A DNA stretch of 64,000 nt from Janibacter sp. Soil728 (GTDB lineage: Bacteria > Actinomycetota > Actinomycetes > Actinomycetales > Dermatophilaceae), in contig NZ_LMRZ01000006.1 in the NCBI RefSeq assembly GCF_001428305.1, forward strand, positions 124,001 to 188,000. Reading direction: 5' to 3'. This document shows positions 1 to 64,000 of this stretch, one piece after another. A program made the position numbers and the translations under genes. Each line of letters begins with the position of its first letter. Positions within the stretch are counted from its first letter, which is position 1. The notes under the pieces were generated by a model that was not told the origin of the DNA, made no database searches, and saw only the letters and a list, made by a program, of their open reading frames with translations.

Positions 1-1
1 C

Positions 2-133
2 GTCGGGGGCGGTGCGGCCCACCAGGGCAAGACCGTCAAGCCCTTCTCCTACCTGCAGGACTCCGACTACGCCATCCTGGAGGAGGGCCTGGGCATGGCC
101 ATCGGGCAGTGCATGGCCGACCAGGGCGCCTGA
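2..133 (+). CDS. C-terminal fragment of an unrecognised protein (5' end outside window)
   Basis: An open frame enters from the left edge and ends at a TGA at 131-133, giving the last 43 residues of a protein. Nearly every codon ends in G or C, as in the real genes of this window, so it is very likely coding. The tail ends with an acidic, Leu-rich stretch (YAILEEGLGMAIGQCMADQ) and contains HQGKTVKPF. I do not recognise the family and see no membrane segment. It converges with the minus-strand transporter operon. Confidence 0.6.
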   Translation, partial: VGGGAAHQGKTVKPFSYLQDSDYAILEEGLGMAIGQCMADQGA

Positions 134-154
134 TCGCCCTCCAGCTGATCATGG

Positions 155-232
155 TCAGCGCGTGAGCAGCGCCTGCAGGACGACCGCGTGGTCGGCGACG
201 ACCTCCTGCAGGCGCTGCTGCGCAGTGGTCAT
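155..232 (-). CDS. Possible 25-residue ORF coupled to the transporter gene
   Basis: The ATG at 232 overlaps the TGA of the TDT transporter gene (ATGA), the same coupling used by real gene pairs in this window. It encodes 25 residues (starting MTTAQQRLQEVVADHAV), predicted helical, with third codon positions almost all G or C. No family is recognised. It could be a translated micropeptide or the stub of a decayed longer gene. Its short length makes it doubtful. Confidence 0.3.
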   Translation of the reverse strand: MTTAQQRLQEVVADHAVVLQALLTR

Positions 233-1269
233 GCTCGGACACCACGCCGGCGGGGCCGCACCCAGCCGAGCGCCATCGAGACGGCGGCGAAGGTCCACGC
301 GGCCGCGGCCACCCACAGCCACGCGGCGCCGATCGACTCGACGATCGGCAGGGAGTCGGCCCGGCCGAGGTACATCCCGGCGACGGCGTACATGCCGAGG
401 GGGAAGACGATGCTCCACCAGGTCGACTCGTAGCGCAGCGGGATGCGGTGCACGACGTGCCGCCAGACCCCGACGGCGAAGAGGACGGGGATCAGCCAGG
501 AGGCCCACGCCCAGCACAGGACGACGAGGCCCGCGATGAGCCCCGAGGTCGCGTCGACCATCGGTGTCGAGGTCATCTCCACGATCTTGGCGCCTGCGAC
601 CACGGTGATGGCGACCGCTCCCATCGACACCCAGTAGGGCGGGTCGAGGTCCTCTGGCGTCAGCGGGTACTGCACGAGCCGCAAGGCGACGAAGACCGCG
701 CAGGCGGCGTAGAGCACGACGCCCACCGACCACGCGATGACGGCCAGGATCGCGAGCGCCTCCTGACCGCGGGTGACGTGCGGCTCCAGTCCTGCCGCCG
801 TGGTGGCCACCGACTGGCTGGCGACGACCCAGATGAACCAGGTGCCGTTGGCCTCGGTGAGCACGGGACGCTGCGCACGGGAGAGCACCGCCGCCCACGG
901 CACTGCGTACCCGAGGACCAGCCACACCACGCTCGCGACGGCGAGAAGGACTGCGCTCATCGTCGGCTGCACCTCCAGGAGGCGGACCGCGAGGACCCCG
1001 GAGCCGGCGACCACGGTGAAGTACCCGAAGGCCCGCCGCGGGTCGTGCAGATCGGCGACGGCGCGCTCGCGGTGGCCCACGATCCGGCCGACGAGGGCGA
1101 GGACCAGGAGTGCGTATGCCACGACGGCCACGACGAGCAGTGCGTCCGAGGCGGTCGACAGACCCTGCTGGTCCAACCCCACGGAGACGATGCCGGTCGC
1201 CATGACGAAGGCGAAGGCCCCCGGTGGCAGGTCAGCGACGGCGGTGCCGATCCGCCCCATGGGACTCAT
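229..1269 (-). CDS. TDT-family (TehA/Mae1-like) membrane transporter
   Basis: 346 residues with about ten hydrophobic helices throughout. The N-terminus has the family-typical PPGAFAFVMATGIVSVG segment (residues 15-31). The family covers tellurite-resistance/C4-dicarboxylate transporters and related anion channels; the substrate cannot be told from sequence. The start ATG at 1269 overlaps the stop of the upstream DinB-like gene (ATGA), so translation is probably coupled. An in-frame ATG three codons later is an alternative. It appears to be the last full-size gene of a minus-strand run SRPBCC-pcm-DinB-TDT. Confidence 0.85.
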   Translation of the reverse strand: MSPMGRIGTAVADLPPGAFAFVMATGIVSVGLDQQGLSTASDALLVVAVVAYALLVLALVGRIVGHRERAVADLHDPRRAFGYFTVVAGSGVLAVRLLEVQPTMSAVLLAVASVVWLVLGYAVPWAAVLSRAQRPVLTEANGTWFIWVVASQSVATTAAGLEPHVTRGQEALAILAVIAWSVGVVLYAACAVFVALRLVQYPLTPEDLDPPYWVSMGAVAITVVAGAKIVEMTSTPMVDATSGLIAGLVVLCWAWASWLIPVLFAVGVWRHVVHRIPLRYESTWWSIVFPLGMYAVAGMYLGRADSLPIVESIGAAWLWVAAAAWTFAAVSMALGWVRPRRRGVRA

Positions 1270-1808
1270 CCGTCGACGTCGTGCAGGTGGTGCTCGATGT
1301 CGTGCAGCAGGTAGCGGCTCAGCTGGGCGACCGTGAAGGGCTGACCGTCACCGCGCAGGCCCGTGCGCTCCCAGGCATCGCCCCGGACCCCGCCCAGGAC
1401 GTCGACGGTGCGCTGCGTCTCGGCCGCGATCTCCCCGGCCACGGTCTGCGGGTCGCCGGCCCAGAACTCCTGGCGGACGGCCTCGACCTCCCCGTCGTAG
1501 TCGGCGAAGGGAGCCCCCTGCTGCTGCGCGAGCATCATCGTCACGCGCTCGCCGAGCACCCGCACGAGGTCACGGGAGTGGCTCGCGTACTCGAGCGGCG
1601 ACCACACCGCGGGCGACGGGCGCTCCCTGACACCGGGGCGCTCGAGGACGCTCGCCCAGCGCGGGACGGTGGCCTGCAGACGCTCGCTCGTCAGGACCGG
1701 GTCGTGGGGGGTGTACCCGCACTCGGCGCAGCCGTCGTCGACGACGAAGGTCCAGTCCGTGGTGTCGTGCTCGGCAGGTGGCGGAGGCATGGCGTCCATG
1801 CCTGCCAT
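1266..1808 (-). CDS. DinB-superfamily protein
   Basis: 180 residues resembling the DinB/YfiT-like four-helix bundle family, which often holds a metal through conserved histidines and includes thiol-dependent enzymes of unknown substrate. Visible features are a Cys pair near the N-terminus (CAEC), a SPLEYASHSRD helix with a candidate metal His, and a C-terminal LHDIEHHLHD stretch. Start choice is uncertain: ATGs at 1808, 1799 and 1790 are in frame and none has a strong ribosome site. It sits 33 bases after pcm and overlaps the TDT gene by four bases. Confidence 0.7.
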   Translation of the reverse strand: MAGMDAMPPPPAEHDTTDWTFVVDDGCAECGYTPHDPVLTSERLQATVPRWASVLERPGVRERPSPAVWSPLEYASHSRDLVRVLGERVTMMLAQQQGAPFADYDGEVEAVRQEFWAGDPQTVAGEIAAETQRTVDVLGGVRGDAWERTGLRGDGQPFTVAQLSRYLLHDIEHHLHDVDG

Positions 1809-1841
1809 GGTGCCACCGCCGGACGCGGCGGCAGGGTGTGG

Positions 1842-2417
1842 TCAGCCCTCGACGAGGGGGACGAAGCTGTAGGCGCCGTGGCGGGTGGTCTCCGGGCCGT
1901 GCGGGCCGCGCGTCACCCGGAGCATCTCGCCGGTGACGGGGATGACCATGACGCCGCCGTCGCCCAGCTGGTCGACGAGCCCCTGCGGGAGCGTGGTGGG
2001 CTCGGCGGAGACGAGGATGCGGTCGAAGGGGGCGAGGTCGGGCAGCCCGAGGACGTCACCTCGCGCCTCGCGCACCTCGACCCAGGAGCGTGGCTCCTCG
2101 GCGAGCGCCCGCCGGGAGCGGTCCACGAGCTCGGGCACGCGCTCGACACCGATGACGCGACCCTCTGGCCCGACGAGCTCACCGAGGATCGCGCTCGTCC
2201 AGCCGGAGCCGCTGCCGACGTCGAGCACGCGGTGGCCCGGTCGCACGTCGAGCAGGCGCAGCATGGCGGCGACAGTGCTCGGCTGGGAGTTGGTCTGCTC
2301 GTGTCCGATGGGCACGGGGGCGTCAGTGCCCGCCTCGCTGTGCAGCTGCGGCGGCAGGAACCTCGTGCGCGGACAGGCCCGCATCGCCTCGTCGACGGGG
2401 TCGCCACGCTCGCTCAC
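1842..2417 (-). CDS. pcm: Protein-L-isoaspartate O-methyltransferase
   Basis: Repairs damaged proteins by SAM-dependent methylation of isoaspartyl residues. 191 residues, slightly short for the family. The signature QTNSQPSTVAAML (residues 41-53) corresponds to the usual QTIS-P motif. It is followed by SAM motif I, VLDVGSGSG (64-72), and an acidic second motif (GVERVPE). It follows the SRPBCC gene by 16 bases and precedes the DinB gene by 33, so it is probably co-transcribed with both. The fold and motifs are clear; the in vivo substrate (isoaspartate or a small molecule) is inferred from the family. Confidence 0.8.
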   Translation of the reverse strand: MSERGDPVDEAMRACPRTRFLPPQLHSEAGTDAPVPIGHEQTNSQPSTVAAMLRLLDVRPGHRVLDVGSGSGWTSAILGELVGPEGRVIGVERVPELVDRSRRALAEEPRSWVEVREARGDVLGLPDLAPFDRILVSAEPTTLPQGLVDQLGDGGVMVIPVTGEMLRVTRGPHGPETTRHGAYSFVPLVEG

Positions 2418-2433
2418 GACGCCACCTCCGTCA

Positions 2434-2871
2434 TCAGAAGAGCGCGGCGAGACGGTCGAGGGAGTCCTGCAGCCGTTCGCTCGTGGTGCGGCGGGCGCGG
2501 GGCAGCCGGGTCTCGTCGGTCAGGTCGGTCCAGTCGTAGGTGTGCGTGACCTCGGTGCGCCCGTCGTCGAGGGGGCGCAGCTCCCACCGCCACAGGTGGC
2601 CGAAGGGGGCCTGCCCCTCAGCCGAGGGACGCCAGGCGATGCGATGACCTTCCTCGAACTCCACGACGTGGTTGTGCCGGGCATTGCCTTTCGTCGTGAG
2701 GGTCACGAAGACATCGCCGACGGCGCGCACGCGCTGGCCGTCGGCCGACTCGGCGAGGTTGTCGTTGCCGTCCCACGCGATCTGCCGTGCGGGGTCGGCG
2801 ATCTCCTCGAAGATCGTCTCCGCAGGGGCAGCGATGACGGTGCTGGCGCTCACGATCTTCGTCTCATCCAT
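2434..2871 (-). CDS. SRPBCC (START/Bet v 1-like) family protein
   Basis: 145 residues. The N-terminus VSASTVIAAPAETIFEEIADP is the classic polyketide-cyclase/SRPBCC opening, and the C-terminal half contains a WRWELRPL strand and a TYDWTDLTD segment. These proteins bind hydrophobic ligands in a helix-grip fold; the ligand is unknown here. The frame is open further upstream, but I chose ATG 2871 because a GAGG ribosome site lies about nine bases before it and the domain starts there. It is probably the first gene of the minus-strand SRPBCC-pcm-DinB-TDT operon. Confidence 0.8.
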   Translation of the reverse strand: MDETKIVSASTVIAAPAETIFEEIADPARQIAWDGNDNLAESADGQRVRAVGDVFVTLTTKGNARHNHVVEFEEGHRIAWRPSAEGQAPFGHLWRWELRPLDDGRTEVTHTYDWTDLTDETRLPRARRTTSERLQDSLDRLAALF

Positions 2872-2959
2872 GACCACCAGCCTCGGGCAGGCGCCTCGTA
2901 CTGGCAAGCCCCAGCCGAGTGAGGCAATCCCTGGAAGGCCCTGTCTACGAATGACAGGT

Positions 2960-3415
2960 ATGGACCTCACACACGCCCGTCACCCCCGTCGCTCGGCCGT
3001 CGCCCTGATCGGGGCGGTCGCGCTGCTGTCCGCCTGTGGTGGAGGTGACGGCGGGGAGTCCTCGTCCACCGCGTCCACCGCGTCCACCACCAGCGCAGCG
3101 AGCCCCAGCTCGCAGAGCGCGTCCTCGTCGGGAGGCGAGGCATCGTCATCATCCGCGCCGGCAGCCGAGAAGGTCGTCATCACCATCTCGGACTTCGCGT
3201 TCTCCGTGCCGGAGTCGGTGCCGGCCGGCGCAGAGATCAGCGTCACCAACAACGACTCCATCGGGCACACCGTCACTGCTGACTCGGGGGACGCCTTCGA
3301 CGTGAACGTCGCCCCGGGCGCCACGGTGACCTTCGCTGCACCGGAGAAGCCGGGAACGTACGCCTTCCACTGCAAGCCGCACCCGAACATGACCTCGTCG
3401 CTGGTCGTGAAGTGA
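2960..3415 (+). CDS. Cupredoxin (plastocyanin-like) lipoprotein
   Basis: A secreted, lipid-anchored type I copper protein of 151 residues. The signal peptide ends in a lipobox (LSAC, Cys26). A Ser/Thr/Ala-rich linker (about 30-66) follows, then a plastocyanin/azurin-like domain. The copper ligands are all visible: His103 (IGHTV) and the Cys138-x2-His141-x2-Met144 loop (HCKPHPNM). It probably passes electrons or binds copper at the outer membrane face. An in-frame ATG at 2951 is an alternative start. The next gene starts on the stop codon (GTGA), so the two are likely coupled. Confidence 0.87.
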   Translation: MDLTHARHPRRSAVALIGAVALLSACGGGDGGESSSTASTASTTSAASPSSQSASSSGGEASSSSAPAAEKVVITISDFAFSVPESVPAGAEISVTNNDSIGHTVTADSGDAFDVNVAPGATVTFAAPEKPGTYAFHCKPHPNMTSSLVVK

Positions 3416-3837
3416 GCCGGGTCGGAGAGGTCACGCTCCGTCTCGTCGTGGCCGCAGCACTGGCGGTGGACTGCGTCATCCACCTCATGCTGGCTGACGT
3501 GATCCAGCTGGCCGCACCCGGCGGCGTCGGTGGCGGCAACCTCTTCCGGGCGCAAGCGCTCGCCGCCGGGCTGGCGGCCGTGCTGCTGCTCGCCACCGGA
3601 CGCCGCTTCGCCTACGTCGTGGCCGGGCTGGTGGCGCTCAGCGCCTTCGTCCCGGTGCTGCTGTACACCTACGTGGCGGTGCCGGCCCTCGGACCGATCC
3701 CGTCGATGTACGACCCCACGTGGTCCGACGACAAGCTCATCAGTGCCGTCTGCGAAGGAGCCGCCGCACTGCTCGCCGCGATCGGCGTCGCCGTGACCCG
3801 GCGCTCTCCCATCAGCTCCCGGCCGTCACCTCGATGA
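3412..3837 (+). CDS. Small four-helix membrane protein coupled to the cupredoxin
   Basis: 141 residues with four hydrophobic segments (about 8-30, 42-60, 64-85 and 108-127) and a short polar loop before the last. The GTG start overlaps the cupredoxin stop by three bases, so expression is likely linked and the protein may be the membrane partner of the lipoprotein. No named family is recognised with confidence. The 3' end overlaps the convergent oxidoreductase gene by 26 bases, a tail-to-tail overlap. Confidence 0.75.
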   Translation: MSRVGEVTLRLVVAAALAVDCVIHLMLADVIQLAAPGGVGGGNLFRAQALAAGLAAVLLLATGRRFAYVVAGLVALSAFVPVLLYTYVAVPALGPIPSMYDPTWSDDKLISAVCEGAAALLAAIGVAVTRRSPISSRPSPR

Positions 3838-4741
3838 CGATCTTGCCGTTGGCCGAGCCCTCACGGCTGGCCGCGAAGGCATCGGCCACCTGAGCCAGGG
3901 GGAAGGTGCGATCGATCTCTACCGTGATTCGCCCAGCGGCGACCTCCTCGAGCAGCTGCGACAGGCGCTCGCCGTCGGGACGCACCCAGACCCAGCGGCC
4001 GCCGTGCTCCTCCACGGCGGGGTCGGCGATGGAGGCGAGGCGACCCCCTTCGCGCAGCAGGTCGAGGGAGACGTCGAGGACGCCGCCGACGAGGTCGGCC
4101 ACGGCGTCGAAGCCGTCGGGCGCGACCTCGCGCAGGCGCTCCTGCAGGCCTTCGCCGTAGGCCACCGGGGTGACCCCGATGGCCGTGAGCTTGTCGTGGT
4201 TGGCCGGCGAGGCCGTGCCGACCACGGTCGCTCCGGCGGCCACCGCCAGCTGCGAGGCGAGGAACCCGACCCCACCCGACGCGGCGTGGATCAGGAGGGT
4301 GTCCCCCTTCGTCACGGCGAGCGTCTCGAGGACACGAAGGGCGGTGAGCCCGGTGAGCGGCAGGGCTGCGGCGACGTCGTCGCCCACCTCGTCGGGGACG
4401 GCCGCGACATCGTCGGCCATGACGCTCACGTACTCGGCGAAGGTGCCGGCGGAGACGATCTGCTTGCGGGCGTAGGCGGCCACGCGGTCGCCCTCGACGA
4501 ACTCGGGGGTGTCCGGTCCGACCGCGTCCACGACGCCCGCGACATCCCAGCCGGGGATGACGGGGAAGGTCGCGTCCATGAGGGCGTCGAGGCCTCCGGA
4601 CATGAGCTTCCAGTCCACGGGGTTGACCGATGCCCGGGTCACCTGGACACGGACCTCGCCGGGCCCGACCTTGGGCACCGGTCGGTCGGTCATCCGCAGC
4701 TCGTCGTCGTCGCCGTATCGGTCATAAGTCATTGCACGCAT
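3812..4741 (-). CDS. NADP-dependent quinone-oxidoreductase-type enzyme (zinc-type MDR family without zinc motif)
   Basis: 309 residues of the medium-chain dehydrogenase/reductase superfamily. The N-terminal GroES-like domain includes ASVNPVDWKLMSG (a hallmark of the quinone-reductase branch) and IPGWDVAGVV. The Rossmann domain has the nucleotide loop HAASGGVGFLASQLA. The structural-zinc cysteines of alcohol dehydrogenases are missing, which fits a zinc-free quinone or enone reductase. ATG 4741 was chosen because the conserved domain starts immediately after it; a second ATG lies three codons downstream. It is monocistronic, with a 3' overlap to the convergent membrane gene. Confidence 0.85.
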   Translation of the reverse strand: MRAMTYDRYGDDDELRMTDRPVPKVGPGEVRVQVTRASVNPVDWKLMSGGLDALMDATFPVIPGWDVAGVVDAVGPDTPEFVEGDRVAAYARKQIVSAGTFAEYVSVMADDVAAVPDEVGDDVAAALPLTGLTALRVLETLAVTKGDTLLIHAASGGVGFLASQLAVAAGATVVGTASPANHDKLTAIGVTPVAYGEGLQERLREVAPDGFDAVADLVGGVLDVSLDLLREGGRLASIADPAVEEHGGRWVWVRPDGERLSQLLEEVAAGRITVEIDRTFPLAQVADAFAASREGSANGKIVIEVTAGS

Positions 4742-4810
4742 GGTGGTGACAACAGGGGTGCCGACCAGGTCATTCCGTCGACGACACCCGAGGTGTCGTG
4801 CACCGCCACG

Positions 4811-4816
4811 TAGATT
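4811..4816 (+). promoter_or_regulatory. -10 box of a leaderless promoter
   Basis: TAGATT fits the actinobacterial TANNNT -10 consensus. It ends six bases before the ATG at 4823, so the transcript would begin at or next to the start codon. There is no ribosome site before that ATG, which supports leaderless translation. Confidence 0.55.
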
Positions 4817-4822
4817 CGGCGC

Positions 4823-5074
4823 ATGGACACTCCTCGCGACGCACCGACGGACTCGCAGCGGTGGGTGGCCCAGCGGGCGACGCCGATCATGGCGATCATG
4901 GCCGTCCTGGCTCTGGTGGGTGCGGCCTGGGGCGTGAGTCTCTGGCGAGGCGGCAGCACGTGGGGCGCCGTCGCGCTCGCGGTCGTCGTGATGGTCCTGG
5001 TCTTCCAGGTGGTGTCGACCCGGGAGATCGCCAAGCACGTCGCAGCCCAGGACTCCGAGCCACCGCGCCCATGA
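4823..5074 (+). CDS. Small two-helix membrane protein
   Basis: 83 residues with a polar N-terminus, two adjoining transmembrane helices (about 22-40 and 46-64) separated by a short WRGGSTWG turn, and a charged C-terminal tail. Third codon positions are strongly G/C, so it is probably real. No family is recognised. It has its own apparent leaderless promoter and is divergent from the oxidoreductase gene, with only 81 bases between the two starts. Confidence 0.65.
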   Translation: MDTPRDAPTDSQRWVAQRATPIMAIMAVLALVGAAWGVSLWRGGSTWGAVALAVVVMVLVFQVVSTREIAKHVAAQDSEPPRP

Positions 5075-5126
5075 CGGGACCGGCTGCTGCAGCCAGCCCG
5101 TCGAGGACCGGACCACTCTCCCGGTG

Positions 5127-5486
5127 TCAGGCCTTCTTGACGACGCTGGACTTGAGCAGGATCTCGCCGAATCCGGCGACCTTCGCCTCGATGTCGTGGC
5201 CGTCGCCGCTGTCGGGGATCATCCGGATGCCACTGACCTTGGTGCCGATCTTGAGCGAACCGCCGCCCGAGCCCTTGACCTTGAGGCTCTTGACGATCGT
5301 CACGGTGTCCCCGTCGACCAACGGGTTGCCGACCGCGTCGCGCGTGACCGGCTCGGCGTCGGCGTCCTCCGCGTCCGCCGTCCACTCGTGGGCGCACATC
5401 GGGCAGGTGAGGAACCCGCCGCTCTCGTAGGTGAGGTCGCTGGCGCACTCGGGGCACGGGGGGAGCTGGTCGTCGGACATCGACAT
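5127..5486 (-). CDS. yjdM: YjdM (PhnA-type) zinc-ribbon protein
   Basis: 119 residues matching the YjdM/PhnA family along its whole length. The N-terminal zinc ribbon has two Cys pairs (CPEC and CPMC), followed by the conserved DGDTVTIVKSLKVKGS block and a C-terminal KSSVVKKA. The family was named for a phosphonate link, but its biochemical role is still unclear. Starts at 5486 and 5480 are both possible; a GTGAGGA ribosome site serves either, with spacing slightly better for 5480. It is divergent from the Cds1 gene. Confidence 0.85.
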   Translation of the reverse strand: MSMSDDQLPPCPECASDLTYESGGFLTCPMCAHEWTADAEDADAEPVTRDAVGNPLVDGDTVTIVKSLKVKGSGGGSLKIGTKVSGIRMIPDSGDGHDIEAKVAGFGEILLKSSVVKKA

Positions 5487-5547
5487 GGTCCTCACTGAAA
5501 GAGCGGTCACACGGACGCGGGCTGCGACCGGGTGACATCGTAGGAGC

Positions 5548-6678
5548 ATGGCCAGTCACACCGCTCCCCCCACGCCCACCGTCGCGGCCGAGGAGGACGT
5601 CAACCGCTACGACCCGGACTACCGCCAGTGGCTCGAGACGGCGATCCGCAAGGTGCGCAGCGACGCCAACCGCTCGGCGGACACCCACCTGGTCCGGGTG
5701 CCGCTCCCCGCGCAGTGGGGCGTGGACCTCTACCTCAAGGACGAGTCGGTGCACCCGACCGGTTCGCTGAAGCACCGCCTGGCGCGTTCCCTCTTCCTCC
5801 ATGCCCTGTGCAACGGGTGGATCCACCCGGGCAGGCCGGTCGTCGAGGCGTCCAGCGGGTCGACGGCCGTGTCCGAGGCCTACTTCGCCTCGCTGATCGG
5901 TGTCCCCTTCTATGCGGTGATGGCGCGATCGACGAGCCGGCAGAAGGTGGACCTCATCGAGTTCCACGGCGGGACCTGCCACTTCGTCGACAACGCCCAC
6001 GAGGTCTACGCGGTCGCCGCGGCACTCGCCGAGGAGACCGGCGGCCACTACATGGACCAGTTCACCTACGCCGAGCAGGCCACGGACTGGCGCGGCAACA
6101 ACAACATCGCCGAGTCGATCTTCGAGCAGATGTCGATGGAGCCCCACCCCGAGCCAGCGTGGATCGTCGCGACGGCCGGCACCGGTGGCACCTCGGCGAC
6201 TCTCGCGCGGTACGTCCGCTACACCGGACGCTCGACGGGCATCTGCGTCGCGGACCCGGAGAACTCCGCCTTCTTCCTCGGGTGGCGCGACCACGACCCG
6301 GGCGTCACGACGGCGGTCGGCTCGCGCATCGAGGGCATCGGGCGGCAGCGGGTCGAGTCCAGCTTCATCGCGACGAGCATCGACCGGATGATGCGCGTGC
6401 CGGACGCTGCCTCGATCGCCTCGGTCCTGCTGCTGGAGCAGCTCCTCGGTACGCGAGCGGGCGCCTCCACGGGGACCAGCCTGTGGGCCGCGCTGCGCAT
6501 CGTCTCCGAGATGGTCGCGTCAGGGACGAAGGGGAGCATCGTCTCGTTGATCTGCGACCCGGGCGAGCGCTACCTCGACAAGTACTACTCGGCGACGTGG
6601 TTGGCGGACAACGGCATCGACATCGAGCCCTACCGAGCGCGGCTTGGTGAGTTCATGCGCACCGGCCTGCTGCGCTGA
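5548..6678 (+). CDS. cds1: PLP-dependent L-cysteine desulfhydrase (Cds1-like)
   Basis: 376 residues of the cysteine synthase fold-type II family. The PLP-binding lysine is in HPTGSLKHRLA (Lys75), the substrate loop is SSGSTAVSEAY, and the phosphate cradle is the Gly-rich TAGTGGTSA. Overall it resembles the mycobacterial Rv3684/Cds1 group rather than CysK/CysM, having an extended N-terminus and a long C-terminal region. Cds1 releases sulfide, pyruvate and ammonia from cysteine; that activity is inferred. An AGGAG sits almost against the ATG. A cysteine synthase-like role cannot be excluded. Confidence 0.75.
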   Translation: MASHTAPPTPTVAAEEDVNRYDPDYRQWLETAIRKVRSDANRSADTHLVRVPLPAQWGVDLYLKDESVHPTGSLKHRLARSLFLHALCNGWIHPGRPVVEASSGSTAVSEAYFASLIGVPFYAVMARSTSRQKVDLIEFHGGTCHFVDNAHEVYAVAAALAEETGGHYMDQFTYAEQATDWRGNNNIAESIFEQMSMEPHPEPAWIVATAGTGGTSATLARYVRYTGRSTGICVADPENSAFFLGWRDHDPGVTTAVGSRIEGIGRQRVESSFIATSIDRMMRVPDAASIASVLLLEQLLGTRAGASTGTSLWAALRIVSEMVASGTKGSIVSLICDPGERYLDKYYSATWLADNGIDIEPYRARLGEFMRTGLLR

Positions 6679-6774
6679 GGCAGCCCGGCGCCAACTGACC
6701 CGTGACCCGGATGCCGGCCTCCGCTAGCGTGAGGAACCACCCGGCAACGGCGCCGGGTCGACTCGGAGGCTGAC

Positions 6775-6984
6775 ATGGCAAACAGGACCTACAACATCAC
6801 CGAGATCGTCGGCACCTCTCCCGACGGGGTCGAGGCGGCCGTCAACAATGCGATCGCCGAGGCGTCGGAGACGCTGCGCAATCTCGACTGGTTCGAGGTG
6901 CAGTCGATCCGCGGACACGTCACGGGTGACGCCGTCGCCGACTGGCAGGTGACGATCAAGCTGGGCTTCCGCCACGACGCCTGA
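6775..6984 (+). CDS. Dodecin (flavin storage protein)
   Basis: 69 residues, the full family length. It shows the dodecin pattern: N-terminal beta-strand (YNITEIVGTSPDG), a single helix (EAAVNNAIAEASETL), then NLDWFEVQSIRGHV, where the Trp stacks on flavin in characterised dodecins. The protein assembles as a 12-mer that sequesters FMN/FAD or coenzyme A. A good GGAGG ribosome site lies five bases upstream of the ATG. It lies between Cds1 and the dehydrogenase-like gene with its own spacing, so it is probably transcribed separately. Confidence 0.9.
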   Translation: MANRTYNITEIVGTSPDGVEAAVNNAIAEASETLRNLDWFEVQSIRGHVTGDAVADWQVTIKLGFRHDA

Positions 6985-7024
6985 GCCGAGCCGGCGTCCG
7001 GTCAGGGCGCGACGACGGTGGGCG

Positions 7025-7030
7025 TACAGT
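7025..7030 (+). promoter_or_regulatory. Candidate -10 box (TACAGT)
   Basis: TACAGT matches TANNNT and lies 43 bases before the chosen start at 7074, leaving a short leader with a GGGAG ribosome site. No clear -35 box was seen. Confidence 0.35.
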
Positions 7031-7073
7031 CCGAGCAGGAGCTGACTCGGGTTCCCCAACCATGGGAGTCCGG

Positions 7074-8288
7074 ATGTCCGGCACCGCTCAACACTCTGCA
7101 GCTGTCCCCCCTTCGTCAGGCACTACCGCTGCGAGCTCGCTCCTCACCCTCGGCCTGCTCGCCGGATCGTCGATGGAGAACGAGCGACGACTTCCGCTGC
7201 ATCCTCACCACCTGGACCGGATCGACCCCGACCTGCGAGCCAAGATGATCGTGGAGCGCGGGTACGCCGCGGACTTCCAGCTGGAGCCCGGGTACATCGA
7301 GTCACGCGTGGGACGAGTCGCGGATCGCACCGAGGTGATCGAGTCCGCGGACGTCCTGCTGCTGCCCAAGCCACAAGCGGCAGACGTCATCGCGATCCCG
7401 CAGGGGCGGGTCCTGTGGGGGTGGCCGCACTGCGTGCAGGACGCGCAGATGACCCAGACCGCGATCGACCGCCGGCTCACGCTCATCGCCTTCGAGGCCA
7501 TGAACCACTGGAGCCGCCAGGGAGACTTCAGCCTGCACGTGCTCCACAAGAACAACGAGCTGGCCGGCTACTGCTCGGTCGTGCACGCATTGAGCCTTCG
7601 CGGGTCGACGGGTGACTACGGACCGCGGTTGAGTGCGGTCGTCATCGGCTTCGGGGCCACTGCGCGCGGCGCGGTCACCGCGCTCAAGGCCCACGGGATC
7701 CACAACATCCAGGTCCTCACGCAGCGAGGCGCCTCAGCGGTCGGCTCGCCGATCCACAGCGCGCACATCACCCAGCTGCACACCGGCGACGGCCCGACCC
7801 ACCTCAGCACCGTGACCACGGACGAGGGCGAGGTCCTGCTCCCGACCTTCCTCGCGTCGCACGACATCGTCATCAACTGCACGCTCCAGGACCCGCTGGC
7901 ACCGATGACCTACCTGAGGACCGAGGACCTGGAGGAGTTCCCCCCGGGCAGCCTGATCATCGACGTCTCCTGCGACGAGGGGATGGGGTTCGAGTGGGCG
8001 CGGCCCACGGAGTTCGAGGACCCGATGTTCGTCGTCGGGCAGGGAGTGAACTACTACGCCGTCGACCACAGCCCGTCGTACCTGTGGAACTCCGCCACCT
8101 GGGAGATCAGCGAGGCACTCCTGCACTTCCTCCGCCCGGTGATGGAAGGACCCTCCGCCTGGGCGCAGAACCTGACCATCTCCCGTGCGATCGAGATCCA
8201 CGACGGAGTCATCAAGAACCCGGCCATCCTGGAGTTCCAGGGTCGCGAGACCGACTACCCCCACGCCAGGACTGCCCAGGTGTCCTGA
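7074..8288 (+). CDS. Alanine dehydrogenase/N5-(carboxyethyl)ornithine synthase-like enzyme
   Basis: 404 residues of the AlaDH/PNT superfamily. The N-terminal catalytic domain begins with ENERRLPLHPHHLDRI, in the region that carries substrate-binding basic residues in the family. It has the paired VLLLPKPQAADV segment, and the Rossmann domain opens with SAVVIGFGATARGAVTAL. The closest described group I can name is N5-(carboxyethyl)ornithine synthase or saccharopine/lysine-forming relatives rather than true alanine dehydrogenase. The substrate is unknown. ATG 7074 was chosen over 7062 because GGGAG lies six bases before it. The next gene starts about 50 bases later, possibly in the same operon. 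Confidence 0.65.
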   Translation: MSGTAQHSAAVPPSSGTTAASSLLTLGLLAGSSMENERRLPLHPHHLDRIDPDLRAKMIVERGYAADFQLEPGYIESRVGRVADRTEVIESADVLLLPKPQAADVIAIPQGRVLWGWPHCVQDAQMTQTAIDRRLTLIAFEAMNHWSRQGDFSLHVLHKNNELAGYCSVVHALSLRGSTGDYGPRLSAVVIGFGATARGAVTALKAHGIHNIQVLTQRGASAVGSPIHSAHITQLHTGDGPTHLSTVTTDEGEVLLPTFLASHDIVINCTLQDPLAPMTYLRTEDLEEFPPGSLIIDVSCDEGMGFEWARPTEFEDPMFVVGQGVNYYAVDHSPSYLWNSATWEISEALLHFLRPVMEGPSAWAQNLTISRAIEIHDGVIKNPAILEFQGRETDYPHARTAQVS

Positions 8289-8342
8289 CGCCGCGTCGGG
8301 AACCGCACGCCGCGATCACCGGGCTGGGGGACAATGGACGCG

Positions 8343-9023
8343 ATGAGTACGACAGACCTCTGGTACGTGTCCTACGGCTCCAACATGTCCCGTCGGCGGC
8401 TCGGCTCCTACATCGAAGGGGGCCGACCGCCCGGCTCAGCGGTGACCTATGTCGGTGCACGTGACACGACGATGCCTCTCGCTGACATGGCCGTCACCCT
8501 CCCCGGCAGCCTGTACTTCGCGGGCGAGTCGCGCACGTGGGGCGGCGGGGTCGCCTTCTACGACCACGACTCCCCCGGCGCTACCGCGGCCCGCGCCTAC
8601 CGGGTCACCGTCAGCCAGTTCGTCGACATCGCGGCCCAGGAGATGCACCGCATCCCCGACCCGGGCGACCCTCTCGAGGCCGTGCTCCTCAACGGCCTGG
8701 ACGGTGCCCGCCACCAGGCAGGCCCGGGCGTCTACGAGACCCTGATCGAGGTGGGCCGGCACGACGGTCTGCCGATGCTGACCTTCACCGCTCCCCACGG
8801 ACTGACCTCGGTACCCCACACGGCTCCGCGTCCCGCCTACCTCGCGATGCTCGCCGAAGGTCTGCGCGAGGCGCACGGGTGGGACGAGGAGCAGATCGCC
8901 GAGTACTTCGCCACCGTCATCCGCGGTGAGGGCGACGGGGGCCTCACAGCTCCCCCTTCGCACGACCGTGCAGCGCTGGACCGGATGACAGAGGACCCCG
9001 ACTTCGCCGGCGGCCCCTGGTAA
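8343..9023 (+). CDS. Gamma-glutamylcyclotransferase-like protein
   Basis: 226 residues. The opening DLWYVSYGSNMSRRRL is the YxSYGSN signature of the GGCT-like fold, and the family member pattern continues with LYFAGESRTWGGGVAFYD. Actinobacterial homologues are often labelled histone deacetylase in databases, which the sequence does not support. The reaction would be release of 5-oxoproline from a gamma-glutamyl compound, or an unknown variant. ATGs at 8334 and 8343 are both possible; a G-rich ribosome site fits 8343 better. It follows the carboxyethylornithine-synthase-like gene closely, which may link their substrates. Confidence 0.65.
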   Translation: MSTTDLWYVSYGSNMSRRRLGSYIEGGRPPGSAVTYVGARDTTMPLADMAVTLPGSLYFAGESRTWGGGVAFYDHDSPGATAARAYRVTVSQFVDIAAQEMHRIPDPGDPLEAVLLNGLDGARHQAGPGVYETLIEVGRHDGLPMLTFTAPHGLTSVPHTAPRPAYLAMLAEGLREAHGWDEEQIAEYFATVIRGEGDGGLTAPPSHDRAALDRMTEDPDFAGGPW

Positions 9024-9063
9024 CCGGTCGCGGGCTCCTCCTCCGACGGCGCGTCGTCGACGG

Positions 9064-9588
9064 TCAGCCGATCAGGTAGACCATGCCCCGCCCATCGGCG
9101 GCGAGGCCGTCGACGAAGGTCTGCGCTCTGTGCAGGTAGGAGAGTGCGTAGGCGACTTCGCTCTCGGGCTCGTCGCAGCGCCGCAGGACACCTCGGAGCT
9201 GCCGATCCGCGTCACCATCGGTGATGGAGGCCGCGTCGCGTGCGATCGCCGGGATCTCCGCGGGGACAAGAGTCCGCACCCAGGGCTCCCAGCCCGCGCC
9301 CGTCATGACCACCTGGCCCTCGAACATGCGGTGCGACGGGCGAGGACGCGAGGCTCCCCCTTCGTCCACGGAAGCCGTGAGTGCCTGCAGATGGCCCCAC
9401 GCCTTGTCGAGGTAGAGCATGTCTCGATGCGGCACGCTCTGCTGGAAGGACGGTGTCGCGCAGGTGAAGCCGTGGGGCGCACCCCAGGCATCCGCCAGCG
9501 GGTCAGCGGAGAGGACAGTGCATGGATCGGCGAGCGCCTGCTCGGTCTGATCGTGGTCGAAGGCGTAGGCGTAGTAGCGGATTCCCAT
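9064..9588 (-). CDS. DUF1877-like protein
   Basis: 174 residues starting MGIRYYAYAFD. The general plan fits DUF1877 (YfbM-like): a short N-terminal strand, a central LYLDKAWGHLQALT segment, and a GQVVMTGAGWEPWVRTLVPAE block. Function is unknown in the family. No signal peptide or membrane helix. It converges with the GGCT-like gene with 40 bases between stops. The assignment rests on the conserved dKaW segment and is moderate. Confidence 0.6.
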   Translation of the reverse strand: MGIRYYAYAFDHDQTEQALADPCTVLSADPLADAWGAPHGFTCATPSFQQSVPHRDMLYLDKAWGHLQALTASVDEGGASRPRPSHRMFEGQVVMTGAGWEPWVRTLVPAEIPAIARDAASITDGDADRQLRGVLRRCDEPESEVAYALSYLHRAQTFVDGLAADGRGMVYLIG

Positions 9589-9732
9589 CCCGACAGCGTG
9601 GCCACAGGGCTCGCGCGTTGTGCCTCCACGGCGAGCCCTGGGGACAACCCCACGCCCCCCACAGGCCTTGTGGATCGGCCCAGAGCGGGCTCAGTGGGAC
9701 GGCTCCCATGCCGCCGACGCGGGGAGCTTCGT

Positions 9733-10251
9733 TCACGCCGCCTGGACTACCGCTGCGCCTCGCTGGTCGACGCGGTGGTGGTGGCCACGCATGACCAATC
9801 GGGCGACGGGCTGCGCCAGGAGCGCCTCGACCACGAACGCGATCATGAAGTTGCGCGGCCAGTTCTCGAAGAAGTGCACCAAGGACTCGGTCGTCACGCT
9901 CCAGTTTCCGATCCAGGGTCCGACGACCGTGAGGATCACGGAGATCAGCAGGACGCTGCACAGCGTGTCCGCCAGGATGTGCGCACGGAAGCTGTCGCCC
10001 GTGCGGACGAGACGGCCTGTCAGCCACATCGCGGGTTGGCGAGTCAGCATGACGACCGCAATGACGACGACCCACAGCAGCGGGAGCACTCGCAGCACCC
10101 CCACCCACATGTCGAGCGTGAAGCCGATGCTCAGCCCTGTGATGATCACGGGGATGATGTTCACCGAGAGCAACGAGATCATGAGCACGAAGAGCAGTGA
10201 CTCTCGTCCCGACCGCGGAAGATGGGTGCCGAACTTGTGGTGGTCGCTCAT
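9733..10251 (-). CDS. DUF2798-type membrane protein, preceded by a terminator-like leader
   Basis: 172 residues with four hydrophobic helices in two related halves (about 17-40, 46-68; 92-112, 126-148). Each half ends in a positively charged motif (ALTGRLVR-like and QPVARLVMR), consistent with a double DUF2798 architecture. Function is unknown. The ATG follows AGAGAGAAG, a weak ribosome site. Base composition is clearly lower in GC than the flanking genes, as in the GNAT gene upstream, suggesting transfer. The 60-base leader contains a strong hairpin with a U-run 20 bases before the ATG (separate entry). Confidence 0.7.
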   Translation of the reverse strand: MSDHHKFGTHLPRSGRESLLFVLMISLLSVNIIPVIITGLSIGFTLDMWVGVLRVLPLLWVVVIAVVMLTRQPAMWLTGRLVRTGDSFRAHILADTLCSVLLISVILTVVGPWIGNWSVTTESLVHFFENWPRNFMIAFVVEALLAQPVARLVMRGHHHRVDQRGAAVVQAA

Positions 10252-10270
10252 AAAACTTCTCTCTGAACAC

Positions 10271-10307
10271 GAAAAAGCGCCCCTCCCAAGAATCTGGGAT
10301 GGGCGCT
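10271..10307 (-). terminator. Intrinsic terminator or attenuator hairpin with U-run in the DUF2798 leader
   Basis: On the minus strand a 13-bp stem (10307-10295 with 10288-10276, one mismatch) closes a six-base loop and is followed at once by five T residues (10275-10271). It is the only hairpin in the window I found with a real U-tract. It lies 20 bases before the DUF2798 start codon. It may end transcripts from the GNAT gene, attenuate DUF2798, or terminate a very short RNA. Confidence 0.7.
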
Positions 10308-10317
10308 GGATCTGACG

Positions 10318-10347
10318 GTTATACGCGCTACATCGGTCGTAGTCTAA
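10318..10347 (-). promoter_or_regulatory. Candidate promoter upstream of the hairpin (TTAGAC-18-TATAAC)
   Basis: On the minus strand, -35 TTAGAC (10347-10342) and -10 TATAAC (10323-10318) are spaced by 18 bases, an unusually good sigma-70-like match for this genome. Predicted start near 10311, only a few bases before the terminator hairpin. Confidence 0.5.
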
Positions 10348-10409
10348 CGCATCGCCACAGCCGAACCTGCTTCCTCGCTCGGCGGTGGCGTCGAGGAGTC
10401 AGAACTCAG

Positions 10410-10430
10410 ACGTTGAAGCGGAACTCCACC
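10410..10430 (+). repeat. 21-bp direct repeat of the ychF 3' end (distal copy)
   Basis: Identical over 21 bases to 11112-11132, which is the last coding stretch of ychF (the codons for VEFRFNV). This copy lies just beyond the stop codon of the GNAT gene, about 700 bases from the real ychF end. The two copies bracket the GNAT gene like attachment sites. Confidence 0.75.
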
Positions 10431-10438
10431 GAGCTTCG

Positions 10439-10963
10439 TCACTCGTGAAGCACCTGGGCGACAGCCACCGGCCGCACCCAGATTCGAGCGGTCGACTGCA
10501 CACTCCCAGAAACGTACGGCACCGCTTCACCGGTGGGCTCGTAGCCAAGCTTCGTCCAGAACGGTGCGGCCAGATCGGCATTGGTATCAACGATCGCCAG
10601 CCGGAGCGACTTGATGCCTGGCCTCCGGCCAGCCAGGTCGACCACTGCGTCGTGCATCATGCGGCCGAGGCCTTCACCCTGACGAGCACCGTCCGTCATC
10701 AGCAGGCCGATGTGAGCGACAGACGCGGTGGGCCATCCGAGGATCACGTCCGCAAAGGCGACGAGTTCCTGACCATTCCACAACCCGAGATCAACCTTGT
10801 GCGAGATCGGCACCGCCGGCGGCAGCGCCGACAGGACTCCGTCTGCAGCGGCGGGCGTCGGCACAGCCCCCTCGACGCGACGTGAATACTCAGCGTTGGA
10901 TTCCATGATGCGCTGTACAGCCATGGACTGACTCGGACCGATTAACCGTGCTTCCATCTGCAT
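10439..10963 (-). CDS. GNAT-family N-acetyltransferase
   Basis: 174 residues. The acetyl-CoA loop is visible as DGARQGEGLGRMMHDAVV (about residues 91-108), matching Q/RxxGxG/A, followed by LRLAIVDTNADLAAPFWTKLGYEPTGE, the usual motif B region. The acceptor substrate is unknown. GC content is visibly lower than in ychF, and the gene is flanked by short copies of the ychF tail, suggesting it was acquired. ATG codons at 10963 and 10957 are both possible starts; the ribosome site is unclear. Confidence 0.82.
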   Translation of the reverse strand: MQMEARLIGPSQSMAVQRIMESNAEYSRRVEGAVPTPAAADGVLSALPPAVPISHKVDLGLWNGQELVAFADVILGWPTASVAHIGLLMTDGARQGEGLGRMMHDAVVDLAGRRPGIKSLRLAIVDTNADLAAPFWTKLGYEPTGEAVPYVSGSVQSTARIWVRPVAVAQVLHE

Positions 10964-11040
10964 GTCTCCGAAGTTCAGCTTGAATCAACGACATCAGCAT
11001 CGACCTGAGGGCTCAATTCTGGAGCTCATCCAGCTCGTGC

Positions 11041-11107
11041 CTAAGACGTTGAACCGGAAATGTACGGCACTGCCACTCCCGCCGAAAACTGCGCGTGACC
11101 AGTGCTC
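11041..11107 (-). pseudogene. Remnant of a GNAT-like gene joined to a partial ychF tail copy
   Basis: Bases 11054-11073 match 10506-10525 inside the GNAT gene at 17 of 20 positions; both encode an AVPY[IV]SGS segment on the minus strand. Overlapping it, 11046-11059 matches the ychF tail repeat at 13 of 14 positions. No start codon or complete domain remains. The surrounding 60 bases at 10981-11040 are about 53% GC by hand count, far below the rest of the window. Confidence 0.4.
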
Positions 11108-12193
11108 TTACACGTTGAAGCGGAACTCCACCACGTCGCCGTCGACCATGACGTACTCCTTGCCCTCCATGCGCACCTTGCCGGCAGCCTTGGCATCGGC
11201 CATCGAGCCGAGCGCATCGAGGTCATCGAAGGAGACGACCTCGGCCTTGATGAAGCCGCGCTCGAAGTCGGTGTGGATGACGCCCGCGGCCTGAGGAGCC
11301 TTGTCGCCGCGGTGGATCGTCCACGCGCGCGACTCCTTGGGACCGGCGGTCAGGTAGGTCTGCAGGCCGAGGGTGTTGAAGCCCTTGCGCGCCAGCTGGT
11401 CCAGGCCCGGCTCGTCGATGCCGACGGACTCGAGCAGCTCGCGCGCCTCGTCGTCCTCGAGCTCGGCGACCTCGGACTCGAGCTTGGCGTTGAGGAAGAT
11501 CGCCTCGGCCGGCTCGACGAGCGCCTGCATCTTCGCCTGCAGGTCGGTGTCGGTCAGCTGGTCCTCGTCGACGTTGAAGACGTAGATGAAGGGCTTGGTG
11601 GTGAGCAGGCCCAGTCCGGCGGCGATCTCCATGTCGATGCCGGCTGCGGCTCCCTTCGCAGAGAGGGTGTCGCCCGCCTCGAGCACCTCGCGGGCAGCGA
11701 CGGCCGCGTCGAGGACGGCCTTGTCGATCTTCTTGCCCTTGAGCTCCTTCTCCAGGCGCGGGATGGCGCTCTCGAGGGTCTGCAGGTCAGCGAGCACGAG
11801 CTCGGTGTTGATGGTCTCCATGTCGGAGGCCGGGTCGATGCGACCGTCGACGTGCGTCACGTCGTCGTCGACGAAGGCGCGCACCACCTGGCAGATCGCG
11901 TCCGACTCGCGGATGTTGGCGAGGAACTTGTTGCCCAGCCCCTCCCCTTCGCTCGCACCACGGACGATGCCGGCGATGTCGACGAAGGACACCGTCGCGG
12001 GGAGGATCTTCTCGCTGCCGTGGATCTCGGCGAGCCGCTTCAGCCGGACATCCGGCAGCGGGACGACGCCGACATTCGGCTCGATGGTCGCGAAGGGGTA
12101 GTTCGCGGCCAGGACATTGTTCTTGGTCAGCGCGTTGAACATCGTCGACTTGCCGACGTTGGGGAGACCGACGATTCCGATGGAGAGTGCCAC
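11108..12193 (-). CDS. ychF: Ribosome-binding ATPase YchF (Obg family)
   Basis: 361 residues, full length. G1 loop GLPNVGKST (residues 9-17), switch region SFVDIAGIVRGASEGEG, and the G4 site NVDE in place of NKxD, the change that gives YchF its ATP preference. A TGS-type C-terminal domain ends in FRFNV. YchF acts on ribosomes and in oxidative-stress responses. The start is GTG 12193. A TAGACT -10 box on the minus strand (12208-12203) leaves a leader of only a few bases. Short repeats of its 3' end lie downstream. Confidence 0.95.
   Translation of the reverse strand: MALSIGIVGLPNVGKSTMFNALTKNNVLAANYPFATIEPNVGVVPLPDVRLKRLAEIHGSEKILPATVSFVDIAGIVRGASEGEGLGNKFLANIRESDAICQVVRAFVDDDVTHVDGRIDPASDMETINTELVLADLQTLESAIPRLEKELKGKKIDKAVLDAAVAAREVLEAGDTLSAKGAAAGIDMEIAAGLGLLTTKPFIYVFNVDEDQLTDTDLQAKMQALVEPAEAIFLNAKLESEVAELEDDEARELLESVGIDEPGLDQLARKGFNTLGLQTYLTAGPKESRAWTIHRGDKAPQAAGVIHTDFERGFIKAEVVSFDDLDALGSMADAKAAGKVRMEGKEYVMVDGDVVEFRFNV
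11112..11132 (+). repeat. 21-bp direct repeat at the ychF 3' end (coding copy)
   Basis: The original copy of the repeat also found at 10410-10430. It encodes the conserved C-terminal residues of YchF, so the sequence is constrained here but has no coding role at the distal site. Confidence 0.75.
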
Positions 12194-12205
12194 GGGGACA
12201 AGAGT

Positions 12206-12496
12206 CTAACCGGGCGAAGGGAGATCCCCACCTCGGTCCCCGGCGACCACCCACCGACGGAGCAGGAAACGCGCTGACCACCAGATCGCGACGAAGAGCA
12301 CGAGCAGCCCCAGCAGGCGCACCCACGAGCCCCCGGTCGTTGCCACCACCGGCACGTACATCAGGGTGGCCAGCACCGGGATCGCGGCGAACAGCAGGGC
12401 AAAGTCTTTGACGGTCTCCCGCCCCCACATCGACCACAGCATGACCCCGCGGGTCGGGCGACGCCTCGGCAGCTTCTCCGGAAGCAGGTCGCTCAC
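12206..12496 (-). CDS. Small two-helix membrane protein coupled to the NUDIX gene
   Basis: 96 residues. A basic N-terminus (EKLPRRRPTR) is followed by two transmembrane helices (about 31-51 and 60-78), with an RRW motif after the second. The GTG start at 12496 overlaps the stop of the NUDIX gene (GTGA), the same coupling as elsewhere in the window. No family recognised. It ends just before the ychF promoter region. Confidence 0.7.
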   Translation of the reverse strand: MSDLLPEKLPRRRPTRGVMLWSMWGRETVKDFALLFAAIPVLATLMYVPVVATTGGSWVRLLGLLVLFVAIWWSARFLLRRWVVAGDRGGDLPSPG

Positions 12497-13053
12497 AGGC
12501 CGTCCCGCGGCGCGGAGTTCTCGAGGTAGGCGGTCCCCTCGCGCGTGCCCATGTCCAGCTCGGCGATCATCCGGGCGGTGTACGGCGCGACGTGCTCCGC
12601 CACGGTGGCGGCATCGGCCCAGTGCACGGCCCTGATCTCCCGCGTCTGCAGGGTGACGCCAGCCAGGGCGTCCTCGGGGACGTGGCCGAGGTCGAAGAGG
12701 CACAAGAGAGCGTCGTCCCAGCCGCGGTAGGGCGGCAGCCAGTTGACGGCGAGCATGCCCTGCACGACGACGTCGAGGCCGAGCTCCTCCTTGACCTCAC
12801 GCACGACGCAGTGGGCCGGCGACTCCCCCGGATCGACGATGCCGCCGGGCAGGTCCCAGTCCTTCTTGTAGGTCAGCTGGCACAGGGCGATGCGCTCCCC
12901 CTCGGTGCGCAGGACGCCTTGGGCGATCAGGCGCTTCTTGGGCATGCGGGCGTTGAGGACCTTGATGAAGGCGCTGCGCCCAGCCTCCGTGGCGAGGTTG
13001 GGACGGGGGGTCGAAGCCTTGACCTCGTCCTCGTGCGGCTCGTCTGTCGGCAT
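12493..13053 (-). CDS. NUDIX hydrolase
   Basis: 186 residues with a complete Nudix box GGIVDPGESPAHCVV then REVKEELGL (Gx5Ex7REUxEExGU). The rest reads like a general nucleoside-diphosphate-derivative hydrolase with a central WLPPYRGWDDALLCLF segment. The substrate is not predictable. The ATG at 13053 is preceded on the minus strand by TAGCCT and six bases, so the transcript is probably leaderless. It is translationally coupled to the downstream small membrane protein. Confidence 0.87.
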   Translation of the reverse strand: MPTDEPHEDEVKASTPRPNLATEAGRSAFIKVLNARMPKKRLIAQGVLRTEGERIALCQLTYKKDWDLPGGIVDPGESPAHCVVREVKEELGLDVVVQGMLAVNWLPPYRGWDDALLCLFDLGHVPEDALAGVTLQTREIRAVHWADAATVAEHVAPYTARMIAELDMGTREGTAYLENSAPRDGL

Positions 13054-13059
13054 GGTTCG

Positions 13060-13065
13060 AGGCTA
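13060..13065 (-). promoter_or_regulatory. -10 box of a leaderless promoter (NUDIX gene)
   Basis: TAGCCT on the minus strand, six bases from the ATG at 13053, with no ribosome site between. Confidence 0.5.
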
Positions 13066-13078
13066 CCCGCGGCCCCTG

Positions 13079-13374
13079 TCACGCACCGAGCCGTCCGTCG
13101 ACCCGCTCCCGCAGGAGGTCGGCGTGGCCGAGGTGGCGCGCGTACTCCTCGATCATGTGCAGCATGAGGGCGCGGACGCTCCAGGTGTCGCCCCCGTTGT
13201 CGTCGAAGGTGTCGTCCAGCGCGTGCGCGGCGAGGATCTCGTCGGAGGAGGCGCACTCAGCCCGAGGAGGGACGGGGTCGACGGCTCAGCGGCTCGGGTG
13301 GCGAGCTGCTCCGGGGTCAGGCCCGCGCATTCTTCCTCGAGGGTCTCGTGCGCGCTGCCACGGGATGAAGTTCA
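13079..13374 (-). pseudogene. DUF664/DinB-family pseudogene with an internal deletion
   Basis: Two recognisable pieces in different frames. Near 13259-13350 the minus strand reads ETLEEECAGLTPEQLATRAA then EPSTPSLLGL, the N-terminal signature of DUF664 proteins. From about 13257 to 13079 another frame reads WSVRALMLHMIEEYARHLG then HADLLRERVDGRLGA and a stop, the family C-terminus. The middle of the protein is missing, the join shifts frame, and a stop lies just upstream of the first piece with no start codon. An intact relative is encoded at 16715-17377 with a matching EEYGRHTGHADLLREAVDGR end. Confidence 0.75.
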
Positions 13375-13535
13375 GAGCAGCTGTCGCTCGTCACCTACCG
13401 GGCGAAGGGAGTCGAGGTTCCCTACCGTCGTCACCGATGAGCGCCTGCGCGCGTGGGGTCACTCTCATGCACCCACGATCCTGCGGCCTGCGAGTCGCGT
13501 CAACGCCACGAGCGTTGTCAGTGCTCGGCGAGAGG

Positions 13536-15449
13536 ATGAGTCATGGGTCGTCGATGAGGACGAAGGGGGATGACGTGGAGGTCATCAACGCGGTACAGGT
13601 AGGGCTGGAGTCGGCGGGGCTGGATCCGGTAGGGCTGGAGTCGGTGGAGGAGCATTGTGTCGCCCGGGTGGCGCCGGTCGCGGAGGTCATGGGCCGGGTG
13701 CTGGCTCTCGTGGGAGGGGCCCGGAGCCGGGCGCTGGACGCGCCGTCTGCGATCGACGATCAGGAGCTCGAGGCGTCCTTGCGCGCGACCGAGGCCGCGC
13801 GCCGGGCGGTCGACGCGATGGAGCTGACGCTCGTCGCCGAGCTCAACCGGCACGGTGAGCAGAGGTGCTCCGACGGGATCTACCGCGATGAGCGGCTGGC
13901 AGAGGGCCAGGTCGCCGAGATGGCCCCGGACGCCCTGGCCCTCGCCATCGGGGTGGGACCGACCGAGGCCGACCGACGCTGCAGGCTCGCGGCACGCGCC
14001 GCCACGGACCTCGCAGCCCTGACCACACTCCTGGCGAGCGGCAGGATCAGCCGTCGGACGTTGGAGCAGGTGCACAAGCACACGCGCGACACCAAGCCGG
14101 AGACGACGCAGGCGATGGTGGATCACTTCCTCGGGGCCAAGCGCGGGCAGCCCGGCTCCATCCGGATCACGGACATGGAGCCGCACGAGGTCGCCAAGAC
14201 CTGCCGTCGGCTCGTCACCCGGCTCGATCCCGACCTCATGCAGGCCCGGGCAGATGCCAATCGTGCAACGCGTCTGGACGTGCGGTCCGAGCCGGGGCCG
14301 ATCGGCACGAGTTGTCTGACGGCCACGCTGCCGAGCGAGATGGGTGCTGCGGTGAAGTCGGCCGTCGACGAGGCCGGCAAGCTCCGCCTCGAGGACGACC
14401 CCTCGATGCCGCTCGGCACCGCACGGGCGATGGGTCTGGCCGACCTGGTGCTGCGCGGGGTCGAGGTCGAGGCACAGGTCCGGCTGGGCATCCCGGTCAT
14501 CGCCTCGGCGGTCTCTCGGCTGACCTTCGCCCCTGCGCGGCCGACCTGCCCCGGGTGTCACCCCGACCGGGCTGCCGCCGACACCGAGCGCCACGAAGCG
14601 ATCCTCGGCGAGCTCCTCGGCGAGGGAGTCACCTACGAGCGCGCGACGACGGAGACGGTCCGCATCGTCACCGGTTCGGGGGCGGACGAGGTCGACGTGC
14701 TGTCGGAGGAGTGGATGCCGGACGTCACCACTCAGGTCCGCGCCGACGTGGGCACGAGGACTAGCCATGAGGGCGGTGCCCCGTGGGTGTCCGGCACGAC
14801 CATCCCCGGAGTCGGCTTCGTACCACCCGACGTGGTCGCCGCCATCGTGGGACGACTCGACACCAAGGTGGGCCGGGCTCTGCTCGACGCGCGCACCGGC
14901 ACTCTCCTCGAGACCTCGACCACCAGCTACGCAATCCCCAAGGCGCAGCGTGAGTTCGTGGCAACCCGAGACGGGAAGTGCCGGATGTGGGGCTGCGAGC
15001 GCCCCGCCCTCTCGACGCGCCTCGGGTGGCAGGCCGACGTCGATCACGCCACGCCGTGGCCCGAGGGCGAGACGACGCCCGGCAACCTGTCGGACCTGTG
15101 CCGGCACCACCACAGGGTGAAGCACTCCGCGCGCTGGACCCACCGTCTCAACTCCGACGGGTCGACCGAGTGGATCACGCCCGGCGGCACGGTGGCCTTC
15201 ACCTTCCCTGCGCACGCAGTGGACGCAGACGACGAGGTGGACGAGCCCGGTTGGTCCCCGCCCACGGGGACCAACGAGGGCGACGACGTCGAGGATGAGG
15301 ACGTGGAGGGTGCTTCGTCCCCGGGCACGGGGACCAACGATGACCCGGAGTCCGCGGTCGCGATGGAAGCCGTGGTCGCGATGACCGGCTCGTCCCCGTC
15401 CACGGGGACCAAGGCACCGGCGCCCTTCATCGGTCCGTTCCCCTTCTGA
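13536..15449 (+). CDS. DUF222 / HNH endonuclease-domain protein
   Basis: 637 residues. The N-terminal and central part is the DUF222 region typical of high-copy actinobacterial 13E12-like proteins. The HNH nuclease motif is near the C-terminus: the CRMWGCERP cysteine pair, then DVDHATPWPEGE and LCRHHHRVKH. Substrate and role are unknown; families of this type are often repeated many times per genome. After the HNH domain comes a low-complexity acidic tail with three SPxTGT repeats encoded by palindromic DNA. ATG 13536 is chosen; GTG 13575 with a strong G-rich ribosome site is a good alternative. A short 17-bp direct repeat (13598 and 13628) marks the N-terminus. Confidence 0.85.
   Translation: MSHGSSMRTKGDDVEVINAVQVGLESAGLDPVGLESVEEHCVARVAPVAEVMGRVLALVGGARSRALDAPSAIDDQELEASLRATEAARRAVDAMELTLVAELNRHGEQRCSDGIYRDERLAEGQVAEMAPDALALAIGVGPTEADRRCRLAARAATDLAALTTLLASGRISRRTLEQVHKHTRDTKPETTQAMVDHFLGAKRGQPGSIRITDMEPHEVAKTCRRLVTRLDPDLMQARADANRATRLDVRSEPGPIGTSCLTATLPSEMGAAVKSAVDEAGKLRLEDDPSMPLGTARAMGLADLVLRGVEVEAQVRLGIPVIASAVSRLTFAPARPTCPGCHPDRAAADTERHEAILGELLGEGVTYERATTETVRIVTGSGADEVDVLSEEWMPDVTTQVRADVGTRTSHEGGAPWVSGTTIPGVGFVPPDVVAAIVGRLDTKVGRALLDARTGTLLETSTTSYAIPKAQREFVATRDGKCRMWGCERPALSTRLGWQADVDHATPWPEGETTPGNLSDLCRHHHRVKHSARWTHRLNSDGSTEWITPGGTVAFTFPAHAVDADDEVDEPGWSPPTGTNEGDDVEDEDVEGASSPGTGTNDDPESAVAMEAVVAMTGSSPSTGTKAPAPFIGPFPF
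15252..15411 (+). repeat. Three in-frame palindromic repeats in the DUF222/HNH tail
   Basis: Copies begin at 15254, 15317 and 15392. Each has the form GTCCCCG, four variable-centre bases, then CGGGGACCAA, and encodes SPxTGT(N/K). The spacings of 63 and 75 are multiples of three, so the reading frame is kept. The first copy is a 24-base palindrome with arms TTGGTCCCCG and CGGGGACCAA. Confidence 0.7.
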
Positions 15450-15509
15450 GCGTCAGACCCACCGGTGGTCATCCGGGGCCCTGTCGGTGATCGCTGGTTG
15501 GGTGGCTCC

Positions 15510-16718
15510 ATGGACATCACGAGCCTGCTCATCGGACTCCTGGTCGGCGCCCTCCTCGCAGGACTGGTCGCTTGGCTCGCGGGCCGCGCCGAGGTCGCGG
15601 GGTTGCGGGCCGAACGCGACGGCCTGCGCGAGCGACTCGACGACCACGAGGTCGCGAGCGAGGACGACGACCGGACCGCCGCCGCGCTCGTCCCGCTCGG
15701 GGAGACTCTGCGTCGCGTCTCGGCCAAGGTCGAGCAGCTCGAGCGCGACCGGGTGAGCCAGTACGCCTCGGTGCGCGACGCACTGGGCCGCGTGGAGGAC
15801 TGCACGACCCGCGTGGGGCGCGAGGCGTCATCGCTGGCCTCGTCCCTGCGCATCTCTTCCGTGCGCGGCGCCTGGGGCGAGGTGCAGCTGCGCCGGGTGC
15901 TCGAGGTGTCCGGCATGCTCGCCCGCTGCGACTTCGAGGAGCAGGCACGTGGCGCGGCCTCCACCGGACGCGACGTGCGCCCCGACGTCGTCGTCCACCT
16001 GCCCGGCGGCAAGCACCTCGTCATCGACGCCAAGGCACCGATGAGTCACTGGCTGCAGGCCCAGGCCGAGGAGATCGACCCGTCCGAGCACGACCGCCTG
16101 CTCGAGGCGCACGCTGCCTCCCTTCGCTCGCACGTGACGGCGCTGGCGGGCAAGGCCTACTGGACCGCCTTCGAGCCGTCGCCCGAGATGGTCGTGTGCT
16201 TCGTCCCGTCCGACGCGACGCTCGCCTCCGCGCTCTCCCGCGCGCCCGGGCTGCACGAGGAGGCGATGGCCGAGCGGGTAGTGATCGCCTCCCCCGGCAC
16301 CCTGCTCGCCCTGCTGCGCACCGTGGCCTACGCCTGGCAGCAGGAGTCGGTCACCCGCGACGCCCAGGAACTGCTCACCATCGGGCGTGAGCTCTACGAG
16401 CGGTTGGGGACGCTCGGCGAGCACGCCACGAGGATGGGCCGCTCGCTGCAGCGCTCCGTCGAGGACTACAACCGGCTCGTCGGCTCGCTCGAGTCCCGCG
16501 TGCTCGTCAGCGCCCGACGGATGAGCGAGATCGGGATCAGCCCCGACGAGCTGGACGAGGTAGCGCCCGTGACGACCGCTCCCCGGCCGCTCACCGCACC
16601 CGAGCTCCTCGACGCCGTCGCTGTCGACCACGCACGACCCGAGCTCGATCTCGGGCTGACGCAACCACCCCATCAGGGGCAGGATGGACGGCACCCCGGA
16701 CGCGAGGAGGCGTCATGA
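15510..16718 (+). CDS. rmuC: DNA recombination protein RmuC
   Basis: 402 residues. An N-terminal membrane anchor (ITSLLIGLLVGALLAGLVAW) is followed by a coiled-coil and the RmuC nuclease-like domain: SVRGAWGEVQLRRVLE, then DVVVHLPGGKHLVIDAKAPM with the PD-(D/E)XK-like acidic residues, and VVCFVPSDATL. RmuC limits DNA inversions and is placed with restriction-like nucleases. Start ATG 15510 sits at the anchor; the upstream frame lacks coding character. Its last four bases overlap the next gene (ATGA). Confidence 0.9.
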   Translation: MDITSLLIGLLVGALLAGLVAWLAGRAEVAGLRAERDGLRERLDDHEVASEDDDRTAAALVPLGETLRRVSAKVEQLERDRVSQYASVRDALGRVEDCTTRVGREASSLASSLRISSVRGAWGEVQLRRVLEVSGMLARCDFEEQARGAASTGRDVRPDVVVHLPGGKHLVIDAKAPMSHWLQAQAEEIDPSEHDRLLEAHAASLRSHVTALAGKAYWTAFEPSPEMVVCFVPSDATLASALSRAPGLHEEAMAERVVIASPGTLLALLRTVAYAWQQESVTRDAQELLTIGRELYERLGTLGEHATRMGRSLQRSVEDYNRLVGSLESRVLVSARRMSEIGISPDELDEVAPVTTAPRPLTAPELLDAVAVDHARPELDLGLTQPPHQGQDGRHPGREEAS

Positions 16719-17377
16719 GCCCGACATCCGACATCGAGCCGGAGCCCGAGAGCAAGACCGACACCGGCACCGACACCGGCACGGACACGGACACCGCAGC
16801 CCAAGGCCCCGGAGTGGCCGAGCACTGGCCCTCATGGGAGCCGCCCTTGGCCGGCACCGACGCCGAGCAGATCGTGGCGGCGCTCGACCGGCAGCGTGCC
16901 ACCTTCCGGTGGAAGGCGGACGGCCTCGACGCCCCGGGGCTCGCACAGCGCGTCGGGGCGTCGACCCTCAGCCTGGGTGGGCTGCTCCACCACCTCGCCT
17001 TCGTCGAGGACCACTACTCCACGCAGCGCCTCGACGGCTCCACACCCGATGCACGGTGGTCGCCCCTGCAGAGCGAGGAGGGGTGGGAGGCGCACTTCGA
17101 GCCGAGCGGCTCACCGGATGAGCTGTACGCCCTCTACGACTCCACGGTCACCCTCGCCCGGGAGCGCCACGCTGCCGCGATCGCCGCTGGCGGGCTCGAC
17201 GGCAGCGTGGCCATGAGCCACGCCGACCTGGGGCATGCCAACCTGCGCCGCCTGCTGCTCGATCTCCTAGAGGAGTACGGCCGCCACACCGGCCACGCCG
17301 ACCTGCTGCGCGAGGCCGTCGACGGACGCGTCGGCGAGGACCCCGACGAGGAGTGGGCCACCCCCTGGGACCGGTGA
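16715..17377 (+). CDS. DUF664/DinB-family protein
   Basis: 220 residues. The first 35 are a disordered tail with a TDTG/TDTD repeat. The rest is the DUF664 DinB-like bundle: TFRWKADGLDAPGLAQRVG, STLSLGGLLHHLAFVEDHY with candidate metal histidines, and LLEEYGRHTGHADLLREAVDGR. Enzymatic activity is unknown; some relatives use mycothiol or bacillithiol. The start overlaps the rmuC stop and has a strong GAGGAGG ribosome site. It is the intact counterpart of the pseudogene at 13079-13374. Confidence 0.8.
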   Translation: MSPTSDIEPEPESKTDTGTDTGTDTDTAAQGPGVAEHWPSWEPPLAGTDAEQIVAALDRQRATFRWKADGLDAPGLAQRVGASTLSLGGLLHHLAFVEDHYSTQRLDGSTPDARWSPLQSEEGWEAHFEPSGSPDELYALYDSTVTLARERHAAAIAAGGLDGSVAMSHADLGHANLRRLLLDLLEEYGRHTGHADLLREAVDGRVGEDPDEEWATPWDR

Positions 17378-17464
17378 GATCCCAGGGTTGATCGTTCCGA
17401 TACTGGAACTACCCGGGGCCGCCCGCCCCTTCGCCTGGCCGCGACCGTGCGCCATGATCGACGC

Positions 17465-17935
17465 ATGACACAGGAGATGCCATCGCCGGCCAGCTGGTAC
17501 TTCGAGGACTTCGCCGTGGGTCAGGTGTTCCGCACGCAGTCCCGCACGATCACCGAGACGGACCTGGTGACCTTCGCAGGGTGGAGCTGGGACACCAACC
17601 CGGTCCACACGGATGCCGTGCAGGCCGCCGAAGGGCGTTTCGGCCACCCGATCGCGCACGGCGTGTTGGGGCTGTCCGTCGCCATGGGCCTGGCGTCCCG
17701 GCTGGGTGTCTTCGAGGCCTGCTCCATCGCCCTGCTGGGCATCGACGGCTGGCGCTTCGAGGCGCCGGTCATGATCGGCGACAGCGTCAGCTGCGCCATC
17801 CACATCACCGGGGCGCGGGCCACGAGCTCGGGTGACGCCGGCATCCTCGAGCGGGACTTCGTCCTGAGCAACCAGACAGGTGTCGTGGTCCAGCGAGGCA
17901 GCATCGGCCTCATGGTCAGCTGCCGCCCCGCCTGA
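17465..17935 (+). CDS. MaoC-family (R)-hydratase/dehydratase
   Basis: 156 residues of hot-dog fold. The hydratase motif is present as SWDTNPVHTDAVQA followed by FGHPIAHG, giving the catalytic Asp and His of the family, although the usual Gly before Asp is Trp here. Substrates are normally trans-2-enoyl-CoA or beta-hydroxyacyl thioesters. No partner gene for fatty-acid or PHA metabolism is next to it. Start ATG 17465 is chosen from the domain start; no convincing ribosome site was found. Confidence 0.8.
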   Translation: MTQEMPSPASWYFEDFAVGQVFRTQSRTITETDLVTFAGWSWDTNPVHTDAVQAAEGRFGHPIAHGVLGLSVAMGLASRLGVFEACSIALLGIDGWRFEAPVMIGDSVSCAIHITGARATSSGDAGILERDFVLSNQTGVVVQRGSIGLMVSCRPA

Positions 17936-17965
17936 CCTCGCCCCGCCTGACCTCACCCCGCGCCC

Positions 17966-19126
17966 TCAGACCTCCAGCACCCGCGCGATCGGCACCCCGG
18001 CCCGGTAGCTCAGGTGCAGGTGGTTGGGCGCCTCGAGCACGGTCAGGTCGGCGCGCGCACCGACCTCGATACGACCGATGTCGTCACGGTGCAGGGCGCG
18101 CGCGCCGCCTCGGGTCGCGGCGACGACGGCCTCGCTCGGGGTCATCCCCATCTCGCGGACGGCGAGCGCGATGACGAAGGGGATCGAGCTGGAGTAGCAG
18201 GTCCCGGGGTTGCAGTCGCTGGCCAGCGCCACCGAGACACCGGCATCGAGCAGCGCCCGCGCGTCCGGGTAGGGCGAGCGGGTGGAGAACTCCACGCCCG
18301 GCAGCAGCGTGGCGGTCGTCGTCTCGGCCGCCCCCACCAGTGCATCGACATCGTCGGCCGACAGGTACGTGCAATGGTCGACGCTCGCGGCCCCGAGCTC
18401 GCAGGCCAGCTGCACCCCGGGCCCGTGGCCGAGCTGGTTGCCGTGGACGCGCAGCCCGAGCCCCGCGGCCCGGCCGGCGAGCAGCACTGCGCGAGACTCC
18501 TCGTCGGTGAAGGCGTGCGGCGAGGCCGGCTCGCAGAAGACATCGATCCAACGGGCATGCGGCGCACAGGCGCTCAGCATCTCCCCCGTCACGAGGTCGA
18601 CGTAGGCGGCGCGGTCCTCGCGCATCTCGGGCGGCACGACGTGCGCGCCGAGATAAGTGACCTCGTCGGTCACCTCGGCAGCCAGGCGCAGCGCTCGCAC
18701 CTCGTCCGCGACGGTGAGCCCGTAGCCGGACTTCACCTCGACGGTGCTCGTGCCCTGGGCGCGCATCTCGGCGATCCGCGCCGCGAGCGCGGTGCGCAGC
18801 CAGTCGTCGTCGGCGGCCCGCGTCGCCTCCACCGAGACGCCGATCCCTCCCCCGTCGTAGGCCTGCCCGGCCATCCGGGCGGCGAACTCCGCCGACCGGT
18901 CACCGGCGAAGACGAGGTGAGCGTGGCTGTCGACGAAACCGGGTGTGACACAACGTCCCTCGACGTCGATCACGGAGTCTGCGGCTGGCGCGACCGAGGC
19001 CTCGCCGACCCACGCGATCCGGTTGCCGACGACGACGAGCGCCATGTCGGAGCGCGCGCCGGCGCCCCCTTCGCCCGTGCCGTCGCAGGTGACGAGTTCC
19101 CCGATGTTGGTGACCAGCGTGCTCAT
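17966..19126 (-). CDS. hutI: Imidazolonepropionase
   Basis: Third step of histidine breakdown: hydrolysis of 4-imidazolone-5-propanoate to N-formimino-glutamate. 386 residues of the amidohydrolase superfamily. Metal ligands are seen in [13 protein letters not shown], a His in [11 protein letters not shown] and an Asp in LASDCNPGT. The gene start overlaps the hutG stop (ATGA). It is the last gene of hutH-hutU-hutG-hutI. Confidence 0.95.
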
Positions 19127-20055
19127 GCGCGGCGCCTCCGTGCGGACTCTCGGGTGATGACGCGATGGATGAGCCGGGCCGCGACCTTGGCGGTGCGCTG
19201 GTCGACGTCCAGGCCCGGGTTGAGCTCGGTGACATCGAGGTGGATCAGCTTGCCGCTGTCGACGACCACATCGCACACCGCCTGGATGACGAAGGGGGGA
19301 ACCCCCAGTGCCGCAGGCGCGCTCACTCCCGGCGCGACCGCCGCCGGCAGCACGTCGAGGTCGATCGTCAGGTAGACCTCGTCGAGCTCGTCGAGGAAGC
19401 CCCGCACGAAGCCGACCGCGGCGCCGACCTCCTGGCTGTCGTCGTCGAGCAGCCACCTCGCCCCGATGGACTCAGCGGTCTCGAAGAGCACGCCCGTGTT
19501 GCTCGTGCGGCTGATCCCGACGACCGCGTAGCGCATGTCGACCCCGGTGGCCCGGCGTTCCCGCGCGATCTGCAGGAAGGGTGTGCCCGATGTCGGCACG
19601 TCCGCCTCCCGCAGGTCGAAGTGCGCGTCGAGGTTGAGCACGCCCATCCGCGGCCGCGGCCCGAGGCCGAGATGGCTTCCGTACGCCGTCTCGTGACCGC
19701 CTCCGAGGACCACCGTCAGCGCCCCGTCGGCAGCGGCCGCCGCGACCACCTCGCCGAGGCGACGCTGACCCCCTTCGAGGTCATCGGCTTCGACGCTCAC
19801 GTCGCCGTGGTCGACGACGACGAGGTCCTCGTGGACGGCGAGCGAGCCGAGGGCGGCGCGCAGGGCACCGGGCCCCTGCGCCGCGCCGACCCGTCCCTTG
19901 TTGCGGCGCACCCCTTCGTCGCTGGCAAAGCCGATGAGGGCAGCATCGGGACGCGTCCCGGCACCCGGCCGGGTGACCGTGTGGAAGAAGCGACGGTGAG
20001 CCGACCCCTCACCGTCGGTCCGGCCACTCCACTCGAAGGGGGCGCCCATGCTCAC
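19123..20055 (-). CDS. hutG: Formimidoylglutamase
   Basis: Hydrolyses N-formimino-L-glutamate to glutamate and formamide. 310 residues of the arginase/ureohydrolase fold, with the binuclear Mn motifs [18 protein letters not shown] and TIDLDVLPA, plus the C-terminal ELNPGLD. Ureohydrolase motifs alone could suit agmatinase, but the position inside the hut operon fixes the call. It overlaps hutU upstream and hutI downstream by four bases each, a fully coupled trio. Confidence 0.92.
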
Positions 20056-21737
20056 TCCTGCCCGTCGCGGATCGTCGGCTCCATCGGCACGCGAACACCG
20101 CGCTCCTTGGCGACCTGCGCGGCCCGTGAGTAGCCGGCGTCGACGTGCCGCAGCACGCCCATCCCCGGATCATTGGTGAGCAGTCGCTCGAGCTTCTGCG
20201 CGGCGAGCTCGGTGCCGTCCGCGACACCCACCTGACCGGCGTGGATCGAGCGACCGATGCCGACCCCACCGCCATGGTGGATCGACACCCAGGTCGCGCC
20301 CGAGCTGGCGGCGGTGAGTGCGTTGAGCAGCGGCCAGTCAGCGATCGCGTCGGAGCCGTCGAGCATGGCCTCGGTCTCGCGGTAGGGCGAGGCGACGGAG
20401 CCGGAGTCGAGATGGTCGCGGCCGATGACGATCGGCGCCTTGACCTTGCCGTCACGGACCAGCTCGTTGAAGAGCAGACCCGCCTTCTGCCGCTCGCCGT
20501 AGCCGAGCCAGCAGATGCGGGCGGGCAGCCCCTCGAAGTCGACGAGCTCGGCCGCGGCATCGAGCCAACGGTGGAGGTGCTCGTTGTCCGGGAAGAGCTC
20601 CTTGAGCGCGGCGTCGGTGACCGCGATGTCCTCCGGGTCACCCGACAGGGCCACCCAGCGGAAGGGGCCGAGGCCCTCGCAGAAGAGCGGTCGGATGTAC
20701 GCCGGGACGAAGCCGGGGAACTCGAAGGCCCGCCCGTAGCCCGCGTGGCGGGCCTCGTCGCGGATGCTGTTGCCGTAGTCGAAGACCTCGGCGCCCTCGT
20801 CCTGGAACTCGACCATGGCCTGGACCTGCGCGGCCATCGACTCGCGGGCCTTCTTGGTGAAGCCCTCCTCGTCGGCCTCGGCCTCACGGGTCCAGTCCTC
20901 GAGCGCGATCTCCGCCGGGAGGTAGCTCAGCGGGTCGTGCGCGCTCGTCTGGTCGGTGACGATGTCGACGGTGACCTCACCGGCTCGATGACGACGCAGG
21001 ATCTCGGGGAAGACTTCTGCGGCATTGCCGACGAGACCGACGGACAGCGCGCGGCGCTCCCCCTTCGCCGCCATGACCGTGGCCAGGGCGACGTCGAGAT
21101 CGGTCTCGACCTCGTCGAGGTAGCGCTTGGACTGCCGGCGCTTCAGCCGGGTCTCGTCGACGTCGACGATCAGGCAGGCGCCGCCGTTGAGGGTGACCGC
21201 GAGCGGCTGGGCGCCGCCCATGCCGCCACACCCACCGGTGAGGGTGAGGGTCCCGGCGAGCGTGCCCTCGAACCGCTTGCGGGCGATCGCCGCGAAGGTC
21301 TCGTAGGTGCCCTGCAGGATCCCCTGGGTCGCGATGTAGATCCACGACCCGGCCGTCATCTGGCCGTACATCATCAAACCCTCGGCCTCGAGCCGACGGA
21401 ACTCGGGCCAGTTGGCCCAGTCACCCACGAGGTTGGAGTTGGCCAGGAGCACCCGCGGCGCCCACGGGTTGGTGCGCAGCACGCCGACGGGCTTGCCCGA
21501 CTGCACGAGCAGGGTCTCGTCGTCCTCCAGGTCCTTGAGGGTGGCGACGATGGCGTCGAAGGCCTCCCACGACCGCGCGGCGCGTCCGGTCCCGCCGTAG
21601 ACGACGAGGTCGTCAGGGCGCTCGGCCACCTCCGGGTCGAGGTTGTTCATCAGCATGCGCAGCGGCGCCTCGGTCTGCCAGCTGCGGGCATTGAGCTCGG
21701 TGCCTCGGGGGGCACGCACGGGACGGGCTCCGTCCAT
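20052..21737 (-). CDS. hutU: Urocanate hydratase
   Basis: Second step of histidine degradation: converts urocanate to imidazolonepropionate with tightly bound NAD+. 561 residues, normal length. Conserved blocks are [34 protein letters not shown] and the C-terminal [19 protein letters not shown] chose ATG 21737 because [15 protein letters not shown] matches the usual N-terminus; the frame runs further upstream through tandem repeats that would add an unnatural extension. AAGGAG lies about 12 bases before this ATG. Confidence 0.95.
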
Positions 21738-21753
21738 GGTGATCACACTCTCC

Positions 21754-21846
21754 TTCTCTTCACGCTCCCTGAGGAGGTCGCGCATTCTCTTCACGCTCCC
21801 TGCGGAGGTCGCGCATTCTCTTCACGCTCCCTGAGGAGGTCGCGAA
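21754..21846 (+). repeat. Three tandem 31-bp repeats between hutH and hutU
   Basis: Units at 21754-21784, 21785-21815 and 21816-21846 differ at only a few bases. Each holds CACGCTCCCTGAGGAG. The 3' flank continues GTCGCGAAGCGACCGTCTCG, a small hairpin. Read on the minus strand each unit ends in GTGAAGAGAATG, resembling a ribosome site plus start. Confidence 0.85.
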
Positions 21847-21876
21847 GCGACCGTCTCGAAGGGGCGATGCTCTGGA

Positions 21877-23433
21877 CTAGTTCAGTGGACCCGTCACGGA
21901 CTCGGCCGCGGCGCGGACGGACCCGTCGATGACGGCGAGATGGGCGGCGGCCAGGTCGGGCGAGGTGAAGCGGTCCGGCCCGGGGCCACCGACTCCGTGC
22001 TCGGTCAGCGTGGCGATGACGGCGGCGGTTGCGGGCGCAGGACGAAGGGGGGTCCGCAGCGCGATCCCCCGCGCTGCGGTGTAGAGCTCGATGCCGATGA
22101 CCCGCGAGAGGGCGTCGACGCTGCGGCGCAGCTTGCGCGCGCCACCCCAGCCCATCGACACGTGGTCCTCCTGCATGGCGCTGCTCGGGATCGAGTCCAC
22201 GCTGGCGGGGGCGGCCAGGCGCTTCATCTCCGAGACCATCCCGGCGGCGGTGTACTGGGCGATCATCAGCCCGGAGTCGGTGCCGGGGTCCTCCGCGAGG
22301 AAGGGAGGAAGGCCATTGCTGCGCTTGACGTCGAGGAAGCGGTCGGTGCGCCGCTCGCTCATGCTCGCCACGTCTGCGGCGACGATCGCGAGGAAGTCCA
22401 GGACATAGGCGATCGGTGCGCCGTGGAAGTTGCCATTGGACTCGACCCGCCCGTCGGGGGTGACGACGGGGTTGTCGATGGCCGCGGCCAGCTCGTACCC
22501 GGCAATCGTCGCGGCGTGCTCGACGGTGTCGCGGGCGCCACCGTGGACCTGCGGTGCGCAGCGCAGCGAGTAGGCGTCCTGGACGCGGGTGCAGGCGGCC
22601 GGGTCGCGGTGGCTGTCGCGGATCGGACTGTCGGACAGGACCGCTCGCATGTTGGCAGCGGACAGCGCCTGACCGGGCTGCGGACGCAGCGCCTGCAGGT
22701 CGGCGGCGAAGACGTCATCGGTGCCGAGCAGCCCCTCGACGCTCATCGCGGTGGCGATGTCGGCCGTCGCCAGCAGGTGCCGCAGGTCGTGGACGGCCAG
22801 GCAGAGCATGCCGAGCATCCCGTCGGTGCCGTTGATGAGGGCCAGGCCCTCCTTCTCGTGCAGCTCGACAGGGGCCAGCCCGGCCTCGGCGAGCGCCGCG
22901 GCGGCATCGACCTCGTCGCCGCCACCGACGCGGACCCTCCCTTCGCCCATGAGGGTGAGGGCGCAGTGGCTGAGCGGTGACAGGTCGCCGGAGCAGCCGA
23001 GCGAGCCGTACTCGTGCACGACGGGGCTGATGCCGTGCTGGAGGAGGGCGAGGTAGAGGCGCAGGGTCTCCTCGCGAATGCCGGTGCGGCCCGTGGCGAG
23101 GGTCTGCACGCGCAACAGCATGAGCGCGCGGACGACCTCTTCCTCCACCTCGGGGCCGGCCCCGGCAGCGTGGCTGCGCACGAGCGATCGCTGCAGCCGG
23201 GCGCGCTTGTCGAGCGGGATGTGGGTGGTGGCCAGGGCCCCGAATCCGGTCGAGACCCCGTAGTGCGCCACGGTGTCCTGCGCCAGCCCCTCGATGACCG
23301 TGCGGGCAGTGCGCACGCGCTCCCAGGCGGCATCGCTGATGGCGACGGGTGCGTGGTGGCGGGCGACGGCGACGACCTCGTCGATGGTGAGGGGCCGGTC
23401 GCCGAGGACGACGGTGGTGGTGTCGGTGCTCAT
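21877..23433 (-). CDS. hutH: Histidine ammonia-lyase
   Basis: First step of histidine degradation, giving urocanate and ammonia. 518 residues. The prosthetic MIO group forms from the segment GSLGCSGDLSPLSH; here it reads Cys-Ser-Gly rather than the textbook Ala-Ser-Gly. Other active-site blocks are present: STGFGALATT, SNGNFHGAP and SSAMQEDHVSMG. The start is ATG 23433 at the domain border. It is divergent from the IclR gene and separated from hutU by the 31-bp repeat array. Confidence 0.94.
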   Translation of the reverse strand: MSTDTTTVVLGDRPLTIDEVVAVARHHAPVAISDAAWERVRTARTVIEGLAQDTVAHYGVSTGFGALATTHIPLDKRARLQRSLVRSHAAGAGPEVEEEVVRALMLLRVQTLATGRTGIREETLRLYLALLQHGISPVVHEYGSLGCSGDLSPLSHCALTLMGEGRVRVGGGDEVDAAAALAEAGLAPVELHEKEGLALINGTDGMLGMLCLAVHDLRHLLATADIATAMSVEGLLGTDDVFAADLQALRPQPGQALSAANMRAVLSDSPIRDSHRDPAACTRVQDAYSLRCAPQVHGGARDTVEHAATIAGYELAAAIDNPVVTPDGRVESNGNFHGAPIAYVLDFLAIVAADVASMSERRTDRFLDVKRSNGLPPFLAEDPGTDSGLMIAQYTAAGMVSEMKRLAAPASVDSIPSSAMQEDHVSMGWGGARKLRRSVDALSRVIGIELYTAARGIALRTPLRPAPATAAVIATLTEHGVGGPGPDRFTSPDLAAAHLAVIDGSVRAAAESVTGPLN

Positions 23434-23483
23434 GACCCCATGCAACCCCCTCGGCCACACTCCCGGGAGCGTTCCACAGGCGT

Positions 23484-23504
23484 TAGTGTCTTGGATGAGA
23501 GACA
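23484..23504 (+). promoter_or_regulatory. Candidate IclR operator overlapping the iclR promoter
   Basis: A TAGTGT -10-like box (23484-23489) overlaps the inverted repeat TGTCT-N8-AGACA (23487-23504), ten bases before the IclR start. The location between divergent hutH and the regulator gene suggests joint control and autoregulation. Confidence 0.4.
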
Positions 23505-23513
23505 AGGAGACCC

Positions 23514-24254
23514 ATGGCCAATGCCGCCGCCGCCGGGCACGCCCTGCGGGCGCTGACCCACCTCGCCAGCCGCGCAGAGCCGATCCCCGCGGCCCATCTC
23601 GCGCGGGCCATCGGGCTGCCCCGCAGCAGCACCTACCACCTGCTCGCCGTCCTGGTGGAGCACGGTTATGTCGTCCACTACGAGGACGAGCGCACCTACG
23701 GGATCGGCGCCGCAGTCCACGAGCTCGGTGCCGGCTACCAGCGGCAGGACCCGCTGCAGCGGCTCGCCCGCCCCCTCGTCGAGCGGCTCGTCGACAGCAC
23801 GACGCACAACGCCCACCTGGCCGTGCTGTCCGGGCGGGACGTCCTCTACGTCATCGAAGAACGTGCAGCGGGCCGCCCTTCGCTCGTCACGGACGTCGGG
23901 GTGCGCCTGCCCGCGACGGTGACTGCCAGCGGCCTGGCGATGCTCGCAGCGCTGCCGCGGCGGCAGGTCACCGCGCTCTACCCCTCGGCCTCGGTCATGG
24001 TCACCGACGGTCCGGCCACCCCGTCAGCGCTGCGGCGTGAGCTCGTCGACGTGCGGGCTCGCGGCTACGCCCTCGAACGCGGGAGCGTCTCCCCCGACCT
24101 GTCGTCGGTCGCCTCGGCGGTCCTGGACCGCGATGACCACCCCGTGGCAGCGGTGGCGATCACCTTCCGCCACGACGGGGTCGACGAAGGGGGCCTGGCT
24201 CGCCTCGCGCAGGCGGCCCGGCGCACGGCCGAGCTGGTGAGCACGCGGCTGTAG
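23514..24254 (+). CDS. IclR-family transcriptional regulator of the hut genes
   Basis: 246 residues. N-terminal winged helix-turn-helix (HLARAIGLPRSSTYHLLAVL), then the IclR effector-binding domain (RPLVERLVDSTTHNAHLAVL ... LPATVTASGLAMLAAL). The adjacent divergent hut operon is the natural target, with urocanate or another intermediate as a likely effector; this is inferred from position. A strong AAGGAGA ribosome site precedes the ATG. It converges with the universal stress protein gene. Confidence 0.88.
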   Translation: MANAAAAGHALRALTHLASRAEPIPAAHLARAIGLPRSSTYHLLAVLVEHGYVVHYEDERTYGIGAAVHELGAGYQRQDPLQRLARPLVERLVDSTTHNAHLAVLSGRDVLYVIEERAAGRPSLVTDVGVRLPATVTASGLAMLAALPRRQVTALYPSASVMVTDGPATPSALRRELVDVRARGYALERGSVSPDLSSVASAVLDRDDHPVAAVAITFRHDGVDEGGLARLAQAARRTAELVSTRL

Positions 24255-24279
24255 CGGCCGCCCTCCAACGGCGCACCCT

Positions 24280-24846
24280 CTAGCGGGCGCCGTCGGTGGG
24301 TGACGCCATCGGTGGGCGGTACCCGGGCCGGCCCGCGGTCCCCGCAGACCGGACGGCTGCCCGCCCGATGGCGCGCCCGACCCGCTCGACCGTGCCCGGC
24401 GGCTGCTCCGAGAGGCTCGGCGGCATCGCGACCACCGGGCAGGTGGCGCCCTCGAGCAGGCGCTGGGCGAAGAGCGGCTCGCCGGTGAGCCGCCGCGGGG
24501 TGTCGATGACGAGCAGGTCCGCGTCCTGCGCCGCGTCGAGGAGCACCTTGCGATGACCGCCACGCACGAGGCGCAGCTCCGCACCGTGGTCGGGGCCGAG
24601 GATCTCGGCGACGTCCGCGGCCAGCGAGCGCTCCAGCGACGTGACGACATCGCTCTCGCGCGGCGGCGTGGCCGCGATGACCCCGGACGTGGAGCCGGCG
24701 GACGCCGGCATCTTCCACGCGCGCACGGCCACGAGGCGGCCCTGGTTGAGGGCGACCTGCGCAGCGGCCCAGCGCAGGGCGGCCGGGGAGCGCGACGTCG
24801 TGCTGACGCCGACGACGACGGTGTAGGGGTGGGATCCAGCGCTCAT
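24280..24846 (-). CDS. Universal stress protein (UspA-like)
   Basis: 188 residues, one Usp domain. It opens YTVVVGVSTTSRSPAALRWA and ends with a VRGGHRKVLLDAAQDADLLV region. The ATP-binding G-x2-G-x9-G pattern of ATP-type members is not well kept (GEPLFAQRLLEGATCPVVAM), so nucleotide binding is uncertain. An extra 35-residue disordered tail follows. It starts 12 bases after the MFS gene and is probably co-transcribed with it. Confidence 0.8.
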   Translation of the reverse strand: MSAGSHPYTVVVGVSTTSRSPAALRWAAAQVALNQGRLVAVRAWKMPASAGSTSGVIAATPPRESDVVTSLERSLAADVAEILGPDHGAELRLVRGGHRKVLLDAAQDADLLVIDTPRRLTGEPLFAQRLLEGATCPVVAMPPSLSEQPPGTVERVGRAIGRAAVRSAGTAGRPGYRPPMASPTDGAR

Positions 24847-24857
24847 CTGATGCCTCC

Positions 24858-26333
24858 TCAGACCGGCAGGTTGACGGTCTCGTTGCCCTGGTCGTCGTAG
24901 CTGGTGAGCGGGGGCGCGATCTCCTCGAGCGACTTGCCCTCTGCGTCGACGCCCCAGACCGCCGCGACGAGCGCGCCGATCATCATGATCCCGGAGGCGA
25001 TGAGATAGCCCCAGAACATCGGGGCCCGGTCGCTGCCGTCACCGATGAGCCAGCCGTAGAAGACCGGCCCGATGGCACCGAAGATCTGCGCCACCGCGAA
25101 GAAGTAGGAGATCGCCTGGCCACGCACCTCGAGCGGGAAGATCTCCGAGACCGTGAGGTACCCGGCCGAGGCTCCGGCCGAGGCGAAGAAGAAGGCGACG
25201 CACCAGAAGGCGGTGTGCGTTCCCGCGCTCAGCATGTCGGCGTTGAAGAGGAACGCGGAGATGGTGAGCACGATCGCGGCGAAGGCATAGCACCCCCCGA
25301 TCATCTTGCGACGACCGACGGTGTCGAAGAGGGGACCCAGGAGCAGTGGTCCGAGCAGGTTGCCGACGGCGAAGGGGAAGAAGTACACCGCGGCGCTCGA
25401 CGCCGTCTTGTCGTAGAAGTTCTGCAGCACGAGCGAGTAGGTGAAGAAGATCGCGTTGTAGAGGAAGCTCTGCGTGATCATCAGCGTCGCGCCGAGCACG
25501 GTGCGCGTCGGGTACTTCTTGAAGAAGACGTAGGCGAGCTGCTTGGGGGTCAGGCCCTCGCGGGCCTTGATCCACATGCCGTCGCGCTCCTCGTCGAGAT
25601 CGGGGAGCGCGTCCCCCTTCGCCCGGACCTCGTCCTCGATGCCGGAGATGATCTCCTCGGCGTCGTCGAACCTGCCGTGGGTGACCAGCCACCGCGGGCT
25701 CTCGGGGATGTGCCGGCGCAGGTAGATGATGCCGAGACCGAGGACGGGGCCGACGAGGAAGGCGATCCGCCAGCCGAGGTTCTCCCCGACGATGTCGGGG
25801 TTGAGCAGCCAGTAGCTGGCGAAGGCACCCATGCCGGCGCCGAACCAGTAGGTGCCGTTGATGGCCAGATCGACCCGCCCACGGAACTTCCCGGGGATGA
25901 GCTCGTCGATCGCGGAGTTGATGGCCGAGTACTCGCCGCCGATGCCCGCTCCGGCGACGAAGCGAAGGGCGAGGAAGACCCACATGTTGGGGGAGAAGGC
26001 CGCCAGGCCCGAGGCGACGAGATACAGCGCCAGGGTCATCGTGAACAGCTTCTTGCGCCCGAGGGTGTCGGTCATGCGGCCGAAGAGGAGCGCGCCGGTC
26101 ACCTGACCGACGAGGTAGACCGTCCCGGCGAGGCCCACGTCCGCCGAGGACATGCCGAGCGACTTCTCGAAGCCCCCGGCGGCCACGATCTGGACCTCGA
26201 GACCGTCGAGGATCCATGCCGTGCCCAGACCGAGGATCACCATCCAGTGGAACCTGGACCACGGCATGTCGTGCATGCGAGCCGGGATCAGGCTCCTGAT
26301 CGGCTTGTCCTCTGCCACGTCCGTCGCGCTCAT
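24858..26333 (-). CDS. MFS transporter (metabolite:H+ symporter type)
   Basis: 491 residues with about 12 transmembrane helices and a long cytoplasmic loop after helix 6. The MFS signature GRMTDTLGRKKLF follows helix 2, and PESPRWLVTHGRFDDAEEII is the sugar-porter/SHS/AAHS-type motif at the end of the first half. Substrate not predictable; aromatic acids, sugars or organic acids are possible, and a hut-related substrate cannot be excluded. It is followed in the same operon by the Usp gene. Confidence 0.85.
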   Translation of the reverse strand: MSATDVAEDKPIRSLIPARMHDMPWSRFHWMVILGLGTAWILDGLEVQIVAAGGFEKSLGMSSADVGLAGTVYLVGQVTGALLFGRMTDTLGRKKLFTMTLALYLVASGLAAFSPNMWVFLALRFVAGAGIGGEYSAINSAIDELIPGKFRGRVDLAINGTYWFGAGMGAFASYWLLNPDIVGENLGWRIAFLVGPVLGLGIIYLRRHIPESPRWLVTHGRFDDAEEIISGIEDEVRAKGDALPDLDEERDGMWIKAREGLTPKQLAYVFFKKYPTRTVLGATLMITQSFLYNAIFFTYSLVLQNFYDKTASSAAVYFFPFAVGNLLGPLLLGPLFDTVGRRKMIGGCYAFAAIVLTISAFLFNADMLSAGTHTAFWCVAFFFASAGASAGYLTVSEIFPLEVRGQAISYFFAVAQIFGAIGPVFYGWLIGDGSDRAPMFWGYLIASGIMMIGALVAAVWGVDAEGKSLEEIAPPLTSYDDQGNETVNLPV

Positions 26334-26409
26334 CTCGGCACCGCCCTCCCGGCGCCGGTGGCGCCCTGAGGACGTCCTACCCGAGGCGAGGACGATGATG
26401 CACGGCCCA

Positions 26410-26434
26410 CCCCCCTTCGTCGGACGAAGGGGGG
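26410..26434 (-). terminator. Perfect 12-bp hairpin after ispH
   Basis: CCCCCCTTCGTC and GACGAAGGGGGG pair perfectly around a single base. It starts nine bases after the ispH stop on the minus strand. No U-run follows. The two arms are inverted copies of the window's abundant CGAAGGGG octamer. Confidence 0.55.
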
Positions 26435-26442
26435 AGCCTGCG

Positions 26443-27495
26443 TCAGTGCAGCTGGCCCGCGTCCGCGAGAGAGCCGGCGTCGTGCTTCATCTTGTCGTCC
26501 ATGCCCGCTGCCTTGAGGTCCTTGCGCAGCTCCTTGGGCAGGGAGAAGAGGAGGCTCTCCTCGGCCGCGGTGATCGGCCGGACATCGCCGTAGCCACGCT
26601 CCGCCAGGTAGTCGAGCACTCCCCGTACGAGGATCTCGGGCACGGATGCACCGGAGGTGACTCCGACGGTCTGCACGCCCTCGAGCCAGGCCTCGTCGAT
26701 CTCGTCGGCATAGTCGACGAGGTGCCCGTCGCGGGAGCCGTGCTCGATCGCCACCTCGACGAGACGGACCGAGTTGGAGGAGTTGCGCGAGCCGACGACG
26801 AGCATGAGGTCGCAGTCCTTGGCCATCTGCTTCACCGCCAGCTGACGGTTCTGCGTCGCGTAGCAGATGTCATCGCTCGGAGGATTTTGCAGCTTGGGGA
26901 ACTTCTCCCGCAGACGCCGCACGGTCTCCATCGTCTCGTCGACGGAGAGGGTCGTCTGGGAGAGCCACACGACCTTGTCGGGGTCGCGCACCTCGACATT
27001 GGCGACATCGTCCGGGCCCTCGACGAGGGTGATGTGCTCGGGAGCCTCACCGGAGGTCCCGACGACCTCCTCGTGGCCCTCGTGGCCGATGAGCAGGATG
27101 TCGAAGTCGTCGTCGGCGAACCGCACGGCCTCACGGTGCACCTTGGTGACCAGGGGGCAGGTCGCGTCGATCGTCTTGAGGCTGAGCGCCTTGGCCTCCT
27201 CGTGGACGACGGGCGCCACGCCGTGCGCGGAGAAGACGACGGTGGCACCCTCTGGGACCTCGTCGGTCTCCTCGACGAAGATCGCGCCCATCCCCTCGAG
27301 GGTGGTCACGACGTGCTTGTTGTGGACGATCTCCTTGCGCACATACACCGGAGGGCCATAGAGCTCGAGGGCCTTCTCGACGGTGACGACGGCTCGGTCC
27401 ACCCCTGCGCAGTAGCCGCGGGGGGCCGCGAGCAGGACGCGCTTGGCGCCGTGCTGGGCGTCGGAGTCGGAGGACAGGGACGTAGTGGTGCTCAT
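26443..27495 (-). CDS. ispH: 4-hydroxy-3-methylbut-2-enyl diphosphate reductase
   Basis: Last step of the MEP isoprenoid pathway, giving IPP and DMAPP. 350 residues. The three [4Fe-4S] cysteines are in [23 protein letters not shown] and [10 protein letters not shown], and the substrate-binding [10 protein letters not shown] and TSGASVPE blocks are intact. Start ATG 27495 lies six bases after a TACCAT -10 box on the minus strand, so translation is probably leaderless. Followed by a perfect hairpin. Confidence 0.95.
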
Positions 27496-27501
27496 GCCCC
27501 C

Positions 27502-27507
27502 ATGGTA
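27502..27507 (-). promoter_or_regulatory. -10 box of a leaderless promoter (ispH)
   Basis: TACCAT on the minus strand, six bases from the ispH ATG at 27495, with no ribosome site between. Confidence 0.5.
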
Positions 27508-27619
27508 GGCGAGCGGCCTGTACGGGCCCTGACCCCGTGCAGCACGCCGCCAGTGCCGTGTCAATGGGCACTTCTCACCGCTGTCCCCCGCCCCTCCCGG
27601 CCGCGAGACTCGGACTGAT

Positions 27620-27641
27620 CTCCCGACACCGATGTCGGGAG
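27620..27641 (+). promoter_or_regulatory. Inverted repeat in the leader of the secreted-protein gene
   Basis: CTCCCGACA and TGTCGGGAG form a perfect 9-bp inverted repeat around CCGA, 18 bases before the ATG at 27659. It could be an operator or an RNA hairpin near the ribosome site. Confidence 0.45.
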
Positions 27642-27658
27642 CCTGGGGAGAGGCCACC

Positions 27659-28414
27659 ATGCACCAGCCCGAGCACACGACCATACGGACCGGGGCGGGG
27701 CTGCTTTTGGCCCTCGCCCTGGTCCTCGCCTACGTCATCTCCGTTGCGCCATCGGCGGATGCCGCAACGCAGCACTGCACCGACCACACGACCGCCACCA
27801 AGATCGAGGTCGACGACGACTTCGTCAACCCGACGACGGTCAGCGTCACGGACACCCGGACGGGCGCCATGATGGACGTCCTCGTCACCATCACCGGGGC
27901 GAGCTTCTCCCTCGAGAGCGGCGACCCCGACCTGACCCTCGACGGCGCGACCTGGTGCATCAAGTCGGCCACCCTGGCCCACGACGGCACCGGGACGTCG
28001 GGCGTGAGCGCCAGCACCAACAAGCAGGGAGTGGCCCAGGACATCTCGTACCTCGTCCTGGTCTCCGTGACCACGGTGGACCCGACGCCGGTGCAGAACT
28101 GCAACCAGTCCACGACCGCGGGTGGCTCCGGCGTGACCACCACGGTCCACGAGATCGGCGCGGCCGGGCCCACGTCCTTCCTCTTCGCGTGGGAGGCGCA
28201 GAACGTGCCCGACCAGTTCCAGGTCTTCTACGAGGGCGTCCTGCTGCATGACACAGGAGTGGTCGGCGACGCCATCAACGAGGGGACCGGGTCCGCCACC
28301 GTCACCGTGCCTGCGGGCACCAGCACCCAGGTGACGGTCGTCGTCACCGGCCCGTCCGGAACCGCGTGGGACTACGTCGTCAACTGCCCGGCAGGGACCG
28401 TCCCGACGCCCTGA
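27659..28414 (+). CDS. Secreted protein of unknown function
   Basis: 251 residues. A clear signal peptide (residues 13-35 hydrophobic, cleavage probably after ADA at about 35-37) precedes a Thr/Val-rich beta-sandwich-like region with paired cysteines (HC, WC, NC ... NC), and a Cys near the C-terminus (YVVNCPAG). No known domain recognised; it is likely an exported surface or extracellular protein. GGAGAGG precedes the chosen ATG. No anchor or LPXTG motif. Confidence 0.75.
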
Positions 28415-28476
28415 CCGACGCACACCCCAGGGCCCTGACGCCCCGAGGCACCACCGGGCAGCAGGTGCCCGGCACC

Positions 28477-28516
28477 AGGCACCCCCGACTCGCACCCAGC
28501 GAGGTCGGGGGTGCCT
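28477..28516 (+). terminator. Hairpin terminator overlapping the xseA promoter region
   Basis: A 17-bp stem with a one-base bulge around loop ACCCA, downstream of the secreted-protein gene. Its right arm ends two bases before the -10 box of xseA. No U-run. Confidence 0.55.
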
Positions 28517-28518
28517 CG

Positions 28519-28524
28519 TACGCT
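28519..28524 (+). promoter_or_regulatory. -10 box of a leaderless promoter (xseA)
   Basis: TACGCT, followed by GATCCC and then the ATG at 28531; no ribosome site between. Confidence 0.55.
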
Positions 28525-28530
28525 GATCCC

Positions 28531-29763
28531 ATGACCTCGCCCCTGCCCGACAAGGCCGCGGACACCACCGCCGAGCAGCCGTGGCCGGTCCGGCTGCTCA
28601 GCATGAAGATCGCCGACTACGTCGACAAGATGTCGGTCACCTGGGTCGAGGGGCAGGTCGTCCAGCTCACCCGCCGCCCGGGGGCCCGCACCGCGTGGCT
28701 GACGCTGCGTGACCCCGACGTCGACATGTCGTTGTCGTGCATGGTCCGGGTCAACGCCCTCGACGCGATGGCCGCACCCCTCGGCGAGGGCGCCCGGGTC
28801 GTCGTGCAGGCCAAGCCGAGCTACTGGACCCAGCGCGGGTCGCTGTCGATGGACGTGCGCCAGATCCGCCCCGTCGGCGTCGGCGAGCTGCTGGCCCGCA
28901 TCGAGTACCTCAAGCAGAACCTGCGCTCCGAGGGCCTCTTCGACACCTCGCGCAAACGGCCCCTCCCCTTCCTCCCCCGCCGGGTCGGGCTCGTCTGCGG
29001 TCGGGCCAGCGCCGCCGAGCGGGACGTCGTGGAGAACGCGCACCGCCGCTGGCCAGGCCTGCCCTTCACCATCAAGCAGGTCGCCGTGCAGGGGCCGACC
29101 GCGGTGACCGAGGTGACCGCGGCCATCCGCGAGCTCGACGCGATGGCTGACGTCGACGTCATCATCGTCACCCGGGGCGGTGGGTCCGTGGAGGACCTGC
29201 TGCCCTTCAGCAACGAGACGATGGTGCGTGCCGTGTCCGAGGCCCGCACACCGGTGGTCAGCGCGATCGGTCACGACGTCGACACCCCGATCCTCGACCT
29301 CGTGGCCGACGTGCGCGCCTCGACCCCCACCGATGCCGCCAAGCTCGTCTGCCCCGATGCTGCTGCGGAGCGCGCGGGGGTCGTCGACTCGCGTGCCCGG
29401 GCACGCGCCGCGCTCGCGGGCCTGGTCGAGCGCGAGCGTCGCGGGCTGGTCCACCTGACGAGCCGGCCGGTCCTGGCCGACCGCACCGCCTTCGTCCGTG
29501 CCCAGCGCGAGGTCGTCGAGTCACTGCGGCGTCGGGCGCACGGGCGGGTCGAGGCGCGGCTGCACCGCGAACGCGACCGGATCGGCCACCTGCGCACCCA
29601 AGCGCGGGTCCTCTCCCCCGCCTCGACGCTCGAGCGGGGCTACGCGATCGTCCAGCGTCCCGAGGGCGAGGTCATCGCCTCCCGGGAGGGGCTGGCCATC
29701 GAGGACCTGCTGCGGGTGACCGTGGCCGACGGCGACTTCGCGGTCCGCGTCACCGACTCCTGA
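28531..29763 (+). CDS. xseA: Exodeoxyribonuclease VII large subunit
   Basis: 410 residues. N-terminal OB-fold, then the catalytic core with PRRVGLVCGRASAAERDV, IIVTRGGGSVEDLLPF and SAIGHDVDTPILDLVADVRA (family signature). A C-terminal coiled-coil follows. The enzyme degrades single-stranded DNA from both ends in complex with several XseB subunits. Start ATG 28531 is at the -10-to-start spacing of a leaderless mRNA. xseB follows after 135 bases with its own apparent promoter, rather than in tight overlap. Confidence 0.93.
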   Translation: MTSPLPDKAADTTAEQPWPVRLLSMKIADYVDKMSVTWVEGQVVQLTRRPGARTAWLTLRDPDVDMSLSCMVRVNALDAMAAPLGEGARVVVQAKPSYWTQRGSLSMDVRQIRPVGVGELLARIEYLKQNLRSEGLFDTSRKRPLPFLPRRVGLVCGRASAAERDVVENAHRRWPGLPFTIKQVAVQGPTAVTEVTAAIRELDAMADVDVIIVTRGGGSVEDLLPFSNETMVRAVSEARTPVVSAIGHDVDTPILDLVADVRASTPTDAAKLVCPDAAAERAGVVDSRARARAALAGLVERERRGLVHLTSRPVLADRTAFVRAQREVVESLRRRAHGRVEARLHRERDRIGHLRTQARVLSPASTLERGYAIVQRPEGEVIASREGLAIEDLLRVTVADGDFAVRVTDS

Positions 29764-29885
29764 GGGACTGAGCCGGTGCCGCCCGCCCACCGTCGGGCAC
29801 GGCGCTGCCTCCGACGAGCACTGCATCACCCACGACCGGCGCTGCCGGTGCCTGCGCCGAGCCCGGACCCGCAGCGATACGCACC

Positions 29886-29891
29886 TAGAGT
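29886..29891 (+). promoter_or_regulatory. -10 box of a leaderless promoter (xseB)
   Basis: TAGAGT, seven bases before the xseB ATG at 29899. Confidence 0.5.
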
Positions 29892-29898
29892 GGGCGCC

Positions 29899-30126
29899 AT
29901 GGCAGATGAGCAGGAGCAGACCGACGTCGCCGACCTCGGCTACGAGGAGGCACGGCAGGAGCTCATCGAGCTCGTCGCCCGCCTCGAAGGGGGGCAGGCC
30001 GGCCTCGAGGAGTCGATGCAGCTGTGGCAGCGGGGCGAGGCCCTCGCCGTGCACTGCGAGTCCTGGCTGGACAAGGCGGAGGCGAGCCTGTCGCCCGAGG
30101 ACGGGTCCGACTCCCAGGATGGCTGA
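29899..30126 (+). CDS. xseB: Exodeoxyribonuclease VII small subunit
   Basis: 75 residues. It has the family pattern GYEEARQELIELVARLEGGQ then GLEESMQLWQRGEAL, a helical hairpin that binds XseA. An acidic tail (SPEDGSDS) follows. The next gene starts eight bases before its stop, so it is coupled to the NUDIX gene downstream. A leaderless-type -10 box precedes its ATG. Confidence 0.92.
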   Translation: MADEQEQTDVADLGYEEARQELIELVARLEGGQAGLEESMQLWQRGEALAVHCESWLDKAEASLSPEDGSDSQDG

Positions 30127-30529
30127 GGTGGTGGCCGGGCAGGTGTACCGGGTCGCCGCTGGCCTCCTCGTCGCGGACGGCCGGGTCCTGCTCGGCCACC
30201 GCCATCCCGAGCGGCAGAACTACCCCGACTGCTGGGACGCCGTGGGCGGCCACATCGAGACCGGTGAGTCGCCCGAGCAGGCGCTCGTACGGGAGTGCCA
30301 CGAGGAGATCGGCGTCGCCGTGACCAGCGCCCGGCTCGCGCTGACGACCCGCATCGACGATCTCGAGCTGCACGCCTTCGTCATCGAGGCGTGGTCGGGC
30401 AGGCCGACCAACCTCGCGCCCGAGGAGCACGACGACCTGCGGTGGTTCCGCCTGGACGAGCTGGCCGCCCTGCGCCTGGCACACCCCGCCCTGCGCGATC
30501 TCGTCGCCGCCGCCCTCACCACGGCCTGA
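30119..30529 (+). CDS. NUDIX hydrolase
   Basis: 136 residues, complete Nudix domain: DGRVLLGHRHPERQNYPDCW then the box GGHIETGESPEQALV with RECHEEIGV. It resembles MutT-type 8-oxo-dGTP or dNTP pyrophosphohydrolases, but the substrate cannot be assigned. The ATG is inside the end of xseB (overlap of eight bases). It is followed by a very long perfect inverted repeat. Confidence 0.85.
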   Translation: MAEVVAGQVYRVAAGLLVADGRVLLGHRHPERQNYPDCWDAVGGHIETGESPEQALVRECHEEIGVAVTSARLALTTRIDDLELHAFVIEAWSGRPTNLAPEEHDDLRWFRLDELAALRLAHPALRDLVAAALTTA

Positions 30530-30535
30530 CCGCTC

Positions 30536-30595
30536 GTCTGCATTCCCCTATGGCAATGCAGACGTTCGTCTGCATTGCCATAGGGGAATGCAGAC
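30536..30595 (+). repeat. 29-bp perfect inverted repeat (two palindromic units)
   Basis: Arms 30536-30564 and 30567-30595 are exact reverse complements around TT. Each arm is itself nearly palindromic: GTCTGCATT and AATGCAGAC around a 10-base centre. A related 24-bp palindrome is at 58456-58479. It lies between the convergent NUDIX and DUF4245 genes, so it can act as a bidirectional terminator, but there is no U-run. Confidence 0.85.
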
Positions 30596-30615
30596 CAACG
30601 GTCGGGAGCTCGGGC

Positions 30616-31308
30616 TCAGCTCGGGTTCGAGCTGGGGCTCGGGCTGGCCTTGGTCACCTCGGCAGGGGTCAGCCGGTTGGCGAAGTCCTCGAGCTGGGCC
30701 CACGATCCCGTCCCGGTGACCAGCGTCGTCAGCGTCGTGGAGTCCTTGGGGACGTTGACCAGGCTGCGCTGGACCTTGCCCTCGCGGTCGCGCTTGGCCC
30801 AGACCCGACCGTCCTTGGTGGTGAGGGTGCCGACACGCACGCCGTTGTTGGTCTGGGTGTCGAGCCACCCCTGGCCCGGATCGAGAGCCTGCTGCACCGA
30901 GACGTACTGGCCGTCGGGGGTGGTGTAGCCGGCATTCCAGACCATGACATCGCCCTTGGAGCGCACATAGCGCACATTGGTGGCCGCCCAGCCGTCGGGG
31001 AGCGCCCGCGGGTAGGCGAAGGGCTGACCGGCCTGCTGGGCGCGGAACTGAGCCGTCCCGGGGACGTCGATGGACTGCGGTGTCGTGCTGTTGGGCCGTC
31101 CGGCGATGAAGAAGAGTCCGAGCGCGATCGCGACGATCACGGCCATGGAGCGGGCCATGTTGGCCGCGCTGCCCTTGGCGTAGTGGCTGGCTCCGCGGGC
31201 GGGCACACCCTGCTGCGCCGCCAGCTCAGCGGGCGTGGGCTCGCGTCGAGGGGCGGGACTGGGTGCGGTCTCGGCCTGGTCGCCGGGGGCAGAACTCATG
31301 GGTGACAT
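30616..31308 (-). CDS. DUF4245-like membrane-anchored protein
   Basis: 230 residues. A Pro/Ala-rich cytoplasmic N-terminus, one transmembrane helix (about 53-70), then an extracellular domain with DGWAATNVRYVR and GWLDTQTNNGVRVGTL. It matches the general plan of actinobacterial DUF4245 proteins, whose role is unknown. ATGs at 31308 and 31299 are in frame. It is divergent from glpX, with 70 bases between starts. Confidence 0.75.
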   Translation of the reverse strand: MSPMSSAPGDQAETAPSPAPRREPTPAELAAQQGVPARGASHYAKGSAANMARSMAVIVAIALGLFFIAGRPNSTTPQSIDVPGTAQFRAQQAGQPFAYPRALPDGWAATNVRYVRSKGDVMVWNAGYTTPDGQYVSVQQALDPGQGWLDTQTNNGVRVGTLTTKDGRVWAKRDREGKVQRSLVNVPKDSTTLTTLVTGTGSWAQLEDFANRLTPAEVTKASPSPSSNPS

Positions 31309-31336
31309 GGTCGCACGCGCGGATGGGTGCGCCAGA

Positions 31337-31342
31337 TAGGCT
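31337..31342 (+). promoter_or_regulatory. Candidate -10 box for glpX (TAGGCT)
   Basis: TAGGCT lies 37 bases before the glpX ATG, so here the message would have a leader that contains the GAGGAGA ribosome site. Confidence 0.4.
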
Positions 31343-31378
31343 CTGGCCCGACGAGCACGTTGCCACGCGAGGAGAGCC

Positions 31379-32395
31379 ATGACCGATTCCCAGTCCAGCC
31401 CGAGCGCCGGGGTCATGCACCCCGACCGCAACCTCGCGATGGAGCTGGTCCGGGTCACCGAGGCAGCGGCTCTGGCCGGCGGCCGGTGGGTCGGCCGTGG
31501 TGACAAGAACACCGCGGACGGCGCGGCCGTCGACGCCATGCGCTCGATGATCTCCAGCGTCCGGATGGACGGCACCGTCATCATCGGCGAGGGCGAGAAG
31601 GACGAGGCCCCGATGCTCTTCAACGGCGAGCAGGTCGGCGACGGCGAGGGTCCGGCCTGCGACGTGGCGGTCGACCCGATCGACGGCACGACCCTGACGG
31701 CGAAGGGGATGACCAACGCGGTCTCCGTCCTCGCCGTCGCGGACCGCGGCTCGATGTACGACCCGAGCGCCGTCTTCTACATGGACAAGCTCGTCACCGG
31801 CCCTGAGGCGGCCGATGTCGTCGACATCCGCCTGCCCGTCGCAGAGAACATCCGGCGGATCGCCAAGGCCAAGAGCGAGCAGCCCGAGGACGTCACCGTC
31901 ATCATCCTCGACCGGCCCCGTCACCACGAGCTCGCCGAGCAGGTGCGCGCCGCGGGCGCTCGCATCCGCTTCATCTCCGACGGCGACGTCGCCGGCGCGA
32001 TCATGGCCGCCCGTCCGGGCACCGGCATCGACCTGCTCCTCGGCGTCGGCGGTACCCCCGAGGGGATCATCACCGCCTGCGCGATCAAGTGCCTCGGCGG
32101 CGTCATCCAGGGCCGGCTGTGGCCCCGCGACGACGAGGAGCGCCAGCACGCCATCGACGAGGGACACGACCTCGACCGGGTCCTGACCACCGACGACCTC
32201 GTGGCGACGGACAACTGCTACTTCGTCGCCACCGGCATCACCGACGGTGAGCTGCTGCGCGGGGTGCGCTACCGCGCCGGCGGCGCGACCACCGAGTCGC
32301 TCGTCATGCGCAGCAAGTCCGGGACGATCCGGGTCGTCGAGGCGCACCACAACCTCACCAAGGTCCAGAGGCTCTTCCCCCAGCAGAGCGCCTGA
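31379..32395 (+). CDS. glpX: Class II fructose-1,6-bisphosphatase
   Basis: 338 residues. Lithium-sensitive phosphatase motifs are present: [13 protein letters not shown] and [16 protein letters not shown], with acidic metal ligands in each. Gluconeogenesis enzyme, the usual FBPase of actinobacteria. Start ATG with a GAGGAGA ribosome site eight bases upstream. A PfkB-type kinase gene follows after five bases, so the two are co-transcribed. Confidence 0.95.
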
Positions 32396-32400
32396 GTCCG

Positions 32401-33348
32401 ATGCCGGGCCTGCTCCGCCGCTCCCCCGCCCCGGCCTCCACGCTGGTGATCGGCGAGTCCCTCGTCGACATCGTCGAGAGGTCGGACGGGGGGCGCGAGG
32501 AGCACGTCGGCGGCAGCCCGCTCAATGTCGCGGTGGGCCTGGCGCGACTCGGGCACCCCGTGAGCCTGGCCACGCACATCGCCCGCGACGCCCGGGGTGC
32601 CGCGATCGGGGAACACCTCGCGCAGGCGGGCGTCGTGCTCACGCCGGGCAGCGACACCGCGCTCGACACGTCCACGGCCACCGCCACCCTCGACGCCGCG
32701 GGGTCCGCGTCATACTCCTTCGACATCGCCTGGCGGGTGCCCGAGCTGCCCGAGGTGCCCGGCCACCTGCACACGGGCTCGATCGGTGCCCTGATGCGTC
32801 CCGGTGGGGTCGACGTGCTGTCCGCCATGGCCGGCGCGGCCCGGGGCCACACGGTCTCCTACGACCCCAATGTGCGCCCGGACCTCTTCCCCGGCCGCGA
32901 GACGGCGGTCACCGAGGTCGAGCGTCGCATCGCCGTCAGCGACGTCGTCAAGGCGAGCGACGAGGACCTGCAGTGGCTGGCGGGCCGCTCCCTCGACGAT
33001 GACGAGCTGGCCGACCAGCTGCGGTCCTGGTGCGCGCTCGGCCCGGCGCTGGCCGTGTGCACGCTCGGTCCACGCGGAGCGATGGCCATCCTCCCTTCGG
33101 GCCGGCTCGTCACCCTGCCGGGACGAGCCGTCGAGGTCGTCGACACCGTCGGCGCGGGCGACGCCTTCATGTCCGGCCTCCTCTCGGGCCTCATCGACGC
33201 CGGCCTCCTCGGCCGCTCGGACGCCAAGGCCCGGCTGCACCGCTCTCGCGGTCAGGCACTCTCCCCCGCGATCCAGCGCGCCGTCGACGCCTCGGCCTTC
33301 ACCGTCACCCGGGCCGGCGCCCAACCACCGAGCCGCGCCGACCTCTAG
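32401..33348 (+). CDS. PfkB-family carbohydrate kinase (fructokinase-like)
   Basis: 315 residues of the ribokinase family. N-terminal signature GGSPLNVAVGLARLGHPV, and C-terminal catalytic DTVGAGDAFMSGLLSGL with the base Asp and anion hole. The best guess is fructokinase; a ribokinase or other sugar kinase is possible. It is directly downstream of glpX and near a sugar importer. Its 3' end forms a 16-bp hairpin that contains the stop codon in the loop. Confidence 0.85.
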   Translation: MPGLLRRSPAPASTLVIGESLVDIVERSDGGREEHVGGSPLNVAVGLARLGHPVSLATHIARDARGAAIGEHLAQAGVVLTPGSDTALDTSTATATLDAAGSASYSFDIAWRVPELPEVPGHLHTGSIGALMRPGGVDVLSAMAGAARGHTVSYDPNVRPDLFPGRETAVTEVERRIAVSDVVKASDEDLQWLAGRSLDDDELADQLRSWCALGPALAVCTLGPRGAMAILPSGRLVTLPGRAVEVVDTVGAGDAFMSGLLSGLIDAGLLGRSDAKARLHRSRGQALSPAIQRAVDASAFTVTRAGAQPPSRADL

Positions 33349-33364
33349 GGTCGGCGCGGCTCGG
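33328..33364 (+). terminator. 16-bp perfect hairpin with the kinase stop codon in its loop
   Basis: Arms 33328-33343 and 33349-33364 are exact complements. The five-base loop TCTAG holds the TAG stop. It could terminate in both directions between convergent genes; there is no U-run. Confidence 0.6.
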
Positions 33365-33388
33365 GGGCACGTCGAGGTGCGTGCTCCG

Positions 33389-33408
33389 CACGCTCCTCAG
33401 GGAGCGTG
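33389..33408 (+). repeat. REP-like palindrome sharing 16 bases with the hut repeats
   Basis: CACGCTCC and GGAGCGTG pair around TCAG. Bases 33393-33408 are the exact reverse complement of the CACGCTCCCTGAGGAG core of the 31-bp repeats at 21754-21846, marking a dispersed element. It lies just before the stop of the ABC ATPase gene. Confidence 0.6.
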
Positions 33409-33410
33409 GT

Positions 33411-34661
33411 TCACGCGCTCTGCGTCTCGCGCGCCCGGGCCCGCTCGAGGGCCCGCTGCCGGTCCTCCTCGGACTGCTGGGCGAGCTCGGCCGCCTTGGC
33501 ATCATCACGGGTCAGGCAGTCGCCCGACTCCGGGTCGAAGACGTGCATGGTGTCGGGATCGAAGACGAAGTTGGCGTCATCGCCCTCACGCACCCGCGAG
33601 CGCGGATCGAGGTTGACGACCATCTGGGTGCGCATGCCCTCACCGTCAAGCTCCTTGTCGAGCTCGTCGAGCTTGTCCTTGACGGCACCCTCGACGGTGA
33701 AGGGGATGTAGGCGTACTGCTCGTTGCCGAGCCACTCCGCCTGGTCCACGGGCGCCTCGAAGCGCACTCCGTTGGCCGGGACATCACCCAGGTCGGCGTC
33801 CTTGATGTGCTCCGGCCGGATCCCGACGATGAGCAGGTCCTTGCCGCTGGCGCGCTCCCGCACGGCAGCCGGCATGGGGACGCGGCAGAAGGGCAGCACC
33901 AGCTCGTCGCCCTCGACCTGCGCGGGCAGGAAGTTCATCGGCGGCGTGCCGATGAACCCGGCGACGAAGAGGTTGACCGGCTGGTCGTAGAGCTCGCGGG
34001 GACTGGCGCACTGCTGCAGCACCCCCTTCTTCAGCACCGAGACGCGGTCACCGAGGGTGAGGGCCTCGGTCTGGTCATGCGTCACGTAGATCGTCGTCGT
34101 GCCCATCCGGCGCTGCATGCGGGCGATCTCCGTGCGCATCTGCCCACGCAGCTTGGCGTCGAGGTTGGACAACGGCTCGTCGAAGAGGAAGGCGTCCGCC
34201 TCGCGCACGATCGCCCTGCCCATCGCCACGCGCTGGCGCTGGCCACCCGAGAGGTTCGCCGGCTTGCGCTCGAGGTGCTCGTCCAGCTCCAGCATCGTGC
34301 TGGCCATGCGCACCTTGGAGTCGATCTCGTCGTTGGTGAACTTCCCCTTGGAGAGGCGAAGGGGGAAGGCGATGTTCTCGTAGACCGTCAGGTGCGGGTA
34401 GAGGGCGTAGTTCTGGAAGACCATCGACAGGTTGCGGTCCTTCGGCGAGAGGTCGTTGACCTCCTTGCCGTCGATGAGCAGCTCGCCGCTCGTGATGTCC
34501 TCCAGCCCGACGACCATGCGCAGCAGGGTCGACTTGCCGCACCCGGAGGGGCCGACGAAGATCATGAACTCGCCGTCCCTGATGTCCAGGCTCACGTCGT
34601 TGACCGCCGGGAAGCCGTCCCCGTACTTCTTGACGAGGTTGTTGAGGGTGATCTCAGCCAT
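33411..34661 (-). CDS. Sugar ABC transporter ATP-binding protein (MalK/SugC/UgpC type)
   Basis: 416 residues. Walker A GPSGCGKST, Q-loop VFQNYALYPH, signature LSGGQRQRVAMGRA, Walker B AFLFDEPLSNLD, and switch His in YVTHDQTEA. A C-terminal TOBE/OB regulatory domain with GIRPEHI follows, longer than usual because of an acidic Glu/Arg-rich end. It drives the two permeases and the binding protein encoded upstream. Last gene of the operon. Confidence 0.92.
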   Translation of the reverse strand: MAEITLNNLVKKYGDGFPAVNDVSLDIRDGEFMIFVGPSGCGKSTLLRMVVGLEDITSGELLIDGKEVNDLSPKDRNLSMVFQNYALYPHLTVYENIAFPLRLSKGKFTNDEIDSKVRMASTMLELDEHLERKPANLSGGQRQRVAMGRAIVREADAFLFDEPLSNLDAKLRGQMRTEIARMQRRMGTTTIYVTHDQTEALTLGDRVSVLKKGVLQQCASPRELYDQPVNLFVAGFIGTPPMNFLPAQVEGDELVLPFCRVPMPAAVRERASGKDLLIVGIRPEHIKDADLGDVPANGVRFEAPVDQAEWLGNEQYAYIPFTVEGAVKDKLDELDKELDGEGMRTQMVVNLDPRSRVREGDDANFVFDPDTMHVFDPESGDCLTRDDAKAAELAQQSEEDRQRALERARARETQSA

Positions 34662-34694
34662 GGGAGTTTCTCCAGTTCATCGTGAAGGCGGGGG

Positions 34695-35552
34695 TCAGCC
34701 CTTGACTGCGCCCGAGGTCAGACCGGCGACGATCCGGCGCTGGAAGATCAGCACGAGGATCACGACGGGAATGGTGACGACGACCGAGGCCGCCATGATC
34801 GCGCCCGTCGGCTGCTCGAACTGGCTGGCTCCGGTGAAGAAGGCGAGCGCGGCGGGGACCGTGCGCGCCTGGTCGGAGGTCAGCGAGATCGCGAAGACGA
34901 AGTCGTTCCACGCGGTGAAGAAGGTGATGATCGCGGTCGTGAAGACGCCGGGGGTGGCCAGCGGGATGATCACCTTGCGGAAGGCCTGCCAGCTGCTCGC
35001 ACCGTCGACCTGAGCCGCCTGCTCCATCTCCCACGGGATCTGCTGGAAGAAGGCGGACATCGTCCAGATCGACAACGGCAGGGTCAGCGCGAGGTACGGG
35101 ATGACCAGGCCGGGGATGGTGTCGAAGAGCCCGGTCTTGCTCCACACCTCGAAGAGGGGCGTCACCATGGCGACCACGGGGAAGAAGCTCACCGCGAGCG
35201 CCGTCGTGAGGATCATCTTCTTGCCGCGGAACTCCAGCCGGGAGATCGCGTAGGCGCAGAACATCGCGAGCACGACGGAGATGAAGGTCGCGACCACGCA
35301 GACGATGAGCGAGTTGCGCAGCGCCGGCATGAAGAGATCGCTCGCCCCACCGGTGAAGATCAGCCGGTAGTTGTCCAGCGTCGGTTCCTTCGGCCAGAAG
35401 TTGCCGAAGTACGCCGAGTCCGGGTCGGCCAGGGTGTCAGCGCTCTTGAGGGAGAGCGAGAGCATCCACAGCAGCGGCAGGACGGTCCAGACCATGATCG
35501 GGACGGCGAGCGTGGTCCACAGGCCCGTGCCCTTCATCGACTCCTTGGCCAT
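34695..35552 (-). CDS. Sugar ABC transporter permease, MalG/SugB type
   Basis: 285 residues with about six transmembrane helices. The cytoplasmic EAA loop EQAAQVDGASSWQAFRKVII is the contact site for the ATPase. Opens MAKESMKGTG. It follows the first permease with one base between stop and start, so the two are coupled. Its partner for import is the LpqY-like lipoprotein. Confidence 0.9.
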   Translation of the reverse strand: MAKESMKGTGLWTTLAVPIMVWTVLPLLWMLSLSLKSADTLADPDSAYFGNFWPKEPTLDNYRLIFTGGASDLFMPALRNSLIVCVVATFISVVLAMFCAYAISRLEFRGKKMILTTALAVSFFPVVAMVTPLFEVWSKTGLFDTIPGLVIPYLALTLPLSIWTMSAFFQQIPWEMEQAAQVDGASSWQAFRKVIIPLATPGVFTTAIITFFTAWNDFVFAISLTSDQARTVPAALAFFTGASQFEQPTGAIMAASVVVTIPVVILVLIFQRRIVAGLTSGAVKG

Positions 35553-35553
35553 G

Positions 35554-36501
35554 TCAGTTCCTCCCCTGCGTGAGATCGACCTTGAATCCTCGGACGAACA
35601 CCGCCGCGATGACGAGCACGCAGAGGAAGAGGATCACCGACAGTGCAGAGCCGAGCCCGATCTCTGTCCGGTCGATGGTCTGTCGATAGATGAGTCCCGA
35701 CAGCGAGTTCGTCCCGTTGGCGCCTCCGGTCATGATGAAGATGTTGTCGAAGATCCGGAAGGCATCGAGGGTGCGGAAGAGCAGCGCCACCATGATGGCC
35801 GGCTTCATGTTGGGCAGGATCACCTTGTAGAGCACCTGGACCCAGGACGCTCCGTCGACCTTGGCGGCCTCCTCCATGGACGAGTCCACCTGGGCCAGCC
35901 CGGCCAGCAGGAGCAGCGACATGAAGGGGGTCGTCTTCCAGATCTCCGACAGGCAGATGACGAAGATCGAGGGCCAGAAGCTGCCGAACCAGTCGTAGTT
36001 GTCGCTGACGCCGGGGATCCAGTTGGTCCAGCGGTTCACGAAGCCGGTGTCGGTCTGGTACATGAAGAGCCAGGTGAAACCGGAGACGACGGTGATGATC
36101 GAGTAGGGGATGAGCACCACCGTGCGCAGGGTGCGCCGCGGCAGGACGATCCGGTGCATCACCAGGGCGATGATGAAGCCGAGGACGAGCTCGACGACCA
36201 CGGTGATGATCGTGATGATCACCGTCGCCCACATCGCGCTCCAGAAGACGGAGTCGCTGAAGGAGACGATGTAGTTGTTGAGCCCCACGAACTCCTTGTT
36301 GGCGGGGTCGGTGAGCCGGTAGTTGAAGAAGCTGTTCCACACCGCCTGCAGGATCGGGTAGGCGGTGACGAGGAGCATGACGACGAAGGCCGGCATCGCC
36401 AGCTTCCAGCCAAGGCGTTGCTCGGCCTTGGCCCGGTCGGACAGGCGGGGCTTGCCCCCCTTCGTCGTGGGGGTCTTCGGGGAGTCGGTCACGGTACTCA
36501 C
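35554..36501 (-). CDS. Sugar ABC transporter permease, MalF/SugA type
   Basis: 315 residues with a longer first periplasmic loop and six to seven helices. EAA loop EEAAKVDGASWVQVLYKVIL. The start overlaps the binding-protein stop by four bases (ATGA). Together with the neighbouring permease it forms the heterodimeric channel of the importer. Confidence 0.9.
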   Translation of the reverse strand: MSTVTDSPKTPTTKGGKPRLSDRAKAEQRLGWKLAMPAFVVMLLVTAYPILQAVWNSFFNYRLTDPANKEFVGLNNYIVSFSDSVFWSAMWATVIITIITVVVELVLGFIIALVMHRIVLPRRTLRTVVLIPYSIITVVSGFTWLFMYQTDTGFVNRWTNWIPGVSDNYDWFGSFWPSIFVICLSEIWKTTPFMSLLLLAGLAQVDSSMEEAAKVDGASWVQVLYKVILPNMKPAIMVALLFRTLDAFRIFDNIFIMTGGANGTNSLSGLIYRQTIDRTEIGLGSALSVILFLCVLVIAAVFVRGFKVDLTQGRN

Positions 36502-37808
36502 AACAACGCATCTCCCTTCAGCACGTCCTGGAGCAGATTGGTCGTCTGCTCCGGCGTCGTCGACGGGTTGACCGCACCCGGCGGGCTGTACTCGCGCTGG
36601 ATGCCGCTCGAGACGTCGCCGTAGTACTGGGTGAGCGGTCGCGGACCGCTGGCGTCGAGGGACTCACGGATGAGCGCCGCCATCGGGAAGTCCTTCTTGA
36701 TCTCGGGGTCGTCGTAGACGGACGTGCGGGCGGCCGGGTTGCCGGTGCCGAGCATGTAGGCCTTCTGGCTCTCCTTGGAGGTCAGGCAGGACACGGCGTC
36801 CCAGGCCTTGTCCTGCTTCGTCGAGGAGGACGCGACCCCCATCTCGATACCGCCCAACGGCGGCTTGGACTCGGTGCCCGCCGTGGTCTGCGGGTAGCGG
36901 GTCCAGGCGAGGTCGCTCAGCCAGGGAACCTCGGCGCCCTTGAGCGCCGCGTAGACGTAGGGCCAGTTGACCATGAAGCCGGCCCGCTCGTTCTGGAACA
37001 TGTCGAGCGTCGTCGTCTCGTCCGTCGAACCGAGGGCCGGGCCGCCGACTCCCTCGTCGGAGACGGACTGGATGATCGCCGCGGCCTTCTTGCCACCCTC
37101 GGACTCGAGACCGAACTTCAGGTCCTTGCCGTCGGCGCCCGGGTTCTCGACGATGTGGCCACCGCCGCCCTCGACGAGGGCGTTGATCCACACCATGTAC
37201 CCCTCGTAGCGCGAGGCCTGCACGCCGATGTCGGTGTCGGTCTTCTTGGCCGCCTTGATGACCTGGTCCCAGCTGACCGGCTTGGTCATGTCGAGGCCGG
37301 CCTTCTTGGCGACGGACTTGCGGTACCAGAGGAGCTGCGTGTTGGCCCAGAAGGGGGCCGCGTACATCTCGCCCTTCCAGCTCGCGTTGGTCACCGCCGG
37401 CTCGACCGCGTCCTTGCTGAGCTCGGACTTCTTGTCGGCCGGCACCTTGGCGAGGAACCCGGCCTCGGCGAACTCCGCGACGAAGACCGGGTCGATCGAC
37501 ATGATGTCGACGCCCGTGTCCTTGGACGCCAGACGCCGCAGGAGCTGCTGGCGCTGGTCGCTCGCGCTGTTGGGCAGGAGCTGGACACCGATCGTGTACG
37601 CGCCACCGGAGGCGTCGGAGCACTCCTTGGCCAGCTGCGCCTGACCGCCGCCCGCAGGGTCGGAGCCACCACCGTCGGGGTTGATGTACCAGGTGAGCTG
37701 GGACGCGCTGTCGCCCGTGCCACCGTCACCGCAGGCCGCCAGACCGAGGCTGGCGGCAGTCGCCGCGGCCGCCAAGAAGGCGATCCGCCGTCGTCGTCGT
37801 GTCTCCAC
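36498..37808 (-). CDS. LpqY-like trehalose/disaccharide-binding lipoprotein
   Basis: 436 residues. Start GTG 37808 has GAAGGGAG five bases upstream. A basic N-region and hydrophobic stretch end in a lipobox LAAC (Cys26). The mature part is a family 1 solute-binding protein, and several blocks resemble mycobacterial LpqY: RRLASKDTGVDIMSIDPVFV, AEFAEAGFL and YAAPFWANTQLLWYR. Trehalose is therefore the preferred guess, with maltose-like disaccharides next. First gene of the four-gene importer operon. Confidence 0.85.
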   Translation of the reverse strand: METRRRRRIAFLAAAATAASLGLAACGDGGTGDSASQLTWYINPDGGGSDPAGGGQAQLAKECSDASGGAYTIGVQLLPNSASDQRQQLLRRLASKDTGVDIMSIDPVFVAEFAEAGFLAKVPADKKSELSKDAVEPAVTNASWKGEMYAAPFWANTQLLWYRKSVAKKAGLDMTKPVSWDQVIKAAKKTDTDIGVQASRYEGYMVWINALVEGGGGHIVENPGADGKDLKFGLESEGGKKAAAIIQSVSDEGVGGPALGSTDETTTLDMFQNERAGFMVNWPYVYAALKGAEVPWLSDLAWTRYPQTTAGTESKPPLGGIEMGVASSSTKQDKAWDAVSCLTSKESQKAYMLGTGNPAARTSVYDDPEIKKDFPMAALIRESLDASGPRPLTQYYGDVSSGIQREYSPPGAVNPSTTPEQTTNLLQDVLKGDALL

Positions 37809-37875
37809 GTCGCTCCCTTCGTCCGAGGCCACGACGTGGACGGGGTCGCCGACGTCGCCTCCCACGGTCTGTCTA

Positions 37876-37911
37876 CACCGCGAATGTGGCCTGCGCCACG
37901 TTTGCGCGGTG
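37876..37911 (+). promoter_or_regulatory. Imperfect inverted repeat between the importer and carbonic anhydrase genes
   Basis: Outer arms CACCGCG and CGCGGTG, inner arms GTGGC and GCCAC, with unequal gaps. Located about 70 bases upstream of the importer start, where a LacI-type or other sugar-responsive repressor could bind. Confidence 0.3.
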
Positions 37912-38011
37912 GCGAGTTCGTGTCGGGACCCGTTTGTGATCGACGGCGGGGGCCGGCGCTGCGTGACCGGCGGCTCACGGACGTCGACGAAGGGGGCCGA
38001 CGGGCCGGGTC

Positions 38012-38017
38012 TACTGT
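38012..38017 (+). promoter_or_regulatory. Candidate -10 box for the carbonic anhydrase gene
   Basis: TACTGT, with a short leader carrying an AAAGGA ribosome site before the ATG at 38047. Confidence 0.4.
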
Positions 38018-38046
38018 GAAAGGACCCACCCCCCGAAAGGACCCTG

Positions 38047-38562
38047 ATGCCCGCAACTCCCTCCGCCCCTGAGGACTTCGCCGATCTCCTGGCGGCCAAC
38101 CAGACCTTCTCCGAGAGCTTCGCTCTCAGCGGCTTCGACGGGATCGCCCAGGCGGGCGTCGCCATCGTGACCTGCATGGACAGCCGCATCGACCCGCTCG
38201 GCATGCTCGGTCTCAAGCCCGGCGACGCCAAGATCTTCCGCAACCCGGGCGGCCGCATCACCACCGCCGCGCTCGAGGCCCTCATCCTCGGCGTCCACCT
38301 GCTCAAGGTCGAGCGCATCCTCGTCATCCCGCACACCCGCTGCGCGATGGGTAGCGCGACCGAGGACGAGTTCCGCGCCAAGGTCGGCGACTCCGCGGGC
38401 CAGGACGCCTCCTGGCAGGGCTTCCACGTCGTCAGCGACCAGCTCGACGCCCTGCGTCAGGACATCGCGGCCGTGCGCACGCACCCGCTCATCGCCGGCC
38501 GCGCCAAGGTCGGCGGCTTCGTCTACGACGTCGACACCGGCCTGCTCGACCAGAAGTTCTGA
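38047..38562 (+). CDS. Beta-carbonic anhydrase
   Basis: 171 residues, compact beta-class protein. Zinc ligands are seen in VTCMDSRID (Cys, with the Asp/Arg dyad) and HTRCAMG (His and Cys). The rest matches the class in size. Interconverts CO2 and bicarbonate. Monocistronic, with its own promoter. Confidence 0.92.
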   Translation: MPATPSAPEDFADLLAANQTFSESFALSGFDGIAQAGVAIVTCMDSRIDPLGMLGLKPGDAKIFRNPGGRITTAALEALILGVHLLKVERILVIPHTRCAMGSATEDEFRAKVGDSAGQDASWQGFHVVSDQLDALRQDIAAVRTHPLIAGRAKVGGFVYDVDTGLLDQKF

Positions 38563-38614
38563 GCCGACCCCACCCCGGTGACGGGGGTCACACGACCCCT
38601 GTCACCATGGGCGG

Positions 38615-39685
38615 ATGACTACAGTCACTGCCCCTGTCCCGTCCGACTCCATCGCCGAACCCTGGGCGACCGAGCAGACGATCACCTGCCGCGACGACCG
38701 CGTCGGACTGCGTGCCGTCATCGCGATCGACGACACGACTCTCGGCCCCGGATTCGGCGGGGTGCGCTTCCGCGCCTACCCGTCCACCGAGGCCGCCGCA
38801 CGCGAGGCCCAGCGCCTGGCCGCTGCCATGACCCTCAAGCACGCGCTGGCCGAGCTGCCCTACGGCGGCGCCAAGTCCGTCGTCATGCTCGAGCGACCCG
38901 TCCCTGCTCCCGGCTCCCCCGAGCGGCGCGCACTCTTCGCCCGCTTCGGCGAGATGATCGCCCGGACCGCTGGCTACTACGTGCCCGGCGTCGACATGGG
39001 GACCCTGCTGGAGGACATGCAGACCATCCGCGACGACGGCGGAGCGCGGGCCTTCTGCGACGAGGTGAGCCCCTCCCCCTTCACCGCTCGCGGCGTCTAC
39101 GCGGCCATGAAGGCAGCAGCGGTGCACCACCACGGCGAAGGGGGCCTGGCCGACCTCCACGTGGTCGTCCAGGGCGTCGGCAGCGTCGGCGCAGAGGTCG
39201 CTCGACTGGCCAGGGCCGACGGCGCGCGGCTGACCGTCGCGGACGTCGACTCGGCCCGCGCGCAGGAGCTCGCCGACGAGCTGGGCGGCGCGACGGTCGC
39301 CGCCGACGAGGCGCCCTTCCACGACGCCGACGTCTTCGCCCCGTGCGCCATCGCGCGCGTGGTCACCCGCGACAACATCGCCCGTGTCCCCGCCCGCATC
39401 ATCGCCGGCGCGGCCAACGACACCCTCGACGAGCCCGGTTGCGCCGAGGCACTGCGCGAGGCCGGCATCACCTTCGTGCCCGACTTCGTCGCCAATGCCG
39501 GCGGCGTCATCCAGGTGCACGGCGGGGTCGTCGGCTGGAGCGACCAGGAGACCCTCGCGGCCGTCGACCGCATCGGCGAGCGCGTCACGGGCCTGCTCGT
39601 CACCGCGCAGGAGCAGGGCATCACCCCGCTCGCCGCCGCCCTGCAGCGGGCCTCCGCAGCCCTGGGTCGCGAGGTCTCCGCATGA
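38615..39685 (+). CDS. Leucine/phenylalanine/valine dehydrogenase-like enzyme
   Basis: 356 residues of the Glu/Leu/Phe/Val dehydrogenase family. The N-terminal catalytic domain has FGGVRFRAYPS and LKHALAELPYGGAKSVV, which holds the conserved Lys pair. The Rossmann domain has VVQGVGSVGAEVARLARA and GAANDTLD. It deaminates branched-chain or aromatic amino acids to oxo-acids with NAD+. CACCAT six bases before the ATG resembles a weak leaderless -10. Coupled to the SnoaL gene by an ATGA overlap. Confidence 0.9.
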   Translation: MTTVTAPVPSDSIAEPWATEQTITCRDDRVGLRAVIAIDDTTLGPGFGGVRFRAYPSTEAAAREAQRLAAAMTLKHALAELPYGGAKSVVMLERPVPAPGSPERRALFARFGEMIARTAGYYVPGVDMGTLLEDMQTIRDDGGARAFCDEVSPSPFTARGVYAAMKAAAVHHHGEGGLADLHVVVQGVGSVGAEVARLARADGARLTVADVDSARAQELADELGGATVAADEAPFHDADVFAPCAIARVVTRDNIARVPARIIAGAANDTLDEPGCAEALREAGITFVPDFVANAGGVIQVHGGVVGWSDQETLAAVDRIGERVTGLLVTAQEQGITPLAAALQRASAALGREVSA

Positions 39686-40035
39686 GCGCCGAGGCTGCGG
39701 TGCGCCGCTACTACGAGCTCGTCGACGCCGGGGACGTCGACGGGGTCGTGGGGTGCTTCGCCGACGACGCGGTCTACCACCGCCCCGGGTACGAGCCGAT
39801 GGCAGGACGGGCGGCCCTCACCGCCTTCTACGCCGGCGAGCGCGTGATCGCCGACGGCCAGCACGAGCTGGTCGAGATGGTCGCCGACGGGCACCGTGTC
39901 GCGGTGCACGGACGCTTCGTCGGCACGCACAAGGACGGCCGCGCCGTCCAGGTCGGCTTCGCCGACTTCTGGGTGCTCGACGAGCAGGACCGGGCGATCA
40001 CCCGGCGCTCCTTCTTCGACACCCCGGCCGTGTGA
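39682..40035 (+). CDS. SnoaL-like / NTF2-fold protein
   Basis: 117 residues. Opens VRRYYELVDAGDVDGVVGCF then ADDAVYHRPGYEPMAG, the classic SnoaL/ketosteroid-isomerase-like pattern, and ends in a FADFWVLDEQDRAITRRSFF strand. No catalytic assignment is possible. Translationally coupled to the dehydrogenase. Followed by a 17-bp hairpin. Confidence 0.85.
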   Translation: MSAEAAVRRYYELVDAGDVDGVVGCFADDAVYHRPGYEPMAGRAALTAFYAGERVIADGQHELVEMVADGHRVAVHGRFVGTHKDGRAVQVGFADFWVLDEQDRAITRRSFFDTPAV

Positions 40036-40055
40036 CCCGGGGCAGTCGAACATCA

Positions 40056-40104
40056 CATCTCCTTGAGGTCGTACCGCAACAGGGCGCACGACCTCAAGGA
40101 GATG
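40056..40104 (+). terminator. 17-bp perfect hairpin between convergent genes
   Basis: Arms 40056-40072 and 40088-40104 are exact complements with a 15-base loop. It sits between the SnoaL-like gene and glmM, so it serves as a bidirectional terminator candidate. No U-run. Confidence 0.6.
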
Positions 40105-40119
40105 CGAAGGGGGGGCGAC

Positions 40120-41469
40120 TCAGAGGGCGAGGCGCTCCTTGACGACGACGGAGAGGCGCTCGGCAGACTCCTGGGCGCGCTCGTGGGTGTCGGCCTCGAC
40201 CATGACGCGCACGACCGGCTCGGTGCCCGACCTGCGCAGCAGGACCCGCCCCCGGTCACCCAGCGCGGTCGCGACCTCGGAGACGGCAGCCTGTACGCCC
40301 TCGTCGCCGTCGACGCGGTTCTTGTCGACGCCCTGGACGTTGATGAGGACCTGCGGCATGCGGGTCATGGCCGTGCCGAGGTCCGCGATCGTGCGACCGG
40401 TCTCGGCGACGCGAGCGGCGAGCATGAGGCCGGTGAGGACACCGTCGCCGGTCGTCGCGTGCTCGGAGAGGATGACGTGGCCGGACTGCTCGCCGCCGAG
40501 GCTGAAGCCGCCCCTGCGCATCTCCTCGAGGACATAGCGGTCACCCACGCCGGCCTGCACGACATGGATCCCCGCGGCCTCCATGGCACGCAGCAGGCCG
40601 AGGTTGCTCATGACCGTGGCGACGAGGGTGTTCTCCACGAGCTCACCGTGGTCCTTGAGCGCGACGGCCAGGATCGCCATGATCTGGTCCCCGTCGATCT
40701 CGTTGCCCTCGGCGTCGACCGCGAGGCACCGGTCGGCGTCGCCGTCGTGCGCGATGCCGAGGTCGGCGCCGTGGGTCACGACAGCCTCCTTGAGCGGGCC
40801 GAGGTGGGTCGAGCCGACCCCGTCGTTGATGTTGAGACCGTCGGGCCGGGCGCCGATGACGTGCACCGTGGCCCCGGCCAGGCGGAAGACCTCCGGAGAG
40901 ACCTCGCTCGCGGCCCCGTGGGCGGCGTCGATGACCAGGGTCAGGCCCTCGAGCCGCGGCTCCACGGCGTCGAGGAGGTGACGCACATAGCGCGTGCCGG
41001 CGTCATCCATCAGCGTCACGCGACCGACGTCGACACCGGTCGGGCGCGTCGGTGCGTCGTCCATCGCGGCCTCGATGGTGTCCTCGACGGCGTCGGGCAG
41101 CTTGTGCCCACCACTGGCGAAGAACTTGATGCCGTTGTCCGGCATCGCGTTGTGCGACGCGGAGAGCATCACACCGAAGTCGGCGTGCACCTCTGAGGTG
41201 AGGAAGGCGACGGCCGGGGTCGGCACGACGCCGGCGTCGAGCACGTCGATGCCGCTGCTCGCCAGACCGGCGACGACCGCCGCCGACAGGAACTCGCCCG
41301 ACGCCCTCGGGTCACGTCCGACGACGGCCACGGGGCGGCGGCCCTCGGTGCCCTCAGGATCGCGCAGGACACCGGCCGCGGCCTGGGCGAGGCGCAGCGC
41401 GAAGTCAGCAGTGATGGTCTCGCCGTTGGCGAGGCCACGGACACCGTCGGTGCCGAAGAGTCGGGACAT
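40120..41469 (-). CDS. glmM: Phosphoglucosamine mutase
   Basis: 449 residues. Converts glucosamine-6-phosphate to the 1-phosphate for cell-wall UDP-GlcNAc. Active-site phosphoserine in [14 protein letters not shown], metal loop [10 protein letters not shown], sugar-binding GGEQSGHVI and phosphate-binding [12 protein letters not shown]. Start ATG 41469; a TATCGT -10 box on the minus strand (41537-41532) lies about 60 bases before it. Confidence 0.96.
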
Positions 41470-41545
41470 GGATCATGCAACCTTCCGTTTGGGACCCGTC
41501 CGCATGTCGCATGTGGGACGGGCGCCAGTGACGATACCGGCTGGT

Positions 41546-41551
41546 TAGGCT
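41546..41551 (+). promoter_or_regulatory. Candidate -10 box for the YbdK-type gene (TAGGCT)
   Basis: TAGGCT lies 34 bases before the ATG at 41586; a divergent TATCGT box for glmM lies at 41532-41537. Confidence 0.45.
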
Positions 41552-41585
41552 GTGACACCGCAGGTAGGGGCGTCGAGAGGCCATC

Positions 41586-42725
41586 ATGATCGAGTTCAGC
41601 CCGTCTGACGGGCCCACCTTGGGTGTCGAGTGGGAGATCGCCCTCGTCGACCGGCAGACCCTCGACCTCGTCCCGCTCGCCGAGAGCGTCGTCGAGCCGC
41701 TCACGGCGGACGAGAGCCTGGCGCCCAAGGTCCACCGGGAGCTGCTGACCAACACCGTCGAGATCGTCACCGGCATCTGCCACGACGTGCCCGAGGTCGT
41801 CGCCGACCTGTCGGAGAGCCTCTCGCGGTTGAGGGGGATCACCGACGGTCTCGGTCTGGAGCTGATGAGCGCCGGCACCCACCCCTTCGCCCGGTGGGAG
41901 TCGCAGCAGGTCAGCGAGGGCGAGCGCTACGCCACCCTCATCGACCGCACCCGCTGGTGGGGCCGGCAGATGGTCATCTACGGGGTGCACACGCACATCG
42001 GTGTCACCCACCGCGACAAGATCCTGCCGCTGCTCTCCGGCATGCTCACCTACGCGCCGCACCTGCAGGCCCTCTCCGCGTCCTCGCCCTGGTGGGGAGG
42101 CGTGCCGACGGACTACGCCAGCAACCGGGCGCAGATGTTCCAGCAGCTGCCGACGGCCGGGCTGCCCTTCCAGTTCGACACCTGGGCGCAGTACGAGCGC
42201 TATGTCGACGACCTGCTCGTCACCGGCGTCATCGACGAGCTCAAGGAGGTGCGGTGGGACCTGCGCCCTGCTCCCCACCTGGGCACCCTCGAGGTCCGGG
42301 TCTGCGACGGGGTGCCGACGCTCCACGAGATCGGGGCGCTCACCGCGCTCACCCAGTGCTTGCTCGTGCACCTCGACGACCGCCTGACCGACGGTGGCAC
42401 GATCCCGACGCTCCCCCCGTGGCACGTGCAGGAGAACAAGTGGCGCGCCGCCCGCTACGGCATGGACGCGATCATCATCCTCGACGGCCGCAACCGCGAA
42501 CGCCTCGTCACCGACGAGCTGCACGACCTGCTCGAACGCCTCGCGCCCATCGCCCGTCGACTCGGCTGCAGCGACGAGCTGGCTGCCGTCGCGGACATCA
42601 TCTCGGCGGGCGCGAGCTATCAGCGTCAGGAGGCCGTGGCCGCAGCGCACGGTGGCGACCTGGTCGAGGTGACCCGCTCGCTCGTCGCCGAGATGCGCGC
42701 CGGGCGCCCCCTCCCCCGAGCCTGA
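41586..42725 (+). CDS. YbdK-type carboxylate-amine ligase (glutamate-cysteine ligase family 2)
   Basis: 379 residues. LGVEWEIALVD opens the GCS2 fold, with GVHTHIGVTHRD and LEVRVCDGVPTL as core strands and metal/substrate acidic residues. E. coli YbdK has weak glutamate-cysteine ligase activity. In an actinobacterium using mycothiol the real substrate may differ. Divergent from glmM. Confidence 0.87.
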   Translation: MIEFSPSDGPTLGVEWEIALVDRQTLDLVPLAESVVEPLTADESLAPKVHRELLTNTVEIVTGICHDVPEVVADLSESLSRLRGITDGLGLELMSAGTHPFARWESQQVSEGERYATLIDRTRWWGRQMVIYGVHTHIGVTHRDKILPLLSGMLTYAPHLQALSASSPWWGGVPTDYASNRAQMFQQLPTAGLPFQFDTWAQYERYVDDLLVTGVIDELKEVRWDLRPAPHLGTLEVRVCDGVPTLHEIGALTALTQCLLVHLDDRLTDGGTIPTLPPWHVQENKWRAARYGMDAIIILDGRNRERLVTDELHDLLERLAPIARRLGCSDELAAVADIISAGASYQRQEAVAAAHGGDLVEVTRSLVAEMRAGRPLPRA

Positions 42726-42824
42726 CCCCTCTCCCGCGCCTGACCCCTCCGGGGTGGAGGTGAACCCGCGGACGATTGCTCAGCGAGCCCCCTTCCACCC
42801 GGGAGGGCGCAGCGTCCGGACATG

Positions 42825-42866
42825 ACGAAGGGCGGTACCCACCGTGAGGTGAGCACCGCCCTTCGT
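42825..42866 (-). terminator. 12-bp perfect hairpin after rpsI
   Basis: ACGAAGGGCGGT and ACCGCCCTTCGT pair exactly around an 18-base loop, downstream of rpsI on the minus strand. A similar CGAAGGGC-arm hairpin follows rplQ. Confidence 0.6.
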
Positions 42867-42867
42867 G

Positions 42868-42895
42868 TTCTCGAGACGCTTGCTGCGCAAGCTCC
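42868..42895 (+). repeat. REP-like element with the TCGAGACG core
   Basis: TCTCGAGACG followed by a GCTTGCTGCGCAAGC hairpin. The reverse complement of 21836-21860 (GAGACGGTCGCTTCGCGACC) follows the same plan, with the stem bases swapped. This is a dispersed intergenic element. Confidence 0.55.
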
Positions 42896-42936
42896 GCCCA
42901 CGCGAACGTGGGACCCAGACCAGCGTGTGGCTGAGA

Positions 42937-43452
42937 TCAGCGCTTGCTGTACTGCGGCGCCTTGCGGGCCTTCTTGAGACCAGCCTTCTTGCGCTCCGGG
43001 ACGCGGGCGTCACGGGTGAGGAAGCCGGCCTTCTTCAGCGTGGCGCGGTTCAGCTCCTCGTCGACTCCGTTGAGCGAACGAGCCACGCCGAGGCGCACTG
43101 CGCCGGCCTGACCGGAGGGGCCACCGCCGTGGACGCGCACGAGCACGTCGTAGGCACCGTCGAGCTCGAGCACGGTGAAGGGCTCGTTGACGATCTGCTG
43201 GTGGACCTTGTTCGGGAAGTACTCCTCGAGCGTGCGGCCGTTGACCTTCCACTCGCCGGTGCCCGGGACGATCCGGACGCGGGCGATGGCCTGCTTGCGG
43301 CGGCCGGTGGCTGCGCCGGGGGCGGAGGCCGAGGGGCGACGCACGGGCTCGTCGGTGGAGTCGGCGACGGGGCCGTCGGACTCGGAGGTGTAGGAGCTCA
43401 GCTCGGGCTCGTCGCCCTCGAGGACCTCAGTGTTGTCGGTGGTGTCAGCCAC
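42937..43452 (-). CDS. rpsI: 30S ribosomal protein S9 with an acidic N-terminal extension
   Basis: 171 residues. About 45 acidic, Ser-rich residues precede the conserved core starting [17 protein letters not shown], with [17 protein letters not shown] and the C-terminal KAPQYSKR tail that reaches the P site. S9 of E. coli is about 130 residues, so the extension is additional. Follows rplM by 29 bases as a typical L13-S9 operon. Confidence 0.96.
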
Positions 43453-43481
43453 GATATTGCCTCAGTTTCTTCTCGCCGCGC

Positions 43482-43925
43482 TTACTGCGCGACCTGCGAG
43501 ATCGTGTAGGGGGTGGGCTGCTGAGCTGCGTGCGGGTGCTCGGTGCCGACGTAGACCTTCAGCTTGCTCAGCTGCTGGCGACCGAGGGTGTTGCGCGGGA
43601 GCATGCCCTGGATGGCCTTCTCGACCGCGCGGGTCGGGTGCTTGGCCAGCATCTCGGTGTAGTTCATCGAGGACAGACCGCCCGGGAAGCCCGAGTGACG
43701 GTAAGAGAGCTTCTTGGTGGCCTTGGAGCCGGTGAGCGCAATCTTGTCCGCGTTGATGATGATGACGAAGTCACCCATGTCCACGTGGGGGGCGAAGGTC
43801 GTCTTGTGCTTGCCGCGCAGCAGGATGGCGGTCTGGCTCGCAAGGCGGCCGAGCACGACGTCCGTGGCGTCGATGATGTGCCACTGACGGGTGATGTCAC
43901 CGCCCTTGGGGGTGTACGTACGCAT
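43482..43925 (-). CDS. rplM: 50S ribosomal protein L13
   Basis: 147 residues, full length. It opens [19 protein letters not shown] and contains [19 protein letters not shown] and the [19 protein letters not shown] block. Start ATG 43925 is at the conserved N-terminus. A TAGAAT -10 box on the minus strand (44025-44020) predicts a leader of about 90 bases. Co-transcribed with rpsI. Confidence 0.97.
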
Positions 43926-44129
43926 GTGTGAAGCCTTACTGCTCGTCGTGATGACTGACCCCTTCGGGAGCGAAGAGGTGGCGCCGCTCGTCCTCGTGGA
44001 CGGGGCGCCGCTGGGATCCATTCTACGGAAGACCGCAGAGGTCACAGAAATCGGCCAAGAGCCCCCACAACCGTTGACAATCCGGGGATCAGCGGCGGCC
44101 CGGCCACGCCCTCCCATCGGCAGTCGTGG

Positions 44130-44154
44130 CGATTGCACAATACTTGTGCAATCG
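44130..44154 (+). promoter_or_regulatory. 25-bp perfect palindromic operator before the ArsR-type regulator
   Basis: Arms CGATTGCACAA and TTGTGCAATCG around TAC, ending seven bases before the GTG start at 44162. Perfect dyads of this kind are typical for ArsR-family dimers; autoregulation is likely. Confidence 0.7.
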
Positions 44155-44161
44155 TGGGCGG

Positions 44162-44731
44162 GTGACCGAGACCCCCCAGACGGCGACCTGGCGGCTGCTG
44201 GCCCACCCCCTTCGCTCCCGCATCCTGGCCCACCTGCGCCTGCACGGGGGCTCGACCGCCGCGGAGCTCGCCCGCGCGTTGGGCACCAACACCGGCGCCA
44301 CGAGCTACCACGCGCGCGTCCTCGCGCAGGCGGGACTGGTCGAGGACACCGGCCTGGGTGACGGGCGCTCACGCGTGTGGGCCGCGGCCCAGGCGGACGA
44401 GCGGGACGGCGTGGACACCTCGGTCGCCGTCAGCGCCATCGACGACGCCGACGAGCTCGCCGACGCGCTCTGGCTGGCCCATGACGTGGTCGACCACCAC
44501 GCGCAGCGCCAGCACAGCTGGATCGATGCCCAGGTCGCCTGGCCGCTGGTGTGGCAGGAGGAGTGCGGGATCGACGACCGCGAGGTGCTCGTCGACGAGA
44601 CGCAGCTGGCGGCCCTGCGCACGGAGCTGGGCGCGGTGCTCGACCGGTACCGGCGACGCGGGGCGGGCACACCCGGAGCACGGCGCGTGACCGCGGTCGT
44701 GGCGCTCACCCCCCTTCCTCGGCGGTCGTAG
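44162..44731 (+). CDS. ArsR-family winged-helix transcriptional regulator
   Basis: 189 residues. The N-terminal winged helix reads [20 protein letters not shown] then [20 protein letters not shown] and [14 protein letters not shown]. The C-terminal half is a dimerisation or sensing region with [17 protein letters not shown], which has several His residues but no Cys pair. Start GTG 44162 follows a perfect palindrome. The effector is unknown. The gene ends 28 bases before lepB, but lepB has its own leaderless-type promoter. Confidence 0.8.
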
Positions 44732-44747
44732 GTCCTCACCACGGACC

Positions 44748-44753
44748 TAGGCT
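44748..44753 (+). promoter_or_regulatory. -10 box of a leaderless promoter (lepB)
   Basis: TAGGCT, six bases before the GTG at 44760. Confidence 0.5.
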
Positions 44754-44759
44754 GTGCCC

Positions 44760-45458
44760 GTGAGCTCTTCCGACAGGCGCCCCGAGCGCCACTGGATCCT
44801 GGGGATCATCGCCCGGGTCCTCATCGCCTTCGCCCTCCTGGCCCTCATCACGCACACGCTCGTGCGCCCCTTCGTCATCCCGTCGGGGTCGATGGAGCCC
44901 ACGCTGATGACCGGCGACCGGGTCTTCGCCAAGATCGTCGGCGTCGACGGCGACCAGCTCCGGCGCGGCGACATCGTCGTCTTCGGGCATGGAGCCACGT
45001 GGGCCGACGCGACGCTCGACGAGCCCGACCCCGTCGCCGATGCCCTGCGCCACGTGGGCGACGTGCTCGGCACCGGCCCCAGCCACCGCTCGCACACGGT
45101 CAAGCGGGTCATCGGGCTACCCGGCGAGAAGGTCTCGTGCTGCGACACCCGGGGTCGTCTGCTCGTGGACGGCAAGCCGCTGGACGAGCCCTATGTCAAG
45201 AACAACCTGCCCATGGCGACCGGCTCCGAGTGCGACAGCAGCACGCCGAGCGCCCGTTGCTTCGACGAGATCACCGTGCCTGCCGGTTCCTACCTCGTCC
45301 TGGGCGACAACCGCGCCAACAGCGCCGACTCGGTGGCCGGGTGCCGTGGTGCGGCCGGACCGACCTGCGAACCCCGCTTCGTCCGCTTCGACCAGGTGGT
45401 CGGGACGCTCGGCTGGCGCTGGTGGCCGCTCCCGCCCGGCAGCGCCGAGCGGAGCTGA
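44760..45458 (+). CDS. lepB: Signal peptidase I
   Basis: 232 residues. One N-terminal transmembrane helix (about 12-35). Catalytic Ser in IPSGSMEPTLMTGDRVF and general-base Lys in HTVKRVIGLPGEKV. Box E is GDNRANSADSVAG. Two Cys pairs (SCCDTRG, and C...C in the insert) may form disulfides outside the membrane. GTG 44760 was chosen over GTG 44754 because of the -10 spacing. It ends one base from the truA stop (convergent). Confidence 0.92.
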   Translation: MSSSDRRPERHWILGIIARVLIAFALLALITHTLVRPFVIPSGSMEPTLMTGDRVFAKIVGVDGDQLRRGDIVVFGHGATWADATLDEPDPVADALRHVGDVLGTGPSHRSHTVKRVIGLPGEKVSCCDTRGRLLVDGKPLDEPYVKNNLPMATGSECDSSTPSARCFDEITVPAGSYLVLGDNRANSADSVAGCRGAAGPTCEPRFVRFDQVVGTLGWRWWPLPPGSAERS

Positions 45459-46292
45459 TCACTCCTCGCGACGAGCGCGGGCCTCCACCGCCCGGGCGGC
45501 CAACGCCTCGGCCTGCGGATAGGTCACCTCCACGAGGCAGAGCCCGTGGGCCGGCATGACCTTGACCCGGGGATCCCGCGAGCGTGCGGTGAGGACCTCG
45601 CGCGGGAAGTCGGCCCCCTGCCGCCCCTCCCCCACGGGCACGAGCGCCCCGATGAGCGCGCGGACCATCGAGTGGCAGAAGGCGTCCGCCAGGACCGTCG
45701 CCTCGAGCAGCCCGTCGTCGCGGCGGCGCCAGTCGTAGCGCAGCAGCGTGCGCGTGGTGCTCGCCCCCTCCCGCTTCTTGCAGAAGGCGGCGAAGTTGCG
45801 CAGCCCGAGCAGCTGCTCGGCGGCAGCATCCATCGCCTCGACGTCCAGGGGCGTGCGCAGGGTGACGACCTCACGGCGACGAAGCGGGTCCAGACGCTCC
45901 GGGTCGTCACTGATCAGGTAGCGATAGCGCCGGCTGAGCGCGGAGAAGCGCGCGTCGAAGCCGTCGGGCGCCTCGGCGAGTCGGTGCAGGAGCACGTCGG
46001 GCGGCAGCACGCCGCGCAGTCGGGTGAGCAGGGCCTGCACCGGCGTCCGGTCGGAGCGCCCCCTCGCCGCGGCGAGGTCCTCGGGCTCGAGGTCGACGTG
46101 GACGACCTGGCCCATCGCGTGCACCCCGGCGTCGGTGCGGCCGGCCACGGTCAGCCTGGCGGGCTCGTCCAGCCGCAGGACGGTCGCGACCGCCGCACTC
46201 AGCTCGCCCTCGACGGTCCGCAGGCCGTTCGGCTGCATCGCCCACCCGTGGAAGTCGGTTCCGTCGTAGGCGAGATCGAGGCGCAGCCGCAT
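45459..46292 (-). CDS. truA: tRNA pseudouridine(38-40) synthase
   Basis: 277 residues. Modifies the anticodon stem-loop. It opens MRLRLDLAYDGTDFHGWAMQ and has the catalytic Asp in VAGRTDAGVHAMGQVVH, with YRYLI and FCHSMVRALIGALVPVG downstream. Start ATG 46292 matches the conserved N-terminus; the upstream open frame is not coding-like. A TACGCT box seven bases away suggests leaderless translation. In many relatives truA follows rplQ, as here. Confidence 0.94.
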   Translation of the reverse strand: MRLRLDLAYDGTDFHGWAMQPNGLRTVEGELSAAVATVLRLDEPARLTVAGRTDAGVHAMGQVVHVDLEPEDLAAARGRSDRTPVQALLTRLRGVLPPDVLLHRLAEAPDGFDARFSALSRRYRYLISDDPERLDPLRRREVVTLRTPLDVEAMDAAAEQLLGLRNFAAFCKKREGASTTRTLLRYDWRRRDDGLLEATVLADAFCHSMVRALIGALVPVGEGRQGADFPREVLTARSRDPRVKVMPAHGLCLVEVTYPQAEALAARAVEARARREE

Positions 46293-46299
46293 GCCGGCC

Positions 46300-46305
46300 A
46301 GCGTA
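46300..46305 (-). promoter_or_regulatory. -10 box of a leaderless promoter (truA)
   Basis: TACGCT on the minus strand, seven bases from the truA ATG. Confidence 0.5.
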
Positions 46306-46393
46306 GGCGACGCGTCATCAGCCGCGCCCTGACGGCTCTCCTCGTGCTCGGCATGACCCGCTCGCCCGGCACTTCCCTCAGCCATCCGCATGA

Positions 46394-46431
46394 CGAAGGG
46401 CGCCGCCCCCGTTGGGGAGCGGCGCCCTTCG
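46394..46431 (-). terminator. 13-bp perfect hairpin after rplQ
   Basis: CGAAGGGCGCCGC and GCGGCGCCCTTCG pair exactly around a 12-base loop that can itself fold (CCCC/GGGG). It follows the rplQ stop and ends the ribosomal operon before truA. Confidence 0.6.
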
Positions 46432-46444
46432 GCGGTGCAGTGAC

Positions 46445-47176
46445 TCAGGCGTCGTCGCCCGGCTCCTGCTGCTTGGCCTCGCCACCGGCCGGCTCGAAGC
46501 CGGCAGCCTTGGCAGCGTCAGCGGTCTGGAACCAGACCTCGGCGACGGTCTGGTCGAACCACTGCGAACCAGCGACGTGGTACTTGTTCGAGTCGAGGTT
46601 GCCCTTGACCGTGTAGTCCTCGCTCGGCGCGGCGCCGTCCTCGAGAGGAGCGACACCACCCTCGGGCAGGTCGGCGACCGCGGCCGGAGCAGCGGTCTCG
46701 GTCTCGGTGGTCTCGGTCTCGGTGGTCTCGGCGGCAGCCGCGGCCTCCTCGTCCTTGGCGGAACGCTTGGCAGCGGCCTCCGCCTCGGCGACGACGGCGC
46801 GCTTGGGCTTGGCGTTGACCGGCTCACGCACGAGCTCGATGACGCACATGGGGGCGTTGTCGCCCTTGCGCGGCGCGATCTTCGTGATCCGGGTGTAACC
46901 GCCCTGACGGTCGGCCACGTCGGGCGCGATCTCGACGAAGAGACGGTGGACGACACCCTTGTCGAGGATGGTCGTCATGACCTTGCGACGAGCGTGCAGG
47001 TCACCCCGCTTGGCGAAGGTGATCAGGCGCTCGGCCAGCGGACGCAGACGCTTGGCCTTGGCCTGCGTCGTCGTGATCTGGTCGTGCTCGAAGAGCGCGG
47101 TGGCCAGGTTCGCGAGGATGAGGCGCTCGTGAGCCGGGCCGCCACCGATACGGGGTCCCTTGGTGGGGGTGGGCAT
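46445..47176 (-). CDS. rplQ: 50S ribosomal protein L17 with a C-terminal extra domain
   Basis: 243 residues, about twice the E. coli length. The first 120 are L17 ([56 protein letters not shown]). A Thr/Glu-rich linker ([13 protein letters not shown]) follows, then a compact segment [20 protein letters not shown] and [20 protein letters not shown] that resembles a sunset-type small domain. The extra domain is likely solvent-exposed on the ribosome. Last gene of the rpsM-rplQ cluster. Confidence 0.94.
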
Positions 47177-47236
47177 GGTGTTCTCCTTGGAAGTTCTGAC
47201 CTCACCGCGTCAGCGGTCAGGTCGTGAAGCGGTGGG

Positions 47237-48271
47237 TCAGAGCTGCTCGTCCTCGGCGAACGAGGCATCCTCGTCGCCGGACTCGTCGTAGTCGTCCTCG
47301 CCGTAGCCGGGGATGGCCGTCGGGTCGAACCCGGGGGGGCTGTCCTTCAGGGCCAGGTCCATCTCGTGCAGCTTGGCCTTGACCTCGTCGATCGACTTCG
47401 CACCGAAGTTGCGGATGTCGAGCAGGTCCGCCTCGCTGCGACCGACGAGCTCACCCACGGTGTGGATGCCCTCGCGCTTGAGGCAGTTGTAGGAACGGAC
47501 CGTGAGGTCGAGGTCCTCGATCGGCAGCGCCAGGTCGGCCGCGATGGCGGCGTCGGTCGGCGACGGGCCCATGTCGATGCCCTCGGCCTCGACATTGAGC
47601 TCACGGGCCAGGCCGAAGAGCTCGACGAGCGTCTTGCCGGCCGAGGCCAGCGCGTCGCGGGGGGGCATCGAGTTCTTGGTCTCGACGTCGACGACGAGGC
47701 GGTCGAAGTCGGTGCGCTGCTCGACACGGGTGGCCTCGACCTTGTAGGTCACGGCCAGCACGGGCGAGTAGATGGAGTCGACCGGGATGCGGCCGATCTC
47801 CTGGTCACCGGACTTGTTCTGCTGGGCGGAGACGTAGCCACGGCCACGCTCGACCGTCAGCTCCATCTCGATGGAGCCCTTGTCGTTGAGGGTCGCGATG
47901 TGCAGGTCCGGGTTGTGGACCTCGACACCGGCCGGGGGGTTGATGTCAGCAGCGGTGACCGGGCCGGCGCCCGACTTGCGCAGGTACATCACGACCGGCT
48001 CGTCGTTCTCGCTGGAGACGACGAGGGACTTGATGTTGAGGATGATCTCGGTGACGTCCTCCTTGACCCCGGGGACCGTGGAGAACTCGTGGAGCACCCC
48101 GTCGATCCGGATCGAGGTGAGCGAGGCGCCCGGGATGCTCGAGAGCAGGGTGCGACGCAGGGAGTTGCCGATGGTGTAACCGAAGCCAGGCTCGAGGGGC
48201 TCGATGACGAACCGCGAACGGTTGTCGGCGAGGACCTCTTCGCTGAGGTTGGGACGCTGTGCGATGAGCAC
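47237..48271 (-). CDS. rpoA: DNA-directed RNA polymerase subunit alpha
   Basis: 344 residues. N-terminal dimerisation domain with [20 protein letters not shown] and ILNIKSLVV; the C-terminal alpha-CTD has [19 protein letters not shown]-type helices (here [12 protein letters not shown]) and [11 protein letters not shown]. An acidic tail ([17 protein letters not shown]) ends it. Preceded by two hairpins in the rpsD-rpoA gap. Confidence 0.97.
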
Positions 48272-48321
48272 GGTGATTCTTCCTTCCCACGGGCGACCGC
48301 TATATGACGCCTCGTGAAGGT

Positions 48322-48372
48322 GTCGGGGTGTGACCCCGACGGTGGCTCCCGCATCGGTCCGCGGGAGCCACC
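48322..48372 (-). promoter_or_regulatory. Tandem hairpins in the rpsD-rpoA gap
   Basis: A 12-bp perfect stem (GGTGGCTCCCGC with GCGGGAGCCACC, 48341-48372) is followed on the mRNA by an 8-bp stem (GTCGGGGT with ACCCCGAC, 48322-48340). No U-run follows either. They may give partial termination or RNA processing, or bind a ribosomal protein. Confidence 0.5.
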
Positions 48373-48388
48373 CTGGTGAAGAACTGGA

Positions 48389-48997
48389 TCAGTTCTTGGA
48401 GTAGAGCTCGACGATCAGCTGCATGCTGAGCGGGCTGTCGATCTGCTCCTTGGTCGGCAGCTGGTGCACGAGGACCTTCAGGCTGCCCGGGATGACGTGC
48501 AGCCAGGCCGGGACGACGCGGTCACCGAAGGACTCGCGAGCGACCTGGATCGGGAAGGCCTCGACCGACTGCTTGCGCACGGTGATGATGTCGTACTGCG
48601 AGACGCGGGCGCTGGGCACGTCGATGCGCACGCCGTTGAGCTCGAAGTGACCGTGCGTGACGAGCTGACGAGCCTGACGACGCGTGCGGGCGAGCCCGGC
48701 ACGGTAGATCACGTTGTCGAGGCGCGACTCAAGGATGATCAGCAGGTTGTGACCGGTCTGGCCGGGGCGGTTGGCCGCCTCCTTGTAGTACCGGACGAAC
48801 TGCTTCTCCATGACGCCGTAGGTGAAGCGGGCCTTCTGCTTCTCCTGCAGCTGGGTGAGGTACTCCTTCTCCTGGATCCGCCGACGGCCGTGCTGGCCGG
48901 GCGGGAAGGGACGGAGCTCGAAGTTCTTGTCGCCGCCGACGAGGTCGAGCTTGAGGCGGCGGGACTTCTTGGTGATGGGGCCGGTGTAACGAGCCAT
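48389..48997 (-). CDS. rpsD: 30S ribosomal protein S4
   Basis: 202 residues. It opens MARYTGPITKKSRRLKLDLV, lacks the zinc cysteines (C-minus form), and has RPFPPGQHGRRRIQEKEYL and an S4 RNA-binding domain with LARTRRQARQLVTHGHFELN. Primary assembly protein of the 30S subunit and, in several bacteria, a translational repressor of its operon. Confidence 0.97.
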   Translation of the reverse strand: MARYTGPITKKSRRLKLDLVGGDKNFELRPFPPGQHGRRRIQEKEYLTQLQEKQKARFTYGVMEKQFVRYYKEAANRPGQTGHNLLIILESRLDNVIYRAGLARTRRQARQLVTHGHFELNGVRIDVPSARVSQYDIITVRKQSVEAFPIQVARESFGDRVVPAWLHVIPGSLKVLVHQLPTKEQIDSPLSMQLIVELYSKN

Positions 48998-49026
48998 GTG
49001 TTATCTGTCTCCCGTATCTCTGCTGC

Positions 49027-49425
49027 TCAGACGCGACGGCGCTTGGGCGGGCGGACACCGTTGTGCGGGCTGGGCGTGACGTCCTGGATGGCGCCGACCT
49101 CGAGGCCAGCGGCGGTCAGGGAACGGATGGCGGTCTCGCGACCGGAACCCGGGCCCTTGACGAAGACGTCGACCTTCTTCATGCCGTGCTCCATGGCGCG
49201 GCGGGCCGCAGCCTCGGCAGCCATCTGCGCGGCGTACGGGGTGGACTTGCGCGAACCCTTGAAGCCGACCTGGCCGGCGGAGGCCCAGGCGATGACGGCC
49301 CCGGTGGGGTCGGTGATCGAGATGATCGTGTTGTTGAACGTGCTCTTGATGTGGGCCTGGCCCACAGCAACATTCTTCTTGACCTTGCGGCGCACCTTGG
49401 CGCCGGTGCGGGTCTTGGGGGGCAT
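49027..49425 (-). CDS. rpsK: 30S ribosomal protein S11
   Basis: 132 residues, full length. [40 protein letters not shown] and the C-terminal [18 protein letters not shown] are all conserved. Binds the platform of the 30S subunit next to S18/S21 and mRNA. Operon position between rpsM and rpsD. Confidence 0.97.
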
Positions 49426-49499
49426 GTTTCTCCTACGAAGTGCTTCGGTGTGTGGTGATCACTGCGCGTGATGCGACACGCGTGCGATGCCGAGGTGTC

Positions 49500-49871
49500 T
49501 CAGGCCTTCTTCTTGCCTGCGACGGTGCGCTTGGGGCCCTTGCGGGTCCGTGCGTTGGTCTTGGTGCGCTGACCGCGAACCGGGAGACCACGGCGGTGCC
49601 GCAGGCCCTCGTAGGTGCCGATCTCGACCTTGCGGCGGATGTCGGCAGCGACCTCGCGGCGGAGGTCACCCTCGAGCTGGACATTGGCCTCGAGGTGGTC
49701 GCGAAGGGCGACGAGCTGCTCGTCGCTCAGGTCCTTCACGCGAACACTCGCGTCGATGTCGGTGGCTGCGAGAGCCTTCTGTGCGGTCGTGCGTCCCACA
49801 CCGAAGATGTAGGTCAGGGCGACCTCGACGCGCTTCTCGCGCGGCAGGTCGACTCCAACAAGTCGTGCCAT
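49500..49871 (-). CDS. rpsM: 30S ribosomal protein S13
   Basis: 123 residues. Opens [20 protein letters not shown] then [14 protein letters not shown], with the C-terminal [20 protein letters not shown] and a basic tail. Forms bridges with the 50S head region. First of the rpsM-rpsK-rpsD-rpoA-rplQ run. Confidence 0.97.
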
Positions 49872-50100
49872 GTGCTGGCTTCCTCTTCATGTACTCGGAG
49901 GTCTGGTGCACCACCGGTCCGACGGGTGTTCCCGCTCATGTGAACGGGCCGCTCGGTCCCCGGCCTCCGAGCCGGGGGTGACGTCCTGCTCCCCGAAGGG
50001 GGCAAGGGCCGGGTGGTGCGTACTTCGTCTGCTGGCGTTGCTCGAGGATCTGGGCGACAAAACCCGGTCCCCGCCGTACGTGGCCGTGATGGCCCGCGAA

Positions 50101-50214
50101 TCAGCCCTGGCGCTGCTTGTGGCGCAGGTTTTCGCAGATCACCATGACCCGACCGTTACGGCGGATCACCTTGCACTTGTCGCAGATCTTCTTGACGCTC
50201 GGCTGAACCTTCAT
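50101..50214 (-). CDS. rpmJ: 50S ribosomal protein L36
   Basis: 37 residues. [20 protein letters not shown] then [17 protein letters not shown]. Zinc ligands are Cys, Cys, Cys and His in CDKC and CENLRHK. Usual neighbour of infA and rpsM, as here. Confidence 0.96.
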
Positions 50215-50319
50215 TGCCGTCTCGCATCTTCTCGATCTGTCCCGCCACCCGGATGTGGGCGACGAGTCGTGCTGTGAGTGCTTCTCTCGTCGGTCGCCGA
50301 CCTGCGACGACCTCCTCGA

Positions 50320-50541
50320 TCAGCGGTAACGGAAGACGATCCGGCCGCGGGTCAGGTCGTACGGGCTGAGCTCCACGACAACCTTGTCCTCGGGGAGGAT
50401 CCGGATGTAGTGCTGCCGCATCTTGCCCGAGATGTGGGCGAGAACCCTGTGACCGTTGGTCAGCTCAACCCGGAACATTGCGTTCGGGAGCGCTTCGACG
50501 ATCGTGCCCTCGACCTCGATGACACCGTCCTTCTTGGCCAT
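50320..50541 (-). CDS. infA: Translation initiation factor IF-1
   Basis: 73 residues, full length. [20 protein letters not shown] and [20 protein letters not shown], with the [16 protein letters not shown] end, is the complete OB-fold. A TATCGT -10 box on the minus strand at 50656-50651 suggests its own promoter. Since map is about 8 kb away, infA probably starts its own transcription unit. Confidence 0.97.
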
Positions 50542-50695
50542 ACCCTCTCAATCCGTTGGTGGTCGCCTCCTGGATGGAAGCCACCGTGGGCGGCACGCGA
50601 AGTCGCCTCCCCGGAAACCGGGAAGGCAGCACACACGTGACCGACGATCAACGATACCGCTCCGGCCCGCTCGGAGGGAAATCGCCCCCGGCTCG

Positions 50696-50701
50696 TAGGC
50701 T
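50696..50701 (+). promoter_or_regulatory. -10 box of a leaderless promoter (CPBP gene)
   Basis: TAGGCT, six bases before the ATG at 50708. Confidence 0.5.
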
Positions 50702-50707
50702 CGCCCC

Positions 50708-52141
50708 ATGACCGGCCTGAGGATCGCACTCGTCGGAGCTCCAGACCTCTCGGACGTCCACCACGCCCGACGAGCCCTCGCCGCTCTGGCCCCCGACGCA
50801 CACATCATCGAGCTGCCCCATGGCGCGGTGCCCACCGCCGACCTCGACGGGGTCTGGATCCTGCGAGCCCCTGCCGGCCACCCGGGCTCCGTGCACGACC
50901 CGACGATCTCCTGGGCCCTCCACCACGGCCTTCCGGTGGTCGGGCCGCTCGCCGATGACGAAGGGGGTGCCCGCCCGGCCCGCGACTTCCTCACCGCAGC
51001 GGGGACGACGTGGTCGAGCGACCGCCCGGCCGGCACCGCCGGCGACACGACGATCCGGTCCGGGGGCTCCCCCTTCGCCGTCCTGTCGGTGCTGCCGCTG
51101 GCGGCCGAGGCCGGCATCCACCCCGCGGCCGTCGGTTTCGTCGAGGCGGCGCGTCACCACGCGGGCAGGCGTCACACCCCGGCCATCGCGACGGGTGGCA
51201 CCCTCGCCCCCTTCGCCGACGACCTGCCGCGCAGCTACGTCCACCAGATGCGCACCGCCCGGTATCGCTGGTGGCGGCCGGTGCTGGCGCTGGTGGCGGG
51301 GATCGGCACCTTCGTCACCCTCATGCTCATGCTCAGCCTCCTGTGGTTCGTGCTGGACCCGTCGACGTTGGAGTCGACCTCGACGGCCGACATCGACCCC
51401 GCCGAGCCGGTGACGATGCTCATCAGCAACCTCATGCTCGCCGCGCTCATCCCCGCCACTCTCGTGGCCACCCGGATCGGGCACTGGCGACCGATGGGCA
51501 AGGTCTGGTCGGTGGCGGGCCGCATCCGCTGGGGCTGGCTCACTCGGGCGAGCCTCGTGACCACCCTGCTGTGGGGCACCTATCTCGCCCTGGCGTGGGT
51601 GCTGTCAGGTGAGCAGCCGACCGCCCGTCCTGATCACTGGGGCTGGCTGCTCCTCATCACCGTGCTCACCACTCCCCTGCAGGCCGCGGGCGAAGAGGTC
51701 GCCTTCCGCGGCGGGATCATGCAGGGCGTCGGCGCGTGGATCTCGCGGCCGGTCCTCGCGCTCGTCGTGAGCACCGTGCTGTCGGCAGCCACCTTCGCCC
51801 TGGCGCACACCTCGCTCGACCCGTGGGTGCTGCTCGACCTCGCCGGCATGGCCGCCGCCTGCTGCTACCTCACCTGGCGCACCGGCGGGCTCGAGGCAGC
51901 GATCGTCCTGCACATCGTCAACAACATGGTCATCACCATCGGGCTGACGCTCCTCGGTGGGATCCAGGACGCCTATGTCACCGACCAGACGACGAGCACG
52001 GTGGGCACGGCCGGACTGAGCGTCCTCGCGACCGCGATCATGACGGCGGTCCTGCTGTGGCTGGCGCGGCGCTCGGGCATCGCACCCAGGGCCTTCGGGG
52101 CCCCGGCGCTCTCCGCCGAGGCGCCCGCGGCGCAGCGGTGA
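50708..52141 (+). CDS. CPBP (CAAX-like) membrane protease with an N-terminal GATase-like domain
   Basis: 477 residues. The C-terminal membrane part (from about 190) has about eight helices and the CPBP glutamic protease motifs: EEVAFRGGI (EExxxR), FALAHTS and HIVNN. The first 180 residues look like a different globular domain: LRIALVGAPDLSDVHHARRA, LDGVWILRAPAGHPGSVHDP and SGGSPFAVLSVLPLA, resembling degenerate CTP-synthase-C-terminal (class I GATase) proteins but lacking a clear nucleophile Cys. Function is unknown; members of CPBP can process prenylated or membrane proteins. Divergent from infA. Confidence 0.8.
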   Translation: MTGLRIALVGAPDLSDVHHARRALAALAPDAHIIELPHGAVPTADLDGVWILRAPAGHPGSVHDPTISWALHHGLPVVGPLADDEGGARPARDFLTAAGTTWSSDRPAGTAGDTTIRSGGSPFAVLSVLPLAAEAGIHPAAVGFVEAARHHAGRRHTPAIATGGTLAPFADDLPRSYVHQMRTARYRWWRPVLALVAGIGTFVTLMLMLSLLWFVLDPSTLESTSTADIDPAEPVTMLISNLMLAALIPATLVATRIGHWRPMGKVWSVAGRIRWGWLTRASLVTTLLWGTYLALAWVLSGEQPTARPDHWGWLLLITVLTTPLQAAGEEVAFRGGIMQGVGAWISRPVLALVVSTVLSAATFALAHTSLDPWVLLDLAGMAAACCYLTWRTGGLEAAIVLHIVNNMVITIGLTLLGGIQDAYVTDQTTSTVGTAGLSVLATAIMTAVLLWLARRSGIAPRAFGAPALSAEAPAAQR

Positions 52142-52284
52142 GGGACGCGTGTGGTCAAGACGACCGCACCCCCCTATGATCCGAGCAACCGGTACCGAGG
52201 TCTGACTGCAGACGCTCCGCCACTCGAGCCCGGACCCCCGTCAGCCGGCGTGGCCAAGCCCGCCCTGCACCCTCGGAGCCCACC

Positions 52285-53235
52285 GTGCGTCGCACCCTCA
52301 GCGCCCTCTGCCTGTCCACCGCCCTCGGCCTCGCCACGGCACTGCCCACGCACGCCGCCGGTGCGCCCGTCACCCCCACGGCCCCCACCGTCGTCGACCA
52401 GTGCGGTCTCGGTCAGGACCGGGTGACCATCCCCGACATCACCGGCGTGCAGTACCTCGTCGAGATCGAGGGCACCGTCGTGCAGCTGACCGCCGGCGAC
52501 TACGCCGGCGTCGCCTTCCTCCCCTGGGACGAGATCGCCGACGAGGAGGCCCCCCTCGACGAGGAGAGCGACCTGACCCTGCCCGATGCGCGGGCGACGA
52601 TCACCGCCGAGGCCCTCGACGGGTACGAGCTCGCCGGCGACGCCGTCACGAGCTTCGACATCACCCTCTCCTCCGCGCCGTGCGCATCCGATCACTCGCC
52701 CGTCACCGCGACGACCTCGTGCGGGCAGATCACCTTCGCCAACCCCGCGGGCAACCCGGAGGCGCTCGTCTACTGGGGCGACGAGGAGTCCGACGAGCCG
52801 GAGGAGCTGCGCGTGCCCGCCGGCAGCCAGCGCACGGTCGACGCGGCAGCGGGCAGCATCGCGTGGTTCGCGATGGACGCCGCGATCGCCGACGACGAGG
52901 ACGAGGCCGCGTGGGCCACCCGTGGAGCCACGACGCCGGACGCCGTCGCGACCGAGCAGGACCGTGAGGACCTCATCGCCACGGCCGAGCTCTTCGACCT
53001 CATCCTGGCCCCGGGCCTGGGCGACGGCTTCGTCGAGGTGGCTGCCTGCACCGTCCCCGAGCCCGAGGGCACGACGCCCCCCGCTCCCGCCCCCGCACCG
53101 ACGACGACTCCCGTGATCCCTGCGGTCGTGCAGACGGACGGCCCCGCCCAGCACTCCCCCGTCGGCCCACTGGCCCTGGGCGGGCTCGCTGCACTCGCCG
53201 GGTTCCTCGTGCTGCGTCCGCGTCGACAGGACTGA
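52285..53235 (+). CDS. Surface protein with signal peptide and C-terminal anchor
   Basis: 316 residues. Start GTG 52285 with GGAG six bases upstream. A signal peptide (MRRTLSALCLSTALGLATAL then PTHA) precedes an acidic beta-rich region with four Cys. A Pro/Thr/Ala linker (PPAPAPAPTTTPVIPAV) and a final hydrophobic helix (LALGGLAALAGFLVLRP) with an RRQD tail end it. It is wall- or membrane-anchored without a clear LPXTG. No domain recognised. Confidence 0.75.
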   Translation: MRRTLSALCLSTALGLATALPTHAAGAPVTPTAPTVVDQCGLGQDRVTIPDITGVQYLVEIEGTVVQLTAGDYAGVAFLPWDEIADEEAPLDEESDLTLPDARATITAEALDGYELAGDAVTSFDITLSSAPCASDHSPVTATTSCGQITFANPAGNPEALVYWGDEESDEPEELRVPAGSQRTVDAAAGSIAWFAMDAAIADDEDEAAWATRGATTPDAVATEQDREDLIATAELFDLILAPGLGDGFVEVAACTVPEPEGTTPPAPAPAPTTTPVIPAVVQTDGPAQHSPVGPLALGGLAALAGFLVLRPRRQD

Positions 53236-53268
53236 CTGACCGGCTGAGCGACTGACCAGAGCGCCCGG

Positions 53269-54270
53269 TCAGTCGCTCAGCTGCTCGCTCAGGTCGACGG
53301 AGAAGGCCTGGATGATCCGGGCCGCGCCGTCGACGGCGCTGACCTCGCCAGCGCGGACGCCGGGGGTCAGTCCGCCGAGCAGCTCGCGCACGCGCGGCGA
53401 GCGGCGCACGGCGTCGCGCAGCTCGGAGTCGACCATCGCCCACATCCACTCACGCTGCTGCTCGGCCCGGCGGCCGTGCAGCGAGCCCTGCTCCTCGAGC
53501 CAGGCGCGGTGCTCGAGGACCGCGGTCCACACGTCGTCCAGACCATCGCCCGTGTAGGCGCTGCAGGTGAGGACCGGTGGTCGGCGGGCATCGGGGTCGG
53601 AGTTCATCAGGCGCATGGCCCCGGAGAGCTCTCGGGCCGCGACCCGGGCATCACCCGCGTGCTCGCCGTCGGCCTTGTTGACCGCGATGACGTCGGCCAT
53701 CTCGAGGATGCCGCGCTTGATCCCCTGCAGCTGGTCGCCACCTCGGGCGAGGGCGAGCAGCAGGAAGGTGTCGACCATCTCGGCGACGGCGACCTCGGAC
53801 TGACCGACACCGACCGTCTCGACGAGCACGACGTCGTGGCCCGCAGCCTCCAGGACGAGCATGCCCTCACGGGTCGCGCGAGCGACCCCTCCGAGGTGCG
53901 CGCCCGACGGCGAGGGACGCACGAAGGCGTCCTCGCTGGCCGTCAGCTGCGCCATGCGGGTGCGATCCCCCAGGACCGACCCGCCGGTGCGCGAGCTGCT
54001 CGGGTCGACGGCGACGACGGCCACCCGGTGACCGCGCTCGATCAGCCGCGTGCCGAGCGCGTCGATGAAGGTCGACTTGCCGGCCCCCGGGATGCCCGAG
54101 ATGCCGACCCGCAGTCCGTGACCCGTGTCAGGGGCGATGATCGCCAGCAGCTCGCGAGCCCGCTCCCGGTGGTCCGGGCGCGAGGACTCGACGAGCGTGA
54201 TCGCTCGGGCGATGTGTGCCCGCGAGCGATCACGGATCCCCTGCGCGAGGTCGGCGACCGACTCAGCCAT
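53269..54270 (-). CDS. meaB: Methylmalonyl-CoA mutase-associated GTPase MeaB
   Basis: 333 residues. G3E-family P-loop [37 protein letters not shown], and NKADGEHAG (G4). The chaperone protects and reloads the B12 cofactor of the mutase encoded upstream. The start overlaps the mutB stop by eight bases, so the genes are coupled. The frame upstream of 54270 is the mutase 3' end. Confidence 0.93.
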
Positions 54271-56473
54271 CGGAGCCGGCAGCCCGCTCCCGCAAGCGGT
54301 CGACGAGACGACCGGCCGCCGTGGCGATGACGGTGCCCGGCGGGTAGATGTCGTCGGCACCCGCGGCGCGCAGCTCCTCGAAGTCCTGGTCGGGGATGAC
54401 CCCGCCCACGACGATCATGAGGTCCTCGCGCCCGAGGGCATCGAGCTCGGCGCGCAGCGCCGGCACCAGGGTCAGGTGTCCAGCGGCCAACGACGACACC
54501 CCGACGACGTGCACATCGCCCTCGACGGCCTGCCGAGCGACCTCGCCGGGGGTCTGGAAGAGCGGACCCACGTCGACATCGAAGCCGAGGTCGGCGAAGG
54601 CGGTCGAGATGACCTTCTGCCCACGGTCGTGCCCGTCCTGACCCATCTTGGCCACGAGGATGCGGGGGCGACGCCCTTCGGTCTGCTCGAAGTCCTCGAC
54701 CTTGGCCAGGACCTCGTCCACGGCCCCGCCCTTGCCTGCCTCTTCCCGGTACACACCTGAGATCGTACGGATCTGTGCGGTGTAGCGGCCGTAGACCTCC
54801 TCGAGTGCCGAGGAGATCTCCCCGACCGTCGCCTTGGCCCGGCCGGCATCGATCGCGAGCGCGAGGAGGTTGGTCTCCATGGAGCCACCCTCGGCCCGGG
54901 CCGCCTCGGTGAGGGCTGCGAGGGCCGCGCGGACCTCCCCTTCGTCCCGCTCGGAACGCAGCCGCTCGAGCTGGGCGATCTGCGAGGCGCGGACCGCGGC
55001 GTTGTCGACCTTGAGGATCTCGATGGCCTCGTCGACCGTGCTCTCGGTGACCGGGTAGGTGTTGACGCCGATGACGGGCTGCTGCCCGGAGTCGATGCGC
55101 GCCTGGGTGCGGGCGGCGGCCTCCTCGATGCGCATCTTGGGGATGCCCGCCTCGATGGCCTTGGCCATGCCGCCGGCCTTCTCGACCTCTTCGATGTGGG
55201 CCCAGGCCCGCTGCGCGAGGTCGTGGGTCAGCCGCTCGACATAGGCGCTGCCGCCCCACGGGTCGATGACGCGCGTCGTGCCGGACTCCTGCTGCAGCAC
55301 CAGCTGGGTGTTGCGGGCGATGCGGGCGGAGAAGTCGGTCGGCAGCGCGATGGCCTCGTCGAGGGCATTGGTGTGCAGGCTCTGCGTGTGGCCCTGGGTC
55401 GAGGCCATCGCCTCGATGCAGGTGCGCGAGACGTTGTTGTAGACGTCCTGCGCGGTCAGCGACCAGCCAGAGGTCTGCGAGTGGGTGCGCAGGGAGAGCG
55501 ACTTGGGGTTCTCCGGCTCGAAGTTCTCCTTGACGAGCCGGGCCCACAGCAGGCGCGCTGCGCGGAGCTTGGCGACCTCCATGTAGAAGTTCATCCCGAT
55601 GGCCCAGAAGAAGGACAGTCGCGGCGCGAAGGAGTCGACGTCCATGCCGGCCTCCTTGCCCGCCCGGATGTACTCGATGCCGTCGGCGAGCGTGTACGCG
55701 AGCTCGAGGTCCTGCGTCGCCCCGGCCTCCTGCATGTGATAGCCGGAGATCGAGATGGAGTTGAAGCGCGGCATCTTCTGGCTGGTGAAGGCGAAGATGT
55801 CGGAGATGATCCGCATCGACGGGGTCGGCGGGTAGATGTAGGTGTTGCGGACCATGAACTCCTTGAGGATGTCGTTCTGGATGGTTCCGCTCAGCTGCTC
55901 CGGGCTCACCCCCTGCTCCTCGGCCGCGACGACGTAGAGGGCGAGGATCGGCAGTACGGCGCCGTTCATGGTCATGGACACGCTCATCCGGTCCAGCGGG
56001 ATGCCGCCGAAGAGCGTGCGCATGTCGTAGATCGAGTCGATGGCGACACCGGCCATGCCGACGTCACCGGAGACGCGCGGGTGGTCGCTGTCGTAGCCGC
56101 GGTGCGTCGCCAGGTCGAAGGCGACCGAGAGACCCTTCTGCCCGGCCGTGAGGTTGCGCCGGTAGAAGGCGTTGGACTCCTCAGCGGTGGAGAAGCCCGC
56201 GTACTGCCGGATCGTCCACGGCTGGTTGACGTACATGGTCGGGTACGGACCACGCAGGAAGGGAGCCGCCCCGGGCGCCGTCTCGAGGAAGTCCAGGTCG
56301 TCGGTGTCGGCCTCGGTGTAGACCGGTGCGACCTCGATGCCCTCGGGCGTCTGCCAGCCGTCGCCGGCGCCGGGGGTGCCCTCGAGGGCCTCCTGCCAGA
56401 GGTTGGCCCCGTCGGCGGAGGGCGCGCCCTCGCCGAGGTCGACCGTGTCGAAGGTGGGGATCTGCGTGCTCAT
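54263..56473 (-). CDS. mutB: Methylmalonyl-CoA mutase, large (alpha) subunit
   Basis: 736 residues. Catalyses reversible methylmalonyl-CoA to succinyl-CoA isomerisation. The N-terminal TIM barrel contains [20 protein letters not shown] and the catalytic Tyr region; the C-terminal B12 domain has the cobalt-ligand motif DGHDRG. Start ATG 56473 overlaps the mutA stop (ATGA). Full length and intact. Confidence 0.96.
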
Positions 56474-58332
56474 GCCTGGGCTCCTGCCTTGTGAGCGACG
56501 GGGGGTGCGAGGAGATCGAGGAGGTCGTCGAGGAAGGCGACGACGTCCATGCCCTCGCGTGCCTCCCCGTCGACAGCGGTGTCGCCGAGCTCCTTGCCGG
56601 AGCCAGCGACGATGATCCGCTCCACGCCCGCAGCACGAAGGGAGGAGACGCTCGCCTCGGCGAGGGCCTGGTACCCCTTCGGGGAGGAGGCGATGATCGC
56701 GACCGGGCCGCTCTGCGTGGGGATCGAGTCGGCATCAGTGGCCTCGACGACGTCGGGCCGGACACCGGCGACACCGAGGAGGTTGCTGACGAAGCTCAGC
56801 CGAGCGGTGTGCTCACGGGCCGCGCCGAGTGCCAGGACGGGGACGCTGATGTCCCCATGGGCGGTCCGCTCGCGCAGCGCCTCGAAGACCTCGGAGTCAC
56901 GACGGCGCGGCAGGCCCTCGCCGGGAAGCTCGACGCGGGCGGTGCGCTCCAGCAGCGTCTCCCCCGCGAGCGGGAAGGTCGAGGTGCCGGTGATGGGCTG
57001 GGCGCGAGTGGCCAGGGCTGCGTCACGCTCGGCGCGGGTCGCGGCCAGGCGCTCGGCGATCACACCGGAGGCCAACCCCGCGCTCGCGCCGCCGGCAGCG
57101 TCGAGCTCGCCGAACCAGGTCCAGGCGGCACGCGCCAGCTGGTCGGTCAGGGACTCGACATAGGCCGACCCGCCGGCCGGGTCAGCGACCCGGGCGATGT
57201 TGGACTCGGAGGCAAGCAGCGACTGGGTGTTGCGGGCGACCCTGCGGGAGAACGCGGTCGGCAGTCCCAGTGCGTGGTCGTAGGGCAGCACGGTGATCGC
57301 GTCGGCACCGCCGGCGGCCGCGCCGAAGCAGGCGATCGTGTCGCGCAGCAGGTTGACCCACGGGTCGGTGCGGGTCTGCATGCGCGAGGACGTCACGGCG
57401 TGGATCCACGCGCCGCGATCGGCCTCGGGCGCGTCGAGGACCTCACCGATCCGGGCCCAGGTGCGGCGCAGCGCGCGCAGCTTGGCGATCGTGGCGAACT
57501 GGTCCGCCGTGGCGGCGACGCGGAAGTCGATGCGGCGGAAGGACTCGGCCGGCTCGACGCCCGCCTCGGACAGGTGACGGACGTACTCCAGAGCGGTGGC
57601 CAGGGCCAGTGCGATCTCGTCCTGGTCGCTCGCCCCGGCATCGTGGTGCACGCGCGAGTCGACGGTGATGGCCCGCACGCCGGTGAAGCGGTCGCGACAC
57701 GTGGCGACGGCATCCGCGAGAGTGGTGAGGTCGGGCGAGCCGCCACGAGCGGCGACCTGACCGATGGGGTCGTGGCCGAGGCTGCCGCGGACGACTGCGG
57801 GGTCGACCCCCTTCGCCTCCCAGGCCGCGACGAGTGCTGCGGCGGCTGCGGGCTGGTCGTCGACGGAGCTGACGACGACCGGGGCCAGGTCGACCTGGAC
57901 GTCGGTGAGGACACCGGCGACGTCGGTTGCGGCGATGCCGTCGGCGCCGACGTGCAGCCAGACCGAGCTGACGCCCCGCTCGAGGTCGTCGAGGACCGCC
58001 TTGCGGCTCACTGCGGCATCCGGGTCGTCGTGCAGCTGGCGCAGGTCCCAGGGCAGGTCCGGGTTGCGCGGGCCGCGGCCACGGGTGAAGGGCATCGCGC
58101 CCGGCAGGCCGAGCGCTGCCCCCGGCTGCGGCCAGTAGATCGGGTCGATGTCGACGCCCCCGGGCAGGTGGCTGGTCAGGGCCTCACGAGCTCCCTCAGC
58201 GTCGACCTTGCGGTCATCGGGCCGGGACTTGTTGACCACACCAGCGGCCAGCTGCGCCCACTCGTCGGGGCTCGTCCGCGGGAAACCCGCAGCCAGTCCC
58301 ATGGTCTCGTGCTCGACAGGGGGAAGGGTCAT
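56470..58332 (-). CDS. mutA: Methylmalonyl-CoA mutase, small (beta) subunit
   Basis: 620 residues. Same architecture as the large subunit but without the DxHxxG B12-ligand motif, as expected for the non-catalytic subunit; [20 protein letters not shown] and the truncated barrel are visible. ATGs at 58332 and 58350 are possible; AGGAG lies about ten bases before 58332. First gene of mutA-mutB-meaB. With the mutase encoded between map and infA, this operon splits the ribosomal region. Confidence 0.93.
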
Positions 58333-58455
58333 CCTCGTAGCGCTCCTCATCGACCCGGACGCCGGCACGGGCCGACGGCATGACTGACTTCGCACCCTAC
58401 CGACCGTCCACGGCAGGAGAAGGGGGTGTCCACGTCGCGTGCGCCACACCCAGAT

Positions 58456-58479
58456 CTGCATTGCCCTAGGGCAATGCAG
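58456..58479 (+). repeat. 24-bp perfect palindrome related to the 30.5 kb repeat
   Basis: CTGCATTGCCC followed by TAGGGCAATGCAG; arms are exact. It matches the units at 30536-30595 at 22 of 24 positions. Located just after the map stop and before mutA, in a position that can end map transcripts. Confidence 0.8.
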
Positions 58480-58497
58480 GGTGCGCGGCAGCCGGGG

Positions 58498-59346
58498 TCA
58501 GACCAGGGGGCCGAAGGGGGCGCCCCGAGCGGTCAGCTCGGCCTCGCCGCCGTCGAGTGCGGTGAGCACCCAGATCCCGTGCTCCGTGAGGGCCACGGAG
58601 TGCTCCCAGTGAGCCGCGGGGGCGCCGTCGTCCGTGACGACGGTCCAGTCGTCATCGAGGACGTGGTTGGCCTGGTCGCCGAGCGTCACCATCGGCTCGA
58701 TGGCCAAGGTGGCGCCGGTCGGGGTCTGCGGGACACGGCCGCGCACCCGGTAGTTGGGGACATTGGGTGGCAGATGCATGTGCTCGCCGATGCCGTGCCC
58801 GGTGTAGTCCTCGACGATGCCGTAGGCGACGCCGTCGACTCGACCGTCCGCGCGGATCGAGTCCTCGACCGCACCACCGATGTCGTTGAGGTCCCCTCCG
58901 GGGCGCAGGGCAGCAAGCCCCGCCCACAGGGAGCGCCGGGTGACCTCGGACAGGCGGACCGCGGCCGGGTCTCCCGCCTCGTCGCCACCGACGACGAGGG
59001 TGACGGCGGAGTCGCCGTTCCACCCCTCGACCTCGGCACCGCAGTCGATGCTCAGCAGGTCACCCTCGCGGAGCACCCGCTCCCCCGGGATCCCGTGGAC
59101 GATCTCGTCGCCGACGGACGTGCACAGGGTGTGGCTGTACCCGGGGACGAGCTGGAAGTTGGGGATGCCACCCCCGCTTCGGATGAAGTCCTCCGCCAGG
59201 GCGTCCAGCTGACCGGTGGTCATGCCGGCCCGCACCTGCGTGCTCAACATGTCCAGGGTGTGACCGACGAGAAGGCCCGCCACGCGCATCGCCCGGAGCT
59301 GGTCCGGGGTGCGCGGGCGGACCCGCTCGCGGCCGAAGAATGACAC
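58498..59346 (-). CDS. map: Methionine aminopeptidase type I
   Basis: 282 residues. Metal ligands are visible in LLSIDCGAEVEGWNGDSAVT (Asp, Asp), TGHGIGEHMH (His), IEPMVTLG (Glu) and HWEHSVALTEHG region. N-terminal extension FFGRERVRPRTPDQL is the SH3-binding-like start of longer actinobacterial Maps. GTG start at 59346, five bases from the adk stop. Normally followed by infA; here followed by the mutase operon. Confidence 0.95.
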   Translation of the reverse strand: MSFFGRERVRPRTPDQLRAMRVAGLLVGHTLDMLSTQVRAGMTTGQLDALAEDFIRSGGGIPNFQLVPGYSHTLCTSVGDEIVHGIPGERVLREGDLLSIDCGAEVEGWNGDSAVTLVVGGDEAGDPAAVRLSEVTRRSLWAGLAALRPGGDLNDIGGAVEDSIRADGRVDGVAYGIVEDYTGHGIGEHMHLPPNVPNYRVRGRVPQTPTGATLAIEPMVTLGDQANHVLDDDWTVVTDDGAPAAHWEHSVALTEHGIWVLTALDGGEAELTARGAPFGPLV

Positions 59347-59351
59347 GTGGG

Positions 59352-59914
59352 TCAGGCGCCCAGCGCGGCGACGATCCGCTCGGCGACCTCGTCGACCTGG
59401 CCCTCGCCGTCGACCTTGACGAGCAGCCCGCGCTGGTCGTATGCGGCTGACAGCGGCTGGGTCTCGCGGTGGTAGATGGCCATCCGCTCGCGGATGACCT
59501 CCTCGGTGTCGTCCGCGCGGCCCTCGAGCTCGGCTCGCTTGAGCAGCCGCTGCACGACGACCTCGTCGTCGACGACGAGCTCCAGCACCTTGTCGATCGA
59601 GTGGTCGCTCTTCGCGAGCATCGCGTCCAGCGCGGTGACCTGAGCGGTCGTGCGCGGGTACCCGTCGAGCAGGAAGCCGGACGTGGCGTCGTCCTCGTCG
59701 AGCCGGGACTCGACGATCGCGTTGGTGATGTCGTCGGAGACATACCCGCCGGAGGCGAGGATCTCCTTGACCTGGAGCCCGAGCTCGGTCTCGTTCTTGA
59801 TGTTCGCGCGGAAGATGTCACCGGTCGACACAGCGGGAATGCCGTAGTGCTCGGCGATCCGAGTGGCCTGGGTGCCCTTGCCGGCCCCGGGGGGGCCCAA
59901 GATGATGAGACGCA

Positions 59915-59915
<1 letters not shown>
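59352..59915 (-). CDS. adk: Adenylate kinase
   Basis: 187 residues, the short form without a zinc LID insert. P-loop [10 protein letters not shown], then the AMP-binding [22 protein letters not shown] and the LID-type [10 protein letters not shown]. The start overlaps the secY stop by one base (TGATG). Operon secY-adk-map. Confidence 0.96.
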
Positions 59916-61237
<1,322 letters not shown>

Positions 61238-61385
61238 GTGGGTTCCTCCAGGACGGTGCCGGGGTGCAGATGTGAGCTGCTGGCAGGGGCCGCCTGCTGG
61301 CGGCACAACCTGATTGACGATACCTGCCGCGACGCCATCGTCGCGACGCGACCCGCATCCCCTTCAGGATGACGAGTCCTCAGAC

Positions 61386-61423
61386 GCCTCGAGGCCGCCC
61401 CGTGAACGGGACGGCCTCGAGGC
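61386..61423 (-). terminator. 12-bp hairpin after rplO
   Basis: GCCTCGAGGCCG and CGGCCTCGAGGC pair exactly, with an inner CCCGT/ACGGG stem. It lies just past the rplO stop and before the secY promoter. No U-run. Confidence 0.6.
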
Positions 61424-61438
61424 AGTGTGACCAAAGGG

Positions 61439-61918
61439 TCAGCGAGCAGAGATGCTGCCGCCGGCCGCTTCGACCTTGTCCTTGGCGCTCGCGGAGAAGG
61501 CATCGACCGTGAGGTCCACCTTGACCGTGATCTCGCCGGAACCGAGCACCTTGACCAGGTGGCCGTCGCGGACGGCTCCCTTGGCCACGAGCTCCTCGAC
61601 GCCCACGGCGCCACCCTCGGGGAAGAGGGAGGCGATGCGGTCGAGGTTCACGACCTGGTACTCGGTCTTGAACGGGTTCTTGAAGCCGCGGAGCTTGGGC
61701 AGACGCATGTGCAGCGGCGTCTGACCACCCTCGAAGCGCTCAGGCACCTGGTAACGGGCCTTGGTGCCCTTGGTACCGCGACCGGCAGTCTTGCCCTTGG
61801 AACCCTCACCGCGACCCACACGGGTCTTCGCGGTCTTGGCACCCGGGGCGGGACGCAGGTGGTGCACCTTGAGAGCGTGGGTGTGCTCCTCGTTGGTGTT
61901 GGCCTTGGAGTCAGCCAT
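61439..61918 (-). CDS. rplO: 50S ribosomal protein L15
   Basis: 159 residues. [20 protein letters not shown] then [15 protein letters not shown] is the diagnostic N-terminal block, with [20 protein letters not shown] following. Binds 23S rRNA and helps late assembly of the 50S subunit. Part of the spc order S5-L30-L15-SecY. Confidence 0.96.
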
Positions 61919-61920
61919 GA

Positions 61921-62106
61921 TCAGTCAACCTCCTCGACGGTCACCAGGTGGCGAACCGTCTGGACCATGCCACGGATCTCCGGGCGGTCCTCCTTGACGA
62001 CGACGTCGCCGATGCGCTTCAGACCGAGGCTGCGCAGCGTGTCCCGCTGGTTCTGCTTGCCGCCGATCTCGGAACGGGTCTGGATCACCTTGAGTCGAGC
62101 CATCAT
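61921..62106 (-). CDS. rpmD: 50S ribosomal protein L30
   Basis: 61 residues. [20 protein letters not shown] then [18 protein letters not shown] matches the full L30 family. Two consecutive ATGs; the first overlaps the rpsE stop. Two bases separate it from rplO. Confidence 0.95.
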
Positions 62107-62768
62107 GCACCCGCCTTTGCCTTCTCGGCGGCCTCTGCGCGACCAGCAGCCTGGGCGCGCAGCATGGCTGCCGGGGCGACCTGGTCCAGGGGCAGACCGC
62201 GGCGAGCCGCAACCTGCTCCGGACGCTCGAGACCCTGAAGGGCCGCGACTGCCGCGTGGACGATGTTGATCGCGTTGTCCGAGCCGAGGCTCTTGGACAG
62301 CACGTCGTGGATGCCAGCAGCCTCCAGGACGGCGCGCACCGGACCACCGGCAATGACACCGGTACCCGGCGAGGCCGGACGGAGCATGACGACGCCGGCG
62401 GCGGCCTCACCCTGGATGGGGTGCGGGATGGTGCCCTGGATGCGGGGGACGGTGAAGAAGTTCTTCTTCGCCTCCTCGACACCCTTGGCGATCGCCGCGG
62501 GCACCTCCTTGGCCTTGCCGTAACCGACACCCACGGTGCCGTCACCGTCACCGACGACGACCAGGGCGGTGAAGCTGAAGCGACGACCACCCTTGACGAC
62601 CTTGGAGACACGGTTGATGGTCACGACGCGCTCGATGAACTGGCTCTCGTTGCGGTCGCGGCCACCGCCACGGTTGTCACGACCACCGCGGTTGTCACCG
62701 CTCTTGTTGCTGGAGCGCTCGTTGGTGCCTGCGGCACCGGCTGCGCCTCGACGCTGGGGTCCGGGCAT
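62103..62768 (-). CDS. rpsE: 30S ribosomal protein S5
   Basis: 221 residues with a Gly/Arg/Asn-rich extension of about 45 residues ([17 protein letters not shown]) before the core [20 protein letters not shown]. Core S5 has AASTGVGVG-like [20 protein letters not shown] and [17 protein letters not shown]. Extension composition is typical for actinobacteria. Overlaps rpmD by four bases. Confidence 0.96.
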
Positions 62769-62802
62769 CAGATGTTCCTCTTCTCGATGTTCTGGGCCTG
62801 CA

Positions 62803-63177
62803 TCACAGGGTCAGGCCCCCTTCACGAGCGCCGTCCGCAATGGCAGCGACGCGACCGTGGTAGCGGTTGCCACCGCGGTCGAAGACGACGGCCTCGACGC
62901 CAGTGGCCTTGGCGCGCTCAGCGATGAGCTCACCGACCTTCTTGGCCCGAGCGGTCTTGTCACCGTCGAGGGCACGCACATCGACCTCCATGGTCGACGC
63001 GGACGCAACGGTCTTGCCGACCGTGTCGTCGACGACCTGGACGAAGACGTGGCGGCTGCTGCGGCTGACGACCAGACGGGGCCGCACCGCGGTCCCGCTG
63101 ACCTTCTTGCGAAGACGCAGGTGGCGACGACCGCGCGCTGCGCTCTTGCCCTTGGCACGCTTGATGATCTTGGCCAT
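62803..63177 (-). CDS. rplR: 50S ribosomal protein L18
   Basis: 124 residues. [40 protein letters not shown] and the C-terminal [20 protein letters not shown] then AREGGLTL are conserved. Binds 5S rRNA. Starts three bases after rplF ends. Confidence 0.96.
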
Positions 63178-63180
63178 GGC

Positions 63181-63717
63181 TTACTTACCAGCCTTTCCGA
63201 CCTTGCGACGGATCTGCTCGCCCTCGTACCGGACACCCTTGCCCTTGTACGGGTCGGGCCGGCGGAGCTTGCGGATGTTGGCAGCCGTCTCGCCGACGAG
63301 CTGCTTGTCGATCCCCGCCACGCTCAGGCGCGTCGGGTTCTCGACATTGAAGCTGATCCCCTCAGGGGCCTCGATCACGATCGGGTGGCTGTACCCGAGA
63401 GCGAACTCCAGGGAGCCGCCCTTGTTCTGCACCCGGTAACCGGTGCCGTGGATCTCGAGCTTCTTCTCGTAGCCCTCGGTGACACCGACGACCATGTTGT
63501 TGATGAGGCTGCGGGTCAGCCCGTGCAGCGACCGCGACTCGCGCGCGTCGTTGGGGCGGGAGACCTCAACGCCGCTCTCGGTCTTGGCGACCGTGATCGG
63601 CTCGGTCACGATGACCTGCAGCTCGCCCTTGGGACCCTTGACCTTGACGGTCTGGCCCTCGATGGCGATGTCGACACCGCTGGGGATGGCGACCGGGAGT
63701 CGTCCAATACGCGACAT
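63181..63717 (-). CDS. rplF: 50S ribosomal protein L6
   Basis: 178 residues. [20 protein letters not shown] opens the family, and the C-terminal domain ends [20 protein letters not shown] then KVGKAGK. Full length. Preceded by rpsH. Confidence 0.97.
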
Positions 63718-63729
63718 GTCTGCTTCCCC

Positions 63730-64000
63730 TTACCAGACGTAGGCGAGGACTTCCCCACCCACACCCTTGGTTGCGGCCTGCCGGTCGGTCAGGAGGCCAG
63801 AGGACGTGGAGATGATCGCCACGCCGAGGCCGCCGAGAACCTTCGGAAGGTTGGTGGACTTCGCGTACACGCGCAGACCGGGCTTGGACACCCGGCGCAC
63901 GCCCGCGATGGAACGCTCACGGTTGGGGCCGTACTTGAGGTTGATCGTCAGCGTCTGGCCAACGGTCGCCTCAGCGACCTCCCACCCCGCGATGAAACCC
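63730..64000 (-). CDS. rpsH: 30S ribosomal protein S8 (C-terminal part; 5' end outside window)
   Basis: The last 89 residues of S8 are present: [55 protein letters not shown] and [16 protein letters not shown] with stop TAA at 63730. The start lies beyond 64000. Confidence 0.96.

Follow-up and report, generated by a model that had tools for sequence, protein, structure and literature searches.

Small riboswitches such as preQ1-I sit in very compact leaders, where the ligand-bound form competes with the terminator. Among attenuators, the antiterminators of the ANTAR and LicT types are described as parting the terminator stem from its U-tract (PMC3369936). According to the same account, the ANTAR leaders (amiE, nasF, eut) have an antiterminator stem that overlaps the 5' side of the terminator and, once stabilised, leaves a shorter terminator off the U-tract; their stem-loops number two (P1 and P2), each loop having A1 and G4 (PMC3369936). 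The RAT of the BglG/SacY/LicT systems and its terminator are mutually exclusive, the terminator foot overlapping the RAT (PMC9981650); the RAT has a longer stem with two asymmetric internal loops (PMC3369936), and a PTS-linked regulator gene accompanies the described cases. At pyrG, reiterative attenuation relies on reiterated G at the transcript start and uses a short leader with an intrinsic terminator, with neither leader peptide nor regulator gene (PMC4448216).

The leader described here lies before a gene for a DUF2798-like membrane protein in a 64-kb window (the whole stretch of Janibacter sp. Soil728 DNA that was analysed, 64,000 nucleotides), and it shares traits with each of these systems. 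Its proposed antiterminator stem would overlap the 5' side of the terminator, as in ANTAR leaders, and the two structures would exclude each other, as with the RAT; like pyrG, it is short, ends in an intrinsic terminator and was found with neither leader peptide nor regulator gene. From the comparison of homologous loci, about even odds (a probability of roughly 0.5) are given to its being a cis-acting, three-strand transcription attenuator that goes with this family of DUF2798-like genes and moves with them.

The leader, its gene and their distribution

Eleven leaders were compared: those of the window, of Ornithinimicrobium sp. F0845 (L035), of a Lactiplantibacillus plasmid type (L036), of two phage-like IMG/VR contigs (L046 and L047), and of G725, G595, G1198, G1099, G1050 and G1119, which belong to the phylum of the window but to a different class. 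Read from the letters, the minus-strand leader consists, in order, of TAGACT-17-TATAAC, a hairpin, T5, 20 nt and the ATG at 10251. Its features are as follows.

10342..10347, minus strand: TTAGAC, the -35 of the sequence-only reading; better read as TAGACT-17, with 4/6 matches
10341..10346, minus strand: TAGACT, candidate -10 of an upstream promoter with an expected start at about 10334; gap of 12 nt to strand 1
10325..10328, minus strand: strand 1 (GCGC), which would form the 5' side of the antiterminator stem; 11/11 leaders have a strand 2 complementary to it
10307..10324, minus strand: conserved loop GUAUAACCGUCAGAUCCA, with a length of 18 nt shared by the window and F0845 and of 13 nt in the nine remaining leaders
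10318..10323, minus strand: TATAAC, the -10 of the sequence-only reading, here placed within the loop, as putatively transcribed, from leader comparison and promoter scores
10276..10307, minus strand: terminator hairpin, 13 pairs with one A.G mismatch; covariation among homologues and a compensatory pair with F0845
10303..10306, minus strand: strand 2 (GCGC), at the 5' foot of the terminator, with strands 1 and 3 as alternative partners
10277..10280, minus strand: strand 3 (GCGC), at the 3' foot of the terminator, the partner of strand 2 in that stem
10272..10276, minus strand: U-tract (T5), the single T5 run of the window; a T run lies 3' of the hairpin in 11/11 leaders
10256..10264, minus strand: purine-rich AGAGAGAAG, a possible ribosome binding site judged from its sequence
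9733..10251, minus strand: gene for a 172-aa DUF2798-like membrane protein, putatively leader-controlled; from translation, Pfam and structure prediction

The hairpin RNA folds at -25.2 kcal/mol (z -3.05), a stability equalled by 3 of 200 shuffles, and the pattern GCGCCC-N8-24-GGGCGCTTTTT has one match in the window and none in 100 shuffles. The sequence-only reading had described a 13-pair hairpin with U5, 20 nt before the start codon, which the letters at 10307-10272 bear out; its remark that no other hairpin with a U-tract occurs in the window also holds, T5 runs numbering zero on the plus strand and one, the leader's own, on the minus strand. A generic promoter and terminator scan of positions 5000-15000 listed nothing, the leader hairpin included.

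The assignment of the gene to DUF2798 is kept as a weak likeness: the protein matches the Pfam family (PF11391) at E 0.048 and 14.2 bits, below the gathering cut-off of 23.5, and is hence termed DUF2798-like only. Five of nine homologues match the family at E <= 0.1 (best E 2.6e-5). Pfam and NCBIfam searches returned no function for the protein, and its best sequence match among solved structures has an E-value of 0.2. The predicted structure, of low confidence (mean pLDDT 61.7), comprises four long helices and one short one, and a PDB fold search with it gave 156 matches at E <= 10 and none at E <= 0.001. In the full-text literature searched, DUF2798 came up in one paper, which touches on it in passing.

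The gene is rare. It was detected in 1 of 58 relatives and 1 of 394 genomes of the class (its own genome in both cases), in 4 of 186 genomes of the family (its own, one at E 3.1e-79 and two weak matches), in 1 of 248 genomes of the order, in 4 of 296 phylum members, one match being weak, and in 6 of 197 genomes of the class of G725. Further homologues occur in eleven Bacillota plasmid records and three IMG/VR contigs; phage records holding the protein were searched for and none was found. The homologue of Ornithinimicrobium sp. F0845 matches at 78% and is, as in the window, located beyond ychF. In that strain (L035, 3001-3517) the ATG matching the start used in the window is out of frame with the rest, the open frame spanning 3005-3517; this gene copy may be disrupted or start elsewhere, and its leader is intact.

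Several observations concern the surroundings of these loci. In the window, the frames at 8334-9023 (plus strand, 229 aa) and 9064-9588 (minus strand, 174 aa) match no Pfam family even at E <= 10, and a 69-aa frame at 6775-6984 resembles a dodecin. On IMG/VR contigs L046 (2995-3480) and L047 (2995-3495), the cassette sits on the opposite strand and is flanked by genes resembling, by eye, portal and terminase genes, in the manner of a phage moron. Elsewhere the cassette is carried by MobQ plasmids of lactobacilli (L036, 1995-2474; L045, 3001-3480), adjoining in L045 the genes for a heavy-metal P-type ATPase and for a sigma-factor-like HTH protein. At about 1820-1870 of L036, approximately 100 nt upstream of the lactobacillus leader, there is an additional hairpin with a T-rich stretch after it (CGCCAC...GTGGCACTTTCTTT).

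Conservation and pairing of the leader

The leader is almost certainly conserved, to judge from its recurrence before 11 of the 16 distinct homologous genes whose upstream DNA was read; the Lactiplantibacillus plasmid leader is identical in 5 plasmid records. The element is absent upstream of the Enterococcus (L037) and the two Paenibacillus (L038, L044) homologues and, judged by eye, upstream of the divergent homologue G1224 (L063), while in Lactobacillus amylolyticus (L043) this position is taken by a hairpin with T7, and the conserved segment is missing. That leader and gene are kept together in two bacterial phyla and in phage-like DNA suggests a travelling on/off switch.

A covariance model, R1, was built from nine leaders, leaving out those of the window and F0845. 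Its best match in the window is the leader at full length (22.1 bits, E 0.0014), a score on a par with its terminator-only matches in L038 and L044 (21.1-22.5 bits). At E <= 1 the model misses the F0845 leader, which reaches 8.8 bits with filters off, and a whole-genome search did not list the window leader. The score is modest; the case for the leader stands on the recurrence of one element, in a constant position, ahead of the same gene.

Searches for the element before other genes, by blastn in plasmids and phages and by pattern in IMG/VR, returned the known loci and L052, the latter without a complementary strand 2 and without a T run; blastn with the element also gave two Microbacterium phage matches of 37 nt at E 0.07, and further weak matches were listed. 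A second copy in the genome of the window was considered and rejected, one search having recovered only the leader itself and a 14-nt chance match, and the whole-genome model search a single match of 14.4 bits (E 4.95). Likewise rejected was a role as terminator of the upstream gene alone: this gene, a GNAT acetyltransferase at 10439-10963, occurs in 1 of 16 genomes of the genus (its own), and the leaders stay with the DUF2798-like gene. No Rfam family matched the window at gathering score, and E-value scans of L035, L036, L046, L056, L059 and L061 produced sub-threshold matches at two leaders, Atu_C4 at 25.7 bits (gathering 80) and SNORA77 at 23.1 bits (gathering 42).

Covariation of the terminator was assessed on nine leaders (8 distinct), again without the window and F0845. 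In the 12-pair stem, 99.0% of 96 cells are paired. Changes on both sides affect 7 of the 12 pairs, a count that taken alone is reached by 120 of 500 shuffles; the cells changed on both sides number 24 where 9.0 would be expected by shuffling, the covariation score is 0.702 where shuffles give 0.267, and each of these two values is reached by 0 of 500. Sliding the pairing lowers the score to at most 0.226 and the paired cells to at most 54.2%. Between the window and F0845, a compensatory exchange replaces A-U with G-C. Since the arms differ in sequence while their pairing and the T run persist, an RNA terminator is indicated rather than a DNA operator formed by the hairpin arms, which was rejected on this pattern. 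A G+C-rich stem-loop with a U run directly after it characterises intrinsic terminators, and the leader very probably holds a working one between promoter and start codon. The earlier proposal that expression needs read-through is thus upheld, and more strongly so by the conservation of the interposed terminator with covariation.

Directly 5' of the terminator, a segment of the form GYGC-GUAYAAY...UCA-GCRC is also conserved. All 11 leaders begin it with GCGC, GUGC or ACGC, followed by GUA(U/C)AA(C/U), and end it with UCA, or with CCA in two of them; the last foursome, which is the 5' foot of the terminator, is complementary to the first in 11/11. Nine leaders keep the foursomes exactly 13 nt apart; in the window and F0845 the distance is 18 nt. 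For this alternative stem of strands 1 and 2, all 32 cells are paired across the nine leaders, and one of the four pairs is changed on both sides, the other three being invariant. The covariation score of this 4-bp stem is reached by 5 of 500 shuffles; the stem does not surpass its two controls, for pair number and for number of pair types (409 and 500 of 500 shuffles, respectively), and in a register slid by +3 it scores 0.214 against 0.268. The leaders with GUGC:GCAC form one clade (91/94, not starred), so the covariation amounts to about two events. F0845 contributes an independent exchange, ACGC with GCGU (G-C to A-U relative to the window), for which its terminator keeps only a G.U pair. 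The sequence support for this pairing is real but thin, and the chances that the stem acts as an antiterminator appear evenly balanced.

Coding explanations of the segment were rejected by eye. The lone ATG after the upstream -10 in the window runs straight into TAG (10333-10328), this ATG TAG is absent from the homologues and nothing is shared in its place; moreover, it is second codon positions that carry substitutions, and the frame is not kept in the window. The sequence-only reading had seen no space for a leader peptide or an aptamer. A lack of room for a sensor is doubtful, as the conserved loop could fill that role if it is transcribed.

Position of the promoter

The promoter proposed from the sequence alone, described as a good TTAGAC-18-TATAAC, is present in letters (10347-10342 and 10323-10318); TTAGAC holds 2 of 6 bases of the -35 consensus by hand count, and the alternative register TAGACT-17-TATAAC holds 4 of 6. 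With TATAAC as the -10, transcription would start at about 10311, almost on the hairpin, terminated RNA would measure about 40 nt, and control would be exerted by read-through or by a start-site shift within the 5' arm that gives a shorter hairpin. As for the tiny RNA having a function of its own, the comparison speaks neither for nor against it. Within the window this site is the stronger, TAGACT-17-TATAAC scoring 9.7 (p 0.006) against 4.3 (p 0.148) for the upstream site. TA(T/C)AA(C/T) recurs in 11/11 leaders, as TATAAT in 4 of them, and TCAG sits at start-site distance, in the window too, where its distance from TATAAC is kept within one base despite a loop longer by 5 nt, as a fixed start site would require. 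Across the 11 leaders, however, the mean best -35 match of TATAAY is 2.55 of 6 against a background of 2.39, no leader has the TGn of an extended -10 before it, and its last base is C in seven. Conservation also takes in GYGCG and NRNUCA, superfluous for a -10, and GYGC covaries with GCRC. The letters and the window score stand; that TATAAC is the -10 is doubtful, and this account of the leader as a whole is regarded as unlikely, although it is the best of the alternatives.

The upstream position was assessed on nine leaders (L047 and L058 being left out as near-duplicates) in 14 bins of 22 positions, with hand-entered weight matrices and with the bin picked once the leaders were known. The nearest bin, 4-25 nt upstream of strand 1, takes ranks 1, 1, 1, 1, 1, 2, 2, 3 and 5 of 14, with a mean z of 1.74 against -0.59 to 0.34 for the other bins; shuffle tests of the upstream promoter gave p from <0.002 to 0.40, four of nine leaders falling below 0.05. 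In the window, the bin ranks second of 14. A promoter upstream of the element is thus somewhat the likelier for the family, even though the window alone scores the other site higher. If the promoter is upstream, TATAAC would lie inside the RNA, and the terminated transcript would be about 60 rather than about 40 nt long.

A proposed attenuator among known leaders

Under the three-strand attenuator, transcription would start a few to about 20 nt upstream of the conserved segment. Strand 1 (GYGC) and strand 2 (GCRC) would form a 4-bp hairpin closing a loop of 13 nt (18 nt in the window), and this conserved loop would be the sensor. In all 11 leaders the terminated state is favoured over the antiterminated one by 6.0 to 9.6 kcal/mol; with the antiterminator hairpin the weaker by that amount, transcription would by default stop at the terminator and leave a short RNA. 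If some ligand, protein or condition stabilised the loop, strand 2 would be held, leaving the remaining terminator stem 4 nt away from the U-tract and allowing the polymerase to read into the gene, in the manner described for ANTAR and LicT leaders (PMC3369936). Read-through is probably regulated.

Besides the DUF2798-like gene, distant loci have no gene in common within the 1.5-3 kb compared; neighbours are shared only by the window and F0845, by the two plasmids, by L046 and L047 and by L056 and L058, with a 27% match between L047 and L059. Since no regulator gene stands beside the cassette, the signal or factor is probably common to many Gram-positive cells; equally, the lack of a shared neighbour would fit either a general factor or an RNA that senses by itself.

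A plain brake or insulator would dispense with regulation altogether, the mobile membrane-protein gene being kept at low, constant expression and the segment serving as promoter or spacer. Insulation would be useful to a cassette found on plasmids, phage-like contigs and unrelated chromosomal sites, yet about 20 conserved bases before the stem, and a distance of exactly 13 nt from GYGC to GCRC in nine leaders, are superfluous for such a device, which is considered improbable. Less probable still, and by a clear step, is a repressor-bound DNA operator, GYGC-N13-GCRC, over the promoter, with the hairpin as a separate terminator: the inverted repeat does take in TATAAY, but its spacing of 13 in nine leaders and 18 in the window and F0845 differs by half a helical turn, its inner bases are asymmetric, and no common regulator gene lies nearby. 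That the hairpin serves to stabilise the mRNA at its 5' end, and not to terminate it, is hardly credible, for although it would lie near the 5' end under either promoter, the T run right after the stem in 11/11 leaders would be superfluous.

Should the leader prove to be a regulated attenuator, the signal it answers to would offer a first way into what this membrane-protein family does. It would then also, at about 50 nt and working in distant Gram-positive hosts with no regulator gene beside it, be one of the most compact sensors known, and a practical building block for strains in which regulatory tools are scarce. More speculatively, it may represent a new class of cis-regulatory RNA whose sensor is a single 4-bp hairpin with a conserved loop of about 13 nt, GUAUAAYNRNUCA. 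The input would be a widespread small molecule, ion or RNA-binding protein, and the response would be to turn off the overlapping terminator; together with the small four-helix membrane protein, this RNA would form a self-contained cassette that travels among the chromosomes of actinobacteria, the plasmids of lactobacilli and phage-like contigs.

Set against the described systems, the leader resembles preQ1-I-like riboswitches in compactness, with no Rfam family at gathering score in the window, and among the papers listed for short-leader attenuators and such motifs none was an evident match. Where ANTAR leaders, as described, carry two stem-loops, the leaders compared here have one candidate 4-bp stem, whose 13- or 18-nt loop begins with G. 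Compared with the RAT as characterised in the accounts cited, the sole 5' pairing found is again that 4-bp stem, and no RAT sequence, stem or neighbour was seen; nor does a G run occur at 10334 or 10311, of the kind on which pyrG relies. The leader is thus set apart from ANTAR, RAT and pyrG by their defining features as given in those accounts, and in kind it would be a terminator-based attenuator.
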